Below are positions 1-64,000 of a DNA stretch of 64,000 nt, piece by piece. The notes under the pieces were generated by a model that made no database searches, was not told the DNA's origin, and was given only the letters and a program-made list of their open reading frames with translations. Both the position numbers and the translations under genes were made by a program. This stretch comes from Geothrix sp. (GTDB taxonomy: Bacteria > Acidobacteriota > Holophagae > Holophagales > Holophagaceae). Position 1 is the first letter of the stretch. Each line of letters begins with the position of its first letter. The stretch spans positions 1 to 64,000 of the forward strand of contig JAUXSE010000053.1 of NCBI GenBank assembly GCA_030681515.1. Direction: 5' to 3'.

Positions 1-939
1 CTTCTCCAGCGTGACCAGGCCCGCGGCCATGGCCACCGGATTGCCGCTTAACGTGCCGGCCTGGTACACGGCGCCCAGGGGCGAGACGTGCGCCATGATG
101 TCCTTCCGCGTCGCATACGCGCCCACGGGGAAACCGCCGCCGATGATCTTGCCGTAGGTGCCCATGTCCGGCGTGATGCCCAGGCGCTCCGCCGCGCCGC
201 CCGGGGCCACGCGGAAGCCGCTGATGACTTCGTCGAAGATGAGGATCACGCCGTGCCTGGTGCAGAGCTCGCGCAGGCGCTGGAGGAATTCGGGACGCTG
301 GAGCAGCAGGCCGTTGTTGGCGGGAATGGGCTCGATGATGGCCGCGGCCAGTTCGTTCCCGATCTCCGCGAAGGTGCGTTCGAGCGTTTCCATGTCGTCC
401 AGGGACACCACGGAGGTCAGCTCGGCGATGGCCTTGGGCACGCCGGCGCTGGTTGGGGCGCCGAAGGTGACGAGACCCGATCCGGCCTTCACCAGCAGCC
501 CGTCGCTGTGGCCGTGGTAGCAGCCCTCGAACTTGAGGATGCGCTCGCGGCCCGTGAAGCCGCGGGCGGCGCGCAGGGCGGACATGACGGCCTCGGTGCC
601 CGAGGACACGAAGCGCATCTTCTCGATGAAGGGCACCATCTCCTTGATGCGCCGGGCCAGGAACAGCTCGCGGCGGCTGGGCGCACCAAAGGTGAGGCCC
701 TCCTGCATGGCCTCGGTCACGGCGGCCAGGATGTCGGGATGGGCGTGGCCCAGGATCAGCGGTCCCCAGGACATGCAGAGGTCCAGGAAGCGCTGGCCGT
801 CCTCGTCCTCGAACCAGGCGCCGGAGGCCTTCCTGAAGAACTTGGGCGTGCCCCCCACGGCCCGAAAGGCCCGCACCGGACTGGACACGCCGCCGGGGAA
901 ATGCGTCAAGGCTTCCTGGAACAGGGTGTCGTTGCTCAT
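1..939 (-). CDS. hemL: Glutamate-1-semialdehyde 2,1-aminomutase, 3' end cut by window
   Basis: PLP enzyme of the C5 tetrapyrrole route; it converts glutamate-1-semialdehyde to 5-aminolevulinate in the cytoplasm. The 313 visible residues start with [20 protein letters not shown] and carry the family motifs [35 protein letters not shown] and the PLP-lysine region [14 protein letters not shown]. The start is the ATG complementary to 937-939. The C-terminal part (about 110 residues in typical HemL) lies outside the window. It is the last gene of the haem operon, separated from hemB by a 97-bp gap that holds a hairpin of repeated words. Confidence 0.95.
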
Positions 940-956
940 AAAAACCTCAAAGTATT

Positions 957-1030
957 AACCGCAGATGACGCAGATTTCGCAGATGGATTTGGCAGAGGTT
1001 TTATCTGTGGCATCTGCGCCATCTGCGGTT
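957..1030. repeat. Inverted array of 9-bp words (CGCAGAT type)
   Basis: CGCAGAT occurs at 960-966, 969-975 and 978-984, exactly 9 bp apart. The complement occurs as ATCTGTG at 1003-1009 and ATCTGCG at 1012-1018 and 1021-1027, again 9 bp apart. The two arms can pair into a hairpin with a loop of about 18 nt. The element fills the hemB-hemL gap. It could act as a processing or stability hairpin within the operon transcript; that role is inference. Confidence 0.85.
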
Positions 1031-1036
1031 TCAATT

Positions 1037-2014
1037 TCAAGAAACCCAGCCCTTTTCCAGAGCCTCGCGGCCGGCGTAGGTGACGATCATGTCGGCGCCG
1101 GCGCGGCGGATGGCGAGGAGATGCTGGTGCATCAGCTGATCGCCGTCCAGCCAGCCCAGGCGGTCGGCGGCCTTCACGCTGCTGAACTCGCTGGACACGT
1201 GGTAGGCGCAGAGGGGCGCCAGGGTGGCCTGCCGCAGCCGCCAGACGATGTCCAGGTTCGGCAGGGCGGGCTTGACCAGCAGCATGTCCGCGCCCTCCTC
1301 GACATCCAGCAGCGCGTCCCGCAGTCCTTCGCGGGCATTGCGGGGATCCATCTGGTAGGCCTTGCGGTCGCCGAACTTCGGACTGCTGTCGGCGGCATCG
1401 CGGAAGGGGCCGTAATAGGCGCCGGCGTGCTTGATGGCGTAGCTGAGGATGCTGGCCTGGGTGTACCCGTTCTCGTCGAGCATGGCGCGGATGGCGGCCA
1501 CGCGGCCATCCATCATGTCGCTGGGCGCGACCACGTCGGCACCCGCCTCCGCATGGCGCAGGGCCATCTCCGCCAGCAGCGGCAGGGTCTGGTCGTTCAT
1601 CACCACGCCCTCGCCGTCCACCAGCCCGCAGTGGCCGTGGCTGGTGTAGCCGCAGAGGCAGACATCGGTCATGACGATGAGGTCGGAACCGAAGGCCTGC
1701 TTGAGGGCCTTCACCGCCTGGGGGATGACGCCCTCCTGATCGCGGCAATAGGAGGCGTCGGGGTTCTTGGCCTCGGCGTCCGGCACGCCGAAGAGCAGCA
1801 CGCTGGCGAGGCCGCGCTTCAGGTCCTTCTCGGCCTGGCGGACCGTGTCCTCCACGCCGGCGCGCACGATGCCCGGCAGGCTGGCGATCTCGCTGCTGCC
1901 GGGATGGGGCTGCACGAAGTGGGGCTGGATGAGGTGGCGCGGACGGAGGTCCGTTTCGGCCACCAGGTTGCGCATGGCGGCGCTGGTGCGAAGGCGGCGG
2001 GAGCGATTCAGCAT
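1037..2014 (-). CDS. hemB: Delta-aminolevulinic acid dehydratase (porphobilinogen synthase)
   Basis: Condenses two 5-aminolevulinate molecules to porphobilinogen. It is 325 residues, the usual length. The metal site CLCGYTSHGHCG (roughly residues 120-132) has the three cysteines of zinc-type enzymes. APSDMMDGRVAAIR and AYHVSSEFSSVKAA are the conserved active-site regions, the latter holding a Schiff-base lysine. The ATG at 2012-2014 is chosen because the protein then begins MLNRSRRLRTSAAMR, as in the family, and a GGAGGAG-type ribosome site precedes it. It overlaps the end of hemD by 7 nt, implying coupled translation. Confidence 0.96.
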   Translation of the reverse strand: MLNRSRRLRTSAAMRNLVAETDLRPRHLIQPHFVQPHPGSSEIASLPGIVRAGVEDTVRQAEKDLKRGLASVLLFGVPDAEAKNPDASYCRDQEGVIPQAVKALKQAFGSDLIVMTDVCLCGYTSHGHCGLVDGEGVVMNDQTLPLLAEMALRHAEAGADVVAPSDMMDGRVAAIRAMLDENGYTQASILSYAIKHAGAYYGPFRDAADSSPKFGDRKAYQMDPRNAREGLRDALLDVEEGADMLLVKPALPNLDIVWRLRQATLAPLCAYHVSSEFSSVKAADRLGWLDGDQLMHQHLLAIRRAGADMIVTYAGREALEKGWVS

Positions 2015-2700
2015 GGGGACTCCTCCTTCTGGAGATGCTGCGCGAGCATGGCCCAGAGCAGGCCGGGCTTGGGTTCGCAGTGGGAATGGGCGGGCGCGCC
2101 AGCCTTGGCGAAGGCCTCGGCCGTGGCCTCGCCCCAGGCGAAGCGCTGGACATGGATCGAAAGCGGGGCGAGGATCTCGGCCTGGAAGGGACTCAGGGCG
2201 AGCACGCCGGCCACATTCGGGAGGGCGGGAAAGGGCACCCGCGCCGCTTCCCGATGCGTCACCCAGGGATGGATGCGCCAGAGGGATCCCTTCGCGGCCT
2301 CCTCCAGGTATTCCCGGCTTCGTTCGCCCCGGGCCAGGATGAAGTCGCCACCTTCGGGGAACCGGGTCTGCAGAAGGTCCCACAAGGCCTCGGCCCGGGC
2401 ATCCGAAGGCAACTGGACTACCAGATCCTCGCGTCCCAGGGCATCCGCGGTGCCCGCGCCCTGCACGAGACAGATGGTCCCGGCCGGGAGTTTCGAGACC
2501 GCCACGCGGGCCCCGGAAGGGCTGAGAATCAGGATGGCCGAGATGCTGGAGAAGGGCCTCGGGGGAGGCATCATGGAAGCCTGCAGGCGCGTGAAGGCGT
2601 AGGGCACGGGCTTCCACCCCGCCTTGCGCACGATGTCCGACAGGGGATGCTGGGCGGGCCGGGCCAGCGCCAGGCGGGGGAAGGAGGCTGCGGAGGTCAT
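2008..2700 (-). CDS. hemD: Uroporphyrinogen-III synthase
   Basis: Cyclises hydroxymethylbilane with inversion of ring D. The 230-residue product is poorly conserved in sequence, as is normal for HemD. It begins MTSAASFPRLALARPAQHPL and has the two-domain Rossmann-like pattern with short motifs such as ILILSPSGARV and CLVQGAGTADAL. The assignment rests largely on its place between hemC and hemB. Its ATG overlaps the hemC stop (ATGA, 2697-2700) and its end overlaps the hemB start. Confidence 0.85.
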   Translation of the reverse strand: MTSAASFPRLALARPAQHPLSDIVRKAGWKPVPYAFTRLQASMMPPPRPFSSISAILILSPSGARVAVSKLPAGTICLVQGAGTADALGREDLVVQLPSDARAEALWDLLQTRFPEGGDFILARGERSREYLEEAAKGSLWRIHPWVTHREAARVPFPALPNVAGVLALSPFQAEILAPLSIHVQRFAWGEATAEAFAKAGAPAHSHCEPKPGLLWAMLAQHLQKEESPC

Positions 2701-3575
2701 GACAGGCCGAGCCCCTGGAGGACGGCCTTCAGCAGCGCGGCGTCATCGGTGCCCCGCGCCTCGGCGCGACGGAGAGCCCCATCCGGCGCATAGGCGGCCT
2801 GGAGCAGCAGCGTGCCATCAGCCTGGGGCGTGGCCAGGGCGCCCAGGGGCTGCTGGCAACCACCGCCGATGCCCGCCAGGACCTGGCGTTCCAGGGTGAC
2901 GCAGCGGGCGGCCATGGCATCGTGGATCTCCGCCAGCACCTCGACCAGATCCGGGCGGTCGGCGCGGGCCTCGGCCAGCAGGGCGCCCTGCCCGGGCGCC
3001 GAAGGCAATTCCTCGGGCCGCAGCGGACGCACGGTCAGGCCGGACAGATCCAGGCCCAGGCGCTTCAGGCCCGCCGCGGCGAGCATGGTGGCGTGGAGGG
3101 GCCCGTCCCGCAGGATGCCATCGCGCACGCGCTGGAGACGGGTCTGCACGTTGCCGCGGATCCAGGTGAAGCGGGCCCTGGGGAAGAGCTGGCTCAGCAC
3201 GCGCTCGCGGCGCACCGCGCTGGTGCCGATGACCAGATCCTCGGGCGAGCCGGGCCTCGTCACCAGCCAGTCCGAGGGATCCTCGCGGTGGGGGATGCAG
3301 GCGGGCACGATGCCGGCGGGGCGCTCCAGGGACACGTCCTTGAGGCTGTGGATGAGCAGGTCCGCCTGGCCCGCGGCCAGGGCATCCTCCAGCTCCTTGG
3401 TGAAGAAGCCCGCACCCACCTGCTTGTCGAGGGGGCCCTGGAGCCACTGATCGCCGGAGGTGGAGAATTTCCGCCAGGACACCTCGTAGCCCTTCGATTC
3501 GAGGAACCTGACCATGGGTTCGGCCTGGCCCACGGCCAGAGCGGATCCGCGGGTGGCGACGGTGACGTGCTTCAT
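2697..3575 (-). CDS. hemC: Hydroxymethylbilane synthase (porphobilinogen deaminase)
   Basis: Polymerises four porphobilinogens on a dipyrromethane cofactor. At 292 residues it is slightly short for the family. It begins MKHVTVATRGSALAVGQAE, has the central motifs HSLKDV and IRGNVQTRLQRVRDG, and the cofactor-binding cysteine in GIGGGCQQPLGA near residue 235. The ATG at 3573-3575 follows a strong GGAGGTGCCGC site. That ATG overlaps the stop codon of a 25-codon ORF, so initiation is probably coupled to upstream translation. Confidence 0.95.
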   Translation of the reverse strand: MKHVTVATRGSALAVGQAEPMVRFLESKGYEVSWRKFSTSGDQWLQGPLDKQVGAGFFTKELEDALAAGQADLLIHSLKDVSLERPAGIVPACIPHREDPSDWLVTRPGSPEDLVIGTSAVRRERVLSQLFPRARFTWIRGNVQTRLQRVRDGILRDGPLHATMLAAAGLKRLGLDLSGLTVRPLRPEELPSAPGQGALLAEARADRPDLVEVLAEIHDAMAARCVTLERQVLAGIGGGCQQPLGALATPQADGTLLLQAAYAPDGALRRAEARGTDDAALLKAVLQGLGLS

Positions 3576-3649
3576 GCGGCACCTCCTGTGCCGCACCCTT
3601 CGGGCTTCGGCTTCGCCAAAGTGGCGCTTCGCTCCTGCTGCGCGCTCAT
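3572..3649 (-). CDS. 25-residue coupled small ORF upstream of hemC
   Basis: Reads MSAQQERSATLAKPKPEG followed by CGTGGAA and a TGA that overlaps the hemC ATG (ATGA, 3572-3575). Its own ATG overlaps the stop of the 69-residue ORF upstream (ATGA, 3646-3649) and is preceded by the same GGAGGTGCCGC ribosome site as hemC. Start and end match the longer upstream ORF (QERS-TLA at the front, KPKPEGCGTG then GGAA at the back), so the two arose by duplication. It may be a leader that carries ribosomes into hemC rather than a functional peptide. Confidence 0.5.
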   Translation of the reverse strand: MSAQQERSATLAKPKPEGCGTGGAA

Positions 3650-3855
3650 GCGGCACCTCCGCCGGACGCGCGCAGGGCGCGCTCCCGCTCGCTGCGCTCA
3701 CGGTGTCGGAGCCTCCCTGTGCCGCACCCTTCGGGCTTCGGCTTGACTCGCGCGCTTGGCGCTCGCCCCTTCGGGGCCGTCTGCTTCGCAGCCGGTCCTA
3801 TCCGCCATCGGCGAATGGTCGCCAAAGTGGAACTCCGCTCCTGCTCCGTTCTCAT
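3576..3855. repeat. Duplicated coding-type repeat in the hemA-hemC junction
   Basis: A segment of about 33 bp reading CCGCACCCTTCGGGCTTCGG at its core occurs at about 3581-3613 and 3713-3744. A second block with GCCAAAGTGG and CGCTCCTGCT occurs at 3615-3649 and 3821-3855. The copies are separated by GC-rich filler that includes short palindromes such as CCCCTTCGGGG. The CATGCGGCACCTCC stretch (complement of the ribosome site and ATG) also appears twice, at 3573 and 3648. The whole looks like a duplicated palindrome-rich repeat with one arm expanded by about 75 bp. Confidence 0.75.
3646..3855 (-). CDS. 69-residue basic coupled small ORF between hemA and the hemC leader
   Basis: Starts at the ATG that overlaps the hemA stop (ATGA, 3852-3855) and ends in a TGA overlapping the next small ORF. 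The product begins MRTEQERSSTLATIRRWRIG, contains KPKPEGCGTG near residue 42 and ends GGGAA. It is rich in Arg and Lys. No known domain is seen. The frame is kept open and joined at both ends, which suggests the DNA repeat here is tolerated because it preserves translational coupling along the operon. A chance ORF in a repeat remains possible. Confidence 0.45.
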   Translation of the reverse strand: MRTEQERSSTLATIRRWRIGPAAKQTAPKGRAPSARVKPKPEGCGTGRLRHRERSERERALRASGGGAA

Positions 3856-5057
3856 GGTTGGACCGCCTCTCCATTGGGGTTCGTTCTGGGCTGGGTCTGC
3901 ACCAGGGCTCGGAAAGCCAGTGTGCGCCCCCGGGTCAGGATCTCCTTCAGCGCTTCACGCTGGGCCTCGTCCAATCCCTGCATGGAGTCCTCGAGGGTTT
4001 TCACTTCCGCCTCCAGGGCGCCCCAGGCCACGTCCAGGCGCTCCTGGGAGGTCGTCAGATGGCGCTTGTGGGCCCGGGCCTGGGCCCGGTGGCGAAGGCG
4101 CCTGGCCGCGCCGACGAGATAGGGTTCCGCCTTCAGGGCCGCCTCGGCCCGCTGGGCCCGGGCCGTGGCGGTCTGGGCCAGGAAGGCGTTCAGATCTATG
4201 CGGTGGACCCAGGGCAGCTGCTCCAGCCCGGGCTCCGAATCCGGCGGCAGGGCCAGGTCGAGGATGCGCACCAGGGGGCGCTTCAGGGACTGCCAGGCAT
4301 CCAGGGTGAAGACCGGTTCGGCCGCCGCCGTGGCGCTGACGATGGCGTCGAAACCGGCGGGGTCATGCTGGAGCTGCTCCAGATCCACGGTCATGAGACC
4401 CAGGGGATCGGCCAGATCGTGGGCCTTGCTCCGGGTGCGGTTCGCCACCGAGACCTTGAATCCGTGTTCCGGCAGACGCTCCGCCAGGTACTGGGTCATG
4501 GGACCGACGCCCACCAGCGCGATGGACGACCCGGACGCCAACCCCTCGATCAGGTGTTTGAGGGCCACCGTGGCGACGCTGACGTTGCCATCGGCGAGTC
4601 CCAGCCGGGCCCGCAGCCTCTGGCCCTCGCGGATCACGTCCTCGACGGACGCCTGGGCCTCCTCCCCGGCCACACCCACCTGCCGGGCCTGCACGAGAGC
4701 GTCCTTCAGCTGCCCCGGGATCTCCCGGTCCCCGAGGTTCGCCGATTCCAGACCGGCGGACATGGCCAGCAGATGGGTCCAGGCCTCCTCGCCCTCGTAG
4801 CGCCGGACGCCCGCCCCGGGATCAATGGCATCGGGTTCCCCCCCCCACACCATCCAGAGCACCCGCTGGCAGGTCGCGAGGTACACCATTTCCCGGGCGC
4901 CGGACCGGCGCTGCCAGTCGCGGAGGCGGGCCGGAATCCCATCCCGCACCACATGCTGCGCCACCACGTCCAGGTCGTGGATGGGAGCGTGGAAACTGAT
5001 CAGCACGGGTTCCATATTGGATCTCATGATCGGTTGGGGGTGGCCAGGCTCGGTCAT
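3852..5057 (-). CDS. hemA: Glutamyl-tRNA reductase, divergent
   Basis: First committed enzyme of the C5 route; reduces glutamyl-tRNA to glutamate-1-semialdehyde using NADPH. It is 401 residues. The catalytic cysteine is in YLATCQRVLWM (TCNR in most homologues, here TCQR). The NADPH domain has ALVGVGPMTQYLAERL followed by VANRTRSKAHDLA. The usual N-terminal GLNHRTAP-like motif is replaced by ISFHAPIHDLDVVAQ, so this is a diverged member. The ATG at 5055-5057 overlaps the aroC stop; internal ATGs at residues 11 and 15 could be used instead. A C9 run lies at about 4838-4846. Confidence 0.9.
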   Translation of the reverse strand: MTEPGHPQPIMRSNMEPVLISFHAPIHDLDVVAQHVVRDGIPARLRDWQRRSGAREMVYLATCQRVLWMVWGGEPDAIDPGAGVRRYEGEEAWTHLLAMSAGLESANLGDREIPGQLKDALVQARQVGVAGEEAQASVEDVIREGQRLRARLGLADGNVSVATVALKHLIEGLASGSSIALVGVGPMTQYLAERLPEHGFKVSVANRTRSKAHDLADPLGLMTVDLEQLQHDPAGFDAIVSATAAAEPVFTLDAWQSLKRPLVRILDLALPPDSEPGLEQLPWVHRIDLNAFLAQTATARAQRAEAALKAEPYLVGAARRLRHRAQARAHKRHLTTSQERLDVAWGALEAEVKTLEDSMQGLDEAQREALKEILTRGRTLAFRALVQTQPRTNPNGEAVQP

Positions 5058-6232
5058 CGCTTCGTCATGCTTTCCGGAAAGCGGCCGTCATCACAACCAT
5101 CGTCGCCCCGGAGCGGAAACAGCGCCTCCACGGCGTCCCAATCCCATTCCCCCAACGGCGGCGCGGCGCCCTCCCGGAGATCCTGCTGGGTCAGCCAGGC
5201 ATCGTAGATCACCAGGGCGCACATGGCCTCCGCCACGGGCACGATGCGGGGCGCGATGCAGGGGTCGTGGCGTCCCTTGGTGGAGATGTCCGCGGGACGG
5301 CCCGCGCGATCAATGGTCTGCTGGGTCTTCGAAATCGAGCTGGTGGGTTTCACCGCCAGGCGCACCACCACGGGCGCCCCGGTGCTGATGCCCCCCAGGG
5401 TGCCACCGGCGTCATTCTTCAGGGGGCCCTCGGGGCTCAGTGGATCGTTGTTCTCGCTGCCGCGTCGCCGGGCGCTTTCGAACCCGGCCCCCAGTTCCAC
5501 GCCCTTCACCGCCCCGATGGACATGCAGGCCAGGGCCAGCAGACCGTCCAGCTTGCCGAAGGCAGGATCGCCGAGCCCCACCGGCAACCCCTCGATCCAC
5601 ACCTCGCAGACGCCGCCCACGCTATCACCCTCGGCCCGGGCCGCCTCCACGGCGGCGCGCTGGGCCGGAAAGATGGCGGGATCCGCGGCGCGCAAGGGAT
5701 TCGACTCCACGAAGGCCCAATCCACGGCCACCCCCGGGATGCCCGCGATTTCCCGGTTGAAGCCCCGCACGGTCACGCCCAGGGCCGCCAGCTGCTGCTT
5801 GGCCCAGGCCCCCGCCGCCACCCGGGCCAGGGTCTCCCGCCCGCTGCTGCGCCCGCCGCCGCGTGGATCCCGGATGCCGTACTTCCGGTCGTAGGTGAGG
5901 TCCGCATGGCCCGGACGGAAGAGGTCGGCAATGGCCTTGTAGTCGCCGCTGTTCGGGTTCTCGTTGAACACCACCAGGGCGATGGGATGGCCCGTGGTCT
6001 TCCCATCGAACACACCGCTCAGCACCTGCACGCGGTCCGCCTCGCTGCGCGGCGTCACCAGCTCCGACTGCCCCGGGCGGCGCCGGTCCATCTCCCGCTG
6101 GATGGCCTCCAGATCGAAGGGCAGCCCGGCCTTCACCCCATCCAGCACCACCCCCACCGCAGGCCCGTGGCTCTCGCCAAAGGTGACGATGCGGAACGCG
6201 CGGCCGAAGGTGGAGGGGGAATCGTAGAGCAT
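5054..6232 (-). CDS. aroC: Chorismate synthase
   Basis: Last step of the shikimate pathway: EPSP to chorismate using reduced FMN. The 392-residue protein shows TFGESHGPAVGVVLDG, RRRPGQSELVTPR, DPRGGGRSSGRETLARVAAG and KGRHDPCIAPRIVPV, all family signatures. It starts MLYDSPSTFGRAFRI. It is the first gene of the run into hemA (ATGA overlap), tying aromatic and haem synthesis in one transcript. The C-terminal tail (GDDGCDDGRFPESMTKR) is acidic and probably variable. Confidence 0.97.
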   Translation of the reverse strand: MLYDSPSTFGRAFRIVTFGESHGPAVGVVLDGVKAGLPFDLEAIQREMDRRRPGQSELVTPRSEADRVQVLSGVFDGKTTGHPIALVVFNENPNSGDYKAIADLFRPGHADLTYDRKYGIRDPRGGGRSSGRETLARVAAGAWAKQQLAALGVTVRGFNREIAGIPGVAVDWAFVESNPLRAADPAIFPAQRAAVEAARAEGDSVGGVCEVWIEGLPVGLGDPAFGKLDGLLALACMSIGAVKGVELGAGFESARRRGSENNDPLSPEGPLKNDAGGTLGGISTGAPVVVRLAVKPTSSISKTQQTIDRAGRPADISTKGRHDPCIAPRIVPVAEAMCALVIYDAWLTQQDLREGAAPPLGEWDWDAVEALFPLRGDDGCDDGRFPESMTKR

Positions 6233-6290
6233 CCCCCATTGTGGATCAGGGCGCCCACGGGGTCACCGGAGGATCTCTGCCGGGTCGCGG

Positions 6291-7835
6291 TCAGCGCCTG
6301 CGGTTCCGCGGGAATCGGCCCAGTTTCCGGAAGAAGTATTTTACCCTCGCCAAGATGACCTTCCTTGCGTCCCGGGCCCGCCCATGCAGGATCCAGGTCG
6401 CAGTGGGGGCATGGAATAAATCGTAAAAACGAGCGGCGACCCGCCCCAGCCAGGAATTGTGGGCCATGAGAAAAATGGCCTTGGCCCGTTTCGAATGGGG
6501 CAGATGGGACTGGAGGGCGGCCAGCTGAATGACCTGGCGCTCCAGTTCTGCGGGTTCAGCTCCCCCGGGCCGGGATCCCGGATCGAAGATCAGCACCTGG
6601 GCGGAACCGCTGATTTCCTCAAGGGAAGCCAACCGCGCCTCCGGCACCGCGGTCCCGCCTTCCGGGAGCAGCAGTTCCGAATCCGGCACCCAGACCGACA
6701 AAAGGTGACTCAAGGCGGAACCGAGATCCGGGTGCCCCCCCAGCAACCCCACCCTGGTCCCCGGGGGCAGGTAGAGGAGATGGTCCGCCAGGAAGGGAAG
6801 CAGGGCCGCGAGTTCCGCGCCCGTCCCGAGATCGGCGGCCTGCCCCGCGGGGGGCACGGAGCCTGGTCTCATGGGTGGCATCAGGGGAGAAAGGGCATCC
6901 ACATACCGCTTTCCTTCCCCGAGTCGGACTTCTTCCACGGCCAATCCCGGCGCCCCCCAGTCGGGCTGGGGTGCCAGCAGGGATGGATCCCTGACCCCCT
7001 CCACATTTTCGCGCCAATCCAAGGCTGTGGCTGAATGTTTGGACTGCCGGGCCATCTCCTGACGGGAATGGTCGCAATGGAAGATTTCCAGGGCACCCAC
7101 CAGGGTGCGCACCGGTCCCCAGACCAGGGAAAGGCGCTTCGCGAGATTGGAATCGAGGTGGTAGGGCCCGTTCACCATGGATTCATGGAAGCCACCCAAT
7201 TCATGTAGATCCTGCCGCAGGAGCAGCTGGAAATCCCCCGGATTGTCGTAGCGGATGAACGGGTGGCCCGTCTCCACCACCAGGCGCAGGCGATACCGAT
7301 CCGCCCACTCCTGGATGGTCCTCATGCAAGCCGCCGGGTCGAGGCGGTCCAGGGTTTCCCATAGGGCCTGGGGCAGATCGAAACGCGGAAGCCCGTAGTA
7401 TCCGTCCTCCAGAGCCGGAGCCAGATCCGTGAGCCGCTTTCCCCCGGGGGCGAGCAGCACCACGTCGGTGTTGGTGGAAAGGATCCAGCGGGAGGCCTCG
7501 CTTGACCGTCGGATGCCGATGTTGCGGGCGAGGCCTTCCAGCACGGGCGCGGTGCCGCCTTTCGCCAGCCGCCGGAAATCCGAAGGCCGGACACGGAATA
7601 TTCGAAGCAGTTCCTTCAGCCTGGGCGTGAGCAGATCCGCTATGGCTTCGGGAAAAGTCGGCACATCGTTGGGGCTGTTGCAGTCCACGAACAGGAGCTC
7701 GTCCCGGCCCGGCTCCAGGTGTTCCGCGAGGCAGTTGAGGCTGATGACGGCGCGCTTGTGCAGGTTGTAGCCATGGCTATCGTTCCGGCCATAGACCAGC
7801 ACCGATAGCCCACCAAAGGAATTCGGAGGATTCAA
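6291..7835 (-). CDS. Putative GT-A-type glycosyltransferase with unknown C-terminal half
   Basis: 514 residues. The N-terminus SVLVYGRNDSHGYNLHKRAV and the later ILSTNTDVVLL resemble nucleotide-sugar binding in GT-A enzymes of polysaccharide clusters. The region around residues 180-260 (GHPFIRYDNPGDFQLLLRQD) is characteristic but not assigned to a reaction here. From about residue 330 a separate alpha/beta domain follows (GTRVGLLGGHPDLGSALSHL), possibly Rossmann-like. The C-terminus is very basic. It overlaps the next upstream gene by 4 nt, so both belong to one operon for a surface glycan. Substrate unknown. Confidence 0.6.
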   Translation of the reverse strand: MNPPNSFGGLSVLVYGRNDSHGYNLHKRAVISLNCLAEHLEPGRDELLFVDCNSPNDVPTFPEAIADLLTPRLKELLRIFRVRPSDFRRLAKGGTAPVLEGLARNIGIRRSSEASRWILSTNTDVVLLAPGGKRLTDLAPALEDGYYGLPRFDLPQALWETLDRLDPAACMRTIQEWADRYRLRLVVETGHPFIRYDNPGDFQLLLRQDLHELGGFHESMVNGPYHLDSNLAKRLSLVWGPVRTLVGALEIFHCDHSRQEMARQSKHSATALDWRENVEGVRDPSLLAPQPDWGAPGLAVEEVRLGEGKRYVDALSPLMPPMRPGSVPPAGQAADLGTGAELAALLPFLADHLLYLPPGTRVGLLGGHPDLGSALSHLLSVWVPDSELLLPEGGTAVPEARLASLEEISGSAQVLIFDPGSRPGGAEPAELERQVIQLAALQSHLPHSKRAKAIFLMAHNSWLGRVAARFYDLFHAPTATWILHGRARDARKVILARVKYFFRKLGRFPRNRRR

Positions 7836-9067
7836 GACCGGCCCTCCAGGATGGATCGCAGCATGGGCATCACGGCCGCTTCCGAATAGCGGCTGTGGCA
7901 GGCCTCCGCCGCCATGGAACGCTGGCGCTCGACGGCGACATCATCCATGGCCCAGATGGCACTGAACGCATCGGCAAGAGCTTCGATATCGAAGGGATCG
8001 CAGACTCGCCCCAGGCGTCCCCCATCCAGGATCTCCAGCGGGCCGCCGTGATCGGGCCCCACCAGCAGCAGCCCCTTGGCCGCGGCTTCGGGAAAGACCA
8101 TGCCGAAGGGCTCGTCCAGGGGCAGCAGGGCGAACACATCGCAGGCCTCATAGACGGCCCGCAACTCCGCGTCCGGTAGGAACCCGTGGAAGTGCCAGCC
8201 CTTTTCCCCCAGGGTTTCCTTGGCCAGCCGCTCCAGGCGGGAACGATGTTCCCCTTCCCCCACCACGTGCAGCTCGGCCCCGGGGCAACCCTGATCCCGG
8301 AACTGGGCGAAGCCCCGGATGACCGTATCAATGTTCTTGAGCACTTCGAGGCGGCTGTGCACCAGCACCTTCAAGCCGCTTCGGTCCAATCCATGGCGCT
8401 GATGGCCCCCTTCGGGAAACCGGACCACGGGATAGACCACGGTGTCGGAGCATCGGCCGTAGATGGCCTTGGCGTTATCACGGCTGAATTCGCTGATGGC
8501 AAAGATTTCATCCAAACGGGCCACGGTCTGAATATCGAAATCGCGGCGCCCGCGAAGAACCGTTTTTTTTGATCGGCTGGACTCGAAGGACCGAAGCCTG
8601 GCAGCGAAGGCGGCCGTGGCATCCTCCGAATAGCCGTTCCCGCAGTCGGCCACCCGGGCCGATAGCACCGGATTGGCTTCCCTGAGGTGGATCCCCCGGG
8701 GCGGTTCGTTGCACTGCCACAGCTTCCGACAGGGGGGATCGAGATACCCCAGCATATTGCTGCTCGGGTAGTTGTAGGCCAGGACGATTTCCCGGTCGGC
8801 CAGATGGGTCAGGGCAGCCTGGGACCTCCGCTTGACCTTGCCCACGCGATCCCAGGGCATGACCAGGTCCATCAGATGCCGGGTCTTCTGAAAGGTGGCC
8901 ACGGGAATGCCCGCCAACAAGGCCTCCCAGCGCCCGGCGTCGAAGCCGCCCGTCACCAGCCGCAGGTCGTGCCCATCCGCCTGGAGGGCCTGAGCCTGGG
9001 ATGCGATGAGGAATTCCGCACCCCCGCTCACGGCAAAGGACGGATGGAACAGGGCGATGCGGCTCAT
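7832..9067 (-). CDS. Glycosyltransferase, family 4 type
   Basis: 411 residues with the GT-B fold layout. The N-terminal domain begins MSRIALFHPSFAVSGGAEFL (GG acceptor loop). The C-terminal domain has LKVLVHSRLEVLKNIDTVI, LHVVGEGEHRSRLERLAKE and the nucleotide-sugar motif EPFGMVFPEAAAKGLLLVG, with the E-x7-E pattern. It is probably a cytoplasmic retaining transferase acting on a lipid-linked glycan. Divergent from the next glycosyltransferase at 9179; the 111-bp gap presumably holds both promoters, but no clear boxes were seen. Confidence 0.85.
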   Translation of the reverse strand: MSRIALFHPSFAVSGGAEFLIASQAQALQADGHDLRLVTGGFDAGRWEALLAGIPVATFQKTRHLMDLVMPWDRVGKVKRRSQAALTHLADREIVLAYNYPSSNMLGYLDPPCRKLWQCNEPPRGIHLREANPVLSARVADCGNGYSEDATAAFAARLRSFESSRSKKTVLRGRRDFDIQTVARLDEIFAISEFSRDNAKAIYGRCSDTVVYPVVRFPEGGHQRHGLDRSGLKVLVHSRLEVLKNIDTVIRGFAQFRDQGCPGAELHVVGEGEHRSRLERLAKETLGEKGWHFHGFLPDAELRAVYEACDVFALLPLDEPFGMVFPEAAAKGLLLVGPDHGGPLEILDGGRLGRVCDPFDIEALADAFSAIWAMDDVAVERQRSMAAEACHSRYSEAAVMPMLRSILEGRS

Positions 9068-9178
9068 GGAACCATCTTACTCAGGGCTGCCTGAGATTCG
9101 CCTACCCACGGCCCCACCAAGCAAGGAAGCCTCCGGTCTAGGTACTGATGGCCAAGGAAACCCGGCGATACTCGAACC

Positions 9179-10420
9179 ATGCTCAAACATCTCGTCTTCA
9201 ATTTTGTTCCGATGCGGCCGAGGATGCAGGGTGGCGTGGCCACCGTTTGTCAGGGGCTGACCCGGCATATCCCCCCCCACCTGCCCGGTACGAATTGCAC
9301 CCTATTGATCGGTGAGCCCGGCTGGGAGAGCTGCCATCCCCTTCCCCCAGAACTGCCCACCTTGGATTTCAACCCATGTTCCAGGCGTCGCATGGGCATC
9401 AAGCTGTTGGCCCACCTGGATCCACGGCCCTCGTTTTCCGAAAAGGGGCGGCGGCTGCGGGATGCCTTCCTGCACCGACCGGCCACCTTTCCCGCCGAAC
9501 TGGCCGCCACCACCATCGTTCATTGTCCCTACCAGATGGTGCATCCCCTGGTTCCCGATGCCTGGAACCTTCCCTACGTGATCAATCTCCACGACATCCA
9601 GCACGAGCACTACCCGGAATTCTTCACGCTCGATGAGCTGGCCTGGCGCCGAGAGCACTACCTTGCTTCCGCCCACCATGCCACGGCCCTCTGCGTCGTG
9701 GACGAGTGGACCCGCCGCGATCTGGTGAACCACCTCCCTATTGATCCGGAAAAGGTCTTCGTGGCCCCCTTCGGGCCGACCTGGGACATCCCCCACGCCT
9801 CGGATGACAGCGTCTGGAAAAGCCTCCAACGAGAACGCGGCCTGCCGGAAGCCTTCGCCTACTACCCGGCCCAGACCTGGATCCACAAGAACCACGCCCG
9901 CCTGTTCGAAGCCCTCCACCATCTGGCGACCCAAGGAATCAAGATCCCCCTGGTATGTTCCGGCCACCTCACCGAGCGCCATGCGGAACTGGCCCAAAAG
10001 GCCAAAGAGCTTGGCATTGACGTGCATTTTCTGGGTCTTGTGAAAGATGTTGAGGTGCGGGCTATGTATCGCCAGGCCCGCATGGTGGTCATCCCGACCC
10101 TTTTCGAGGGGGGATCCGGCATTCCAGTGTTAGAGGCCATGGCCCTCGGCGTTCCCCTGGCCGCGTCCACGGCCTGCGGGATTCCCGAAGCAGTGGAGGA
10201 TGCCGCCCTGCTTTTCGACCCCCTGGAACCAGGGGAGATGGCCCACGTCATCGGACGGCTATGGGGGGATCCGGAACTCCGTAAAACCCTCGCCCAAAGG
10301 GGACTAAAACGATCCCAGAACTGGAACTGGGGCCGTGCCGCGGCCACCTATCGAGACATCTACACGGAAGTCCTGGCACGATGGAAGGCTCCCCCGAGAA
10401 GGAACCGCGCCTGTGAATGA
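9179..10420 (+). CDS. Glycosyltransferase, family 4 type
   Basis: 413 residues, GT-B fold. The N-terminal MRPRMQGGVATVCQGLTRHI is the glycine-rich acceptor region. The donor domain contains YYPAQTWIHKNHARLFEAL, LGLVKDVEVRAMYRQARMVV and the signature EGGSGIPVLEAMALGVPLAA, typical of mannosyl-, rhamnosyl- or related transferases. It starts a plus-strand operon that continues with a methyltransferase, a GDP-sugar reductase and gmd, so a GDP-deoxyhexose donor is likely (inference). A C8 run sits near 9271-9278. Confidence 0.85.
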   Translation: MLKHLVFNFVPMRPRMQGGVATVCQGLTRHIPPHLPGTNCTLLIGEPGWESCHPLPPELPTLDFNPCSRRRMGIKLLAHLDPRPSFSEKGRRLRDAFLHRPATFPAELAATTIVHCPYQMVHPLVPDAWNLPYVINLHDIQHEHYPEFFTLDELAWRREHYLASAHHATALCVVDEWTRRDLVNHLPIDPEKVFVAPFGPTWDIPHASDDSVWKSLQRERGLPEAFAYYPAQTWIHKNHARLFEALHHLATQGIKIPLVCSGHLTERHAELAQKAKELGIDVHFLGLVKDVEVRAMYRQARMVVIPTLFEGGSGIPVLEAMALGVPLAASTACGIPEAVEDAALLFDPLEPGEMAHVIGRLWGDPELRKTLAQRGLKRSQNWNWGRAAATYRDIYTEVLARWKAPPRRNRACE

Positions 10421-11213
10421 TTTCCAGCCCATTGAGCCCTGCCGCATCTGCCTCGGAAGGTTGCACCCCAGCTTCGAAGGAAAAGTGCTGGGCCACATCG
10501 CCGTCAACTATCATCGTTGCGAAACGTGCGCCTCCCTGATCTTGCCTTCCCCGCATTGGCTTGAAGAGGCCTACTCGAAAACCATCATCCCAGATCCAGA
10601 CCAAGGTTCGCTCAATCGGTCCATGTTCGTGCACCGTTGCATCCGGAGGCTCCGGGCCACCAGGGTCCGCCTGCTGCCCAGGCAGTTCCGAAGCCTTGAT
10701 GTGGGCTGCGGAAAGGGGCTCCTCCTCCGCCTCCTGCTCGACGAAGGCATGGATGCCTGGGCCTATGACCCTTACCCCAAATCGATCTACGCCGAGGATC
10801 GGATCCTTTCCGAATTCCCGAGTGGTGGCGGATTCGACCTGGTGACTTTAATCGAAGTTCTGGAACACACTCTGGACCCCGTGGACACCTTGGCCCGTTT
10901 CCGGACCAGCCTCGCCCCATCCGGCCTCATCCTGGCCTCGACGGAGCTCTTCGATGAATCCATCCATGGGAAGAATTGGCATTACCTTGCCCCTGAACAT
11001 GGCCAACACATCACCCTCTTCAGTCGGCAGGGGCTTCAAATCGCATGCGACAAGGCTGGCCTGGACTGGCTAGAAACCCTTTCATGGGGCAAAGTGCCCT
11101 TCCTTCATATCCTCGCCCCAAAGGGAACCCCCATTTCCCCCTGGGCCGCGTGGCTCCTGAAACGCCGGCATCGCCTCGGGGAATCGCGTTTCTGCAAAGA
11201 TAGAAGGGTATGA
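10413..11213 (+). CDS. Class I SAM-dependent methyltransferase with N-terminal zinc-ribbon-like motif
   Basis: 266 residues if started at GTG 10413, which overlaps the previous stop by 8 nt and follows an AGAAGGA site. CRICLG then CETCAS near residues 7-36 form a possible zinc-binding C-x2-C pair. The SAM site is SLDVGCGKGLLLRLLLDEG, followed by LVTLIEVLEHTLDP, the usual motif in sugar- or lipid-modifying methyltransferases such as the Methyltransf_23 group. Its setting suggests methylation of a polysaccharide residue or a cap. An upstream in-frame ATG at 10335 would overlap the preceding gene extensively and is less likely. Confidence 0.75.
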   Translation: MNDFQPIEPCRICLGRLHPSFEGKVLGHIAVNYHRCETCASLILPSPHWLEEAYSKTIIPDPDQGSLNRSMFVHRCIRRLRATRVRLLPRQFRSLDVGCGKGLLLRLLLDEGMDAWAYDPYPKSIYAEDRILSEFPSGGGFDLVTLIEVLEHTLDPVDTLARFRTSLAPSGLILASTELFDESIHGKNWHYLAPEHGQHITLFSRQGLQIACDKAGLDWLETLSWGKVPFLHILAPKGTPISPWAAWLLKRRHRLGESRFCKDRRV

Positions 11214-12109
11214 CCAATCGCCGCATCCTTCTGACCGGAGCCTCGGGCTTCGTGGGCCGCCACATGGCGGAGGCCCTGCTGCGCCTGGGTGATCATGTGG
11301 TGGCCCTGGACCGGGGCATCGGCCTTGACCTTCCTGACGGCGTGGAACCCCTGCTGGTGGACCTTCTGGATCCCGCCTCCATGGCGGATCTGCCGCGGCA
11401 CTGGGACGGGGTTGTCCATCTGGCCGGCGCCTCCATCCCGAGCCTGTTCGCCACGCCCGCCCCGGTGACCTTCAACCTGGAGATCACCCTCAACCTGCTG
11501 GAGCATCTGCAGGACACCAAGGTGCTCCTGGTCAGCAGCTGCCATGTCTACGCCCCATCGGGTCTCCAGCGCAAGGAGACCGACGCCATCGTGCCCCAAG
11601 GCCGCTATGGGCTGTCCAAGCACCTCATCGAGCAGCTGGCCCCGCACTACCAGGGACGCCTTGATATCCGGGTGGCGCGCCCCTTCAACCACTTGGGCCC
11701 AGGCCAGCGCCCGGAACTGGTGGTGCCTTCCCTCCTCCGGCGCCTGGCCGCGGCTTCCCCGGCGGACACCTCCCCGGTCCACATGGCCGGTTGGAACAGC
11801 GTTCGCGATTTCATTGACGTCCGGGATGTGGTCTCGGCCTACCTGGCCATCCTCGCGCTTGAATCCCCCGCCCAGACCACCTTCAACGTCTGCACCGGAC
11901 GGGCCACCAGCATCGAGGACGTCGTGCGGACCGTGCTGGACCTTCAAGGGGTGCGGCGCGAGATCCTCTTCCAGGGCAGCCCCAATTCCACCGACGATAT
12001 CCCCTACCTGGTCGGCGATCCCGCCCAGCTTGCCAACGCCGCCGGATGGACCGCCAACCACCCCCTTTCCGACAGCCTGCGCACCATGATGCAGTCCCTT
12101 TCCTTGTAG
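11210..12109 (+). CDS. NAD-dependent sugar epimerase/reductase, probable GDP-4-keto-6-deoxymannose reductase
   Basis: 299-residue short-chain dehydrogenase of the extended class. It has the dinucleotide site LLTGASGFVGRHMAE, catalytic Ser-Ser-Cys in LLVSSCHVYAP, and Y-x3-K in RYGLSKHLIE, with ARPFNHLGPGQ after it. It is followed 9 bp later by gmd, whose product GDP-4-keto-6-deoxymannose is the natural substrate. A role as RMD making GDP-D-rhamnose therefore fits best; GDP-fucose or talose formation cannot be excluded. It overlaps the methyltransferase gene by 4 nt. Confidence 0.75.
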   Translation: MTNRRILLTGASGFVGRHMAEALLRLGDHVVALDRGIGLDLPDGVEPLLVDLLDPASMADLPRHWDGVVHLAGASIPSLFATPAPVTFNLEITLNLLEHLQDTKVLLVSSCHVYAPSGLQRKETDAIVPQGRYGLSKHLIEQLAPHYQGRLDIRVARPFNHLGPGQRPELVVPSLLRRLAAASPADTSPVHMAGWNSVRDFIDVRDVVSAYLAILALESPAQTTFNVCTGRATSIEDVVRTVLDLQGVRREILFQGSPNSTDDIPYLVGDPAQLANAAGWTANHPLSDSLRTMMQSLSL

Positions 12110-12118
12110 AGGTCCCCC

Positions 12119-13162
12119 ATGTCCCGCATCGCACTCGTCACCGGCATCACCGGCCAGGACGGCAGCTACCTGGCCGAACTCCTCCTTTCGAAGGGCTATC
12201 AGGTCCACGGCATCGTGCGCCGTTCCAGCCTCTTCAACACGGACCGCATTGACCATCTTCACGTGGGCGAGACGCCGAACCCGGACTTCCACCTGCACTA
12301 CGGCGACCTGTCCGACGCGGGCGCCCTGCGCAATGTGCTCGACGAAGTCCAGCCCGACGAGGTCTACAACCTGGGCGCCCAGAGCCATGTGCGGGTGAGC
12401 TTCGATCAGCCCGAGTACACCGTGGACGTGGTGGGCGTGGGCGTCATCCGGCTGCTGGAGGCCATCCGCAGCTTCATGAAGCACAACGACAAGAAGATCC
12501 GCTTCTACCAGGCCGGCAGCTCCGAGATGTTCGGCAGCGCCAAGCCCCGCCAGCACGAGGGCACCCGCTTCGAGCCCCGCAGCCCCTACGCCTGTGCCAA
12601 GGTCTACGCGCACTACCAGGTGATCAATCACCGCGAAAGCTACGGCCTCTTCGCCTGCAACGGCATCCTGTTCAACCACGAGAGCCCGCGCCGCGGCGAA
12701 ACCTTCGTCACCCGCAAGATCACCCGGGCCGCCACCCGCATCAAGCTGGGGATGCAGGACAAGCTGTTCCTGGGCAACCTGGATGCCAAGCGGGACTGGG
12801 GCTTCGCGGGCGACTACGTGGATGCCATGTGGCGCATGCTGCAGCAGGACACGCCGGATGATTACGTGGTGGCCACGGGCGAGAGCATCAGCATCCGCGA
12901 CTTCCTGGGCCTTACCTTCGGGCGCCTGGACCTGGACTGGCAGAAGCACGTGGAGATTGATCCCCGCTACTTCCGCCCCGCCGAAGTGGATCACCTCGAA
13001 GGCGATCCCGGCAAGGGCCGCCGCATCCTGGGCTGGGAGCCGAAGACCGATATCCGCGCCCTGGCGGCCATGATGGTGGATTCCGACCTCAAGCTGGCCC
13101 AGAAGGAGCTGGTCCTGCGCGAAGCCGGTCATGCCGAAGCGCCCCGCACCGGGTATCGCTGA
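12119..13162 (+). CDS. gmd: GDP-mannose 4,6-dehydratase
   Basis: Converts GDP-D-mannose to GDP-4-keto-6-deoxy-D-mannose. 347 residues, the usual length. It starts [20 protein letters not shown] (G-x2-G-x2-G) and has [39 protein letters not shown] and the catalytic [12 protein letters not shown], followed by [16 protein letters not shown]. All are strict GMD signatures. An AGAGGT ribosome site precedes the ATG. It closes the polysaccharide operon that begins at 9179. Confidence 0.97.
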
Positions 13163-13214
13163 AGCCCACCGCTCCGCAGAGCAGGCGGTAGCATGGAGGA
13201 TCCTCGAGGTCTCC

Positions 13215-15035
13215 ATGCGCCGCCTGCTCTGCCTGTTGAGCCTGTCCCTGCTCGCCCCCCCCCAGGCCGCGCATGCGCAGCCCGGGACCCAACGGCAAGC
13301 TCCGCGCTTCACGGTCCGCGATGCCATTCAGGCCGAGTGGGCACGGCAGCCACTGGCCTGGGCCGAGACGCAGAAGGCTCTCCTGCCCGCCGCTGACAGG
13401 CTGAGGCTGGAACGCACGATCCAGCGCATCGGGGCCCCGGAGGCCCCGGCCCTGCTGCCGCCGGAACTGGAGAAGCCCACGCCGGAGGCCTGGGAGACCA
13501 AGGCCAAGGAGGCCCGTACACCCCAGGAACGCTTCACCGCCCTGTTCTTCCTGAACCGCCTGAAGAACGCAAGGGCCCTGTCGGCGCTGGAGGGTCTCAT
13601 TCCCGCCGAGGCCGCCGCCTGGCCCAGGCACCTGCACCTGGAGGCCTCGATCGCCACGGCGCGCCTGAACGGCGCGGAAGTATCTCCCGCCCTCCAGGCT
13701 TTCTTCGATGCGATGCAGAAAGCCGGCCAGGTGGACCCCGTCCGCGCCCAGGCCGCGCGGCTGCGGCTGGTCATGGCCGGAAAAGAAATGGAGCTGTTCG
13801 CGCCCGTGCGGGCCACCCCGGGCAGCCTGCTCGCCTTGATGGATGCCTGGAACCGGGCGCCGTGGGCCCAGCGGCGGGATCTGGCGCTGAGCGCTTTCAC
13901 GTCGCTTTCAGCAGAATCCCCGGCCTGGGGCCGGATGGGCCTTTCCCGCCCGAAGGCCGCCACCTTGACCCGGGCCTGCGTGGGCATCCTCTCCAGGCTG
14001 GCAGAAGGTGTTCCCAAACCCGCGCCGGTGGAGGCCTTCGAGGTGGAAGGCGCCGCCTGGCCCTGCTCGGCCCACCCGCTGGCCCAGTGGTACGGATTCC
14101 AGGCGCTGGCCAAGCTCGAAACGCCCCTGCCGGGCCTGAAGATGCTCATGGAACAGGAGCGCCCCCTCGGCGCCTCCAGCCCCCTGCTATTGGGTGGGCT
14201 GCTTCCCGCCATGCGGCGCCAGAACCCCGGACAGGCGGACCAGGTGCGATCGCGTCTCCTGGCCGGATCAGATCCCATCGCCCGTGCCGCGGCCATCGAG
14301 GATCTCCCCTTGGTCCCGGGGGATCTCGACGCCCTCACCAGAACCACCTGGGACGACACCCAGTTCGAAGCCCAGCAGACCCTCATCCAGAGTTACGCCC
14401 GCTGGAAGATGGCGCCCGAGGACCAGAAGGCCCACCTCCGCCCCTGGCTCCAGCACCCGGACTGGACCTGCCGCCACGAGGCCTACCAGGCCCTGGTGAA
14501 GCTGGATCCGGCCGCGCCCTGGCCCGCGGCACCCAGGCCCACGAAGACAGACGAGGCGATCCTCAAGGAGGCCATCCGCCTCGCAGAGCGTGGAAAGCCC
14601 GTCCGCCTTCGCATTTCCTTCAGCGGAACGCGCAGCGTTACGCTCCGGCTCGACCCCACCGTGGCGCCCATGAACGTGGCCAACCTGGTGCTGCTGGCCC
14701 GCAAGGGCACCTTCAACGGCCGCCGGGTGCCCCGCGTGGTGCCGGACTTCGTGGTGCAGATGGGTTCGCCCTTCGACACCATGGACGGCGGGCCGGGCCA
14801 CACGGTGCGCTGCGAGAACTCGCGGACCTGGTACGGCCCGGGCAGCGTGGGCATGGCGCTCTCGGGCAAGGACACCGGCGGAAGCCAGTTCTTCATCACC
14901 ACCAACGCCACGCCGCACCTCATGGGCAAGTACACCCGCCTAGGCGAGGTGGAGGATCTGGATCGGGCGATGAAGGTGCTCGATGACCTGGAACTGGGCG
15001 CGAAGATCGTGTCCATCAAGGTGCTGGAGAAGTGA
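13215..15035 (+). CDS. Secreted cyclophilin-type peptidyl-prolyl isomerase with long helical N-terminal region
   Basis: 606 residues from ATG 13215. A signal peptide (MRRLLCLLSLSLLA, cleavage near AHAQ) is followed by about 430 residues rich in Ala, Leu and Arg that look like HEAT-type helical repeats. A cyclophilin domain lies at about residues 455-600. It shows RKGTFNGRRVPRVVPDFVVQ, GSVGMALSGKDTGGSQFFIT and a degenerate C-terminus. The canonical arginine and the SQFF region are present, so activity is plausible. It probably folds periplasmic or outer-membrane proteins. A C9 run in the signal peptide and a 29-bp stretch shared with the phospholipase D-like gene are notable. Confidence 0.85.
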   Translation: MRRLLCLLSLSLLAPPQAAHAQPGTQRQAPRFTVRDAIQAEWARQPLAWAETQKALLPAADRLRLERTIQRIGAPEAPALLPPELEKPTPEAWETKAKEARTPQERFTALFFLNRLKNARALSALEGLIPAEAAAWPRHLHLEASIATARLNGAEVSPALQAFFDAMQKAGQVDPVRAQAARLRLVMAGKEMELFAPVRATPGSLLALMDAWNRAPWAQRRDLALSAFTSLSAESPAWGRMGLSRPKAATLTRACVGILSRLAEGVPKPAPVEAFEVEGAAWPCSAHPLAQWYGFQALAKLETPLPGLKMLMEQERPLGASSPLLLGGLLPAMRRQNPGQADQVRSRLLAGSDPIARAAAIEDLPLVPGDLDALTRTTWDDTQFEAQQTLIQSYARWKMAPEDQKAHLRPWLQHPDWTCRHEAYQALVKLDPAAPWPAAPRPTKTDEAILKEAIRLAERGKPVRLRISFSGTRSVTLRLDPTVAPMNVANLVLLARKGTFNGRRVPRVVPDFVVQMGSPFDTMDGGPGHTVRCENSRTWYGPGSVGMALSGKDTGGSQFFITTNATPHLMGKYTRLGEVEDLDRAMKVLDDLELGAKIVSIKVLEK

Positions 15036-15082
15036 TGAGTGATCGCACCCAGCGCTGCCGAAAACCTGCGTTCTCCGCTTCT

Positions 15083-15200
15083 TGCTCACCGTTCCTCACC
15101 GTTTCTCACCGGCGATTCATTCATTTCTTTTTCCGGCAATGCGCCACTACCAACGAAGGAAAGGGCTAGCCGGTGAGGAACAGTGAGACACGGTGAGAAG
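15083..15200. repeat. Inverted array of 10-bp words (CTCACCG type)
   Basis: CTCACCG lies at 15085, 15095 and 15105, exactly 10 bp apart. CGGTGAG, CAGTGAG and CGGTGAG lie at 15171, 15181 and 15191, also 10 bp apart. The arms are reverse complements and flank about 60 bp of unrelated, more AT-rich DNA. The element lies between the stop of the cyclophilin gene and the start of the Wzi-like gene. It has the same architecture as the elements near 1.0, 26.7 and 62.2 kb but a different word. Confidence 0.88.
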
Positions 15201-15227
15201 GCAGCGCCCAGGCCACCCGGGGTGACC

Positions 15228-16535
15228 ATGGCCTTCGCCATGAGTGGCATCAAGGTGTTCCTGCTCACCGGCCTGAGCATCCCGATCCTGGCCCAGGCGC
15301 CCATGCTTCAGGACGGAGCCACGGTGCTGCGCCAGGCGCGACTGGACTGGACGCTGGGACAGGCACCTCTGGGCCCATCATCCATGCCCTCCTTCGAGGT
15401 GGGCTGGGGTGGCGCGGGGGCTGATGATGCCTACGTTCCCTTGAATGCTTCTGAAGGTCTGGGTCAGGGCACTCAGGGCTGGGGCCTGGGCCTGCAAGGC
15501 AGGTACGTCCGGGGCGGATGGTCTTTTTCCGCCACGGCCCTGGCCCTGCGGGATCACGGGCACACGGCGGGCCTCCTGCACCGCGCGGCCATCGCCTACC
15601 AGACCGAATCCGCATGGCGGGCAGCCCTGGAGCAGGCCCCTTTCGCTTGGGGCTCGAGCCTCAACGGCGGTGATCTGCTGGGCGACGGGGCGCGGTCCTT
15701 CCCGCGGCTTTCCCTGTCGACGCCTGAAGGGGCCCTGCCCTTGGGCCGATGGCGGGCCGAGGCCTTTGCCGGGCGCCTGGAAGGAGGTCGCCCCATCCCG
15801 GCATGGATCCGCGACCGGGATGCGCGAATGGCCGCCCAGGCCGCTGGGTTGGATCTGCGTCAGCCCACCCTCCGGGGCGCCTTGGTGCGAGCCTCTTTCG
15901 GCGCCCTGGTGGAAGCCAGCTTCGGAGCCCTGCGCATGGCCGGTGGCCGGGATGGTTTCGGCCAACCGGCGCCATCGTCTGCCGCCCGTACCCATTCGCT
16001 GGCGGAGCTGAGGGTGCGGATCCCCTCGCTGGCCCGTTTCCTGCGGACCCGGGGCGCCTCGGTGTATGTCAGCCGCAGCTCGGCACCGGAGAGCCGAGCC
16101 GTCACCCTCAGGCCTTCCCGCGACCTCGGGGGTCTCCAACTGGTCTGGGACGCCTGGGATCTCGGGATCGAATACGCCAGCGCCGCACCCCAAAGCGCAC
16201 CGGCCAGATTCTCCAGTCCGAGCCACCTCGCCGGTTTCTCGACCCACGGCGATCCCGTGGGGCCCGCCTTCGGACGCGAGGCCATCACGCGCACCTTGGA
16301 CCTGGGTCTGCCGCTCTTCCGGGAAGGCCAGGGACGCCTCAAGCTCGTGCGCGTCACGGCGGGGATGGATCATCCCGCAGGCACCGGATCCTGGTTCCTT
16401 CAGAGCGAGGCCCGGTGGCGCACGCCCACGGGCAGGGTGGGCGCCACCTTGGCCTCGCGCCGGAATGAGATGGCCGGTTCCAATGCCCGCTGGGGCTGGG
16501 CCTTCAGCGTCTTCCAGTCGTTCCGGGTGTTCTGA
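15228..16535 (+). CDS. Outer-membrane beta-barrel protein, capsule-assembly Wzi-like
   Basis: 435 residues with a signal peptide (MAFAMSGIKVFLLTGLSIPI, cleavage near AQA). Alternating aromatic and polar residues, many short Gly-turns and a terminal FRVF suggest an outer-membrane barrel. The region SFGALVEASFGALRMAGG with preceding acidic and Arg turns resembles Wzi family strands. Wzi anchors capsule or exopolysaccharide at the surface, which fits the glycan cluster just upstream. Starts at 15183 or 15240 are also possible; 15228 gives the best signal peptide. Family call is moderate. Confidence 0.6.
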   Translation: MAFAMSGIKVFLLTGLSIPILAQAPMLQDGATVLRQARLDWTLGQAPLGPSSMPSFEVGWGGAGADDAYVPLNASEGLGQGTQGWGLGLQGRYVRGGWSFSATALALRDHGHTAGLLHRAAIAYQTESAWRAALEQAPFAWGSSLNGGDLLGDGARSFPRLSLSTPEGALPLGRWRAEAFAGRLEGGRPIPAWIRDRDARMAAQAAGLDLRQPTLRGALVRASFGALVEASFGALRMAGGRDGFGQPAPSSAARTHSLAELRVRIPSLARFLRTRGASVYVSRSSAPESRAVTLRPSRDLGGLQLVWDAWDLGIEYASAAPQSAPARFSSPSHLAGFSTHGDPVGPAFGREAITRTLDLGLPLFREGQGRLKLVRVTAGMDHPAGTGSWFLQSEARWRTPTGRVGATLASRRNEMAGSNARWGWAFSVFQSFRVF

Positions 16536-16588
16536 CGCGGGGCACGGCATCCCCTGCGCTATCCTGAATTCCCCCTATCGAGGTCCGC

Positions 16589-17251
16589 ATGGCGCTGTCC
16601 CGCGATCAACTCGTCCGCCGCGCGGCGCAGGAACTGCGCGATGGCACCTACGTGAATCTGGGCATCGGCATCCCCACCCTCATCGCCAACGCGATCCCCG
16701 AGGGCATGGAGGTGATCCTCCAGAGCGAGAACGGGCTGCTGGGCATCGGCCCCTTCCCCACGCCGGACGAGGTGGACGCGGATCTCATCAACGCCGGCAA
16801 GCAGACGGTGACGGCCGCGCCCGGTGCCAGCTTCTTCAGCAGCGCCGACAGTTTCGCCATGATCCGCGGCGGCAAGATTGATCTCAGCATCCTGGGCGCC
16901 ATGCAGGTGGACATGGAGGGCAACCTCGCCAACTGGATGATCCCCGGCAAGATGGTGAAGGGCATGGGCGGGGCCATGGATCTCGTCGCCGCCGCCAGGC
17001 GCGTGGTGGTGGTGATGGACCACACCAGCAAGGACGGCGAGTTCAAGATCCTCCGCCGGTGCAGCCTGCCCCTCACCGGCCAGCGCTGCGTGCACCGTAT
17101 CATCACGGATCTGGCGGTCATTGACGTGGTGCCGGGCCGGGAGGGATTGCGGCTGGTGGAAGTGGCGCCGGGCGTCACCCGCGAAGAGGTCCAGGCCCGG
17201 ACCGAAGCCCCGCTGGTGATGGATTGCGTGACTGAAATGACTGGCATCTGA
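16589..17251 (+). CDS. 3-oxoacid CoA-transferase, subunit B (partner subunit not adjacent)
   Basis: 220 residues, the normal length for the beta subunit of succinyl-CoA:3-ketoacid or acetate CoA-transferases. Signatures are [12 protein letters not shown], the catalytic glutamate in [26 protein letters not shown] and [19 protein letters not shown]. Such enzymes work as alpha-beta pairs, yet neither neighbour is an alpha subunit. The partner must be elsewhere, or the gene has been separated from it. It could act in short-chain fatty acid or ketone body use. Confidence 0.9.
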
Positions 17252-17261
17252 GGAGACCCTG

Positions 17262-17615
17262 ATGAACCGCCTGCTTCCCGCCACCGCCATGCTCTTCATG
17301 CTCGCCTGCAACGCTCCGGGGGATGCCGTGCCCACCAAACCCGCCGAACCCTTCAGACCCACCCTGAGCCTGCGTCCCGTGGCCGTTAGCCTGGCCAAGG
17401 GGGCCACCCAGGCCTTCCAGGCGGAGATCAACTACCCCGAGGGCATGCGCTACCTGAAGCAGCCGGTGGCCTGGAGCGTGGTGGAAGCGGGCGGCGGCGC
17501 CATCAGCGGCGCGGGTGTCTACACGGCCCCGGACGCGGTTGGAACCTACCACGTGCAGGTGAAGCGCGAGGATTTCCCGGAAGTCACCGCCACGGCCACG
17601 GTGATGGTGAAGTGA
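17262..17615 (+). CDS. Small lipoprotein with an Ig-like fold
   Basis: 117 residues starting MNRLLPATAMLFMLACNAPG, a lipoprotein signal with lipobox MLAC and predicted lipidated Cys16. The mature part, VAVSLAKGATQAFQAEINYP and later ISGAGVYTAPDAVGTYHV, has the pattern of bacterial Ig-like (BIg2) domains. Probably anchored in the outer or inner membrane. Its stop overlaps the GTG start of the nuclease-like gene (GTGA, 17612-17615), although codon use changes at that point, so the functional link is doubtful. Confidence 0.75.
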   Translation: MNRLLPATAMLFMLACNAPGDAVPTKPAEPFRPTLSLRPVAVSLAKGATQAFQAEINYPEGMRYLKQPVAWSVVEAGGGAISGAGVYTAPDAVGTYHVQVKREDFPEVTATATVMVK

Positions 17616-18721
17616 GCGATTCTTCGAGGACTTGGCAAGTCGCTGCAGGTGACGGGGAGCGAGCCTACCCGGACCTGTGCATCAAATGGTCCGTGATCCT
17701 CGACGGGCCGGGGGATCTCGGCCCCTGGCCGAAATGCAGGCAGGCTCTGCTCGACCGCGGAACCACGCCACAGATGGCTGCGGAGCTTCGCCGCTTCTGC
17801 GAAGAAATTTCGGATGGCGACAGAATCGTTCTTCGTGTTGGCCTCAGCAAAGTGTTCGGAGTGGGGCGCGTGGTTGGTGACTACGAGTGGAATGAAGCCT
17901 TTGGTGATGTGGATGGCTGGCGCATTCAGCATGTCCGCCGTGTTCGATGGCATTGGATCGCCCCCTCCGGCCAACCCATGCAATTCGCTGGAACACCCAT
18001 GAAAATCGGGACAACACAGCGCCTCGACGCCCCCGCAGTATTGACCTGGGCAGATGGTGTTGAAGCGAAGCCCTCAACCGGCCCATTGCCACTGCTCCCG
18101 ACTAGAACCGAGCCGCTCGAACTCGACCGCCTGATGGAGCATCTGTTCTTTCACGGTCTGGGGGCAGCCTCGCTTTCTGAACTTCAATCCAAAGTCTCAG
18201 ATATCATCCAATTGAGCCGCTGGTACGATGCACGCCAAGAGGACCCCTCGGAATCGGAAACGGTCAGCCACCTCGTGATGCCGCTCCTCCGCGCCCTAGG
18301 ATGGTCGGCACAGTTCGCGGCTGTGGAATGGCAGAAACTGGATATCGCCCTGTTCAAGCGCCTCCCCCGAGGAGATGAGTCCCTCGATACGGTGGTGGAA
18401 GTCAAGAAGCGTGGTAGCTCTCTTACCCGAGCACTTGGACAAGCTCAAGGGTACGCAAATGGGTCGGGCCGAGTGAATTGCGGCCGCATCATCCTGACTG
18501 ATGGCATCCGGTACAGCATCTTCGTCAGACGGGAAGATGGCAGTTGGCCCCCCACTCCCGAAGCCTACTTGAATCTGACTCGCCTACAAGACAGCTACCC
18601 CGTGTTGGGGTGCCAGGGTGCCACCGCGGCGTTCATGCTCCTCAGCCGTGATTGGGATGAAGGATTTACATCCGGCCGGAATTCGAAAAAACGAGCGAGC
18701 CGTGTGTCCTGGTCTGGATGA
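17612..18721 (+). CDS. Putative modification-dependent restriction endonuclease: EVE-like domain plus PD-(D/E)xK nuclease
   Basis: 369 residues, GTG start coupled to the lipoprotein gene. Residues about 17-115 resemble an EVE/PUA-type reader of modified bases: IKWSVIL, EEISDGDRIVLRVG, VFGVGRVVGDYEW, VRRVRWHWI. Residues about 212-305 match the N-terminal nuclease of type I restriction subunits: an acidic residue at 214-216, MPLLRALGW, D244 in LDIALF, E263 and K265 in VVEVKK, QAQGYA and ILTDGIRYSIF. The expected pieces of a PD-(D/E)xK active site are therefore present. GC content is visibly lower than in the neighbours, suggesting transfer. No methylase or helicase is adjacent, so a type IV-like enzyme is the best guess. 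Confidence 0.55.
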   Translation: MSDSSRTWQVAAGDGERAYPDLCIKWSVILDGPGDLGPWPKCRQALLDRGTTPQMAAELRRFCEEISDGDRIVLRVGLSKVFGVGRVVGDYEWNEAFGDVDGWRIQHVRRVRWHWIAPSGQPMQFAGTPMKIGTTQRLDAPAVLTWADGVEAKPSTGPLPLLPTRTEPLELDRLMEHLFFHGLGAASLSELQSKVSDIIQLSRWYDARQEDPSESETVSHLVMPLLRALGWSAQFAAVEWQKLDIALFKRLPRGDESLDTVVEVKKRGSSLTRALGQAQGYANGSGRVNCGRIILTDGIRYSIFVRREDGSWPPTPEAYLNLTRLQDSYPVLGCQGATAAFMLLSRDWDEGFTSGRNSKKRASRVSWSG

Positions 18722-18731
18722 AGGTAGAGCC

Positions 18732-19748
18732 ATGAATCTCTATTCCGCCCTGCGCCCGCTGATCTTCCGCCTGGATCCTGAAACCGCGCACAACCTGGCC
18801 TTCTGGCTGGGGGCGCGCGTCTGTTCCTGGCCACGACTGCCGGACCCGGAACTTCCGGCCACTCTGCGCCGCAGCGCCTTCGGCCTGGCCTTTCCCACGC
18901 CGCTGGGCCTGGCCGCGGGCCTGGACAAGGGCGCCACGCTGCTGCCCCTCTGGAAGGCCCTGGGCTTCGGCCATGTGGAGATCGGCACGGTCACGCCCCG
19001 GCCCCAGCCCGGCAATCCCAGGCCGCGCCTGTTCCGCTTTCCGGAGGCGGGCCTGATCCTCAACCGCATGGGCTTCAACAGCGAGGGGGCCGGGATCGTG
19101 GCCGCCCGCCTGCGGAACCGCCCGGCGGACCTCATCGTGGGCGGCAACCTGGGCAAGAACAAGGAGACCCCCGAGGCCCAGGCCCTGGACGACTACCGCG
19201 CCGCCTACCGCCTCATCGCGCCGCAGGTGGACTACACCGCCCTCAATGTGAGCAGCCCCAACACGCCGGGTCTGCGCGACCTTCAGGCCCCCGAGGCCCT
19301 GAAACCGCTGTTGGCAGGAATGCTGGACCTCCGCAGGGAGATGGGCCTGGAACGCCAGCCCCTGCTGCTCAAGCTGGCCCCGGACCTGGCGCCGGAGGAT
19401 CTCGACGCCATCGTGGAGGTGGCCGTGGCATCCGGCATCTCCGGCCTCATTGCCACCAACACCACCCTGGATCGCGGCGTGGTGGAGGAACCGCTGCGCG
19501 CCCAGGTCGAATCCAAGGGCGCGGGCGGCCTCAGCGGCGTGCCCCTTCAGGCCAAGGCCCGGGAGGTGCGCCGCCGCATCCTGACTGCCCTGCGGGGCCG
19601 CCTGCCCCTGGTGGCCTGCGGTGGCCTGGGATCGGCGGAGGATGTGCAAGGCGCCCTGGACGACGGTGCGGCCCTGGCCCAGATCTACAGCGCGCTGATC
19701 TTCGAGGGCCCGGCGCTGATCCAGCGCATCCATGAAGGCCTGATATAG
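18732..19748 (+). CDS. pyrD: Dihydroorotate dehydrogenase, quinone-dependent (class 2)
   Basis: FMN enzyme of pyrimidine synthesis at the inner face of the membrane; passes electrons to quinone. 338 residues from ATG 18732, preceded by an AAGGTAG site. The N-terminal helical extension MNLYSALRPLIFRLDPETAH is the class-2 membrane anchor. GLAAGLDKGA, EIGTVTPRPQPGNPRPRLFR, NRMGFNSEG, NVSSPNTPGLRDLQ (catalytic Ser region) and ACGGLGSAEDV are diagnostic. The quinone is probably menaquinone made through the mqnE pathway next door (inference). Confidence 0.97.
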   Translation: MNLYSALRPLIFRLDPETAHNLAFWLGARVCSWPRLPDPELPATLRRSAFGLAFPTPLGLAAGLDKGATLLPLWKALGFGHVEIGTVTPRPQPGNPRPRLFRFPEAGLILNRMGFNSEGAGIVAARLRNRPADLIVGGNLGKNKETPEAQALDDYRAAYRLIAPQVDYTALNVSSPNTPGLRDLQAPEALKPLLAGMLDLRREMGLERQPLLLKLAPDLAPEDLDAIVEVAVASGISGLIATNTTLDRGVVEEPLRAQVESKGAGGLSGVPLQAKAREVRRRILTALRGRLPLVACGGLGSAEDVQGALDDGAALAQIYSALIFEGPALIQRIHEGLI

Positions 19749-19767
19749 CCTGAAAAGCAGACGGAAT

Positions 19768-19865
19768 TTGATAAGCGGAGGAAAGCGGAAGAGCGGAGGA
19801 GAGCGGAGACAAGCCTTGTCCTTTCTCGGCTTTCCTCAGCCCCTCAGCTGTCCTCCGCTTTCATA
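19768..19865. repeat. Imperfect inverted array of AGCGGA words
   Basis: AGCGGA occurs at 19774, 19784, 19792 and 19802, spaced 10, 8 and 10 bp. The opposing arm (about 19820-19862) holds TCCTCCGCTTT and the degraded words CTCGGCTTT, CTCAGCC and CTCAGCTG. The arms pair only in part, as if the element were older than those at 1.0 or 15.1 kb. It lies between the pyrD stop and the mqnE start. Confidence 0.7.
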
Positions 19866-19928
19866 TATTCCTTTCTCAAGAACAATCGATTCAACCCTGC
19901 GACGCTACACTGGGGGTTCGAGGTATCG

Positions 19929-21056
19929 ATGTTGTCACTGCAATCGAGGATCCGCGACCCCCGCCTGCTGCCCCTGGCGGACAAGGTGCTGCGCGGGGAG
20001 CGCCTGGACTTCGAGGACGGGCTGCTGCTCTATGAAAGCCCGGACCTCACGGGCATCGGCGCCATGGCCCACCACGTGCGGCTGCAGAAGCACGGCCGCG
20101 CCGCCTACTACGCGGTGAGCCGCCGCCTCTCCTACACCAACGTCTGCTACACCCACTGCCAGTTCTGCGCCTTCCAGGCCAAGCCCGGCGACCCCCGCGC
20201 CTACTCGCTCTCCGCCGAGGACATCATCCAGGAACTGGAGAAGCCCGAGAACGCGGGTGTCCGCGAGCTGCACATGACCTCGGGCCACAACCCGAAGCTG
20301 AAGATCGGCTACTTTGAGGATCTGTTCGGCAGGATCAAGGCACGGTTCCCGGCCATCCACCTCAAGGTCTTCACCATGATCGAGATGGACTACTACGCCC
20401 GGATCTCGGGGCTGTCCACGGATGCCTTCCTGGACCGCTGCATGGCCGCGGGGCTGGAGAGCTGCCCCGGCGGCGGCGCGGAGATCTTCGACGAAGCGAT
20501 CCGCGAAAAGATATGCATCGGCAAGAAGGACGCCCAGGTCTGGCTGGATACGGCCGAGCTCTGCCACCGGAAGGGCCTACCCACCAACTGCACCATGCTC
20601 TACGGGCACATCGAAGAGGCGAGGCACCGGGTGGACCACCTGCTGCGCCTGCGGGCCCTGCAGGACCGCTCCCTTGCGGCCGGATACACGGGCTTCCTGG
20701 CCTACATCCCCCTGGCCTACCAGAACGAGGACAACGAACTGAGCGCCACCTACGTGATCCACGAAACCACGGGCACCCAGGACCTGCGCGAGATCGCCGT
20801 GGCCCGGCTGCTGCTCGACAACATCCCGCACATCAAGGCGTACTGGGTGATGATCACGCCGGGCCTGGCCCAGGCGGGCCTCAGCTATGGCGCTGACGAT
20901 CTGGACGGCACGGTCATCGCCGAGGAGATCGCCCACCTGGCCGGCGCCAAGAGCCCCCAGGGCCTCCAGCAGGGCGAGCTGGTGCGCCTCATCCGGGAAG
21001 CCGGCTTCGAGCCCCTGGAGCGGGACAACCTCTATCGCACCTATGCCAGCGTGTAG
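19929..21056 (+). CDS. mqnE: Aminofutalosine synthase (radical SAM)
   Basis: Joins SAM-derived adenosyl to 3-enolpyruvoyl-oxybenzoate, giving aminofutalosine, in the futalosine route to menaquinone. 375 residues. The radical-SAM cluster motif is CYTHCQFC (C-x3-C-x2-C) near residue 74. GVRELHMTSGHNPKLKIGYF, LESCPGGGAEIFDEAIREKI and the late YWVMITPGLAQAGLSYGADD are MqnE-type. A GAGGT ribosome site precedes the ATG. Other mqn genes are not in the window. Confidence 0.93.
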   Translation: MLSLQSRIRDPRLLPLADKVLRGERLDFEDGLLLYESPDLTGIGAMAHHVRLQKHGRAAYYAVSRRLSYTNVCYTHCQFCAFQAKPGDPRAYSLSAEDIIQELEKPENAGVRELHMTSGHNPKLKIGYFEDLFGRIKARFPAIHLKVFTMIEMDYYARISGLSTDAFLDRCMAAGLESCPGGGAEIFDEAIREKICIGKKDAQVWLDTAELCHRKGLPTNCTMLYGHIEEARHRVDHLLRLRALQDRSLAAGYTGFLAYIPLAYQNEDNELSATYVIHETTGTQDLREIAVARLLLDNIPHIKAYWVMITPGLAQAGLSYGADDLDGTVIAEEIAHLAGAKSPQGLQQGELVRLIREAGFEPLERDNLYRTYASV

Positions 21057-21084
21057 AGCGCCCAAACTAACCCCGGCGATGCCG

Positions 21085-21437
21085 TGATGTGGATTTTTTG
21101 GGCTCATCCGGGAATTCAGGGACCAGAAAAGCGGAACACAGAGTCCACAGAACGCCGCAGAGGACACAGAGAAAAACGCTGGTCACGGAAGCCACGGAAG
21201 AAAACCGGAAGGCACAGAAAAGGCATGGGCGTTCGCTCCGAAAGCGCGGGCTGCATCCCGGGGGCGCCTGGTCTGCGCTTTGGGGACGCGGCCCCAGGCG
21301 TCCCCGGGATCACTTCCGGCTGAGCCGGAAGCCGCCTCCGGCGGGCCCGTGCGGTGAGCACCACGGTTCCTTCCGTGCCCTCCGTGGAATTCCGTGTCTT
21401 CTGTGTTCCTGCTTTTCCTGAACTTCCGGGAGAACCA
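21085..21437. repeat. Large inverted word-repeat element, copy 1, between convergent genes
   Basis: This 394-bp gap between mqnE and the phospholipase gene holds one element. The left arm (about 21115-21225) repeats CACAG, CAGAG and CACGGAA words, for example GGACACAGAGAAAA. The right arm (about 21360-21430) has the complements TTCCGTG, CTGTGTTCC and GTCTTCTGTGTT. The middle is a GC-rich stem with GCCGGAAGCCGCCTCCGG. It matches the element at 50.0-50.3 kb in inverted orientation, with extra sequence in the middle. It contains open frames rich in Arg, Glu and Thr that are repeat artefacts, not genes. It could act as a bidirectional terminator. Confidence 0.85.
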
Positions 21438-21450
21438 TTTTAAGACGCTC

Positions 21451-22656
21451 TCAATCCACCTTGCGCTTCTGGTAGGCCTTCATCGGATCGAGCGCGAAGG
21501 CGTAGCGGCTGTCCCAGAGCCGATCGAAGATGCGGGCCGCCTGCCCCGCCAACGGCGAATCGCGGAAGATCAGTTCGACGTTCCGCGATTCGGTGAAGTA
21601 GCCTTCCTCCCAGTTGCTGGTGCCCAGGGCCAGGTGGGCTTCATCCACCACCAGGTACTTGCTGTGGATGGTGCGGGAGAAGGGGATGTGGCCCTCCTTT
21701 GCCTCGGGGATGGAGGCCACCTTCACTTCCAGGTTCGGGATCAGGGTGAGTGCCTTCAAGTGCGGCAGGGCCCGGCCCCCCAGCACCCAGTCGGATACCA
21801 GCAGTTTCACTTTCACGCCCCGCACGGCGGCGGCGCGGAGGGCGTTGTCCAGCACGGGCCAGTAGTGGTCCTGGCCCGAGATCGGCGAATAGACCAGCAG
21901 CTGCACGCGGACGGTCTGCCGGGCCTGGCCCAGCAGCTCCACCAGGGCCTCGATGGCGGGCCGGATGTCCTTCGGCGTCAGGAAAGGCGGGCTGGCCACC
22001 AGCTCGGCGTCAGGGCGGGCGATTGCGGGCGGCAACGCTGGGAAATCCGGCAGTTTCCGGTCCCCGGCAAAGGTCCAGTCAACGGCGAACAGCCGCGACA
22101 ACCGCGACACGATGCGCGCATCGGTGGTCCGCACGCCCAGCTCGTGGATGTGCTCCAGGGCCCGCCAGTCGAAGTTCTGGCTGCCCAGGAAGGCCTCCCT
22201 GCCGTCCACCACGAAGTACTTGGCGTGGAGGATGCCCTTCGAAACGCCCGCCAGGTCGAAGCTCCGCACCTCGGCGCCGGGGATGCGCCGGATCCGGGCC
22301 ACGGAGGCGGGATCCTGCTCCAGCATCTTCGACGAGAGCAGGAAGCGCACCATCACACCGCGAGCCCCGGCCTTTTCCAGTTCCGCCAGCACCGGTTCCA
22401 GGGCGCTGCCCGGACGGCTGGTGACATAGAATTCGGCGGCCTCCACGCTCGTCTTCGCGCCCCGGATCAGGTCCAACCACACATCCTTGGCGAAGGGCAG
22501 CGCGGGATCGGCGAGATCCGTTTCCGCCGGGATGGACTGCACCAGGCGCGTGGCGGGCACCTGAGGCTGGATCCCGGGCTGCGCATGCGCGGCCTGGGGG
22601 AGGGCGGCGAGGGACAGGGCCGCGGCGAGGATGAGGACCAGGGAACGAACAGTCAT
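21451..22656 (-). CDS. Secreted phospholipase D-like protein with two HKD motifs
   Basis: 401 residues with a signal peptide ending PQAAHAQ. Two half-sites of the PLD superfamily are clear: HAKYFVVDGREAFLGSQN near residue 143 and HSKYLVVDEAHLALGTSN near residue 327. Both H-x-K-x4-D motifs are intact, so it should form an active phosphodiesterase (phospholipid or nucleic acid substrate). The layout is like secreted PLD3/4-type or Nuc-related proteins. It probably acts in the periplasm or outside the cell. The FHA protein lies upstream on the same strand, 96 bp away. Confidence 0.88.
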   Translation of the reverse strand: MTVRSLVLILAAALSLAALPQAAHAQPGIQPQVPATRLVQSIPAETDLADPALPFAKDVWLDLIRGAKTSVEAAEFYVTSRPGSALEPVLAELEKAGARGVMVRFLLSSKMLEQDPASVARIRRIPGAEVRSFDLAGVSKGILHAKYFVVDGREAFLGSQNFDWRALEHIHELGVRTTDARIVSRLSRLFAVDWTFAGDRKLPDFPALPPAIARPDAELVASPPFLTPKDIRPAIEALVELLGQARQTVRVQLLVYSPISGQDHYWPVLDNALRAAAVRGVKVKLLVSDWVLGGRALPHLKALTLIPNLEVKVASIPEAKEGHIPFSRTIHSKYLVVDEAHLALGTSNWEEGYFTESRNVELIFRDSPLAGQAARIFDRLWDSRYAFALDPMKAYQKRKVD

Positions 22657-22720
22657 GGCGTCACTCCAGGGTTGAGGATACCCCGTGGACGCGCCTCCGC
22701 CGCGCGGCCTTCCGCCTCCA

Positions 22721-22751
22721 TAAGACTGAAGACTGAAGACTGAAGACTTCC
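22721..22751. repeat. Tandem 7-bp word GACTGAA, single arm
   Basis: GACTGAA lies at 22724, 22731 and 22738, followed by a partial GACTT. Period is exactly 7 bp. No opposing arm is seen nearby, unlike the other word-repeat sites. It lies just after the stop of the FHA-GAF gene and before the start of the phospholipase gene (both minus strand). Confidence 0.8.
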
Positions 22752-22752
22752 C

Positions 22753-24855
22753 CTACCCCAGCTTCAGAATGCTCGACCCGTCCGCGTAGTCCTCCGTGGG
22801 GGTCTCCCGCATCTTCTGGAGCACCTGCACCAGGGCGCGGATGCGGTCCACCATCTCCCCGATCTTGGCGAGCTTGGCCTCTTCGGGGTACTTCCGTTCC
22901 AGCATCTCCACCTGCATGGAGATGATCGCCAGCGGATTGTTGATCTCGTGCTTGAGGGTGCCCGCCATCTGCCGGAAGGATTCCAGCCGTTCGGCCGCGA
23001 GGGCCCGCTGCTGCAGTTCGGTGTGCCCCCGCAGCACCTGCAGCCGGTGGTGGAGCGCTTCCCAACGGAAGCCCTCGGCCAGCCAGTCCGTGGCGCCGGC
23101 CTCGATGAGCCGGGGCGTATCGTCCTCCGTGCAGCGCACCACCAGGATCGGTGTCGTGGCGAAGGACGGATGATGGCGGTAGGCGCGGATGCAACCCTCC
23201 AGATCCCGGGTGCCCTGGGCGTCCACCACCAGGAACCGGAACTTGGGCAGCGGCGGCGGTGGTGGCCCCTGCTCCAGCGGATGCAACCACAGATCCCCGG
23301 CCTCGGCCACGGTCTGGAAGAGGCCCAGCAGGTTCAGATCCTCGCTCACCAGGCCCAGAAGGGGCCGGGCGGGCTCTTCGGGCATGGCATCCGGACCTTC
23401 CGGCAGGAAGAGATCCAGGGCCTGATCGGCCCAATGCCATCGCACACCGGCGTCCTGCAGCACCCGCAGGGTCCAGGGATCGGGCATGGGCCCGTGCAAC
23501 CCGGCCGGCAGGTTCAGCCGCAGGATCCGGGAACCCCGCTCCTGATCCCAGCGGGTGGAGACGATGGCCCCTTCCGCCAGCTGCATGAGCATGGGTTCCA
23601 CCAGACCCGCGAGGGCGACCACGAGGGGGCCGCCGGCCATCCATACCGAAGCCGGCGGGGCCTCCGTGACGCACAGGCGGGCTCTTCGCAGGCGAAGAAG
23701 GGACTCCCAGCGCCGGACGAGATCCTCCTGGAGATCGGCCATCGGGAGCGGGTGGCCGGCCAGGGGCGATTCCTCCGCCCGTCCGTCCCGGCTGCCGTGA
23801 TCGAGCAGCGCCGTCAGTTGTTCGAGCTGGGAGCGGATGGCCTCCCCTGCGCTCTCCGGGAGCTCCTCCGCCCAGCTGTGCACGCGCCTCAGGGGGGCGG
23901 CCATGGCGGCGAGCAGTTGCCCGTGGCGGTCGCCCTCACGCTGGCACTCGGTACGCAACCTCAGGAGCTCGCCCTGCTGCTCGGCCTGGCCCAGCGCGCG
24001 CCGATTGAGCATGGCCTGCCGGAGGGCCATGGAACCCTGGCGCACGAAGGCCTGGAAGATGGCCAGGTCGAAGCGGCTGAAGGGACGGCCCTCGGATTCC
24101 CGATCCAGGTAGAGGGCGCCGTGGATCGTTCCTTCATCCTCCATGGGGGCGCACAGCAGCGAGCCCCGATGCAGTTCCACCAGGCTCATGCCTCCGAACC
24201 GGGGATCCGCGAGGGGCCGGTTGGACAACACTGCGGTGCGCTCCTGGGCCACATAGTCGAGGATGGAACGGGACAGGCCGATGCCCTCCTGCACATCGCC
24301 CACGCGATGGGCGGTGCGCCATTCCCCACCCATTTGTTTCATGACGAGGAAGCCCCGGTCGCCTCCCAGGAGCCGCAGCGATTCCTCCAGCAGCTCCTTG
24401 ACCATGGCGTCGGAATCCGCCTGGCGGAGCAGCTTTTCCGTGGACCGGTGCAGCAGTTCAATGCCCCGGATCAGCACCATCGCCTGGGCCGGTTCGGGCC
24501 GGACCTCATGGAAAAGATCCCCCACCCGCTCGGCGAAGGTGCTGCCGTCGAGGCCCGGGAAGCCCTCGGTGAAGGTGAGGTTCCAACCGCCCATCACCAG
24601 CTCGTCCCCGTCCTGGAGCGCGTTGCCCTGGGGGAGGTTGAGCGGCAGCCCGTTGAGCTGCGTCCCGTTGGCGGAATCCAGATCCCTCACCCACCAGGTG
24701 GCACCGATCCGGTCAACGGAAGCGTGGACCCTCGACAGACTGGCCAGGCCCGGTTGCGCCAACACGCAGGCCAGCGGATCCCGGCCCAGCTGGCAGGCCT
24801 CGTGGACCGCATGCCGCATGAGCTGGTTACCCTCCAGCCAGGACAGGTAGGGCAT
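22753..24855 (-). CDS. FHA-GAF signalling protein with REC-like domain and terminal histidine-kinase phosphoacceptor
   Basis: 700 residues, no membrane segment. FHA domain about residues 20-100 (LSRVHASVD, then VRDLDSANGTQLNG). GAF domain about 140-290 (LLGGDRGFLVMKQ, LLCAPMEDEGTIHGALYLDR). Residues 310-480 look like a degenerate dimerisation and ATPase pair lacking clear N and G boxes. A receiver-like domain follows (FRFLVVDAQGTRDLE, TPILVVRCTEDD). The protein ends with a phosphoacceptor helix, LKHEINNPLAII (His636), with no ATPase domain after it. It may read phospho-Thr through FHA and take part in a phosphorelay with a separate kinase. Order and loss of motifs are unusual. Confidence 0.75.
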   Translation of the reverse strand: MPYLSWLEGNQLMRHAVHEACQLGRDPLACVLAQPGLASLSRVHASVDRIGATWWVRDLDSANGTQLNGLPLNLPQGNALQDGDELVMGGWNLTFTEGFPGLDGSTFAERVGDLFHEVRPEPAQAMVLIRGIELLHRSTEKLLRQADSDAMVKELLEESLRLLGGDRGFLVMKQMGGEWRTAHRVGDVQEGIGLSRSILDYVAQERTAVLSNRPLADPRFGGMSLVELHRGSLLCAPMEDEGTIHGALYLDRESEGRPFSRFDLAIFQAFVRQGSMALRQAMLNRRALGQAEQQGELLRLRTECQREGDRHGQLLAAMAAPLRRVHSWAEELPESAGEAIRSQLEQLTALLDHGSRDGRAEESPLAGHPLPMADLQEDLVRRWESLLRLRRARLCVTEAPPASVWMAGGPLVVALAGLVEPMLMQLAEGAIVSTRWDQERGSRILRLNLPAGLHGPMPDPWTLRVLQDAGVRWHWADQALDLFLPEGPDAMPEEPARPLLGLVSEDLNLLGLFQTVAEAGDLWLHPLEQGPPPPPLPKFRFLVVDAQGTRDLEGCIRAYRHHPSFATTPILVVRCTEDDTPRLIEAGATDWLAEGFRWEALHHRLQVLRGHTELQQRALAAERLESFRQMAGTLKHEINNPLAIISMQVEMLERKYPEEAKLAKIGEMVDRIRALVQVLQKMRETPTEDYADGSSILKLG

Positions 24856-24903
24856 CGGACCTCCACACCGGATGCTTCGGGTGGATCCAGGCCAGACCTG
24901 AAT

Positions 24904-25203
24904 TTACGAGGGCAAAGGATACCGGGTATCGCGAGTCCGGCTGGGGCGGAAGAAGAGCATGGTGTGGCCGATGGTCCAGACGTGCTGCAGGCCGGGAACC
25001 GCGGCGCAGAGCGCCCTGGCGGCGGTGTCCTCGTCCTCGAAGCTGTTGGGGTTGACCTTGACCTTCACCAGTTCGAGGCTGTCCACCATCACATCCAGTT
25101 CCGCCGCCTGGGCGGGCGTCACGCCCCCCTTGCCCACATGCATGACGGGCTTGAGCTTGTGGGCCTGGGCCTTGAGGAACTGGCGCTGTTTTGGGGTCAA
25201 CAT
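24904..25203 (-). CDS. yhbY: YhbY/CRM-family RNA-binding protein
   Basis: 99 residues, a single CRM domain that binds the large ribosomal subunit precursor. It shows LTPKQRQFLKAQAHKLKPVM followed by HVGKGGVTPAQAAE (GxxG loop) and LELVKVKVNPNSFED, all characteristic. Start ATG at 25201-25203. It is divergent from the M64 peptidase gene, with 44 bp between the two starts. Confidence 0.93.
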   Translation of the reverse strand: MLTPKQRQFLKAQAHKLKPVMHVGKGGVTPAQAAELDVMVDSLELVKVKVNPNSFEDEDTAARALCAAVPGLQHVWTIGHTMLFFRPSRTRDTRYPLPS

Positions 25204-25247
25204 CGGATCTCCGGCCTTCCAGTCTATCTTGGATGGCGAGGTGTCCC

Positions 25248-26642
25248 ATGCTTCGTCCGGCGATCCGCCCCCTGCTGCTGTCCCTCGCCGCCCTGGCCTG
25301 TCTGGCCGCCCCGCCCCGCACGCTGCGGGTGGACTACGGCCATACCGGGGATGCCGCCTCCGAGCGTTTCGGCGTGGATCGCGTGGTGCGGGAGCCCCTG
25401 CCCTGGCCCGGCGACCCCGCCAAGGCCGTGGACACCAGCAACCTCGGGAAGTACTGCTTCGAGGTGGCCGACAAGGCCACGGGCAAGCTGCTCTACTCCC
25501 GGGGCTTCGCCAGCATCTATGGCGAATGGGAAACCACGGACGAAGCCAAGACCCTGAGCCGCACCTTTTCCGAATCCCTGCGCTTCCCCCAGCCAGACGT
25601 TCCCGTGCGCATCCAGGTAAAGAAACGGGGCGCCCTCAACGCCTTCCAGACCCTCTGGACCCTGGATCTCGATCCCCGGGATCCCCTCATCGAGCGGCCC
25701 CCAGCCCCGGATGCCGGCGGCCTCATCGCGCTTCAGACGAGCGGCGATCCCGCGGACAAGGTGGATGTCCTCATCCTGGGCGACGGCTACACCCTCGCCG
25801 AGCGAGGCAAATTCGAGCAGCAGGCCCGCAAGGTCATGGCGTTTCTCTTCGAGCAGTCCCCCTTCAAGGAGCACCGGAAGGACTTCAACGTCTGGGCGCT
25901 CTGCCCGCCCGCCAGGGAAAGCGGCATTTCCAGGCCTTCCACGGGCGTCCATAGGCGCACGCCCCTGGGCACCACCTACGATGCCTTCGGCAGCGAGCGC
26001 TATGTGCTCACCTACGACAACCGCGCCTTCCGCGATATCGCCGCCCAGGCGCCCTACGAATTCGTGGAGATCCTGGTGAACGCCGAGACCTACGGCGGCG
26101 GCGGCATCCACAACCTGTACAGCACTGCCTCCGCGGGCAACAGCACCATCGGCTACCTCTTCGTCCACGAGTTCGGCCACCACTTCGCGGGCCTGGCCGA
26201 CGAGTACTACACCTCCGATGTGGCCTTCACCCCCAGCCCCACCCGCCCCGAGCCCTGGGAACCCAACGCCACGGCGGATCCGAAGAATCCCAAGTGGAAG
26301 CCCTTGCTCACGCCCGGCGTGCCCCTGCCCACGCCCTGGAGGAAGGACGAATTCGAGGCCCACAGCCACGCCTACCAGAAGGAGCGCAAGGCCATCCGCG
26401 CCGCCAACAAGCCCGAAGCCGAGATGGACGCCCTCTTCGCCCGGGAAAAGGTCTTCGAGACCAGGCTGCTCGGCACCGATACGCACAGCGGCCAGGTCGG
26501 CGCTTTCGAGGGCGCCAACTACGAGGCCAAGGGCTATTTCCGCAGCCAGGAGGATTGCCTCATGTTCACCCGCGACGACGCCGGCTTCTGCGCCGCCTGT
26601 CGCGCCGCCATCGAACGGGTGATCGGGCAGTACGCGAAATAG
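25248..26642 (+). CDS. Secreted M64-family metallopeptidase
   Basis: 464 residues from ATG 25248 (GAGGT site upstream; ATG 25233 is the alternative). A signal peptide RPLLLSLAALACLAAPPR leads into an N-terminal beta domain. The catalytic domain has VDVLILGDGYTLAERGKFEQ and the zinc site HEFGHHFAGLADEYY (H-E-x2-H-x2-G-x2-D). YGGGGIHNLYSTASAGNS is also typical of the IgA-type M64 group. Likely a periplasmic or extracellular protease. Confidence 0.88.
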   Translation: MLRPAIRPLLLSLAALACLAAPPRTLRVDYGHTGDAASERFGVDRVVREPLPWPGDPAKAVDTSNLGKYCFEVADKATGKLLYSRGFASIYGEWETTDEAKTLSRTFSESLRFPQPDVPVRIQVKKRGALNAFQTLWTLDLDPRDPLIERPPAPDAGGLIALQTSGDPADKVDVLILGDGYTLAERGKFEQQARKVMAFLFEQSPFKEHRKDFNVWALCPPARESGISRPSTGVHRRTPLGTTYDAFGSERYVLTYDNRAFRDIAAQAPYEFVEILVNAETYGGGGIHNLYSTASAGNSTIGYLFVHEFGHHFAGLADEYYTSDVAFTPSPTRPEPWEPNATADPKNPKWKPLLTPGVPLPTPWRKDEFEAHSHAYQKERKAIRAANKPEAEMDALFAREKVFETRLLGTDTHSGQVGAFEGANYEAKGYFRSQEDCLMFTRDDAGFCAACRAAIERVIGQYAK

Positions 26643-26699
26643 GCAACCAACCGCTCCCTTTGAGCCCGATCACCCGGATGCTTCGCCAAACGGATTGAA

Positions 26700-26770
26700 A
26701 AGCTGGAACACCGATGAACACCGATCAAGATCATTTCTTTTTCGGCGTTCATCGGTGTTCATCGGTGGCT
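26700..26770. repeat. Inverted array of 10-bp words (GAACACCGAT type)
   Basis: GAACACCGAT occurs at 26706 and 26716. The complementary word GTTCATCGGT occurs at 26747 and 26757. Both arms have a period of 10 bp, and the loop of about 21 bp is AT-rich (CATTTCTTTTTC). It lies between the convergent ends of the M64 peptidase gene and uvrB, where a bidirectional terminator would be expected. The remaining DNA up to 26871 shows nothing recognisable. Confidence 0.87.
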
Positions 26771-26871
26771 ACATTTTCGTTTTCCCTAACACCCGTGGAT
26801 ATCGAGGTTCCCTGAACGGCCACATCTGGGGCTTCGCTTGATCCAGGTGCCCACCGAATAGCTTCGGTGGC

Positions 26872-28911
26872 TCAAACCGTCGGTCCCATCGCCGAAACAC
26901 CGCTGGTATCCAGTAGCCGTTCGCGTTGGGCACGGATGAGACGATCGCGGATCCCTGCCGCATCCTCGAACTTCATCTGGGAGGCCAGTTCCTTCATGCG
27001 CTTTTCGAGCTTGGCCACTTCGCGTTCGAAGGCCTTGTCCTCCAGGTACAGCAGCGGCTCCTCGGCGGCCTGGTCTTCTTTCATGACATTGATGAACTCC
27101 CGGGCCAGGGCCTCGCCCATGACGTCGTCCAGGTTGCGCTTCACCGTTTCGGGCGTGATGCCGTGGGCGGCGTTATGGATGAGCTGCTTGTGCCGGCGGC
27201 GGTCGGTCTCGCCGATGGCCTGTTTCATGGACCCGGTCATCACGTCCGCGTAGAGGATGGCCCGGCCGTTCACGTGGCGGGCCGCCCGGCCGATGGTCTG
27301 GATGAGGCTGCGGGCATTGCGGAGGAAGCCCTCCTTGTCCGCGTCCAGGATGGCCACTAGGCTGACTTCCGGCAGATCCAGACCCTCCCGCAGCAGGTTG
27401 ATACCCACGAGCACGTCGAAGACGCCCCGGCGCAGGTTCTTGAGCAGCTCCACCCGCTGCAGGGTGTCAATCTCGCTGTGCAGGTACTCGGCCTTCACGC
27501 CCAGCTCCTGGTAGTAGGCCGTGAGCTGCTCCGCCAGCTTCTTGGTGAGCACGGTCACCAGCACCCGCTCGTCCTTGGCGACGACCTTGCGGATTTCTTC
27601 CAGCAGATCGTCCACCTGGGTGCCCACGGGGCGCACCTCGACCATGGGATCCACCAGTCCCGTGGGCCGGACCACCTGTTCCACGAAGGCGCCGCCGCAC
27701 TGCTGCAATTCGTAGTCGCCGGGGGTCGCGGACACATACACCACTTGTTTCACCCGGCTTTCGAATTCTTCGAATTTGAGAGGGCGGTTGTCGAGGGCGG
27801 ACGGGAGGCGGAATCCGTAGTCCACCAGCGTGGTCTTCCGGGAGCGGTCGCCGTTGTACATGCCGCGGAGCTGGCCCGTGGCCACGTGGCTTTCGTCCAT
27901 GAAGACGATGAAGTCCTCGGGGAAGTAGTCCAGCAGCGTGTGGGGCGGCTGGCCCGGCTGGCGGCCGTCCAGGAAGCGGCTGTAGTTCTCGATGCCGCTG
28001 CAGTGGCCCATCTCCTTCATCATCTCCACATCGTAGATGACGCGCTGGTGGAGCCGCTGCAGCTCAACGATCTTGCCCGCGGCGCGGAATTCGTTTTCCC
28101 GCTCCTCCAGCTCGACCTTGATGTCCCGGATGGCGGCCTTGAGCTTGTCCTCGGGGGTCACGTAGTGGGTCTTGGGCCAGATGGTGAGTTCGTCCAGCTT
28201 CTCGATCACCACGCCCCGGAGCGGGTCAATCTTCGACAGGCGCTCCACCTCGTCGCCCCAGAGCTCGATGCGGTAGGCCATGTCCTCGTAGGCCGGATAG
28301 ACCTCCACCACGTCCCCCCGCACGCGGAAGATGCCGGGTTCGAAGCTCAGGTGGTTGCGCTGGTACTGGATGGCCACGAGATCGCGCAGGAGCATGGCCC
28401 GGTCAATGGTCTGGCCAGGCTTGAGGGTCACCGAAAGGTTCAGGTACGAACTGGGGTCGCCCAGTCCGTAGATGCAGCTGACGGAGGCGATGACGATGGT
28501 GTCGCGGCGCTCCAGGAGGCAGCGGGTGGCGCTGAGGCGCAGCTTCTCGAGCTCCTCGTTGATCTTGGCGTCCTTGTCTATGAACAGGTCCCGCTCGGGC
28601 ACGTAGGCCTCGGGCTGGTAGTAGTCGTAGTAGCTGACGAAGTACTCGACGGCGTTCTCCGGGAAGAACAGCTTGAACTCGCTGAAGAGCTGGGCCGCCA
28701 GGGTCTTGTTGGGCGCGAAGATCAGCGCCGGGCGGCCCGCCCGGGCGATGGTGCTGGCCATGGTGTAGGTCTTGCCTGAGCCCGTCACGCCCAGCAGGGT
28801 CTGGCAGGGGTCGCCCCGCTTCAGGCCCTCCACCAGCTGCGCGATGGCCTCAGGCTGGTCCCCCGCCGGCGAGTAGGGTGCGACGAGCTTGAAGGGAATG
28901 GGTTTGGGCAT
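26872..28911 (-). CDS. uvrB: Excinuclease ABC subunit B
   Basis: Damage-verifying helicase-like subunit of nucleotide excision repair. 679 residues. Walker A in [35 protein letters not shown] (beta-hairpin with the Tyr cluster), [53 protein letters not shown] and a C-terminal UVR motif ([20 protein letters not shown]). The start [20 protein letters not shown] is standard. A single-gene unit on the minus strand. Confidence 0.98.
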
Positions 28912-28972
28912 GGCTGGATTGTTTCAGCCCTTCCGGAAAGGCGAAAGAGAAACGAAAGCGGTCGAGGCCGGA

Positions 28973-31672
28973 CTACCGTCGCCAGCTGATGCGGGCACGG
29001 AGGCCGGTGTCTTCGAAGCGCATGTCCACGCGGGGATCCCGAACCCCTTCCAGGAGCCCGAAATCCTTGGCCGGATCCCGCACCGGCGTGGTTGGCCGGA
29101 TGGGCCGGCCATAGTCCCGGTGCTCGAGCCAGCGCCCAGGCCGGAGCGAATCGGGGTCCAGCAGGGGCGCGACCCCAAGGATGCGGTGGCTCTCGGCCTG
29201 GGCCGCTTTCACGTCGCCAGTCATCCTCAACCAGGGGCCAAGCCAGGCCATGGCCGAGAAGGCGCTGCGGGATTCCCCCTCGACCGCCGCCTGGAAGGCC
29301 GCGGGCAGGCCCCGCTCCAGCGCCTCTGGATGCAGGCGGAGGCTGGCTGCGAAGGGCTCGCCCGGCTCAGTGCCGGCCACCAGGCTGGCGGGCAGGCTGG
29401 CGTCATTGGAGAGAATCAGCCAGCGATCCTCGACCCGGAGCGTGAAGCTCATGCTCGCCAGGCGCAGGAACCCGAGCCGCAGTTGCAGGCTGCCATCAGC
29501 CTCCGTCCTGAGGTGGGCGTCCAGTTCGCCCCCCTGCCACAGGCTCGGCGGCAGCATCCGATAGACAACGTCCCGCAGGGACTTGCGAGTCTGCTCAGGA
29601 TCCTTCAGCTCCACCGCGAACACCACCGGGCGGGTGAAGAGGCCCAGGCCCAGGGCGCCCAGGCCCATCAGACCGTTGCGCTGGTTGAAGGGATCCGTCT
29701 CCAGGATGGTGGCGGGGCTCCCATCGCCGGTGGCGATGACGGGCGCGGCATCGGGAAAAGCCGCCACCAGCACGCCGGTGCCGATCTGCCCCAGCATCTG
29801 GCCAACCCCGTCGAAGGGGCGCGGGAGGGCATCGTCTCCCAGGGGTGCCATGCGGAGCCCCAGTTCAGCCACCATGGGCTTGTGCCAGCGGGGGTGGGGC
29901 AGCGGCCCGCTCTGCGTGAGCAGGGCCTTCATGGGCAGGTAGATGCTGCTGTCCAGCAGGGGCAGCACGAAGGTTTCCAGTTCCTGCCGGCCCTCCCCCT
30001 TCGCGTCCAGCCGGAAGGCGATGGGATCGAAGTAGCGGCTCCAGTAGCGGCTGTAGGCCTCCTTGAAGGCCGCATAGGCTGCCGCCTCCCCGGCCGAGAC
30101 CTCCGTCAGCGGGACGCGGGCCAAGGGATGCAGGCGCTCCAGGCGGCCGAAGACGGCATGGCGCACCTCCCCCGCGGGCGTCAGGCTCAGCTGGCGCGGA
30201 TCCACATCCGGGGACACATAGCCCCGGGTCTTCAGATCCGCCAGAGTCACGGCTTCGCCCGGAGCGTCCAGCCGCCGCAGGAGCGCCCCGGCAGCCAGGT
30301 CCTCCATGGCCAGGCGGGCCTCGGCCTGTCGCGCCTGCAGGATGCGCTGGCGCGGTCCCACCAGCCCACGGATGAAGGCATCGGAGAGGTAGGCGAAGAC
30401 TTCCGTGTCCGCATTGGGCGCCAGCTTATCCAGTACCACGGCAAATTCATCGGAGCGCCCGAGACTGTGCTTCCCACCACTGGCATGGAGGTCCAATGCG
30501 AGCTTCAATTCGGCCTTCGAGGTGGACAGGAAAATGCGTCCACCCCTGCGCGCCGCATAGGCCTGGCCGCCGGCCGTCTTGTAGGCGTGGACACCGCCTC
30601 CGGGAATGAAGGCGCCCGCTTCAGGCCGGGCCAGGTCCGCCACCACGGTGGCCTCCGTGCCCGCCATGAAGGCCAGGTCCGGGAAGTAGAGAACGGCCTC
30701 TCGCACGGCGCCGGACTCGATGAGCTTCCGGCCACGGCCATCGCCCAGGCCCAGATCCTCGAGGGTCCGGGTCACGATGCCGGTATCCAGGCCTCCATTG
30801 CCCGAGAAGCTGGACACCCGCTGGAGGAAGGCGGCGCCAGCGCCTTCCAGCGAGGCCAGGGCTGCCTTGGGTTTGGGAAGGTAGAGCAGGGCGCGATCGG
30901 GGGGCACGCAGTCCGCCAGTGGCAACGGAGTGGCAGCCCGTGCGCCGCCCGTTCGCATGTCGGCCCAGGGATGGGGCGGCGTAGTGATGCCGGCGATGGA
31001 CGCGAGGGGAACCACCCCCGGCTCAGCGACACCCTTCCTGTCCCGCCGGGCCAGGGGGCGATCCAGCTGCAGTGTCTCGTCCACCGCGGCCCGTCCTCCG
31101 AGGAGGGCCAGCAGTGAGGGACCTCCCTGCGCTTCCCGTTGCCGAAGGTTACGAAGATTGGAGGCATCCGGGATCTCGAATCCATAGGCCGAGGCAGCCG
31201 CCCTCCGCAGGGGCATCCGCAGAGGATTCGGCTGGTCCGAGTGCAGTTCCCAATCCTGGGTGCGCCGGGTGAGCCAGTGCTGGAGAGGCTTGCCATCGCC
31301 CACGCGGGTGGGCATGGGGAATCGCATATCGGCGGCTTTCACGCCGAGGCTGTCCATCAGTTCAAGGCGGGCCTCCGGGGCATGTCCCCGCCGCAGCGCC
31401 ACCACCTGAAAGGGGGTCAGCTCCCGCTTATCCTTCGGATCCGCTGGCCCAACGGGAAACAGTTGCGGGGAGACCAGCCCGGTTTCTCCGCTGGCCAATC
31501 GCAGATACCCGCGCAGAAAGGCCCTGGGAAGGATCACCTCCCCGCTGACGACCTCCAGACCTGTCTTCGCATGCAGGTGGCGGGCAGAGGGCGTGATGCG
31601 GTCAGGAAGCTCCACCGCGAGCATCTGCACGGAAGCGGCCAGCATACAAAGACGAACGAAGTCGAACGACAT
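28973..31672 (-). CDS. Large secreted protein of unknown function
   Basis: 899 residues from the ATG at 31670-31672, preceded by GCAGGAGGC. The N-terminus (MSFDFVRLCMLAASVQMLAV) is a probable signal peptide. No enzyme motif is recognised. Recognisable stretches are LPKPKAALASLEGAGAAFLQ, VLYFPDLAFMAGTEATVVAD, LSTSKAELKLALDLHASGG and, near the C-terminus, FTLRVEDRWLILSNDASLPA. These resemble the repeated alpha/beta pattern in secreted DUF3352-like proteins, but only weakly. It lies between fabF and uvrB on the minus strand, 38 bp after fabF. Function unknown. Confidence 0.65.
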   Translation of the reverse strand: MSFDFVRLCMLAASVQMLAVELPDRITPSARHLHAKTGLEVVSGEVILPRAFLRGYLRLASGETGLVSPQLFPVGPADPKDKRELTPFQVVALRRGHAPEARLELMDSLGVKAADMRFPMPTRVGDGKPLQHWLTRRTQDWELHSDQPNPLRMPLRRAAASAYGFEIPDASNLRNLRQREAQGGPSLLALLGGRAAVDETLQLDRPLARRDRKGVAEPGVVPLASIAGITTPPHPWADMRTGGARAATPLPLADCVPPDRALLYLPKPKAALASLEGAGAAFLQRVSSFSGNGGLDTGIVTRTLEDLGLGDGRGRKLIESGAVREAVLYFPDLAFMAGTEATVVADLARPEAGAFIPGGGVHAYKTAGGQAYAARRGGRIFLSTSKAELKLALDLHASGGKHSLGRSDEFAVVLDKLAPNADTEVFAYLSDAFIRGLVGPRQRILQARQAEARLAMEDLAAGALLRRLDAPGEAVTLADLKTRGYVSPDVDPRQLSLTPAGEVRHAVFGRLERLHPLARVPLTEVSAGEAAAYAAFKEAYSRYWSRYFDPIAFRLDAKGEGRQELETFVLPLLDSSIYLPMKALLTQSGPLPHPRWHKPMVAELGLRMAPLGDDALPRPFDGVGQMLGQIGTGVLVAAFPDAAPVIATGDGSPATILETDPFNQRNGLMGLGALGLGLFTRPVVFAVELKDPEQTRKSLRDVVYRMLPPSLWQGGELDAHLRTEADGSLQLRLGFLRLASMSFTLRVEDRWLILSNDASLPASLVAGTEPGEPFAASLRLHPEALERGLPAAFQAAVEGESRSAFSAMAWLGPWLRMTGDVKAAQAESHRILGVAPLLDPDSLRPGRWLEHRDYGRPIRPTTPVRDPAKDFGLLEGVRDPRVDMRFEDTGLRARISWRR

Positions 31673-31710
31673 GGAAATGCCTCCTGCTTTTGAGTGCGCA
31701 AAACCGGGGA

Positions 31711-32964
31711 TCAGACCTTCCGCAGCACCAGGCACCCATTGGTGCCGCCGAAGCCGAAGCCGTTGTTCATGACGTATTCTGCGTCGAGGGTGCCGGCCAC
31801 ATTGGCGGTCACGTCCAGGTCGCACTCGGGATCCTGATGGTCCACGTTGATGGTGGGGGGGATCTTCCCGGTCTGGACGGCCAGGGCGGCCACGATGGTC
31901 TCCAGTCCCCCGGCCGCGCCCAGCAGGTGCCCGTGCATGGACTTGGAGCTGCTGACCTGGATCTTCCTCGCGTGCTCCCCGAAGACCCTGTGGATGGCCA
32001 GACACTCCAGCTTGTCGCCCACGGGCGTCGCGGTGCCATGCATGTTGATGTAGCCGATCTGTTCCGGGGCGATATCCGCGTCCTTCATGGCCGCCCGCAT
32101 CACCCGCTGGCCGCCCTCGCCCTCGGGCGCGGGGGCAGTGATGTGGTTGGCGTCGCCGCTCATGCCGTACCCGGCGACCTCGGCGTAGATCTTCGCGCCG
32201 CGGGCCTTCGCGAGCTCGTATTCCTCGAGGATGACGATGCCCGCGCCTTCGCCCATGACGAAGCCATCGCGGTCCAGGTCGAAGGGGCGGGAGGCCCGCT
32301 CCGGTTCGTCGTTCCGGGTGCTGAGGGCGCGCATGGCCGCGAAACCGCCCACGCCCAGCTGGTTCACCACGGAATCGCTGCCGCCGGCCATCATGCGGTC
32401 CGCGTAGCCGAAGGCGATGAGGCGGGATGCGTCGCCGATGGCGTGGGCGCCAGTGGCGCAGGCGGTGGCCACGGCGCCGTTCGGCCCCTGCAGGCCGTAC
32501 TTGATGCTGGCCTGGCCACTGGCCAGGTTGATGATGAGACTGGGGATGAAGAAGGGGCTGGTGCGCCGTGGGCCACGGTAGCCGTTGGCCTCTTCCCAGA
32601 TGGTGCTGAGGCCGCCGATGCCGCTGCCGATGTAGACGCCGAAGACCTCCCGCTCGGCCTTGGTGAGCTGCGCCAGGTCGAAGCCAGCATCCACCCAGGC
32701 CTCGTGGGCCGCGCCCAGGGCGTACTGGATGAAGAGATCCATCTTCTTCTGTTCCTTCTTGTCAATGAACAGATCCGGGTTGAAGCCCTTCACCTGGCCC
32801 GCGATCTTGCAGGTGAAGTCGGACACGTCGAACCGGTCAATGGGCCCGATGCCGCTCTTTCCCGCGAGCAGGTTGCCCCAGGTCTCGGGTACGGTGAGGC
32901 CGCAGGGATTGACGGTCCCCATGCCGGTGATGACGACGCGACGGCGCTGGACGGTCCTGGTCAT
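31711..32964 (-). CDS. fabF: 3-oxoacyl-[ACP] synthase II
   Basis: Elongating condensing enzyme of type II fatty acid synthesis. 417 residues. The active-site cysteine is in [15 protein letters not shown], and the two histidines are in [14 protein letters not shown] and [17 protein letters not shown]. The C-terminal [15 protein letters not shown] matches the family. Start [20 protein letters not shown]. Directly downstream of acpP, with a strong hairpin in the 80-bp gap. Confidence 0.97.
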
Positions 32965-32986
32965 GGTTCACCTCGGGTAGGATCGG

Positions 32987-33029
32987 GAAAACAAACGTGC
33001 CGCAGGGCCGTGGGGGCGCTGCGGCACGT
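32987..33029 (-). terminator. Terminator-like hairpin between acpP and fabF
   Basis: Perfect 11-bp stem: 32995-33005 (ACGTGCCGCAG) pairs with 33019-33029 (CTGCGGCACGT), with a 13-nt loop. On the minus strand it is followed by TTTGTTTTC, a U-rich tail. Since fabF lies just beyond, it may be a partial terminator that keeps acpP transcripts in excess of fabF. The last point is inference. Confidence 0.75.
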
Positions 33030-33044
33030 CACTACGCGTAAGGA

Positions 33045-33284
33045 TCAGGCCTTCGCGTGCTTCTCGATGTAAGCGATCGCGTCGCCCACCGTGCGGATCT
33101 TCTCCTGCTCACTCTCGGGGATCTCGAGGCTGAAGGCCTCTTCGATGGCCATGATGATCTCGACGGTGTCGAGGCTGTCGGCACCGAGATCGTCCACAAA
33201 GTGGCTGGTCTCGGAGATGGAATCTTCGGGCTTGGCCAGCTGCTCAGCAATGATTGCAATGACCTTCTTACGCACATCAGCCAT
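33045..33284 (-). CDS. acpP: Acyl carrier protein
   Basis: 79-residue acidic protein carrying acyl chains on a phosphopantetheine arm. The attachment serine is in DDLGADSLDTVEIIMAIEE. It starts MADVRKKVIAIIAEQLAKPE after a GGAGGAG site; the ATG is at 33282-33284, though an in-frame start 15 bp upstream exists. First gene of the acpP-fabF unit, divergent from xerD across 147 bp that must hold its promoter. Confidence 0.98.
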   Translation of the reverse strand: MADVRKKVIAIIAEQLAKPEDSISETSHFVDDLGADSLDTVEIIMAIEEAFSLEIPESEQEKIRTVGDAIAYIEKHAKA

Positions 33285-33431
33285 CGGGGGCTCCTCCAAA
33301 CGAACCTGGAAACCCTAACACATCCCCGTCCGGATCGCCAAACCCCGGGTAGGGATCCGCCGCCACCCATCCCGGCGCGGCGCGCCCGGGAACCGGCTTG
33401 CACCGCCGGGCGAGGCGTGCAGGATGGATCC

Positions 33432-34367
33432 ATGCCCCGCGCGAAGACCCACGAGGAACCCGAGCATGGATGGCCTCTGGGCTGGAGCGGAAGCCTTCGG
33501 GAATTCCGCGCCCACCTGGCCGTGGAACGCGGCCTTTCCCCCCACACGACCTCCGGCTACCTGTCGGATCTGAACCACCTGGCGGCCTGGGCCTGCGGCC
33601 AGGAGATCCCCGCCACCGACCTCACCCGCGATCACCTCACGGTCTTCCTCGTCTCCCAGCAGTCGGAGGGAAAAGCGCCCCGCAGCCTCGCGCGGATGAG
33701 CTCCAGCCTCCGCGCCTTCCTCACCTTCCTCCGCATGGAGGGCGGGGGGGGGGCGGGCCCCGAGGCCGTGGTGAAACCACCCCGCCCGCCCCGCATCCTG
33801 CCCCGCACGCTGAGCGAAGACCAGGTGGAGGCCCTGCTCCATGCCCCGGATACCGCCACGCCGCTGGGCGTGCGGGACCGCGCCTGGCTGGAACTGACCT
33901 ACGCCTCGGGTCTCCGCGTATCGGAACTCGCCGGGCTTCCGGCCCTATCGGTGTTTCTGGATGAAGGCTTCCTCAGGGTGACCGGCAAGGGGCGCAAGGA
34001 ACGCCTGATCCCGTTCGGATCGAGCGCGGAGACCTGGATCCGTGCCTGGCTCGCCCTCCGGTCCGGCTTCAAGCCCAGGGGCGGCGAGCTCTTCGTGGGC
34101 CAGCGGGGCGATGGTCTCACCCGCCAGCACCTCTGGCGCCTGCTGAAGGGCTACGCCCGCTCGGCCGGCCTTCGCCCCGAGGCCGTCAGCCCCCATGTGC
34201 TGCGCCACGCGTTCGCCACCCATCTGCTGGACCACGGCGCCGACCTCCGCGCCGTGCAGGCCATGCTCGGTCATGCCGACATCAGCACGACCCAGATCTA
34301 CACCCATGTCCACCAGTCCCGGCTCCGCGCCCTCTACGACCAGATGCATCCGCGCTCGGGTGGATGA
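33432..34367 (+). CDS. Tyrosine recombinase XerC/XerD
   Basis: 311 residues from ATG 33432. It resolves chromosome dimers at dif. An N-terminal SAM-like core-binding domain (FRAHLAVERGLSPHTTSGYL) is followed by the catalytic domain with Arg in YASGLRVSELAGL, Lys in VTGKGRKERLIP, His-x2-Arg in SPHVLRHAFATHLLD, His in MLGHADISTTQ and nucleophile Tyr in IYTHV. All are intact. A G10 run at 33744-33753 encodes a Gly stretch in the interdomain linker. XerC versus XerD is not decided from sequence; no dif site was found here. Confidence 0.93.
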   Translation: MPRAKTHEEPEHGWPLGWSGSLREFRAHLAVERGLSPHTTSGYLSDLNHLAAWACGQEIPATDLTRDHLTVFLVSQQSEGKAPRSLARMSSSLRAFLTFLRMEGGGGAGPEAVVKPPRPPRILPRTLSEDQVEALLHAPDTATPLGVRDRAWLELTYASGLRVSELAGLPALSVFLDEGFLRVTGKGRKERLIPFGSSAETWIRAWLALRSGFKPRGGELFVGQRGDGLTRQHLWRLLKGYARSAGLRPEAVSPHVLRHAFATHLLDHGADLRAVQAMLGHADISTTQIYTHVHQSRLRALYDQMHPRSGG

Positions 34368-34386
34368 AAGATTCCCGCCATCGAAT

Positions 34387-34412
34387 TTGCGCGGTGGACC
34401 ATTCCCGCGCAA
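34387..34412. promoter_or_regulatory. Inverted repeat upstream of the WYL gene
   Basis: TTGCGCGG at 34387-34394 and CCGCGCAA at 34405-34412 form a perfect 8-bp inverted repeat with a 10-nt spacer. It lies between xerD and the WYL gene, 33 bp before the latter's ATG. It could be a weak terminator for xerD or an operator for the WYL gene. There is no U-tract. Confidence 0.4.
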
Positions 34413-34444
34413 TGGGTGGATGATGGGCCAGGAGCCTCACACCC

Positions 34445-35482
34445 ATGGCCGCAACGAAGACCCCCCGCAAGAAGCCCGCAACCACCGTCGTGGAGCAGGA
34501 GAAACCCGCCCCGAAGGCCAAGGCCGCCCCCGCCAGGAAGGCCGCGCCGAAGAAGGCTGAGGCCGCTGCTGAGCCCAAGGCCAAGGCCGCCATCAAGGCG
34601 CCGTCGAAGGCCCAGGCCGCCAAGGCCGCCAAGGCCATGGAAGCCGCGCCCGCGATCATCCCCCCGGTCGTCCCGGAGCCGAAGCCCGCCGCGAAGAAGG
34701 CCGCGGCCACGCCCGCCCTGTCGCCCCTGGCCCAAACCATCCTCACCGCGATCTGCGAAGGCCGCGCCGTGGAGTTCATCTTCGCCGACGCCGACGCCAA
34801 CGCCCCGCGCACCTTCGAACCCCGCCACCTCACCTTCGACGCCCTCAGCCAGGCCTGGTATGTCTGGGGCTGGGACCGCCGCTACAACGCCGAGCGCTAC
34901 CACGGCGTGGATCTGCTGGCCGAGGTGAACGCCGTGGAGGGCGTGGGCCGCGCGGCCCAGGGCCCCTATGCGGAAGGCACCCCCGCCAACCAGATCGGGG
35001 GCTGGCTGGGAGGCGATCCCATCCCCGTGAAGGCCACCCTGCACAAGCAGTGGGTCTTCGCCGTGAAGCAGGCCCCTCCGGCCTTCCCGGGCTTCCATCT
35101 GGAGGAGCAGGGGGAAGGCCAGGCACTGGTCTCCTTCACCGCCACGGACCTTCGCGCCATCGCCCGCTGGGCCATGCAGTTCGGGGACGGCATCCAGGTC
35201 CTCGAACCCGCGCGCCTGGTGGATCGCATCAAGCAGGTCGGCGCCGTCTGGGCCGGCCGGGAGCGCCAGGCCAGCGCCCCCGCCCCCGCCCCCAAGCCGG
35301 CTTCGCGCCACGAGGCTGCGCCCCGTCCAGAACCTGAACCTCGCCACGCCCAAGTCCGCCCCCAGCCCGAGGCGAAACCGGAACCGCGGCACCACCGCGA
35401 GGCGCGTCCCGAACGCGAGCGGGAAGAGGCCCCCAAGGGCAAGGCCGGGAAGGTCGAGGTCATCCGCTTCGACCGGCTCTGA
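34445..35482 (+). CDS. WYL-domain protein with histone-like N-terminal tail
   Basis: 345 residues. Residues 1-90 are almost only Lys, Ala and Pro with repeats like KKPA, APKAKAAPA and KAAKAAKA, as in bacterial histone H1-like proteins. Residues about 95-250 form a WYL domain: ICEGRAVEFIFADADAN, LSQAWYVWGWDRRYNAERYH, and a WCX-type end, WAMQFGDGIQVLEPARL. The C-terminal 70 residues are again low-complexity and charged (PRPEPEPRHAQ). There is no HTH, so nucleic acid contact would come from the tails. WYL domains sense ligands or nucleic acids in regulators and defence loci. Function not known; context gives no hint. Confidence 0.75.
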   Translation: MAATKTPRKKPATTVVEQEKPAPKAKAAPARKAAPKKAEAAAEPKAKAAIKAPSKAQAAKAAKAMEAAPAIIPPVVPEPKPAAKKAAATPALSPLAQTILTAICEGRAVEFIFADADANAPRTFEPRHLTFDALSQAWYVWGWDRRYNAERYHGVDLLAEVNAVEGVGRAAQGPYAEGTPANQIGGWLGGDPIPVKATLHKQWVFAVKQAPPAFPGFHLEEQGEGQALVSFTATDLRAIARWAMQFGDGIQVLEPARLVDRIKQVGAVWAGRERQASAPAPAPKPASRHEAAPRPEPEPRHAQVRPQPEAKPEPRHHREARPEREREEAPKGKAGKVEVIRFDRL

Positions 35483-35488
35483 TCCGGT

Positions 35489-37057
35489 TCAGTCCACGAG
35501 GCTCCAGCCCCGCTTGCCGGGCCAGAATCCATGGGTCTGCCCCAGGACGTTGAACGACACGCCCTGCAGCCGCCGGTCGGCCAGGATCCTCGCGAGGTTG
35601 TAGTTGAGGGGGATGACCGGCTTGTCCCGCCAGATGATCCCGGAAAGCCTCAGGTAGATCTTCCGCCGGGCCTCGGGGTCCAGCGTGTGGCGGCCCTCGT
35701 CGAAGAGCCGATCCACCTCCGGGTTCAGGTAGCCACTCACGTTCGCCTTGGTGCGGTATCCGTCCCCGGTGAAGAGGGGGCTGTCCACGTCGGGATCCAG
35801 GGAGGTGGCCCAGCCGTAGAACCAGATATCGCCCTCGTGCCCGGCGGCCTTCTCGATCAAGGCCTGGAAGGGCAGCCTTCGCACCTCGATGCGGATCCCC
35901 ACCTCGGCCGCGCGTTCCACCAGAAGCCGGACCATGCTGCGGCTTGTCGAGCCGGTCCGCTCGTAGGCCACCAGGGAAAGGGTCCGCCCCTTCGCGTCCC
36001 GGCGGATCCCGCCGGATCCCAGATGCCATCCCGCGGATGCCAGGATCGCCTCCGCGCGGTCAGCCTGGGGCAGCGGCCGCAGCGCGGGGTCGTGGGCCCA
36101 GTTCTCCGGCGGCCAGAACGACGAGGCCAGCCGGGCGGGGAAAAACCGGCGGGCCCGGGCGAATTCCTGCCAGGGCACCAGCTCCGCCAGGGCCTGCCTC
36201 AGGGCGACCTCCCCGAGCAGGCTGCGCTTCGGATCACAGTTCAGGAAGAAGGCCCCGAACGCGGCCTGCGGCACCGAATGGACCAGGAGCCGGCCTCCGC
36301 CCAGGGCCCCCTTCCGAACCAGGTAGTGCGGCAGGGCCTCGGTCGCCGCGTAATGGAACCGCCCTTCCAGGATCGCCTTGGCCGTGGACTTTTCGCCGGA
36401 GGGATCCGCGAACTCGAAGGCGGGCCAGGCACCCGGATGGGCGCCCCGGTAGCCATCCCACCGCTCGAGCTTCAGGTGTTTCGTGGTGGCGCGTTCCATG
36501 ACCCGGTAGGGGCCCGAACCGATGGGCAGGAAGTTCACGGGCGCGGCCATGGGCTTCGCTCCCGCCTGGTAGTGGCGCCGGGGCACCGGAATGAAACTGT
36601 AGAGATCGGACAGCAGCGTCCCCCGGGGCCGGGCAAGCCGGATCCGCACCCGGAGCGGCCCTTCGGCCACCAGGCTGTCCAGGGTGGCCACGCCGCCGAC
36701 GGTATCAGCGAGGGCCCGGACCTGGGGGAGCCTCAGGGTCCGCCAGGTGAAGACCAGATCCTCCGCCTCGATGGGCGCACCGTCATGCCAGGTCATGCCG
36801 GGCTGGAGATCCAGGACGACCTCCCGGCCACCCTGGAGGATGGTCCACCCCTTCAGGAGTTGGGGAATGAAGTTGCCCTTCGCATCCAGGGTCACCAGGC
36901 GGTCGAAGACGAGGTCCACCACCTCCCCGTCCGTGTCCCGGGACAGGAGGAGGGGGTTCAGCGTGGTCCACTCGTTCACGGCCACGCGGATCGGCTCGGC
37001 GGCGCCCAGGCCGCACGACAGACAAGTGGACAGGATCAACCGGCGCCAGCGCATCAT
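35489..37057 (-). CDS. ABC transporter substrate-binding protein, family 5 (oligopeptide/dipeptide type)
   Basis: 522 residues, with a signal peptide (MMRWRRLILSTCLSCGLGAA). Typical family-5 stretches are VNEWTTLNPLLLSRD, LKGWTILQGGREVVLDLQPG, MTWHDGAPIEAEDLVFTWRT and late GYLNPEVDRLFDEGRHTLDP. It delivers peptides, nickel or other solutes to a permease in the inner membrane, but no permease or ATPase gene is nearby. It could be an orphan that shares a transporter. Upstream of the thioredoxin-like gene on the minus strand and convergent with the WYL gene, with 6 bp between stops. Confidence 0.88.
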   Translation of the reverse strand: MMRWRRLILSTCLSCGLGAAEPIRVAVNEWTTLNPLLLSRDTDGEVVDLVFDRLVTLDAKGNFIPQLLKGWTILQGGREVVLDLQPGMTWHDGAPIEAEDLVFTWRTLRLPQVRALADTVGGVATLDSLVAEGPLRVRIRLARPRGTLLSDLYSFIPVPRRHYQAGAKPMAAPVNFLPIGSGPYRVMERATTKHLKLERWDGYRGAHPGAWPAFEFADPSGEKSTAKAILEGRFHYAATEALPHYLVRKGALGGGRLLVHSVPQAAFGAFFLNCDPKRSLLGEVALRQALAELVPWQEFARARRFFPARLASSFWPPENWAHDPALRPLPQADRAEAILASAGWHLGSGGIRRDAKGRTLSLVAYERTGSTSRSMVRLLVERAAEVGIRIEVRRLPFQALIEKAAGHEGDIWFYGWATSLDPDVDSPLFTGDGYRTKANVSGYLNPEVDRLFDEGRHTLDPEARRKIYLRLSGIIWRDKPVIPLNYNLARILADRRLQGVSFNVLGQTHGFWPGKRGWSLVD

Positions 37058-37099
37058 TCCCCCTCATCGGCGTCCGGGGGGTGGACCTGAAAACCAGGA

Positions 37100-37678
37100 T
37101 CAGAGGGACTTGGCGGAGGCCGCCTCCACCAGTTCCACCAGCGCCTCCGCCATGGTCTGCCCGGCCCGGGGGGGATTCTCCACCACCGTGCCCACGAGCT
37201 TCTGGGCCCCGCCGGGCTGGGTGGCGTAGAGGTAGAAAGTCGGCACCCGCTGGACGGTCTGGGGGGCGCATCCCTTGGGCCAGAGGGCCGCATCCAGGGC
37301 CTTGTCCCGGTTGACGCCCAGGTAGTGGACCTCGATGAAGGGGTTGGGATCGGCCTCCAGGGCCAGCAGGTCCGGCAGCTGGTAATGGCTGTCGCCGCAC
37401 CAGGATCCAAACACCGCCACCAGCGTGAAGGGCAGCCGCACGACCTTCCAGCGGGCCTTCACGCCTGCGGTCAGCCTCACCTTGGCCAGGTTCTCCCGGA
37501 AGATGGCCCGGTGCGCCAGGATGGCCTTCGCGGTGGTCGCACCCAACAGGAGGGCTTGTTGGTCGCGGGCGTCCAGGAGCGGCCCGCCGGGCAAGGTGCC
37601 AGGAGGCGTGACCAGGGCTCCGGAGGGCTGTTGGGCCATCAGTCCCAGGGTTCCGAAGGCCAGAAGGGCAGCTTTCAT
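37100..37678 (-). CDS. Secreted thioredoxin-like protein
   Basis: 192 residues from the ATG at 37676-37678. The first residues MKAALLAFGTLGLMAQQPSG form a short signal peptide. A thioredoxin fold follows, with VAVFGSWCGDSHYQLPDLLA (W-C-G-D in place of WCxxC: only one Cys), VHYLGVNRDKALDA and VQRVPTFYLYA with the cis-Pro. With a single active-site Cys it may be a peroxiredoxin-like or binding protein rather than a dithiol oxidoreductase. Divergent from the Rrf2 gene. Confidence 0.8.
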   Translation of the reverse strand: MKAALLAFGTLGLMAQQPSGALVTPPGTLPGGPLLDARDQQALLLGATTAKAILAHRAIFRENLAKVRLTAGVKARWKVVRLPFTLVAVFGSWCGDSHYQLPDLLALEADPNPFIEVHYLGVNRDKALDAALWPKGCAPQTVQRVPTFYLYATQPGGAQKLVGTVVENPPRAGQTMAEALVELVEAASAKSL

Positions 37679-37715
37679 GGGGATCTCCGGTGACCAGTGT
37701 AGCCTCGGGATAAAC

Positions 37716-37744
37716 TTGACTCGTTTGCTCAGGAATACTAGCCT
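37716..37744 (+). promoter_or_regulatory. Putative sigma-70 promoter of the rrf2-ttcA unit
   Basis: TTGACT at 37716-37721 and TAGCCT at 37739-37744, spaced 17 bp. The GTG start at 37763 lies 18 bp downstream. The surrounding AT-rich segment (AACTTGACT, then CAGGAATACT) resembles imperfect IscR/Rrf2 operators, so the Rrf2 product may repress its own gene here. Confidence 0.5.
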
Positions 37745-37762
37745 GGAACCTGGAGTCCCTTC

Positions 37763-38269
37763 GTGAAGATCTCGGCCCGAGGCAGGTACAGCATGCAGGC
37801 CCTGTTCGACCTGGCCCACCACAGCCACGGCCAGCCGGTGCCCCTGCACGTGATCGCCGAGCGCCAGAAGCTCTCCCTGCCCTTCCTCGAACAGATCTTC
37901 AACAAACTGAAGAAGGCCGGCGTGGTGGCCAGCGTGCGCGGCCCCAAGGGCGGCTACATCCTCACGCGGCCCTGTGACCAGGTGAGCGTGGGCGAGGTGC
38001 TGCGCCTCACGGACAGCAGTTTCTACGCCGCCGCCAAGGAAGATCCGAAGTCTGCGAACAAGGCCCTGCTGGCCGATGAGCGCATGAGCAGGCTGCTCTG
38101 GAACCGGCTGTCCGACCACATCTCCGCCTTCATGGAGAAGGTGACCTTCGCGGATCTCTGCTCCGAAACGGACAGCAACACCTGCCCCGACTGCACCTGC
38201 CCTGAATATGTGAAGGATGTCCAGGGCCAGATCGTACGCGGGGAACGCAAAGCCTGCGGCGTGATGTGA
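37763..38269 (+). CDS. Rrf2-family transcriptional regulator
   Basis: 168 residues from a GTG with a GGAG site 8 nt upstream. The winged helix reads MKISARGRYSMQALFDLAHH, with LSLPFLEQIFNKLKKAGVV and SVRGPKGGYILTRP. A cysteine group near the C-terminus (LCSETDSNTCPDCTCPEY, plus a late ACGVM) could ligate an iron-sulfur cluster, though the spacing differs from IscR. Followed 15 bp later by ttcA, whose product is itself an Fe-S enzyme, so it may tie Fe-S or redox state to tRNA thiolation. Confidence 0.88.
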   Translation: MKISARGRYSMQALFDLAHHSHGQPVPLHVIAERQKLSLPFLEQIFNKLKKAGVVASVRGPKGGYILTRPCDQVSVGEVLRLTDSSFYAAAKEDPKSANKALLADERMSRLLWNRLSDHISAFMEKVTFADLCSETDSNTCPDCTCPEYVKDVQGQIVRGERKACGVM

Positions 38270-38284
38270 GGGGTCCCGTTTCCT

Positions 38285-39109
38285 GTGAGCAATCCGTGCG
38301 CCCTGCCCAGTTTGGCCCTGCCGCCCACCGAGGCTGACCTTCTGACCCTGCCCCGGCTGGAACGCAGGATCGCCCGCCGCGTGGGCGAGACCAACGCCGC
38401 CTACAACCTCATCGAGGACGGCGACCGCATCCTGGTGGCCGTGAGCGGCGGCAAGGATTCCTGGGCCCTGCTGGACGTGCTGGAGCGGCTGCGCAAGCGG
38501 GCCCCCGTGACCTTCGCCGTCGAGGCCGTCACGGTGGATCCCGGCTTCCCCCAGTTCAATCCCGATCCCATCGCCGAAACCTGCGAGCGGCTGGGCGTGC
38601 CCCACCACATCATCCCCGCCCCCATTGACAAGATGGTGCGCAGCAAGCCCGAAGAGCTGCCCTGCATCATCTGCTCCCGGCTGCGGCGCGGCGTGCTGTA
38701 TTCCTTCGCCAAACAGCACGGCTATACGAAGATCGCCCTGGGCCACCACCTGGACGACCTGATCGAAACGCTGCTCATCAACCTGTTCTTCGAGGGCCGC
38801 CTCAGCACCATGCCCCTGCGCCTGGTGAGCGACGACGGCGCCAACACCGTCATCCGCCCCCTGGGCACCTGCGAAGAAAAGGATCTGCAGCGCTACGCCT
38901 GGCTGCGCGGCTTCCCCATCGTGCCCTGCGGCTGCCCCCTCTGCGGCTGCTCCAGCCTGGAAAGCCGCCGCAAGCAGGTGAAAGAACTGATCGCCGACCT
39001 GGAGCCCAGCATCCCCCGCCTCAAGGCCTCCATGCTCGGCGCCATGGGCAACGTGAAACTGAGCCATCTGCTCGATCTGAAGCTGGGAACGCCGGGCCCC
39101 GGGGCCTGA
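38285..39109 (+). CDS. ttcA: tRNA-cytidine(32) 2-sulfurtransferase, TtcA-type
   Basis: 274 residues, GTG start. PP-loop SGGKDSWALLDVLERL near residue 53, the C-x2-C pair in LPCIICSRLRRGVLYSFAK and HHLDDLIETLLINLFFEGR are family signatures; they bind ATP and a 4Fe-4S cluster to thiolate C32 of tRNAs. A later CGCPLCGCSS holds four extra Cys near residue 220 and may add metal ligands. Probably co-transcribed with the upstream Rrf2 gene. Confidence 0.92.
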   Translation: MSNPCALPSLALPPTEADLLTLPRLERRIARRVGETNAAYNLIEDGDRILVAVSGGKDSWALLDVLERLRKRAPVTFAVEAVTVDPGFPQFNPDPIAETCERLGVPHHIIPAPIDKMVRSKPEELPCIICSRLRRGVLYSFAKQHGYTKIALGHHLDDLIETLLINLFFEGRLSTMPLRLVSDDGANTVIRPLGTCEEKDLQRYAWLRGFPIVPCGCPLCGCSSLESRRKQVKELIADLEPSIPRLKASMLGAMGNVKLSHLLDLKLGTPGPGA

Positions 39110-39291
39110 AGCCTTCGGCCAGGCCAAGGCCGGAGAAGACCAGACCGGGTGGGGCCATTATCTAAACCGGGCCAAGGACGAAGAGTAGACCTTGGAACCA
39201 GTCCGCCCAAACATTCGACGTCATTGCCGTCAGGTCCTTCCTCCCGGGATGGGCTCATCCCGACCCGGTGACCCTTTACCCAAGGACGCCC

Positions 39292-40542
39292 ATGCCCCCG
39301 ACCACACCCTCGCTGCAGCCCCTGGCCGCCGAAGCCCGGCTCCTTCAGCTGGATGTGCTCAGGGGTCTCGCCCTGCTCGGCGTCCTGCTCGTGAACCTCA
39401 GCGTCTTCAGCGGCTCCGAATGGGCCATCGCCGCCCACAGCCCCTACCCCATGGGCTGGGGGGGCACCCTGGTCCAGGCTCTGTGCAACGCCTTGCTGGA
39501 ATCCAAGGCCGCAGCCCTCCTGGCCATGCTCTTCGGGGCCGGCCTTGCCATCCAGGCCGAGACGCTTGAACGGCGCGGCGAGCGGCACCTGCCCTTCTCC
39601 CTGCGCCGCGTGGGGGCCCTCGCTCTCATCGGCCTCGCCCATAGCTTCCTGCTCTGGAACGGCGACATCCTCCTCGACTACGCACTCATCAGCCTCCTCA
39701 TGCTGCCCGTCCTGCATGTGGGGGCCCGCCGCATCCTGTGGACCATCCCCCTTCTCTGGGCGGCCACGGGGCTCCTCATCCTGCCCCTCGCCGGGCGCAT
39801 CGGCGGCGCCAGCAGCCTGATTGACCAATCCGTGTCCTTCCACGCCATGAGTGCTGAGCACTACGGCGCCGCCTCCTGGTTCGCCCTTCTGAAATACCGT
39901 GCATGGGAGATGGTGAATGTCATGGGGCCGGTACGCCTCTCCAATCGCCTGCCCATCCTCCTGCCCTTCTTCGTTCTCGGCGCCTATTTCTGGAAGAAGG
40001 GCTTCTTCTCCGAGCCCGACCGGCACAAGACCGCGCTGAGGCGCATGGTACTGGTTTTCGGCCTCCTGGGTCTGGCGGCGAACCTGGTCCCACGGGAGCT
40101 TGTCTGGTCTTTCGCCTCCAGCCTGTCCTTCCGCCCCTTCCGCATCCTGATCCGCGCCACCTACTTCTTCGCTCGGCCGGGACTCACCCTCGGCTACGCG
40201 GCGGGCATCTTGCTGCTCCTCCAGCACCCCCTAGCCCGGCAAGCCCTTCGGGTCTTCGCACCCCTCGGGCGAATGGCCTTGACCCAGTATCTCCTCCAGT
40301 CCCTCATCTGCATCTGGATCTTCAACGGGCACGGCCTGGGCCTCTACGGAAAGGTGCCCATCAGCCACTACCTGTTGGGGGGCACGGTCCTCTTCGCGCT
40401 GCAAGTGTGGAGCAGTCACCTGTGGCTGGACCGCTTCCGCATGGGCCCGGCGGAATGGCTCTGGCGGCGCCTTAGTTACGGAGGTCCGCAGCGCTTCAAG
40501 CTGTCGTCACCGCCTCCAGCCACCGCCAAGGCCAGAGCCTAG
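39292..40542 (+). CDS. DUF418-family membrane protein (YeiB-like)
   Basis: 416 residues from ATG 39292, preceded by CAAGGA. It begins with RLLQLDVLRGLALLGVLLVN (the DUF418 N-terminal helix). Further helices include LLAMLFGAGLAIQAE, LLMLPVLHVGARRILW and FAPLGRMALTQYLLQSLICI. About 8-10 transmembrane helices. Members are integral membrane proteins of unknown biochemical role, sometimes linked to acyl transfer. The 182-bp gap before it shows no clear hairpin. Confidence 0.88.
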   Translation: MPPTTPSLQPLAAEARLLQLDVLRGLALLGVLLVNLSVFSGSEWAIAAHSPYPMGWGGTLVQALCNALLESKAAALLAMLFGAGLAIQAETLERRGERHLPFSLRRVGALALIGLAHSFLLWNGDILLDYALISLLMLPVLHVGARRILWTIPLLWAATGLLILPLAGRIGGASSLIDQSVSFHAMSAEHYGAASWFALLKYRAWEMVNVMGPVRLSNRLPILLPFFVLGAYFWKKGFFSEPDRHKTALRRMVLVFGLLGLAANLVPRELVWSFASSLSFRPFRILIRATYFFARPGLTLGYAAGILLLLQHPLARQALRVFAPLGRMALTQYLLQSLICIWIFNGHGLGLYGKVPISHYLLGGTVLFALQVWSSHLWLDRFRMGPAEWLWRRLSYGGPQRFKLSSPPPATAKARA

Positions 40543-40554
40543 TTGCCCTAGAGA

Positions 40555-40971
40555 TTGTTCAGCCTTGAGGCCGGGGTGGAACCTTCCCGCGGACCACCTC
40601 ACCCAGAAGCTCTGGATGCCCTGTCTGCCCTCCTGGCACTGGCCTGTTCCGCGGGACAAGCCGCCCCTGCGCCCACGTTCCGGCCCGAGCCCCGACCCGT
40701 TATGAGGCTCAAGCTGCCCAGACAGGTCCACACACCCTAGGACACCATGCGGATGCACGTCGACCAGGAACTGGCCGGCCGCAACGAACCCGGCGCCACC
40801 GTGGAAGTGATCGGCTACGACGACGCGGCCGCGCTGAAGCTGCTCTCCAGTAAGGTGGCCTTGAAGGTCCCTCTGGCCTTCAAGGCCACGGACACGCACC
40901 AGCATCGCGAACTGTATGCCTTCATGCGGCAGGATCCCAGCCACCCCAAGCCCGTGCTGTTCATTCCCTGA
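40555..40971 (+). pseudogene. Small exported protein gene split by an in-frame TAG
   Basis: One open frame runs from about 40555 to 40971 with a single TAG at 40738-40740. Upstream part: LDALSALLALACSAGQAAPA, a plausible signal region. Downstream part (ATG 40747): 74 residues starting MRMHVDQELAGRNEPGATVE and ending DPSHPKPVLFIP. Both parts look like one exported protein of about 120-135 residues. The stop could be a nonsense mutation; if the downstream ATG is used, a 74-residue product would result (AGGA site 5 nt upstream). No family recognised. Confidence 0.4.
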
Positions 40972-41000
40972 CGCTTCGAGGCGGCGCAGACAAGCGGCGG

Positions 41001-42191
41001 CTACTCCAGGCTCAACCACAACCCCTTGAGGTAGAACCCCTCGGGATGGTTCAGCGAGTAGGGGTGATCCGCAGGCTGCCCAAGATGCGCCAACACGCGC
41101 GCCTCGCGGCCCGCCTCCAGCAGCGCGGTCCACACGGCTTCCTGGAACCGGGTGCGGTCCAGGTGCTGGCTGCAGGAGAAGCACCAGAGCAGGCCGCCGG
41201 GGGCGGTGGCGCGGGCGCCGAGGCGGAAGACATCCTTGTAGGCCTTGAAGGCCTTGTCCACGTCCTTGCGCTGCTTGGCGAAAGCGGGCGGATCCACGAT
41301 GACGCGGTCCCAGCCCAGGGGCTCCAACTGGCGCATCAACTCGAAGGCGTCGCCCTCCATCCTCAGGTGTGCGGCGGGATCCAGACCGTTGGCGACCCAG
41401 TCGCGCTCCGCCTGATCCAGGGCCGGGGCGCTGATGTCCAGCGTGGCCACCTCCCTCGCGCCGCCCAGGCCCGCATGGATGCTGAAGCCGCCGGTGTAGC
41501 CGAAGGCGTTGAGGACACGCCGCCCCGCCGATACCCGGCCTAGTTGGAGCCGGTGCTCCCGCTGATCGAGGAAGAAGCCCGTCTTCTGGCCCCGCAGCAG
41601 ATCCACGGTGAGCTTCGCGGCCCCTTCGCGCAGGGTGATGGGCCCGCTGAGGCTGCCCTTGAGCAGGCGGTTCACGGGATCCAGCCCCTCGTCGCGGCGG
41701 CCCGATTGGCTGCGCTCCACGAAGGCGGTGATGCCTTCGCGCTTGCCGAGTTCGAAGAGGATGGGCCACCAGGTCTCGCGCAGGGCCTCCAGCCCCGCCG
41801 TCCCCACCTGCAGCACCAGGGCGTGGGCGTAGCGATCCACCACCAGGCCTGGCAGGCCGTCGCCTTCGCCGAAAATCCAGCGGCAGCCACCCTCGGGATC
41901 CCACTGGCCCAGCTCCTTCCGCAGGGCCAGAGCTGATTCGAAGCGGGCCCGGAAGAAGGCTTCGTCCAGCGGCGCGTCCTCGAAGCGGAAGATCCGCGCC
42001 GCCAGCGGGTTCGCAGGGCTCGCCGTGCCCACGCCCAGCACCAGGCCCGAATCATCCGCCAGGCGCACCAGGTGGGATTCCGGGGGCTTGGCCAGGGCCC
42101 CCGAGAACACCCAGGGATGGCGCTTGGACATCAGCCCCTCCTTGCCGGGCTTCAGGCGGAGCAGGGGGTAGGGCCAGTGTGAGGTGTTCAT
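41001..42191 (-). CDS. rlmI: 23S rRNA (cytosine-5)-methyltransferase, RlmI-like
   Basis: 396 residues from the ATG at 42189-42191. N-terminal PUA domain (RLKPGKEGLMSKRHPWVFSG), then LVVDRYAHALVLQ and the linker LRGQKTGFFLDQREHRLQL. The methyltransferase core has NAFGYTGGFSIHAGLGGAR, ATLDISAPALDQAERDWVAN and the catalytic VIVDPPAFAKQRKDVDKAFK, with a Cys in LLWCFSCSQHLDR. Methylates C1962 in E. coli. Divergent from the phosphodiesterase gene across a 30-bp gap with a palindrome. Confidence 0.94.
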   Translation of the reverse strand: MNTSHWPYPLLRLKPGKEGLMSKRHPWVFSGALAKPPESHLVRLADDSGLVLGVGTASPANPLAARIFRFEDAPLDEAFFRARFESALALRKELGQWDPEGGCRWIFGEGDGLPGLVVDRYAHALVLQVGTAGLEALRETWWPILFELGKREGITAFVERSQSGRRDEGLDPVNRLLKGSLSGPITLREGAAKLTVDLLRGQKTGFFLDQREHRLQLGRVSAGRRVLNAFGYTGGFSIHAGLGGAREVATLDISAPALDQAERDWVANGLDPAAHLRMEGDAFELMRQLEPLGWDRVIVDPPAFAKQRKDVDKAFKAYKDVFRLGARATAPGGLLWCFSCSQHLDRTRFQEAVWTALLEAGREARVLAHLGQPADHPYSLNHPEGFYLKGLWLSLE

Positions 42192-42197
42192 ACATCC

Positions 42198-42215
42198 AGG
42201 GTAGCTTGCTACCCT
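42198..42215. promoter_or_regulatory. Perfect 18-bp palindrome between divergent genes
   Basis: AGGGTAGCTTGCTACCCT: two 8-bp arms around TT. It fills most of the 30 bp between the starts of rlmI and the phosphodiesterase gene. Its symmetry and site suggest an operator for a dimeric regulator or a structured 5' leader for one of the genes. Confidence 0.5.
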
Positions 42216-42221
42216 TTTGGA

Positions 42222-43355
42222 ATGCGCATCGCAGCCATTCTCGCCATCGCCTTCTCCGCCGCCCTTCAGGCCGCCCCGCCGGTGCTGCTGATCAGCGCGG
42301 ACGGCGTGGGGTCGGATCAGTTCACAGTCCGCACCATGCCGAAGCTCTGGGCACTGTCGGAGCGGGGTCGCCGCGGAGAAGGACTGCCGCCCTTCCCCGC
42401 CACCACCTACAACGGTCACGCCACCTTGGCCACGGGCTGCTGGCCCGAGCACCACGGCGTGGTGGCCAACAGCTATCCGGATCCGAAAACGAAAGTGATG
42501 GTGGCTTTCGCCAACCGCAGCGAAGACCTCCAACGGGAACCGCTCTGGGTGGCCGCCACCCGCAGTGGCGTGCGCACGGCGGTCTTTCAGTGGGTCGGCG
42601 CCACGGGCCCCTGGGAGGGCGTGACGCCCTGGCGTTTGGAGCCCTTCCGGCCCGGGCGAACGGATGCCATCGCGCTGGCCTTCAGCGAAGCCGCGCTCAA
42701 GGATGGGGCCGGGCTCGTCATGACCTACCTTTCCGGGACCGATGAGGAAGGCCATCTGCATGGACCCCGCAGCGCGGAGACCCGGATCAAGCTGAAGCGC
42801 ATGGACGACGAGCTGGCCCCTTGGCTCCAGCGCATGCAGGCTGGATACCCGGGCCTGCGCGTGGTCCTCACCGCGGACCATGGCATGGCCCACATGCGTC
42901 GCCGCATCCACCTGCCCTCTGTCCTGAACGGCATCGGCTGTGAACTGATCGCCCACGGAGGCAGCGCCTATATCTATCTCAAGGATCCACAGGAGGCCTC
43001 GAAGGCCCTGGCGCGCCTGCGCCAGGCCGGGCTGAGGGCCTGGACCCGCGAGCGCGTTCCAGCCCGGTACCATCTGGCGGGCAGCCCCCGCGTGGGCGAT
43101 CTCGTGGTGCTGGCCAAGGAAGGACAATGGCTGTCCAAGGCACGGTCGAGCCGCGAGGAGGAGGCTGAGTGGCAGGGGCGCAAGGGGGCCCATGCCTATT
43201 CCTCCGAAGCTGGTTCCATGCCCACCTGGCTGGTCGTGCTCGGCGCGGGCCGCGGCCCTCTCGGCCGGGTTCCCCTCTGGGATCTGGCCCCCACGGTGGC
43301 GTCCTGGCTCGACATCCGCTGGGCCCAGACCCCGGATGGAAGAATCATCCGCTAG
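42222..43355 (+). CDS. Secreted alkaline-phosphatase-superfamily phosphodiesterase (NPP-like)
   Basis: 377 residues, with a signal peptide (MRIAAILAIAFSAALQAAP). Metal and nucleophile motifs of nucleotide pyrophosphatase/phosphodiesterases are present: ISADGVGSD, FPATTYNGHATLATG (Thr nucleophile), SGTDEEGHLHGP, TADHGMAHM and a late KGAHAYSSE. It likely hydrolyses nucleotides or phosphodiesters in the periplasm. Its stop codon shares the palindrome CTAG (43352-43355) with the stop of the convergent transporter gene. Confidence 0.87.
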   Translation: MRIAAILAIAFSAALQAAPPVLLISADGVGSDQFTVRTMPKLWALSERGRRGEGLPPFPATTYNGHATLATGCWPEHHGVVANSYPDPKTKVMVAFANRSEDLQREPLWVAATRSGVRTAVFQWVGATGPWEGVTPWRLEPFRPGRTDAIALAFSEAALKDGAGLVMTYLSGTDEEGHLHGPRSAETRIKLKRMDDELAPWLQRMQAGYPGLRVVLTADHGMAHMRRRIHLPSVLNGIGCELIAHGGSAYIYLKDPQEASKALARLRQAGLRAWTRERVPARYHLAGSPRVGDLVVLAKEGQWLSKARSSREEEAEWQGRKGAHAYSSEAGSMPTWLVVLGAGRGPLGRVPLWDLAPTVASWLDIRWAQTPDGRIIR

Positions 43356-45037
43356 CGGATCAACCCCAGCAGCACCTGAGCCAGCACGATCTTGAGGATG
43401 GTGGCCAGCGGATACACCGTGGCGAAGCCGACATTGGGCAGGTCGTTGCCCGTGTGGTGGTTAGCATAGCCCAGCACCACGGGCTGGGTGTGGGTGCCCG
43501 CCAGGATGCCGAACATGATGTTGAGCGGGATGCGGAACAGCTTGTGGCCCAGCAGCATCGTGAGTGAATCCGCCACGAAGCAGACGAGGAAGGCCGCCCC
43601 CAGGAAGAGGGGCAGCACCGAGGCGTCCCTGGACACGATGGCCCGGAAGCCCTCGCCGGAAAGCACGCCGATGCCCGCCGCGAACAGCACCAGGCCGAAC
43701 TGCCGGATGGTGTGGTTGGCGCTGTAGGGGAAGTTCCAGACCAGGGGCCCGATGCGGTGGAAACGGCCGAGGATCAGCGCCACGGCCAGGGGGCCACCCG
43801 CGAAGCCCAGTTTGAAGACGATGCCATGGCCGAGGGGAAGCGGCAGCTGGCCCAAGGCGAGGCCCGCCGCCAAGCCCATGGCGAAGGTGAGGAAGCTCAC
43901 TTCGCTGAGATCCCGGTAGCTGTCGCCGAAGAACTCCTCGATGGCCTCGATGTTGTCGCGGCGCGTGGTCACGCGCACGCGGTCGCCCAGTTCCAGTACC
44001 GTATCGCCATCCGGCACAAACCAGAGATCCCCCCGGCGGACGCGGGTGATGATGGCCTGGTACTTGTTCACCAGATCCAGCTTGCCGAGGGGAACGCCCA
44101 CCACATCCCAGCGGGACACGAAGACTCGCGTGGCATCGAGGGCGCTCTGATCGCGGTCCAGTTCCACGTGGCTGCGCTCGCCGATGAGGGCCTCCATCTG
44201 GGCCAGGTCATCCAGTGAGCCCACAACTGTCACCAGATCGTCCAGCTTCAACCGGAAATCCGGGCCCGGCAGCAGCAGGTCGGCCTTGCGCAGCACCCGC
44301 CCGAAGACCACGCGCATGTTGCCGATGGCGCAGAGATCCCGCTTGCTCATGGCTTCGGCCTCGGGCTTCGTCACCCGCAGGGTCCAGACCTCCAGTTTCT
44401 GGTGGCCGGTCTGGTAGTCCTTGAGGCCATCCGCCTCCTCACGCAGGTTCACGCGGAAGACCTTCGAGCTGATGAGGATGATCAGCATGGGCACCAGCAC
44501 GCCGATGGGGTAGGCGATGGCCGAGGCCACGGTGGGCTCGGCCAGCTCCACGGGGCCCACGCCCGTCATGGTCTTCACTCGCTCGATGACGCCCGCCAGG
44601 GCCGGCATGTTGGTGAAGCTGCCGGTGAGCAGCCCAGCCGCGTACCGGGCATTGAAGCCCATGACCTTGGCCAGCAGCACCACGAAAGCCGTGGAGGTCA
44701 GCATCACCAGGAAGACCACGGCGTTCTTCTTCATGCCCTCGCGGCTGAAGGCCGCCCAGAAACTGTGCGAGATGGACAGGCCCATGGCGTAGACGAACAC
44801 CGCCAGGCCCAGCTCGTAGACCAGCTTCATCTCCTTGGAGATATCCTTCTTGAGGCCAGGATCCAGGCCCGGAGCCATCACCAGCGCGCCCAGGGCGATG
44901 CCAGCGAAGAGGATGCTGGCGATGCCGAAGGAGGCGCCGGCGATGCGGATCTTGCTGATGGGGTAGCCCAGCGCCACCACGGCGAACAGCATCAGCAGAG
45001 GATTGTGCGCGAAGAAGAAAAGGACCTGTTCGATCAT
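43352..45037 (-). CDS. AAE-type transporter (aspartate:alanine exchanger family)
   Basis: 561 residues. About five N-terminal helices (LLMLFAVVALGYPISKIRI, MGLSISHSFW), then two RCK_C/TrkA-C-like domains in the middle (LPGPDFRLKLDDLVTVVGS and DTVLELGDRVRVTTR), then about five more helices. The duplicated GSFTNMPALAGVIER and GYANHHTGNDLPNVGFA segments match AspT/YidE/YbjL members. Substrate unknown (amino or carboxylic acids are likely). Upstream on the same strand, 34 bp away, is the cysteine desulfurase gene. Confidence 0.9.
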   Translation of the reverse strand: MIEQVLFFFAHNPLLMLFAVVALGYPISKIRIAGASFGIASILFAGIALGALVMAPGLDPGLKKDISKEMKLVYELGLAVFVYAMGLSISHSFWAAFSREGMKKNAVVFLVMLTSTAFVVLLAKVMGFNARYAAGLLTGSFTNMPALAGVIERVKTMTGVGPVELAEPTVASAIAYPIGVLVPMLIILISSKVFRVNLREEADGLKDYQTGHQKLEVWTLRVTKPEAEAMSKRDLCAIGNMRVVFGRVLRKADLLLPGPDFRLKLDDLVTVVGSLDDLAQMEALIGERSHVELDRDQSALDATRVFVSRWDVVGVPLGKLDLVNKYQAIITRVRRGDLWFVPDGDTVLELGDRVRVTTRRDNIEAIEEFFGDSYRDLSEVSFLTFAMGLAAGLALGQLPLPLGHGIVFKLGFAGGPLAVALILGRFHRIGPLVWNFPYSANHTIRQFGLVLFAAGIGVLSGEGFRAIVSRDASVLPLFLGAAFLVCFVADSLTMLLGHKLFRIPLNIMFGILAGTHTQPVVLGYANHHTGNDLPNVGFATVYPLATILKIVLAQVLLGLIR

Positions 45038-45071
45038 GCGCGCTCCGCGTCCGGACTGGCTGGTCAGGGAT

Positions 45072-46106
45072 TCATGTCAACCGCTGGATGGCTGCCGCCA
45101 GGGCCTCCATCTCGCTGGGCTGCGCGTCGGGAAGCATCGAAAAGCGAAGCACCGAGCGCGCATCATCCAAACTATACCCGATGGTCGTGATTGCATGGCT
45201 GGGCTTCACGGACCCGCTGTGGCAGGCGCTGCCGGTACTCACCGCGAATCCGGCCATATCCAAGGAAGCGTGCAGAGCCTCGCCATTCCTGCCTCTAAAC
45301 AGGATGCAGCTGGTATTGGGCAGGCGGGACAAACCCTGGCCGATGACCTCGATACCCCGGTTCCAGGATGTGATCTCCGTCTCGAAGGCGTCCCGGAGCG
45401 TTGCCAGTGATGCGTTCGCGGCTTGACGCTCCGTCAAGTGCCGCACCGCCGCCGCCAGGCCCAGGATGGCGGGCAGATCCTCCGTGCCGCCCCGGCGGCG
45501 GCGCTCCTGCGGGCCCTCCATCACGGGATCCCAGGGCAGCCCCGGCCGCATCCAGAGCAGGGCCACACCGCGGGGACCGCCCATCTTGTGGCCGCTGAAC
45601 ACGGCGGCATCGCAATCCGGCAGGTCCACGGGCACCTTGCCCCAGGCCTGTGCGCAATCCTTGATCCGAACCGAATCAAGCGCGGACGGCATGGCGTAGA
45701 GGATGCCTGTCTCGTTGCTGGCGGCCATCTGCACCACCGTGGCGCAGTCGGCGGGGATCTCCGGCAGCCAGGCCACCCGCGACCAGTCCCGCAGGGGATT
45801 CAGACAGGCGCTGTGCTCACCCGGGAAGACCGCCGCGGGCCGGTCGCCCAGGGCGGGCTGAAGGCCCCGGAGCAACAGATGCAGGGCTTCCGTGGCACTG
45901 GCGCAGAAGACCAGTTCCCCGGGGGCCACGCCCAGGGATGCGGCAATTTCCCGCCGGGCCTCCTCGATGCGATGCCGGGCCCGCTGGCCCTCCCGGTGGG
46001 TGCTGGTGGGATTGGCCCAGTCCTCGATCATGGCCCGCCGCACCGCCTCCATCGCCTCTGGGTGGGGCGGCGTGCTGGCGTTGGCGTCGAAGTAGAGCCT
46101 GGGCAT
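45072..46106 (-). CDS. Cysteine desulfurase, NifS/IscS family
   Basis: 344 residues from the ATG at 46104-46106, giving MPRLYFDANASTPPHPEAME (usual YLDNNATT region here FDANASTPP). PLP-lysine in FSGHKMGGPRGVALL, catalytic Cys in VSTGSACHSGSVKPSH, and RRRRGGTEDLPAI are family motifs. It supplies sulfur for Fe-S clusters or tRNA thiolation, possibly for TtcA 6 kb away (inference). Its start is 22 bp from that of the divergent nucleotidase gene. Confidence 0.92.
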   Translation of the reverse strand: MPRLYFDANASTPPHPEAMEAVRRAMIEDWANPTSTHREGQRARHRIEEARREIAASLGVAPGELVFCASATEALHLLLRGLQPALGDRPAAVFPGEHSACLNPLRDWSRVAWLPEIPADCATVVQMAASNETGILYAMPSALDSVRIKDCAQAWGKVPVDLPDCDAAVFSGHKMGGPRGVALLWMRPGLPWDPVMEGPQERRRRGGTEDLPAILGLAAAVRHLTERQAANASLATLRDAFETEITSWNRGIEVIGQGLSRLPNTSCILFRGRNGEALHASLDMAGFAVSTGSACHSGSVKPSHAITTIGYSLDDARSVLRFSMLPDAQPSEMEALAAAIQRLT

Positions 46107-46128
46107 GGTCTCAATGTACTCTGAGCCC

Positions 46129-47055
46129 ATGCCCAAATCCCTGGAAGGCAAGCTCGTCGTCGCCATTTCCTCCCGCGCCCTCTTCAACTTTGAGGAGGAG
46201 AACCGGGTCTTCGAAGAATCGGATGACCGGGCCTACATGGAACTCCAGCTCTCGCGGCTGGATGTGCCCGCCAAACCGGGCGTGGCCTATCCGCTCGTCA
46301 AGAAGCTGCTGGCCTTCAACACTGGAAACGAAGATCGCGTGGCCGTGGTGATCCTTTCCCGCAACGATCCCGTGAGCGGCCTGCGGGTCTTCCGCAGCGC
46401 CCAGGAATCGAATCTCCAGCTGGAGAGCGGCGTGTTCACCCGGGGCCGGAATCCCTTTCCCTACCTGACCTCCCTGGGCGCCCATCTGTTCCTCTCGGCC
46501 AAGGAAGAGGACGTCCGGGCCGCCCTCCATGCGGGATTCGCCGCCGCCCGGGTCTATACCGACAGCGCCGTCGCCGCCGACCACCATCCTGATGAGATCC
46601 GCATCGCCTTCGACGGCGACGCCGTGCTGTTCAGCGACGAAGCCGAACGCGTCTACGCGACCGGTGGCCTGGCGGCCTTCCAGGCCCACGAGATCGAGCG
46701 TGCCGCGGTGCCCCTTCCCCCGGGCCCCTTCAAGCCCCTGCTCGAAGCGCTGCGGCCCCTCCAGGACATGGCCGCGGGTGCCCCCATGCGCATCCGCACC
46801 GCCCTGGTCACCGCCCGCAGCGCCCCGGCCCACGAGCGCGCCATCCGCACCCTCATGGCCTGGAACATCCAGGTGGACGAGGCCATGTTCCTGGGCGGCC
46901 TCGAAAAGGCGGATTTCCTCCGGGAATTCGAGCCCGACTTTTTCTTCGACGATCAGACCGGCACCTGCGACACCGCCTCGCGGGTGGGGCCCACGGGGCA
47001 TGTGGTGAGCGGCGTCAAGAACGAGGTGGTGGAGCCCGGACAAGGGCCTCGGTAG
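46129..47055 (+). CDS. 5'-nucleotidase, NT5C1-like
   Basis: 308 residues from ATG 46129 (MPKSLEGKLVVAISSRALFN). The next motifs, GLRVFRSAQESNLQLESGVF and RIAFDGDAVLFSDEAERVYA, with VALVTARSAPAHERAIRTL-type and ADFLREFEPDFFFDDQ segments, match the cytosolic 5'-nucleotidase family (PF06189), HAD-like phosphatases acting on AMP or IMP. ATG 46114 upstream is an alternative. Very short divergent gap to the desulfurase gene. Confidence 0.87.
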   Translation: MPKSLEGKLVVAISSRALFNFEEENRVFEESDDRAYMELQLSRLDVPAKPGVAYPLVKKLLAFNTGNEDRVAVVILSRNDPVSGLRVFRSAQESNLQLESGVFTRGRNPFPYLTSLGAHLFLSAKEEDVRAALHAGFAAARVYTDSAVAADHHPDEIRIAFDGDAVLFSDEAERVYATGGLAAFQAHEIERAAVPLPPGPFKPLLEALRPLQDMAAGAPMRIRTALVTARSAPAHERAIRTLMAWNIQVDEAMFLGGLEKADFLREFEPDFFFDDQTGTCDTASRVGPTGHVVSGVKNEVVEPGQGPR

Positions 47056-47059
47056 GGCT

Positions 47060-47155
47060 CGGAACGCTGCGCGTTCCGAGATAGGAGAAGCCTCCTCCGT
47101 TAACAGGTTGTCAATTTATCTCCAAAGCCGGGCCGCCCCGCGGCCCGGCTTTGGA
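47060..47155. terminator. Two hairpins after the nucleotidase gene
   Basis: First: TCGGAACG and CGTTCCGA around CTGCG (about 47060-47080). Second: perfect 15-bp stem 47121-47135 with 47141-47155 (TCCAAAGCCGGGCCG / CGGCCCGGCTTTGGA), 5-nt loop. No long U-tract follows either. They lie between the nucleotidase stop and ftcD, so termination of the former is likely; the second could also fold in the ftcD leader. Confidence 0.6.
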
Positions 47156-47199
47156 GCGCGGCGCGGCGCTAGGGCTAGACTGGAACGAACGGAGGAGCC

Positions 47200-49047
47200 A
47201 TGTCCCGCAAGCTGGTGGAGTGCGTGCCGAACATCTCGGAGGGCCGGGATGCCGCGAAGATCAAGCAGGTGACGGACGCCATCGCCGCGGTGCCCGGGGT
47301 TCGAGTGCTGGACGTGGATCCGGGCGCCGACACCAACCGCACGGTGATCACCTTCGTGGGCGAACCGGAGGCCGTGCTGGAGGGCGCATTCCGTTGCATC
47401 GCCGAGGCCGCCAGGGTCATTGACATGCGCCAGCACCACGGGGCCCATCCCCGCATGGGCGCCACGGACGTGGTGCCCTTCGTGCCCGTGGAGGGCGTGA
47501 GCATGGAGGATTGTGCGGAGTTGGCGCGCCGCCTGGGCAAGCGCGTGGGCGGGGAGCTGGGCATCGCCGTCTACTTCTACGAAGCCGCGGCCTCGCGACC
47601 CGAGCGCCGCAACCTGGCCGAGGTGCGACGGGGCGAATACGAGGGCCTGGAGGCCAAGCTGAAGGATCCTCAGTGGCAGCCTGATGTCGCCGCCCCCTAC
47701 AACGCCAGGACCGGTGCGACGATCATCGGCGCCCGGGAATTCCTGGTGGCCTACAACATCACGCTGAATTCCGCCGACAAGGCCCACGCCACGGACATCG
47801 CCTTCGAGCTGCGGGAAAAGGGCCGCGTGGCCCGGCGCGGGCGCGTGAAGCCCTACTACCAGGCCGGCGAGCTGATCTTCTACGCCGAAGGTTCCTTCCC
47901 CTGCGGCAACTGCGACTTCACGGGCGTCACTTTCCAGGACACCGTGGACCACTGCGCGAAGGCGCACGGCTACGACCTGCCGGATCTCATGCGCCTGAAC
48001 GATGTGGACCCCGCGAATCCCGTGGGCGAAAAGGTCCGCCGACGGGGCACCTTCCACCACTGCAAGGCCATCGGCTGGTACGTGGACACCTACCGCCGCG
48101 CCCAGATCAGCGTGAACCTCACGGACTACACGCAGGCCGCCCCCCACACCGTGCTGGAGGAGGCCCGCCGCCTGGCCGCCGAGCGCGGCCTGGTGGTGAC
48201 GGGCAGCGAGATCGTGGGCCTGGTGCCCTTCCAGTGCCTGCTGGCCTCGGGCCGCCACTACCTGAAGGCCATGGGGAAATCCACGGGCGTGCCCACCGCC
48301 GATATCCTCCAGACCGCCGTGTTCTCCATGGGGCTCGGCGACGTGGCGCCCTTCGAGGCCGAGAAGAAGGTGCTGGGCCTGCCCACCCACGATCCGGCGG
48401 CCCTGGTATCCATGCCGGTCCACACCTTCACGGACGAGGTCAGCCGCGACACCCCGGCCCCCGGCGGCGGTTCCATCGCGGCCCTGGCGGGCAGCCTGGG
48501 CGCGGCCCTGGCCAGCATGGTGGCCAACCTGGCCCAGGGCGGACCCGACGGGGAAAAGGACGCGAAACTCATCGCCCTGGCGGAAAAGGCCCAGATGCTC
48601 AAGGACCGCCTGCTGGTGGCCGTGGACGCGGATACCAACGCCTTCAACGCCTTCATGGACGCCCGCCGCCTGCCGGACGGCACGCCGGCGCAGAAGGCCG
48701 CACGGCAGGCCGCCATGCAGGCGGGACTGAAGGTGGCCATTGAGGTGCCCCTGGAGAGCGCCAAGGCCAGCCTCGCGGCCCTGGAACTGGCGGGGGAGGC
48801 CACCCGCCTGGGCAAGGCGGCTTCCATCACGGATGCGGCCGTGGGCGCGCAGATGGCCTACGCGGGCGTGCGCGGCAGCGTGTGGAACGTGGTGATCAAC
48901 CTCAAGGACATTTCGGATGCGGAGTACGTGGCCGGGATGCAGGCTGAATGCTCCGGCCTTCTGGCGAAGGCCGGAGAGCAGGTCACCGGGATCACCGCGT
49001 TTGTGGACCAGAAGCTGGTGGAGCGGTTGCAGACGGTCCGGAAGTAG
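47200..49047 (+). CDS. ftcD: Bifunctional glutamate formimidoyltransferase / formimidoyltetrahydrofolate cyclodeaminase
   Basis: 615 residues; histidine degradation and one-carbon transfer to tetrahydrofolate. N-terminal transferase (about 1-380): MSRKLVECVPNISEGRDAAK, HHGAHPRMGATDVVPF with the catalytic His region, and AYNITLNSADKAHATDIA. C-terminal cyclodeaminase (about 405-610): FTDEVSRDTPAPGGGSIAAL, ASMVANLAQGG. The insert at residues 226-290 contains C235-x2-C238-x12-H251-x4-H256, a C2H2 zinc-finger-like spacing, inside the transferase. GGAGGAG ribosome site. No other hut genes in the window. Confidence 0.95.
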   Translation: MSRKLVECVPNISEGRDAAKIKQVTDAIAAVPGVRVLDVDPGADTNRTVITFVGEPEAVLEGAFRCIAEAARVIDMRQHHGAHPRMGATDVVPFVPVEGVSMEDCAELARRLGKRVGGELGIAVYFYEAAASRPERRNLAEVRRGEYEGLEAKLKDPQWQPDVAAPYNARTGATIIGAREFLVAYNITLNSADKAHATDIAFELREKGRVARRGRVKPYYQAGELIFYAEGSFPCGNCDFTGVTFQDTVDHCAKAHGYDLPDLMRLNDVDPANPVGEKVRRRGTFHHCKAIGWYVDTYRRAQISVNLTDYTQAAPHTVLEEARRLAAERGLVVTGSEIVGLVPFQCLLASGRHYLKAMGKSTGVPTADILQTAVFSMGLGDVAPFEAEKKVLGLPTHDPAALVSMPVHTFTDEVSRDTPAPGGGSIAALAGSLGAALASMVANLAQGGPDGEKDAKLIALAEKAQMLKDRLLVAVDADTNAFNAFMDARRLPDGTPAQKAARQAAMQAGLKVAIEVPLESAKASLAALELAGEATRLGKAASITDAAVGAQMAYAGVRGSVWNVVINLKDISDAEYVAGMQAECSGLLAKAGEQVTGITAFVDQKLVERLQTVRK

Positions 49048-49064
49048 CGGACCCGGAACGGACC

Positions 49065-49988
49065 ATGCGCACGCCCAACGGCGGCTTCCGCTACCTGGAT
49101 CAGATCAGCCCCGCCGAAGCAGGGCGAACCGTGTCCACCCATCTCGCGGCCAAACACCCGCTCGCCTCCGAAGCGGAATGGCGGGGGCGGATCGCCTCAG
49201 GCCAGGTGCTCCTGGATGGCCGGCCCGCCGGAATGGACGACGTGCTCGGGACCGGCCAGCGGCTCGTCTGGATCCGCCCACCCTGGGTCGAGCCCGAGGT
49301 GCCACTCGCCACGGCGGTCCTGTACGAGGACGAGGATCTGCTCGCGGTCGCCAAACCCGGCGGCCTGCCCACGCTGCCCGGGGGCGGTGCATTCCTGGAA
49401 CACACGCTCCTGGCGCTGGTGCGGCGGCGGCATCCCGAAGCCAGTCCCATGCATCGCCTGGGCCGGGGCACCTCGGGTCTCGTGCTGTTCGCGCCCACCG
49501 CCGGCACCGCGAAGCCGCTCCAGGCCGCCTTCCAGGATCGCCGGACCCGCAAGGTCTACCGCGCCCTGTGCAGCGGACACCCGGAGTCGGATGCCTTCGA
49601 GATCACGGCCCCCATCGGGGAAGTCCCCTACGCCCCCCTGGGCACCCTGCACGCGGCCCATCCCGGGGGCCGCCCCTCCCTCAGCCGCGTGACCGTGCTG
49701 GAACGGCGGGAGGGCGCCTCCCTGGTGGAGGTGGAGATCCTCACGGGCCGCCCCCATCAGATCCGCATCCACCTGGCCTGGGCCGGACACCCGCTGGTGG
49801 GCGATCCCCTGTACGGTCCCGGCGGCGTACCCCTCCCGGAAACCCGTGCCCTGCCGGGCGATCCGGGCTACCTGCTGCACGCCCACCGGCTGGAGCTGGC
49901 GCATCCCCGCAGCGGGGCGTGGGTCTCCCTCACCTGCCAACCGCCGCCGCCGCTTAGAAGTTCTGAAGAAAGCGATCACCCCCGCTGA
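49065..49988 (+). CDS. RluA-family pseudouridine synthase-like protein lacking the catalytic Asp
   Basis: 307 residues from ATG 49065. RluA fold: AVLYEDEDLLAVAKPGGLPT, then MHRLGRGTSGLVLFAPT, RKVYRALCSG, LLTGRPHQIRIHLAWAGHPL-type end, VGDPLYG. The invariant H-R-L-D active-site motif reads H130-R-L-G133: Gly replaces the aspartate that attacks uridine. An N-terminal S4-like region may be present. It could be inactive, use another acid, or be an RNA-binding derivative. Follows ftcD by 17 bp. Confidence 0.8.
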   Translation: MRTPNGGFRYLDQISPAEAGRTVSTHLAAKHPLASEAEWRGRIASGQVLLDGRPAGMDDVLGTGQRLVWIRPPWVEPEVPLATAVLYEDEDLLAVAKPGGLPTLPGGGAFLEHTLLALVRRRHPEASPMHRLGRGTSGLVLFAPTAGTAKPLQAAFQDRRTRKVYRALCSGHPESDAFEITAPIGEVPYAPLGTLHAAHPGGRPSLSRVTVLERREGASLVEVEILTGRPHQIRIHLAWAGHPLVGDPLYGPGGVPLPETRALPGDPGYLLHAHRLELAHPRSGAWVSLTCQPPPPLRSSEESDHPR

Positions 49989-50029
49989 GGGTGCGGTCGA
50001 AACCGAGGGATGCATCTAAACCCGGGCTC

Positions 50030-50323
50030 ATCCAGTCTTCCAAGAAATGCAGGAACACAGAAGACACAGAGGGCCGCAGAATACACAGAGAACTGCTGCA
50101 GGGTGGTTCCCTCCAAAGTTCCGGTCAATCCTCCACCTCAATGCTGGTCACGGAAGACGCGGAATTCCACAGAGGACACGGAAGGGGCCATGTCCCTCGC
50201 CGCGCGGGCCCGCCGAAGGCGGCTTCCGTGACCAGTGGCTTTTCTCTGTGCCCTCTGCTTCGCTCTGTGTCTTCTGTGTTCCGCTTTTCTTGTCCCTGAA
50301 TTCCGGGGCGACCGTTTTCTCGT
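50030..50323. repeat. Large inverted word-repeat element, copy 2, between convergent genes
   Basis: Fills the 335-bp gap between the RluA-like gene and abcF. The left arm has GGAACACAGAAGACACAGAG and later CACGGAA words. The right arm has CTCTGTGCCCTCTGC and TCTTCTGTGTTCCGC. The middle is GC-rich (CGCGCGGGCCCGCCGAAGGC). Read as its complement it aligns with the element at 21.1-21.4 kb over most of its length. It sits again between convergent genes. Protein-like frames in it are repeat artefacts. Confidence 0.85.
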
Positions 50324-51955
50324 CTAGTTGTGGACGCCCGGTGCCTCGCGGCCCATGCGCTCCACGTATTCCAGGTACGAACCTCCGAACACCACGGGGC
50401 CTTCGTGCTCCTCGCCGCCCAGTTCCAGCACCCGGTTCGCCAGGCCGCGCAGGAAGGAGCGGTCGTGGGATACAAAGAGCATGGTGCCCTCGAAGTCCTT
50501 CAGGGCCTCGATGAGCATCTCCTTGGTGGCCAGGTCCAGGTGGTTCGTGGGCTCGTCCAGCACCAGGAAGTTCGGCGGGTCGAAGAGCATCCGCGCCATC
50601 ACCAGCCGGGATTTCTCGCCGCCGGAAAGCGCGCGGACCTTCTTGTCCACGTCGTCGCCGGAGAACTGAAAGGCGCCGAGCAGGTTGCGGATGACGCCGA
50701 GGCCCTCCATGGGAAAGTCCTGCTGCATCTGCTCGATCACGGTGAGATCCGCATCCAGCAGATCCAGGGCCTGCTGGGAGAAGTAGCCGAGCCGGAGGCT
50801 GGCCCCCAGGCGCACGGTGCCCGCATCGGGCCTGATGGCCCCCGCCACCATCTTCAGCAGGGTGGACTTGCCGGCTCCGTTCTTGCCCATGACGCACCAG
50901 CGTTCGCCCCGGCGGATGTGGAAGGCGAACTGGTCGTACAGCCTGCGGGCACCATAGGCCTTGCACACGCCGTCCAGCATGGCCACGTCGTCGCCGGAGC
51001 GCCCGGGGACGCGGAAGTCCCACTTCCCCACGCGGCGCCTGCGGGGCGGCTCGACGCGCTCGATCTTGTCCAGGGCCTTCACGCGGCTCTGCACCTGGGC
51101 GGCTTTGGCGGCGTGGGCGGAGAACCGCTCGATGAACCGCTGTTCCTTGGCCAGCTTGGCCTGCTGCCGGGCGTAGGCAGCCTCCTGATTGGCTTCCCGC
51201 TGCTCGCGTTCCTTCACATAGAAATCGTAGTTGCCGGAGTAGGTGACCACGTCGCCGCCGTCTATCTCCAGCACCCTGGTCACCACGCGGTTCATGAAAT
51301 CGCGGTCGTGGCTCGTCATGAGCAGCGTGGCGGGCACGGCCTTCAGGAAGGATTCGAGCCAGAGGATGGATTCGATATCCAGGTGGTTGGTGGGTTCGTC
51401 CATGAGCAGCACGTCGAAGTTCCCGAGCAGCACCTTGGCCATGGAGACGCGCATCTTCCATCCGCCGGACAGGGCGCCCACGTCGCCATCAATCTGGCCG
51501 TCCTCGAAACCCAGGCCGTGGAGGCAGGCCCGGGCGCGGGCCTCCAGCTCGTAGCCGCCCAGGTGCTGGTACTCCTCCTGCACATGGCCGAAGCGGTCGA
51601 GGATCGTCTCCAGCTCGCCGCCCCGCTCTGGATCGGACATGGCGTGTTCCAGATCCATCAGCTCGTGGTGCAGATCCCCCAGCCGCCCGCTGCCCGCGAT
51701 GGCCTCATCCAGCACCGGCCGTCCCGACATCTCATCCACCTCCTGCCGGAAGTAGCCGAGGGTGAGCTTCTTCGGCAGGGAGACGGAACCTTCGTCCGGC
51801 GCCTCCTCGCCCATGATCATGCGGAACAGCGTGGACTTTCCCGCCCCGTTCGGGCCGACAAGGCCCACCTTCTCGCCGGGGTTGAGCTGGAAATCCGCCT
51901 CGATGAACAGGACCTGCTTGCCGTACTGCTTGCTGACATTGGAAAAGGAAATCAT
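50324..51955 (-). CDS. ABC-F family ATPase
   Basis: 543 residues, two ABC cassettes without membrane segments. First: GLVGPNGAGKSTLFRMI, signature LSGGWKMRVSMAKVL, Walker B VLLMDEPTNHLD. Second: VMGKNGAGKSTLLKMVA, LSGGEKSRLVMARML, FLVLDEPTNHLD. The linker (about residues 240-310) is highly charged (KEQRFIERFSAHAAKAAQVQ), as in the translation factors EttA, Uup and YbiT. It probably acts at the ribosome. Its ATG shares one base with the mscS stop (TGATG). Confidence 0.92.
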   Translation of the reverse strand: MISFSNVSKQYGKQVLFIEADFQLNPGEKVGLVGPNGAGKSTLFRMIMGEEAPDEGSVSLPKKLTLGYFRQEVDEMSGRPVLDEAIAGSGRLGDLHHELMDLEHAMSDPERGGELETILDRFGHVQEEYQHLGGYELEARARACLHGLGFEDGQIDGDVGALSGGWKMRVSMAKVLLGNFDVLLMDEPTNHLDIESILWLESFLKAVPATLLMTSHDRDFMNRVVTRVLEIDGGDVVTYSGNYDFYVKEREQREANQEAAYARQQAKLAKEQRFIERFSAHAAKAAQVQSRVKALDKIERVEPPRRRRVGKWDFRVPGRSGDDVAMLDGVCKAYGARRLYDQFAFHIRRGERWCVMGKNGAGKSTLLKMVAGAIRPDAGTVRLGASLRLGYFSQQALDLLDADLTVIEQMQQDFPMEGLGVIRNLLGAFQFSGDDVDKKVRALSGGEKSRLVMARMLFDPPNFLVLDEPTNHLDLATKEMLIEALKDFEGTMLFVSHDRSFLRGLANRVLELGGEEHEGPVVFGGSYLEYVERMGREAPGVHN

Positions 51956-53838
51956 CAGTCCTCGGCTTTCACGGTGGCTCCGCCTGCTTCTCCGCGGGGG
52001 CCGTGCATGAGCTCGACCACGGCCTGGTTCAGCCGCAGGCGGGCTTCATGGCGCTCGAAGGCCCGGGTGAGGTAGCGGGCCCGGATCTCGACGCCGTTCA
52101 GGGTGGGCATGACATTCAGTCCCGGCGCGGCGGAGAAGGCCTGCACCCGGTATCGCGCCGTGGCCAGCTGCCATTCCTGCTCAGCCAGGCGGGCATTGGC
52201 CTCCGTCTGCCGTTCCACCAGCTTCTGGACCCCGTCAATGACTGGATAGGGAGCCTGGCCGGCCGGGATCAGCACCCGCAACTCATCCCACATCCACTTG
52301 CCGGTCGTGGAGAAGTTGAAGAAGTGACCCTCGATGGCGAAGTTGTTGACGAAGGCCACGCGCCGGCCGGTGGGATGCCCGGCATCGCTCCAGCTGCCCG
52401 TCTCCAGCACCACGGTGCGCAGGAGGCCGATCTCGACCACCTCCCCGCCGACGCCGCGGATCTCCACCCAGTCGCCCACGCGGATGCCATTCCGCCCCAT
52501 GAGGATGAACCATCCGAAGAAGGCCACGATGAAGTCCTTGAGGGCCAGGGTCAGGCCCGCGCCGGTCAGGCCCAGGATCGTGGTGGTCTGGGCCGGCACA
52601 CCGAAGGTGGCGAAGACGATGGCGAGGACGCACAGCGCCTGGACGGCCAGTTTCACGACGGTCCTCAGCGTGCCGGCGCCCTTCCTGTCCCCCGCGGCGG
52701 CCCGGTGGAAAAGCCGGTCAATGAGCCGGCCCGCGAGGTAGGCGGCCAGGGCCAGGCCCAGGATCCACAGCAGGCGGGCGAGGAGGCCGTGCAGGGCCGC
52801 GTTCCGATGCCCGTCCACCAGGACCATCCAGGTGCCGTAGACCTCCACCAGCCCCTGCTGATCCTGGATGCGGCGGCCCATGTCGGACAACCTACGCTGT
52901 ACATCGCCGTACTGCCGGAGGTACGAAACCGCATCCTGCGCCTGCTCACGGCCAGGGCCGCCTCCTGCCGCAGCGGATTCCTTCACCAGGTTGGAGGCCC
53001 AGTACTTCGCGGCCTCCCGGTCATCCTTCTCCTGCCTGGCCCGGGCCTCGATCTTCCCCCGCCGGTCGGCCAGGATCGGCACCTTGGCCAGGGCTTCCTG
53101 CCGGGCCTGAACCAGGCGCCGGAACTTGGTCCGATGGCTGTTCCATTCACCGAACCGGCCCACCAGGCTCCCAGGCTGGAACACCACGACCGCCTTCGCC
53201 GGGGCCATGGCCTGGGAGGATTCCCGATCGGCGGCCTCGTGGGCCTCCTTCAACCGCCGGATTCTCGCCTGAGGATCGCCACCGGCTCGTGAAAAGTCCT
53301 CCAGAACGGCCTCCAGCTCGTCCTGATCCAGTTGCAACTGCGCCTTGGCGACCTCCAACTGGTCTTCAAGGGGTCCCTTCTGGGATTCCCGGGCCGCCGA
53401 GTGCTGCCGGATGAGTCGGGCGATGACCTGGCGATCCGCCTCGACCACCTCCTGGGACTTGGCCTTGAGAGCGGAAAGCTCCTGGAGTTCCGGCGTCTGC
53501 GGAGGTTGTTCGCTCACGGCCCTGCGCAGGGCATCGTTGAAGGCCAGATCCACTTCGTGATTCGCCAGCCGGACCGCCTGGCGGGCCAGCTGCTGCTCCT
53601 CCGGGCTCACCGCCAGGGGCGCCAGCCCCCGGGCGGTCAGCAGGGGTGTCTGATCCACCAGGCGCTCGCGGGGTGGGGCCGTGCGGCGCAACCCGCCCTT
53701 CCCCGTCCGGGCGCTCACCTGCGCCTGGGCGGCGGGGACCGGATCGCGGGTCCACATCCATCCCGCCGTGGCCACGGCGGCCAGGAGCAGCAGGGTGGCT
53801 GTGGGGATCCAGGGGCGGACATTCATCCGTCCAGACAA
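51955..53838 (-). CDS. MscS-family mechanosensitive channel with long periplasmic coiled coil
   Basis: 627 residues. Signal/TM helix TATLLLLAAVATAGWMW, then about 270 residues of charged coiled coil (LKAKSQEVVEADRQVIAR, RLKEAHEAADRESSQAM). From about residue 345: helices LLARLLWILGLALAAYLAGR and VKLAVQALCVLAIVFATFGV, pore helix LGLTGAGLTLALKDFIVAFF, then the MscS beta domain GIRVGDWVEIRGVGGEVVEI and AFVNNFAIEGHFFNFS. It opens on osmotic downshift. A start 12 bp downstream is possible. Coupled to abcF. Confidence 0.88.
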   Translation of the reverse strand: MSGRMNVRPWIPTATLLLLAAVATAGWMWTRDPVPAAQAQVSARTGKGGLRRTAPPRERLVDQTPLLTARGLAPLAVSPEEQQLARQAVRLANHEVDLAFNDALRRAVSEQPPQTPELQELSALKAKSQEVVEADRQVIARLIRQHSAARESQKGPLEDQLEVAKAQLQLDQDELEAVLEDFSRAGGDPQARIRRLKEAHEAADRESSQAMAPAKAVVVFQPGSLVGRFGEWNSHRTKFRRLVQARQEALAKVPILADRRGKIEARARQEKDDREAAKYWASNLVKESAAAGGGPGREQAQDAVSYLRQYGDVQRRLSDMGRRIQDQQGLVEVYGTWMVLVDGHRNAALHGLLARLLWILGLALAAYLAGRLIDRLFHRAAAGDRKGAGTLRTVVKLAVQALCVLAIVFATFGVPAQTTTILGLTGAGLTLALKDFIVAFFGWFILMGRNGIRVGDWVEIRGVGGEVVEIGLLRTVVLETGSWSDAGHPTGRRVAFVNNFAIEGHFFNFSTTGKWMWDELRVLIPAGQAPYPVIDGVQKLVERQTEANARLAEQEWQLATARYRVQAFSAAPGLNVMPTLNGVEIRARYLTRAFERHEARLRLNQAVVELMHGPRGEAGGATVKAED

Positions 53839-53870
53839 TCACGGATGGCGCCGGAACGCAAAACCCCGGA

Positions 53871-54767
53871 TCAGTTTCCGAACATGTTTTTCATGACCAT
53901 GAGGGCCATGGCGGGATTGCCCGCGAGGCGGCGCTTGAGGTAGTGCACGGCGTACTTCCAGTCCTCCGCGAAGGGCACGTAGAGGCGCAGGATCTGGCCG
54001 CGTTTGACGATCTCCTGCTGGATATCGGTGCGGGGGACGCCCAGCAGCATCTGGAATTCATAGGCGGTCTTCGGAACCCCGCGCTGGTCCAGGTGCTCCA
54101 TGCAACGGCGGATCAGCGGCACATCGTGGGTGGCGATCTCGGGGTAGTGGCCGTGGTCGAGCAGGAGCTGGACCTGCTCGAAGAGCTTCTCCTTCATGCC
54201 GGCCTTGTCCTGCAGGGCCACTTCGGCGGGCTCCCAGTAGATGCCGATGCAGATCCGGACCTTGCAGGGCTTGGCATGCAGGGCCCGGATGTCCTCCGGG
54301 GTGCGGAAGAGGCGGCTCTGCAGCACGATTCCGAAATTGTCGAACTCGTCCCGGATGGCCCTGAACATGCGAAGGGTGACATCGGTGAAGTGGCGATCCT
54401 CCATGTCCAGGGTGATGTGGAGACCGTGCGGCGCGGCAGCGGCCACGATGCGGCGCAGGTTGTGCTGGCAGCCGGCCTCGCTCTCGTGGATGCCAAGGGA
54501 GGTGGGCTTGAGGCTGATGCTGGCGTAGGGACGGTCCTTCAGGGCCTCGACCATGCGCAGGTACACCTGGACCGTGGCCTCCACGTCCTCCGGGCGGAAG
54601 ACCTCCTCGGCCAGCAGGTCCACCGTGGAATACAGCCCTTGCCGGGCGAAGAGGTCATCCGCCTTCGCCACGCCACTGGCGATGCCTTTGCCCGCGGTAT
54701 AGGGTGCCGCGAAGATCCGGACCAGGGGGCCGGGCATGAGATCAATAATGGCGCGTTTGAGATCCAC
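53871..54767 (-). CDS. Proline dehydrogenase, monofunctional
   Basis: FAD enzyme oxidising proline to pyrroline-5-carboxylate. 298 residues, TIM-barrel: ASISLKPTSLGIHESEAGCQ, HITLDMEDRHFTDVTLRM, FGIVLQSRLFRTPEDIRAL, YPEIATHDVPLIRR and the flavin/substrate end RLYVPFAEDWKYAVHYLKRR with two arginines of the substrate site. No PutA aldehyde dehydrogenase is fused. Start MDLKRAIIDLMPGPLVRI after GGGAGG. Confidence 0.94.
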   Translation of the reverse strand: MDLKRAIIDLMPGPLVRIFAAPYTAGKGIASGVAKADDLFARQGLYSTVDLLAEEVFRPEDVEATVQVYLRMVEALKDRPYASISLKPTSLGIHESEAGCQHNLRRIVAAAAPHGLHITLDMEDRHFTDVTLRMFRAIRDEFDNFGIVLQSRLFRTPEDIRALHAKPCKVRICIGIYWEPAEVALQDKAGMKEKLFEQVQLLLDHGHYPEIATHDVPLIRRCMEHLDQRGVPKTAYEFQMLLGVPRTDIQQEIVKRGQILRLYVPFAEDWKYAVHYLKRRLAGNPAMALMVMKNMFGN

Positions 54768-54892
54768 GTATTCCTCCCGTCGTTCCTGCGTTTCCCGAGC
54801 CGACCGCAGGGATCGGAGTGGGCTTCAAATATAGCGGTCCCGATGCTCCAGGGGACGCCGCGCTCGACGAGATGTGACGGAGGGCCAGACGA

Positions 54893-54924
54893 CGAAAAGC
54901 CCGCAGAACTGGGATCTGCGGGCT
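54893..54924 (-). terminator. Intrinsic terminator after tRNA-Lys
   Basis: 54898-54907 (AGCCCGCAGA) pairs with 54915-54924 (TCTGCGGGCT): perfect 10-bp stem, 7-nt loop. On the minus strand it is followed by TTTTCGTC. It ends the transcript containing the tRNA. Confidence 0.85.
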
Positions 54925-54931
54925 CCTGGTC

Positions 54932-55008
54932 TGGTGGTCCCTCCCGGACTCGAACCGGGGACCCTCTGATTAAGAGTCAGATGCTCTAACCAGCTGAGCT
55001 AAGGGACC
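54932..55008 (-). tRNA. tRNA-Lys (anticodon CTT)
   Basis: 77 nt with all arms: acceptor GGTCCCT / AGGGACC, D arm GCTC/GAGC, anticodon stem TCTGA/TCAGA around loop CTCTTAA (anticodon CTT), T arm CCCGG-TTCGAGT-CCGGG, discriminator A and encoded CCA at 54932-54934. It decodes AAG. Lies downstream of trpS on the same strand, followed by an intrinsic terminator. Confidence 0.97.
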
Positions 55009-55068
55009 ACGAGAAGAAAAGTCTACCAGGGACGGCAAGGAACGCAAGAATCCGTTCCCCACCCATTC

Positions 55069-56061
55069 TCAGAGGCTTGGCATCCCCATGGCCCCCCGCA
55101 CGTCCGCCATGGTTTCCGCGGCCACGGACCGGGCCCGGGCGCTGCCGTCCCGGAGCACTTCCTCGATATCCGCGGGGCGGGCGAGATGGGCTTCGATCCT
55201 TTCACGCACGGGCTCGACGCGGCGGATCATGGCCTCGGCCACCCGCTTCTTGCAGTCAAAACAGCCGATGCCGGCCCGGCGGCACTCGGTGTTCACCAGC
55301 TGCACCGTGGTGTCGTCGCTGAAGAGCTTGTGGAACTCGAAGACGGGACAGACATCGGGGTTGCCGGGATCGGTCTTGCGGACCCGGGCGGGGTCCGAGG
55401 CCATCTGCCGGGTGCACTTTTCGAGGATGCCGGCGTTGCTGTCCCGCAGGTAGATGCAGTTCCCGTAGCTCTTGGACATCTTCCGGCCATCCAGGCCCGG
55501 CACCTTGGGCGTCTTGGTGAGCACCGCCTCGGGCTCGGGGAACACCTCGCGCTGGTAGAGGAAGTTGAAGCGGCGCACCACCTCGCGGGCCAGCTCCAGG
55601 TGGAAGAGCTGATCCTCGCCCACGGGCACCTTGTGGGCCTTGTAGATGATGATGTCGGCGGTCTGGAGCAGGGGGTAGCCCAGGAAACCGTAGCTCCCGA
55701 GATCCGCCACCGCGTTCTGCAGCTTCTCCTTGTAGGTGGGCACCCGCTCCAGCCAGGACAGCGGCGTGACCATCGAGAGCAGCAGGTGGAGCTCCGCGTG
55801 TTCCTTCACCAGGCTCTGCACGAAGAGGGTGGACTGGTCCGGATCCAGGCCCGCGGCGAGGAAGGTGGCCGTCAGCTCCTGGGTCGCGGGCCAGATCTCC
55901 TCCACGGATTCGTACTTCGAGGTCAGCGCGTGCCAGTCCGCGATCATGTAGAAGGCTTCGCCCTGGCCCTGCAGGCGCGTGAAGTTGTCCAGGGCCCCCA
56001 CCAGGTGGCCGATGTGCTGGGAGCCCGAAGGCTGGATGCCGGAAAGAACGCGGGGCTGCAT
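55069..56061 (-). CDS. trpS: Tryptophanyl-tRNA synthetase with Fe-S-type Cys motif
   Basis: 330 residues, class I: QPSGSQHIGHLVGALDNF (HIGH, residues 16-19) and GRKMSKSYGNCIYL (KMSKS, 194-198). C238, C260, C267 and C270 follow as C-x21-C-x6-C-x2-C (ends CRRAGIGCFDCKK), close to the C-x22-C-x6-C-x2-C pattern that binds a 4Fe-4S cluster near the anticodon in the Thermotoga-type TrpRS. Start MQPRVLSGIQPSG. Upstream of tRNA-Lys. Confidence 0.96.
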   Translation of the reverse strand: MQPRVLSGIQPSGSQHIGHLVGALDNFTRLQGQGEAFYMIADWHALTSKYESVEEIWPATQELTATFLAAGLDPDQSTLFVQSLVKEHAELHLLLSMVTPLSWLERVPTYKEKLQNAVADLGSYGFLGYPLLQTADIIIYKAHKVPVGEDQLFHLELAREVVRRFNFLYQREVFPEPEAVLTKTPKVPGLDGRKMSKSYGNCIYLRDSNAGILEKCTRQMASDPARVRKTDPGNPDVCPVFEFHKLFSDDTTVQLVNTECRRAGIGCFDCKKRVAEAMIRRVEPVRERIEAHLARPADIEEVLRDGSARARSVAAETMADVRGAMGMPSL

Positions 56062-56086
56062 GGGGATCAGGCTCCGAAGAAGAGGA

Positions 56087-56836
56087 TCAGGCTCCGAGGA
56101 AGACGCGGGCGATGCCTTCGATGCCCGTGAGGATCACGCCGAAGACGGGGCCGATGACGTAGCCGAGCAGTCCCGTGAGCGCGAGCACGATCAGCGCCCC
56201 GCCCATCCACGGCTGGATGCGATCGAACTTCGGCAACCAGCGCCAAGGCAACATGCCTCGCAGGATCCCGGACCCGTCCAGGGGGCCCATGGGCAGGAGG
56301 TTGAAGAGCGCGAGGCCGATGTTGATGAGCACCAGGCGGCCGGTCAGGGCCAGGGCCAGGGTCATGGCGGAGCCCAGTTCCAGAGCCTGGAGGCTCTCCA
56401 CTTTCCGGGCGAGCAGCGCGTGGGCGAAGACCCGGAGCTCGAGGGCCGGAGGCAGGGCGACCAGCTTGACGAGAACGAGCAGCAGCGCGAGGAAGATCAC
56501 CGCCAGCACCAGGTTCGAGGCCGGTCCCGCCGCCGCGACCAGCGCAAAGCCTCCCCGCTGCGTGAACCGGCGAGTCAGGTTCCGCGGATCCACGGGCACG
56601 GGCTTGGCCCAGCCGATGAACGGGAAGCCCGTGGCCATGCCCAGCAGCGGGAAGACGAAGGTTCCCAGGGGATCCATGTGGGCCAGGGGATTGAGCGTCA
56701 TGCGCCCCAGCCGCGCCGCCGTATCGTCCTCCAGCCAGTAGGCCGCCGTGGCATGGCTGGCCTCATGGACGCTGAGGCTGAAGAGCAGGGCCACATAGCT
56801 GACGAGGATGGTGGGGATGGAGATGCTGTCGAACAC
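56087..56836 (-). CDS. Site-2-protease-type M50 membrane metallopeptidase
   Basis: 249 residues. Zinc site H24-E-A-S-H28 in SLSVHEASHATAAYW and distal ligand region NLLPMGPLDGSGIL. About six membrane helices. Sequence resembles the short M50B peptidases without PDZ domains that cleave membrane regulators. A direct repeat of about 20 bp copies the end of the gene (GATCAGGCTCCGA at 56065 and 56086) into the gap to trpS. Upstream of trpS by 25 bp. Confidence 0.92.
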   Translation of the reverse strand: MFDSISIPTILVSYVALLFSLSVHEASHATAAYWLEDDTAARLGRMTLNPLAHMDPLGTFVFPLLGMATGFPFIGWAKPVPVDPRNLTRRFTQRGGFALVAAAGPASNLVLAVIFLALLLVLVKLVALPPALELRVFAHALLARKVESLQALELGSAMTLALALTGRLVLINIGLALFNLLPMGPLDGSGILRGMLPWRWLPKFDRIQPWMGGALIVLALTGLLGYVIGPVFGVILTGIEGIARVFLGA

Positions 56837-56909
56837 CCGGACTCCGGCAATTCTCCAGTGTACAGGGTGAAGGCCGATGACAGGAGAGTCCGGCAGGGCC
56901 TTGAAGGCC

Positions 56910-57683
56910 CTACATCAGGCGGAGCGAGGCCCCCAGGTCGCCGGGCGCCCGCCCCAGCACGAGGCGCATCAGGAATTCAGTATTGCCTTCGCCACCCTTG
57001 ATGGGGCTGACGGCGAGGGCCTGGGGCCTCAGTTCCGTCCCCGCGAAGAAGGTCCAGATCTCCACCAGCACCCGCCGGTGGACCGCCGGATCGCGCACGA
57101 TGCCGCCCGGGCCCACATCCTCGCGCCCGGCCTCGAACTGCGGCTTCACCAGCAGCACGGCTTCGGCCCCGGGCACGAGACTGGGCAGCACCGGCGGAAT
57201 GGCCAGGCGCAGCGAGATGAAGCTCAGATCCGCCACCAGCAGATGGCAGCGTTCAGGAATGGAGGCCGGATCCCAGGTGCGGAGGTTCACCTGCTCCATG
57301 GAGACTACCCGCGGATCACTGCGCAGCTTCCAGTGGAGCTGGTTGGTGCCCACATCCACGGCATAGACCCGCGCCGCGCCGCGCTGGAGCAGGCAGTCCG
57401 TGAAACCGCCGGTGCTGGATCCCGCGTCGAAACAGGTGAGCCCGGCCGGATCGAGGCCCCATCGGTCCAGCGCCCCGGCCAGCTTCAGCCCGCCCCGGCT
57501 CACGAAGGGCAGCGCATCGCCCCGCAGCCGGAGGATCGCCGCCTCGTCCACGGCGGTACCGGCCTTGGTGACGGGGCGATCCTCCACCAGCACCTCGCCC
57601 GCGAGGATCCGCGCCTGGGCCTTGGCGCGAGTCTCGCAGAGGCCGCGCTGGACCAGGAGAAGATCCAGACGCAACTTAGCCAC
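56910..57683 (-). CDS. tlyA: TlyA-type rRNA 2'-O-methyltransferase / hemolysin-like
   Basis: 257 residues from a GTG that overlaps the mltG stop by 8 nt. N-terminal S4 domain (KLRLDLLLVQRGLCETRAKA), then the methyltransferase: CFDAGSSTGGFTDCLLQRGA, VYAVDVGTNQLHWKLR, LLVADLSFISLRLAIPPVL and LVKPQFEAGREDVGPGGIVR. In other bacteria TlyA methylates 16S and/or 23S rRNA. Co-translated with mltG. Confidence 0.94.
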   Translation of the reverse strand: MAKLRLDLLLVQRGLCETRAKAQARILAGEVLVEDRPVTKAGTAVDEAAILRLRGDALPFVSRGGLKLAGALDRWGLDPAGLTCFDAGSSTGGFTDCLLQRGAARVYAVDVGTNQLHWKLRSDPRVVSMEQVNLRTWDPASIPERCHLLVADLSFISLRLAIPPVLPSLVPGAEAVLLVKPQFEAGREDVGPGGIVRDPAVHRRVLVEIWTFFAGTELRPQALAVSPIKGGEGNTEFLMRLVLGRAPGDLGASLRLM

Positions 57684-58692
57684 GGGCGGCCTTCCTCTGC
57701 CGGGCCATCTCCCGGCGAAAGGCCCCCACGTTCCGGTTGTGGTCCCGGAGGCTGGGCGCGAAGTTGTGCCCCCCGTTGCCGGAGGCCACGAAGTAGAGGT
57801 CCCTTCCCTCCAGGGGCGCCCTGGCGGCCTCGATGGCGGTGGGACCCGGAATGGCGATGGGCGTCGGAGGAAGGCCCGCCACGGCATAGGTGTTGAACCG
57901 GTGGGGCCGCCGGATGTCCTGAACCAGGGGCGCCGTGAAGCGGAGGTCGCCGCCGAGCCAGCGGGCGTAGAGGCTCGTGGGATCGCATTGCAGCCGCATG
58001 CCGAAGTCGAGGCGCTTCTTGTAGACGCCCGCCACCCGGGGCTGTTCTTCGGGCAGCCTGGTTTCCTTCTCCACCAGGCTCGCCAGGATCAGCGTCTGGT
58101 AGGGCGGCAGCACCCCGCCTTCCAGTTTCGGCCGCACCTGGTTACGGAAGGCCTCCACCAGCATGAGCATGACCTCCTCCGGTTCCATGGCGTGGTGCAG
58201 CTTGTAGGTGGCCGGCGCCACCAGGCCCTCCAGGCTTTCGGCCTGATCGAAGCCGGCCGCCTTCGCCAGGCGCGGGCTCTTCCACAGGGTCCAGAAGATC
58301 TCCTCCGGCACGAACTCCTTCAGGCGCTTCTCCACGGACCAGGCGTGGGCGCCTTCGGGGATGGACACGGAGGTGTAGTGGATCTCCGCCCGCCGCAGCT
58401 TGCCTGCCACGTCCGAAAGGCTGGCCTGGGGCGTGAAGGTGTACTCGCCGCGAATGAGCTGGAGCTTGCGCGCCCGGGCCCAGAGCTTGAACAGCGAGGC
58501 GGAACGGATGACGCCGTCGCGCTCCAGCTGGTCCGCCACCTTGTTGATGCTCGTCCCCTTCTTCACCAGGACCGTGGCCTGCTGCTGGAGCGGTCCCTGC
58601 CCCTTCCAGGCCCACCACCCGCCGAGCACCGGCAGAAGGGCCAGGAGGGTGATGGCCAGGAAAAGCCGGAGGGAGACCGAGGAACGAGGCAT
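57676..58692 (-). CDS. mltG: Endolytic murein transglycosylase
   Basis: 338 residues from the ATG at 58690-58692. One N-terminal membrane helix (LRLFLAITLLALLPVLGGWW), a LysM-like domain (VLVKKGTSINKVADQLERDG), then the YceG fold with the catalytic Glu in LILASLVEKETRLPEEQPRV, plus FGMRLQCDPTSLYARW and ATFVASGNGGHNFAPSL-type end. It cleaves nascent glycan strands in the periplasm. Divergent from the permease gene across 53 bp. Confidence 0.95.
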   Translation of the reverse strand: MPRSSVSLRLFLAITLLALLPVLGGWWAWKGQGPLQQQATVLVKKGTSINKVADQLERDGVIRSASLFKLWARARKLQLIRGEYTFTPQASLSDVAGKLRRAEIHYTSVSIPEGAHAWSVEKRLKEFVPEEIFWTLWKSPRLAKAAGFDQAESLEGLVAPATYKLHHAMEPEEVMLMLVEAFRNQVRPKLEGGVLPPYQTLILASLVEKETRLPEEQPRVAGVYKKRLDFGMRLQCDPTSLYARWLGGDLRFTAPLVQDIRRPHRFNTYAVAGLPPTPIAIPGPTAIEAARAPLEGRDLYFVASGNGGHNFAPSLRDHNRNVGAFRREMARQRKAARG

Positions 58693-58745
58693 GTCTCCAG
58701 AATGCCGTGATAGCGTGGATCCATCTACCTCCGTCCAGGAATCCC

Positions 58746-60164
58746 ATGAACGCACCCGGCTACCGCCGCCATGTCGGCCTGTTCTCCGCCACGATGCTCA
58801 TCGCTGGCTCCATGATCGGATCTGGCGTGTTTATCGTCGCCGCGGACATGGTACGCACGGGCCGCTCCGGGGGGTTCCTCCTGGCCGCCTGGGGCCTCAC
58901 AGCCGTGCTGACGCTCTTCGCGGCCCTCAGCTACGGCGAGCTGGCCGGGATGTTCCCGCGGGCCGGCGGCCAGTACACCTACCTGCGCGAAACCTACGGC
59001 CCCGCCACGGGCTTCCTCTACGGCTGGACTTTCTTCGTGGTCATCGAATGCGGCACCATCGCCGCCGTGGCCGTGGGCTTCGGGAAGTACCTCGGCACCT
59101 TCTTCCCCGCCATCACGGATACGGCCTGGATCGGACCGCACCTCGATGTCCCGCTGATGCAGGTCACGCAGAACATCGCCCTGGGGCCCTACCATCTGGG
59201 CCTTACGCCCTCCCGCCTGTCGGGCATCGCCGTGGTGCTGCTCCTCAGCGCCGTGAACCTCTATGGCGTGAGGCTGGGGGCCCGGATCCAGAACCTGTTC
59301 ACCGTCGCCAAGATCGGTGGCCTCGCGGCCCTGATCCTCCTGGGCCTGCTGCTGAAACCCCCGGTGGCGGCGATCCAGTCCCCCTTCATCCCCCTGGACG
59401 GATCCGCCGCCCTGCCCTTCCTCACGGCCCTGCTGGTGGTGCAGACCGGCAGCATGTTCTCGGCGGACGCCTGGAACTCCATCACCTTCATCGCGGGCGA
59501 GGTGAAGGAACCCAGGCGGACCATTCCCGTCTCCCTGCTCATCGGCACCACCCTGGTCTGCGGCCTCTACGTGCTGGCCAACGCCGCCTACCTGAAGGTG
59601 CTCGGCCCCGCGGGCATCGCCAACGCGCCCCAGGACCGCGTGGGCAGCGCGGCCCTGCAGGCCCTGCTGGGCAGCGGCGGCGGCCTCATCATGGCGGGCA
59701 GCATCCTCGTGTCCATGTTCGGATGCCTGAACGGGCTCGTGCTTTCCGGCGCCCGGGTCTACCAGCGCATGGCCGAGGACGGGCTGTTCTATCCCCGGGC
59801 AGCCCTGCTCAACGCCCATGGCGTGCCCGCCTTCGGGCTCTGGATCCAGGCCCTCTGGACCTGTCTGCTCACCCTCACGGGCACCTACGGGCAGCTGCTG
59901 GATTTCGTCATGCTGCCGACGATCCTGTTCTACGTTTTCACCGTGGGCGGCGTCTTCCTGCTGCGCTGGCGCCGGCCCGATCTGGAGCGTCCCGTGAGGG
60001 TCTGGGGCTACCCGCTGGTGCCCGCGTTCTACCTTCTGGGCGCCAGCGCCATCATCGGCGCCCTCTTCATCCACCGTCCCAGCTATTCCTGGCCCGGCCT
60101 GATCCTGGTGGCCCTGGGCTGGCCCGTCTACTTCGCTGTGAAACCCCGCGCCGTCCCAGACTGA
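58746..60164 (+). CDS. APC-family amino acid permease
   Basis: 472 residues from ATG 58746, about 12 helices. MLIAGSMIGSGVFIVAADMV is the signature first helix with the Gly-rich substrate site. FPRAGGQYTYLRETYGPATG, FIAGEVKEPRRTIPVSLLIG and LSGARVYQRMAEDGLFYPRA are typical of the LAT/APC type. It precedes a lysine-dehydrogenase-like gene by 11 bp, suggesting uptake of a basic amino acid or related substrate (inference). Confidence 0.92.
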   Translation: MNAPGYRRHVGLFSATMLIAGSMIGSGVFIVAADMVRTGRSGGFLLAAWGLTAVLTLFAALSYGELAGMFPRAGGQYTYLRETYGPATGFLYGWTFFVVIECGTIAAVAVGFGKYLGTFFPAITDTAWIGPHLDVPLMQVTQNIALGPYHLGLTPSRLSGIAVVLLLSAVNLYGVRLGARIQNLFTVAKIGGLAALILLGLLLKPPVAAIQSPFIPLDGSAALPFLTALLVVQTGSMFSADAWNSITFIAGEVKEPRRTIPVSLLIGTTLVCGLYVLANAAYLKVLGPAGIANAPQDRVGSAALQALLGSGGGLIMAGSILVSMFGCLNGLVLSGARVYQRMAEDGLFYPRAALLNAHGVPAFGLWIQALWTCLLTLTGTYGQLLDFVMLPTILFYVFTVGGVFLLRWRRPDLERPVRVWGYPLVPAFYLLGASAIIGALFIHRPSYSWPGLILVALGWPVYFAVKPRAVPD

Positions 60165-60175
60165 AGGAGCCTTCC

Positions 60176-61297
60176 ATGAAGCATGTCGTCGTTCTGGGTG
60201 CCGGCCGCGTCGGTGGCGCCATGGCCAGGGATCTGGCCCCGGATTTCAAGGTCACCGTGGCGGACCGCTCCGAGGCCGCCCTGGCCCGGATGCGCGAATC
60301 CGGTCTGTCAACCCGGGCCGCCGATCTCTCCCTCCCGGAGGGCGTGAAGGCCACCGTGGCGGACGCCGACCTGGTGGTGGGCGCCGTGCCGGGCTTCATG
60401 GGCTTCGCCACCGCCAAGGCCGTGCTGGAGGCCGGCAAGCCCCTGGTGGACATCTCCTTCTTCGACGAGGATTGCTTCGAGCTGGACACACTGGCGAAGC
60501 GCCAGAACCTCACGGCCATCGTGGACTGCGGCATCGCCCCGGGCTGCCACAACATCATCCTGGGCGACCTCTCCCGCCAGTGGGACCGCATCACCTCCTT
60601 CGAGTGCCTGGTGGGCGGACTGCCCGTGATCCGCACCTGGCCCTACGAATACAAGGCCGGCTTCAGCCCCATTGATGTCATCGAGGAGTACACCCGCCCG
60701 GCGCGCTATGTGAAGGACGGACAGGTGGTCACCTTCCCCGCCCTGTCGGAACCTGAGTTGCTGGACTTCGAGGGCCTCGGCACCCTGGAATCCTTCAACA
60801 CGGACGGCCTGCGCAGCATCATCAAGACCTTCCCGGACATCCCCGACATGAAGGAGAAGACACTGCGCTATCCGGGCCACATCGAGAAGATGCGGATGCT
60901 GCGGGAATCGGGATTCTTCGGCAAGGAGAAGATCCGCATCGCGGGCGCCGAGATCAGTCCCCTCGACCTGACCACGGCCCTGCTCTTCCCCCTGTGGTTC
61001 ATGGAGGAGGGCGACGAGGACTTCACGGTCATGCGGGTCACCGTGGAAGGCGAGCAGGGCGGCCAGCGGGTGCGCAAGCAACTGAACCTGCTGGATCGCT
61101 ACGACCGCGCCACGAAGACCACCTCCATGGCGCGCACCACCGGCTATACCTGCACTGCCGCCGTGCGTCTGGTGGCGAAGGGCGGCTACGCCCGCAAGGG
61201 CGTCAGCCCGCCGGAATTCCTGGGCCAGGAACCCGGCGCCTGGGACTTCATCCGCCAGGACTTGGCGAAGCGGGGCGTCGTGTTTATCGAGGGTTGA
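60176..61297 (+). CDS. Saccharopine dehydrogenase-family protein, L-lysine 6-dehydrogenase-like
   Basis: 373 residues from ATG 60176 after an AAGGAGC site. Rossmann start KHVVVLGAGRVGGAMARDLA, then VVGAVPGFMGFATAKAVLEA, IVDCGIAPGCHNIILGDL and AGFSPIDVIEEYTRPARYVK. These match the family of saccharopine and lysine dehydrogenases. With the upstream permease it may catabolise lysine or a similar amino acid. Convergent with rapZ, 9 bp apart. Confidence 0.88.
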   Translation: MKHVVVLGAGRVGGAMARDLAPDFKVTVADRSEAALARMRESGLSTRAADLSLPEGVKATVADADLVVGAVPGFMGFATAKAVLEAGKPLVDISFFDEDCFELDTLAKRQNLTAIVDCGIAPGCHNIILGDLSRQWDRITSFECLVGGLPVIRTWPYEYKAGFSPIDVIEEYTRPARYVKDGQVVTFPALSEPELLDFEGLGTLESFNTDGLRSIIKTFPDIPDMKEKTLRYPGHIEKMRMLRESGFFGKEKIRIAGAEISPLDLTTALLFPLWFMEEGDEDFTVMRVTVEGEQGGQRVRKQLNLLDRYDRATKTTSMARTTGYTCTAAVRLVAKGGYARKGVSPPEFLGQEPGAWDFIRQDLAKRGVVFIEG

Positions 61298-61306
61298 AAC
61301 CGCCCC

Positions 61307-62158
61307 TTAGCTGTCCAGTTCGCGGTGCCGCACGGTCAGGGCCGCCACATCGCGCTTGAGCCGGTGGGCCAGCATCTCCACCAGCGCCACGGAGCGGTGC
61401 TGGCCGCCGGTGCAGCCGATGGCGAGGGTGTGGTAGGCGCGTCCCTCCTGCTGGACCAGGGGCAGGGACCAGCGCAGCCAGGATTCCGCCCGTTCCAGGA
61501 ACTCCCTGAATTCGTGGGACTCCAGCAGATACTCCTGCACGGGCCAATCCCGCCCCGTCAGGGGTTTCAGGGCCTCCACATAGTAGGGATTGGGCAGGAA
61601 CCGGGCATCGAGGATCACATCCGCATCGGCGGGGACGCCCCGCTTGAATCCGAAGCTGAGGAGCCGGATGGCCGTGCTGCGCGTGGGCAACTGGGGCACC
61701 AGGGCCGCGATGCGGAGACGGAGCTCCGACAGGCTGAGGTGGCTGGTGTCGAGGATGGTGGTGGCCAGGGCCCGGATGGGGGCCAGCAGCTCGCGCTCGC
61801 GGCCGATGCCCTCGCCCGCGGTCCCGAGCAGGGCCAGATGATGCGGGCGGCGGGTTTCCGAATAGCGTCGCCGCAGGGCCTCGTCACTGGCCTCCACGAA
61901 GACCACCTGCACGGGGATGTTGCCCGCCGCGAGCTGCTCCAGGAGCGGGCCGAACTCCAGGGCGAAGTCGGGCTGGCGGCTGTCCATGCCCACCACCAGC
62001 CGCTCATGGCCGGGTTGCAGCTTCGACTCCAGCTCCAGCAGGGGCCCCAGCAGGCGCGGCGGGACATTGTCCAGGGCCGTGCAACCGCTGTCCTCCAGGG
62101 CCCCCATGACCGAGTGGCGGCCGGCGCCCGACAATCCCGTCACGACGATGAGTTCCAT
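61307..62158 (-). CDS. rapZ: RNase adapter protein RapZ, degenerate P-loop
   Basis: 283 residues. N-terminal P-loop region VVTGLSGAGRHSVMGALEDS where Walker A lysine is Arg14 and the next residue His15 (usually GKS/T). The rest is conserved: DNVPPRLLGPLLELE, VVGMDSRQPDF, SFGFKRGVPADADVILDARF, NPYYVEALKPLTGRDWPV and the C-terminal IGCTGGQHRSVALVEMLAHR. In E. coli it controls GlmS through small RNAs. Downstream of secA, separated by a word-repeat element. Confidence 0.94.
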   Translation of the reverse strand: MELIVVTGLSGAGRHSVMGALEDSGCTALDNVPPRLLGPLLELESKLQPGHERLVVGMDSRQPDFALEFGPLLEQLAAGNIPVQVVFVEASDEALRRRYSETRRPHHLALLGTAGEGIGRERELLAPIRALATTILDTSHLSLSELRLRIAALVPQLPTRSTAIRLLSFGFKRGVPADADVILDARFLPNPYYVEALKPLTGRDWPVQEYLLESHEFREFLERAESWLRWSLPLVQQEGRAYHTLAIGCTGGQHRSVALVEMLAHRLKRDVAALTVRHRELDS

Positions 62159-62167
62159 GCATCTAGA

Positions 62168-62265
62168 AGCTATCAGCTGTCAGCTATCAGATGTCAGTAA
62201 AAACAGCAGGGCCCCACCGATAGCCGATAGCCGATAGCCGATAGCCGATAGCCGATAGCTAGTCT
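62168..62265. repeat. Inverted array of 7-bp words (CTATCAG / GATAGCC) touching the secA stop
   Basis: Left arm: heptads CTATCAG, CTGTCAG, CTATCAG and ATGTCAG at 62170-62197. Right arm: five GATAGCC copies at 62219-62253 and GATAGCT at 62254-62260. The complement of GATAGCC gives CTATCGG, one base from the left heptad, so the arms can pair. The last heptad runs into the secA stop codon (62259-62261). Exact 7-bp period on both arms. Confidence 0.88.
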
Positions 62266-64000
62266 TCCAAACCACCGGCCGTGAAGCGCAGGACGCGCTG
62301 GATGCCTTCGGGGGGGTTGCCCTGCTCGTCGGGGCCCAGCTCGAAGGTCTCCGAGGGGCCGCGGAAGAAGTCATCATCCGGCACATAGGCGGGCTGGGGC
62401 TCGACGCGATAGAGGTACGAAATGATCTCGTCCTCGAACCCGAAGCGCATCTGCTCGAAGTATTCGTAGCTTTCGCGCTTGTACTCCACCAGGGGATCTT
62501 TCTGCCCGTAGCCGCGGAAGCCGATGGCCTCCTTCAGGTGGTCCATGACCAGCAGGTGGCGCTTCCAGGCCGCGTCAATGATCTGGAGGATGGACCAGCG
62601 CTCGTAGCTGCGCATGCCATCGCCACCCAGCCGCTCGTCCTTGCCCTCGTAGAACCGCTTCACCAGGGCGGCCAGGGCCTCGGTGCCCTGAGCCTGGGGC
62701 TTCTGGCCCACGGCGTCCACTTCCTCGCCGGTGAGGGTGAAGAGCTGCTCCACACGCTCCCGGAAACCGGGCAGATCGCGTTCGCCCTTGTCCGGCAGGA
62801 AATCGTGGGCGATGCCTTCGGCGATCTCGCCCGCCACCTGGAGCACGTAGTCCCTGGTATTCCCCTTCAGGATCTCCGTGCGCAGCCCGTAGAAGAAGAT
62901 GCGCTGCTTGTTCATCACATCGTCGTACTCGAGCAGGTGCTTGCGGATCTCGAAGTGGTGCGTTTCCACGCGCTTCTGGCTGCGCTCGATGGCGCGGGTG
63001 ACCATGCCCGCCTCGATGGGCTCGTCGTCGTTCATGCCCATGGCGCCCATGAGGTTCTTGATGCGGTCGCCCCCGAAGATCCGCATGAGGTCGTCCTCAA
63101 GGGACAGGTAGAAGCGGCTGGAGCCCGGATCGCCCTGGCGGCCGGCGCGGCCGCGCAGCTGATTGTCTATGCGGCGGCTTTCGTGTCGTTCGGTGCCCAG
63201 GATGTGCAGACCGCCGAGGGAGACCACTTCCTCGTGCTCAGCCGCGGTCTGCTCGCCGATCTGGTCCACGAGGGCGGTGAACTCGGCCGTTTCGCGGCCC
63301 TCCTCGTCGTAGAGGGTGATGCCCTTCTTCTTGGCTTCGATCCGGGCCAGTCCCTCGGGATTGCCGCCCAGGATGATGTCCGTGCCGCGGCCCGCCATGT
63401 TGGTGGCGATGGTGACGGCGCCCTTGCGGCCCGCCTGGGCCACAATCTCGGCCTCCCGCTCATGATGCTTCGCGTTCAGCACCACGTGGGGGATCCGGGC
63501 CGCCTTGAGCGATTCGGCCAGGTCCTCGCTGCTTTCGATGCTGGCGGTGCCCACCAGGACCGGCTGGCCCTTGATGTGCAGTTCCTTGATCTCCTCCACG
63601 ATGGCCTTCTTCTTCCCGGCGCGGGTGGAATACACCGTGTCGGCGAAATCCTTGCGGATCATCGGCATGTTCGTGGGAACGATGATCACATCCAGTTTGT
63701 AGATGGAATGCAGTTCCGTGGCCTCCGTCTCCGCCGTGCCGGTCATGCCGGCCAGCTTGGCGTACATGCGGAAGAAGTTCTGGAAGGTCACCGTGGCGAG
63801 GGTCTGGTTCTCGGCGTTGACCTCCACGCCTTCCTTGGCCTCGATGGCCTGGTGCAGGCCGTTGGACCAGCGGCGTCCCGGCATGAGGCGGCCCGTGAAC
63901 TCGTCCACGATGACCACTTCCTTGCCCTTGCCGTCCTCCTTGTCGCGGACCATGTAGTCCACGTCCAGCCGGTAGAGATTGTGGGCCAGCAGGGCCTGGT
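62259..64000 (-). CDS. secA: Preprotein translocase ATPase SecA, 5' part cut by window
   Basis: About 580 C-terminal residues are visible. Motifs: VVIVDEFTGRLMPGRRWSNG, FFRMYAKLAGMTGTAETEAT, TIATNMAGRGTDIILGGN, ESRRIDNQLRGRAGRQGDPG, and the helical scaffold ending near RESYEYFEQMRFGFEDEIIS. The C-terminus ends RFTAGGLED without the C-x-C-x8-C-H zinc motif that binds SecB in many bacteria. The frame stays open to the window edge; upstream residues read QALLAHNLYRLD. Its stop lies in a repeat heptad. Confidence 0.97.
   Translation of the reverse strand, partial: QALLAHNLYRLDVDYMVRDKEDGKGKEVVIVDEFTGRLMPGRRWSNGLHQAIEAKEGVEVNAENQTLATVTFQNFFRMYAKLAGMTGTAETEATELHSIYKLDVIIVPTNMPMIRKDFADTVYSTRAGKKKAIVEEIKELHIKGQPVLVGTASIESSEDLAESLKAARIPHVVLNAKHHEREAEIVAQAGRKGAVTIATNMAGRGTDIILGGNPEGLARIEAKKKGITLYDEEGRETAEFTALVDQIGEQTAAEHEEVVSLGGLHILGTERHESRRIDNQLRGRAGRQGDPGSSRFYLSLEDDLMRIFGGDRIKNLMGAMGMNDDEPIEAGMVTRAIERSQKRVETHHFEIRKHLLEYDDVMNKQRIFFYGLRTEILKGNTRDYVLQVAGEIAEGIAHDFLPDKGERDLPGFRERVEQLFTLTGEEVDAVGQKPQAQGTEALAALVKRFYEGKDERLGGDGMRSYERWSILQIIDAAWKRHLLVMDHLKEAIGFRGYGQKDPLVEYKRESYEYFEQMRFGFEDEIISYLYRVEPQPAYVPDDDFFRGPSETFELGPDEQGNPPEGIQRVLRFTAGGLED

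Follow-up and report, generated by a model that had tools for sequence, protein, structure and literature searches.

A single-gene insertion in a Geothrix genome encodes a YTH/EVE-like domain fused to an HsdR-type PD-(D/E)xK nuclease, a putative modification-dependent restriction enzyme

Bell, Wolf, and Koonin (2020, PMC7641849) put forward EVE-PD(D/E)XK proteins as putative type IV restriction enzymes, and VcaM4I, an EVE-HNH protein, is a proven modification-dependent restriction enzyme with an EVE pocket that binds a flipped modified cytosine (PMC7897488). EVE or YTH domains are also fused to McrB in McrBC type IV systems, and the YTH domain of Thermococcus gammatolerans McrB is reported in PMC7897488 to bind 6mA DNA. 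Among type I restriction enzymes, the nuclease of EcoR124I uses D151, E165, and K167 (PMC3874165).

We analyzed a window of 64,000 nucleotides from Geothrix sp. (contig JAUXSE010000053.1, positions 1 to 64,000), in which an intact open reading frame at 17612..18721 encodes a 369-amino-acid protein fusing a YTH/EVE-like domain to a PD-(D/E)xK nuclease domain; all features of the window described here lie on the forward strand. The gene begins with a GTG codon that overlaps the stop codon of the upstream gene (GTGA), the N terminus of its product aligns with the start of the family (MxIxxxxIWQ...), and the genome has one copy of the gene. A scan for promoters and terminators at the gene returned nothing above chance. 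All of the motifs that the first-pass annotation had quoted for this protein (GDRIVLRVG, VFGVGRVVGDYEW, D244, E263-V-K265, QAQGYA, and ILTDGIRYSIF) were present in it.

Like the EVE-PD(D/E)XK class, the fusion protein combines an EVE-superfamily reader and a PD-(D/E)xK nuclease in one chain with predicted modification-dependent restriction, but the published work names the class and not this family, and the N-domain here goes unmatched by the Pfam EVE model. Since this architecture was predicted earlier as a class, the novelty of the fusion protein is limited. VcaM4I likewise joins reader and nuclease in a single chain, but its nuclease is of the HNH type and its EVE domain is canonical. The likeness to EVE/YTH-fused McrB lies in a homologous N-domain, whereas the fusion protein is without the AAA GTPase/translocase and the McrC partner and carries its nuclease in the same chain. 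The closest nuclease fold is that of the HsdR N-terminal nuclease (HSDR_N; 3h1t and EcoR124I), which has the same D...ExK order, but the nuclease here spans only about 185 amino acids and is accompanied by neither an SF2 helicase nor HsdM and HsdS. With PDC-S02, an unnamed PADLOC candidate for a defense system of one gene, the protein shares the N-terminal reader domain, and the two differ in that PDC-S02 has an Mrr_cat nuclease rather than an HsdR_N-type ExK nuclease with a QxxxY motif. Two assignments to known groups were rejected: membership in Mrr, due to the ExK motif, HsdR as the nearest relative, and the lack of an Mrr_cat match, and membership in McrBC, due to the lack of an AAA domain. 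The helicase, HsdM, and HsdS that make up a type I restriction system were not found, as Pfam detected no other domains in the 369 amino acids, and the flanking genes encode a lipoprotein-like protein and PyrD; in keeping with the earlier proposal of an enzyme lacking both helicase and methylase, neither is encoded next to the gene.

The N-terminal domain (residues 1-150; 17612..18061) is a modified-base-reader-like domain with a predicted YTH/EVE (PUA superfamily) fold, as indicated by AlphaFold2 modeling, Foldseek, hhalign, and invariant residues. An AlphaFold model of the full protein built with the family alignment reached a mean pLDDT of 92.9 and a pTM of 0.89. When this model was compared with the PDB by Foldseek, YTH domains ranked first (best E 5.8e-4) and HsdR was also matched, with moderate scores for the full model (TM by target length of 0.4-0.6). 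Further matches were 1wmm (TMt 0.61), 2hd9, 2p5d, and 1zce, which we take to be EVE-type proteins (1wmm and 2hd9 as structures of PH1033). The Pfam EVE model (PF01878) matched 0 of 44 family members at E<=0.1, and direct hhalign comparison of the family N-domain with canonical EVE gave only a partial match (41% over 33 columns). The family N-domain did align with the N-domain of McrB-like AAA proteins (98.3%, E 2.5e-14), and the McrB-type N-domain aligned in turn with canonical EVE (93.3%). The proposed kinship with EVE is thus based on the fold together with the McrB-type intermediate, and the domain is best called YTH/EVE-like on the strength of these models. The EVE-like domain named by the first-pass annotation therefore has a counterpart in the predicted structure. 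Within this domain, a DxDGW motif (D99-W103; 17906..17920) is invariant in 44 homologues; considering its conservation, this motif may contribute a base pocket or wedge, and together with W113 it is a candidate part of the base pocket.

The nuclease domain occupies approximately residues 166-348 (18107..18655), as delimited by a model of the C-domain, Foldseek, and matches to HSDR_N and HSDR_N_2. Modeled alone, the C-domain reached a pLDDT of 92.1 and showed the element order alpha-beta-beta-beta-alpha-beta-beta (in C-domain numbering, helix 49-63, strands 71-73, 80-83, and 93-99, helix 109-117, and strands 127-131 and 135-140), which includes the complete alpha-beta-beta-beta-alpha-beta core with D...(D/E)xK of PD-(D/E)xK enzymes. 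The first core helix carries the glutamates of E214-S-E216 (18251..18259), the putative metal-binding D244 (18341..18343) begins a core strand, and the (D/E)xK motif E263-V-K265 (18398..18406) falls within core strand 258-264 or directly adjoins it. The following helix holds a QxxxY-type motif, Q277-x3-Y281 (18440..18454), which presumably resembles that of type I enzymes. E214, E216, D244, E263, K265, and Y281 are each invariant in 44 full-length homologues, so that the motifs picked out in the single protein do not reflect chance, and Q277 is conserved in more than 90%. In a Foldseek search with the C-domain alone, a type I HsdR fragment (3h1t) came first (E 9e-4, probability 1.00), followed more weakly by DrdV, other restriction-like folds, EcoR124I HsdR, and BpuSI. 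Pfam HSDR_N scored 14.6 bits in the window protein, below its cut-off of 25.1, and at E<=0.1 HSDR_N matched 25 of the 44 members and HSDR_N_2 matched 15 (best E 1.2e-6, for HSDR_N_2). With a complete core and an HsdR fragment as the nearest solved structure, the proposed type I-like PD-(D/E)xK domain withstood the structural comparison. The C-terminal tail beyond this domain is non-conserved and was modeled with low confidence.

Searching with a three-sequence alignment identified 49 homologous loci in a genome contig collection and 1 in a viral contig collection; single-sequence scans of both collections with the fusion protein gave no matches, nor did tblastn against a phage collection. In plasmids, tblastn detected a 46%-identical protein on a Cupriavidus metallidurans megaplasmid and a shorter homologue in Photobacterium adjoining an IS3 element. 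Among 396 genomes of the phylum, one other homologue reached both domains (G026), and it is frameshifted. Two weak matches from the phylum search were left out of the family set: L007, an HsdR_N-like stretch matching the nuclease half only, and L009, an open frame without a recognizable relative. The homologues span many bacterial phyla, one ANME-2 archaeon, and one viral contig (L124). The alignment holds 44 full-length members of about 314-377 amino acids (mostly 330-375) with 27-50% identity to the window protein, and the two-domain fusion is fixed, as both domains are retained in all 44. Besides the nuclease residues, G13, R17, G32, G85, D99, D101, G102, W103, and W113 of the N-domain are invariant, and G77, D70, and L74 are conserved in more than 90% of members.

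The family tree resolved into two large groups in which phyla are mixed. The window protein was placed in the larger group on a long end branch (1.44 versus a median of 0.37), leaving its nearest kin unsure. A search of NCBIfam with the fusion protein gave no match, and sequence searches of solved structures with the single protein and with the family profile returned chance matches only. Judged by sequence comparison, the domain pair forms a widespread family that is unnamed in the libraries searched, and none of Pfam, NCBIfam, and PADLOC has a dedicated model for it that scores above threshold. These findings show wide horizontal spread of a family that is compact, without an NTPase domain, and present in many phyla.

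At this locus, the entire fusion gene is an extra segment set cleanly between two neighboring genes, a single-gene insertion. The left flank is a lipoprotein-like gene (17262..17615) and the right flank a pyrD-like gene (18732..19748), both kept in 46 of the 47 genomes of the genus. These two genes are separated by 2-17 bp in 45 related genomes (2 bp in 36), versus 1,119 bp here, which defines an inserted segment of 1,117 bp at 17615..18731 with edges certain to within a base or two. Where sequences were printed, the empty-site junction in the relatives mostly read ...gaaGTGATG. We looked for direct repeats flanking the insertion and saw none, which gives no support for a footprint left by a transposon or integrase. 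The insertion is carried by 1 of the 47 genomes. As first reported from the sequence, the gene is lower in GC than its surroundings, at 59.3% versus 67.2% across the window, and its GC3 is 63.7% versus 88% for the upstream lipoprotein-like gene and 88.8% for pyrD. The suggested recent transfer is consistent with this composition and is supported more strongly by the empty site in 45 relatives, so that recent acquisition is well supported. Found in a single genome of a genus that has been sampled well, the clean insertion neatly illustrates the movement of a lone defense-type gene with no obvious mobile element. Separately, the pyrD start assigned by the ORF caller (GTG at 18618) falls inside the nuclease gene and is too early (window 18618-18731), as the alignment of pyrD starts at the ATG at 18732.

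Neighboring genes of the homologues, assigned by HMM scans, included type I R-M genes near L105, L111, L115, and L117, with the homologue lying inside the type I R-M operon just upstream of HsdR at L111 and L115. We also observed BrxC and PglZ near L098 (a BREX-like locus); a TIR effector, a ThsB-like protein, and a caspase near L099; SspB and PAPS reductase near L087; GmrSD-type genes near L106 and L109; and an ABC-3C component near L101. The frameshifted G026 homologue (L072:5057-12022) is flanked by genes for a DUF1156 methylase and a DUF499 ATPase, which form the core of DUF499 (BREX-related/Hma) systems that earlier work tied to EVE proteins. Mobile contexts comprised a phage tail cluster (L078), a nearby phage integrase (L108), and the viral contig L124. 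Many other homologues are lone genes between unrelated genes and without defense neighbors, as in the window, and most members of the clade holding the window protein are solitary. Defense context is thus recurrent among homologues, a statement of recurrence rather than of measured enrichment, and the family is not confined to housekeeping settings, with several members inside defense systems or mobile elements, in line with the anti-phage role first suggested. Two further neighbors were observed. A small gene similar to uracil-DNA glycosylase (UDG-like) lies directly downstream of two clade-B members in type I R-M loci (L117:10016-10666 and L105:6442-7047), with PF03167 at E 1.9e-4, just below cut-off, in L117 and no Pfam support in L105. 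Near a homologue, the gene at L079:12144-13754 encodes a reverse transcriptase joined to a trypsin-like protease and is possibly a retron-like defense gene.

The two-domain architecture in a solitary gene provides a reader and a nuclease with no cognate methylase, the arrangement of type IV enzymes. We consider it likely, at a probability of about 75%, that the fusion protein is a single-polypeptide, NTP-independent, helicase-free, modification-dependent (type IV-like) restriction endonuclease, and the family probably destroys phage DNA bearing modified bases. We further infer a DNA substrate, dependence on modification, an anti-phage role, and dimerization. In the mechanism we propose, the YTH/EVE-like domain would take up in its pocket a modified base that it flips out of phage or plasmid DNA entering the cell; base capture would position the metal-dependent PD-(D/E)xK domain (E214/E216, D244, E263, K265, Q277, and Y281), which would then cut the DNA beside the mark, probably as a dimer. 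The fusion protein would need no helicase or protective methylase because host DNA is proposed to be without the mark. The host genome contains two HsdM-type N6-methylase genes and one C5-methylase gene, so a generic reader of 6mA or 5mC would risk self-cutting. The mark must then be taken to be more restricted or of another kind, and a target that is hypermodified or limited by sequence fits better than any 6mA or any 5mC. By analogy, the YTH similarity of the N-domain hints at 6mA, and the EVE precedent hints at 5-modified cytosine. The first-pass annotation had proposed an EVE-type reader of modified bases; the fold supports this part of the proposal, and, since the structural matches include both 6mA-type YTH and EVE domains, its leaning toward 5-modified cytosine is only one option. 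If active, the protein would be an anti-phage enzyme open to simple assays, and it might also serve in the mapping of modified bases.

The best Foldseek matches are YTH domains of eukaryotes, which bind RNA carrying m6A, and YTH-like domains are also present in CoCoNuTs, for which RNA targeting is predicted (PMC11090510). The N-domain might accordingly read modified RNA (phage or host transcripts or tRNA) and the nuclease might cleave RNA or associated DNA, as has been proposed for CoCoNuTs. We consider this quite unlikely, as the nuclease groups with those of HsdR and type II restriction enzymes, whose substrate is DNA, the genomic partners of homologues are DNA restriction systems, and the prokaryotic YTH domain cited above is reported in PMC7897488 to bind 6mA in DNA. 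Another view, unlikely in our judgment, is that the protein serves larger machines (type I R-M, BREX, or Hma/DUF499) as an accessory effector, a backup nuclease or sensor rather than a stand-alone enzyme, as might be read from the homologues upstream of HsdR (L111 and L115), in the BREX-like locus (L098), and between DUF1156 and DUF499 (L072). However, the clade of the window protein is mostly solitary, between unrelated genes, type I and type IV systems are often found in the same defense islands (PMC12707154), and BrxU works independently of its neighboring BREX system (PMC12707154).

A toxin-like or housekeeping nuclease, one that would act in repair or cut damaged host DNA and play no part against phages, is the least likely of the alternatives. 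The patchy, horizontally mobile distribution, with the insertion in a single genome of the genus, the defense and mobile-element contexts of homologues, and the lack of an antitoxin partner adjoining the gene all argue against such a role, which could otherwise account for the UDG-like gene after two clade-B members (weakly supported in L117, without Pfam support in L105) and for the occurrence of EVE domains in toxin-antitoxin settings (PMC7641849). The long end branch and the non-conserved, low-confidence tail would also be expected of a decaying insertion, in which the copy here remains in frame but no longer functions. That the open reading frame is intact, every invariant residue is retained, the fold is confidently predicted, and the start codon is coupled within an operon makes decay rather improbable. 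The preferred reading of a stand-alone, modification-dependent restriction endonuclease may be extended in a tentative and somewhat doubtful way to the whole family: its members may be two-domain restriction enzymes, each a YTH/EVE-like reader with a helicase-free HsdR-type nuclease, that read a phage base modification beyond the known type IV range, acting either independently or as an add-on to type I R-M, BREX, and DUF499 systems to catch phages that evade these systems by DNA modification.

Within the same phylum, McrB-like AAA proteins (L003, L005, L006, and L008) share the family N-domain, as does an Mrr-type enzyme (L004, 430-1434). The match of L004 to PDC-S02 was full-length (E 3e-130), indicating that at least this PDC-S02 model consists of the same reader joined to Mrr_cat. 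The best PDC-S02 model matched 28 of the 44 family members, and in the window protein the match covered residues 50-114 of the N-domain only (E 6e-6) rather than the full length. By these sequence matches, the window protein appears to be a sister architecture to PDC-S02 with a different nuclease. One reader domain is thus found with three cutting engines, McrB, Mrr, and the HsdR type, so that the specificity of the reader can be examined apart from the nuclease, and the nuclease apart from the reader. An McrB-like protein encoded in a genome of the same bacterial family (L006:793-3285) carries two readers, one of the family type (residues 236-350) and one canonical EVE (residues 400-527).
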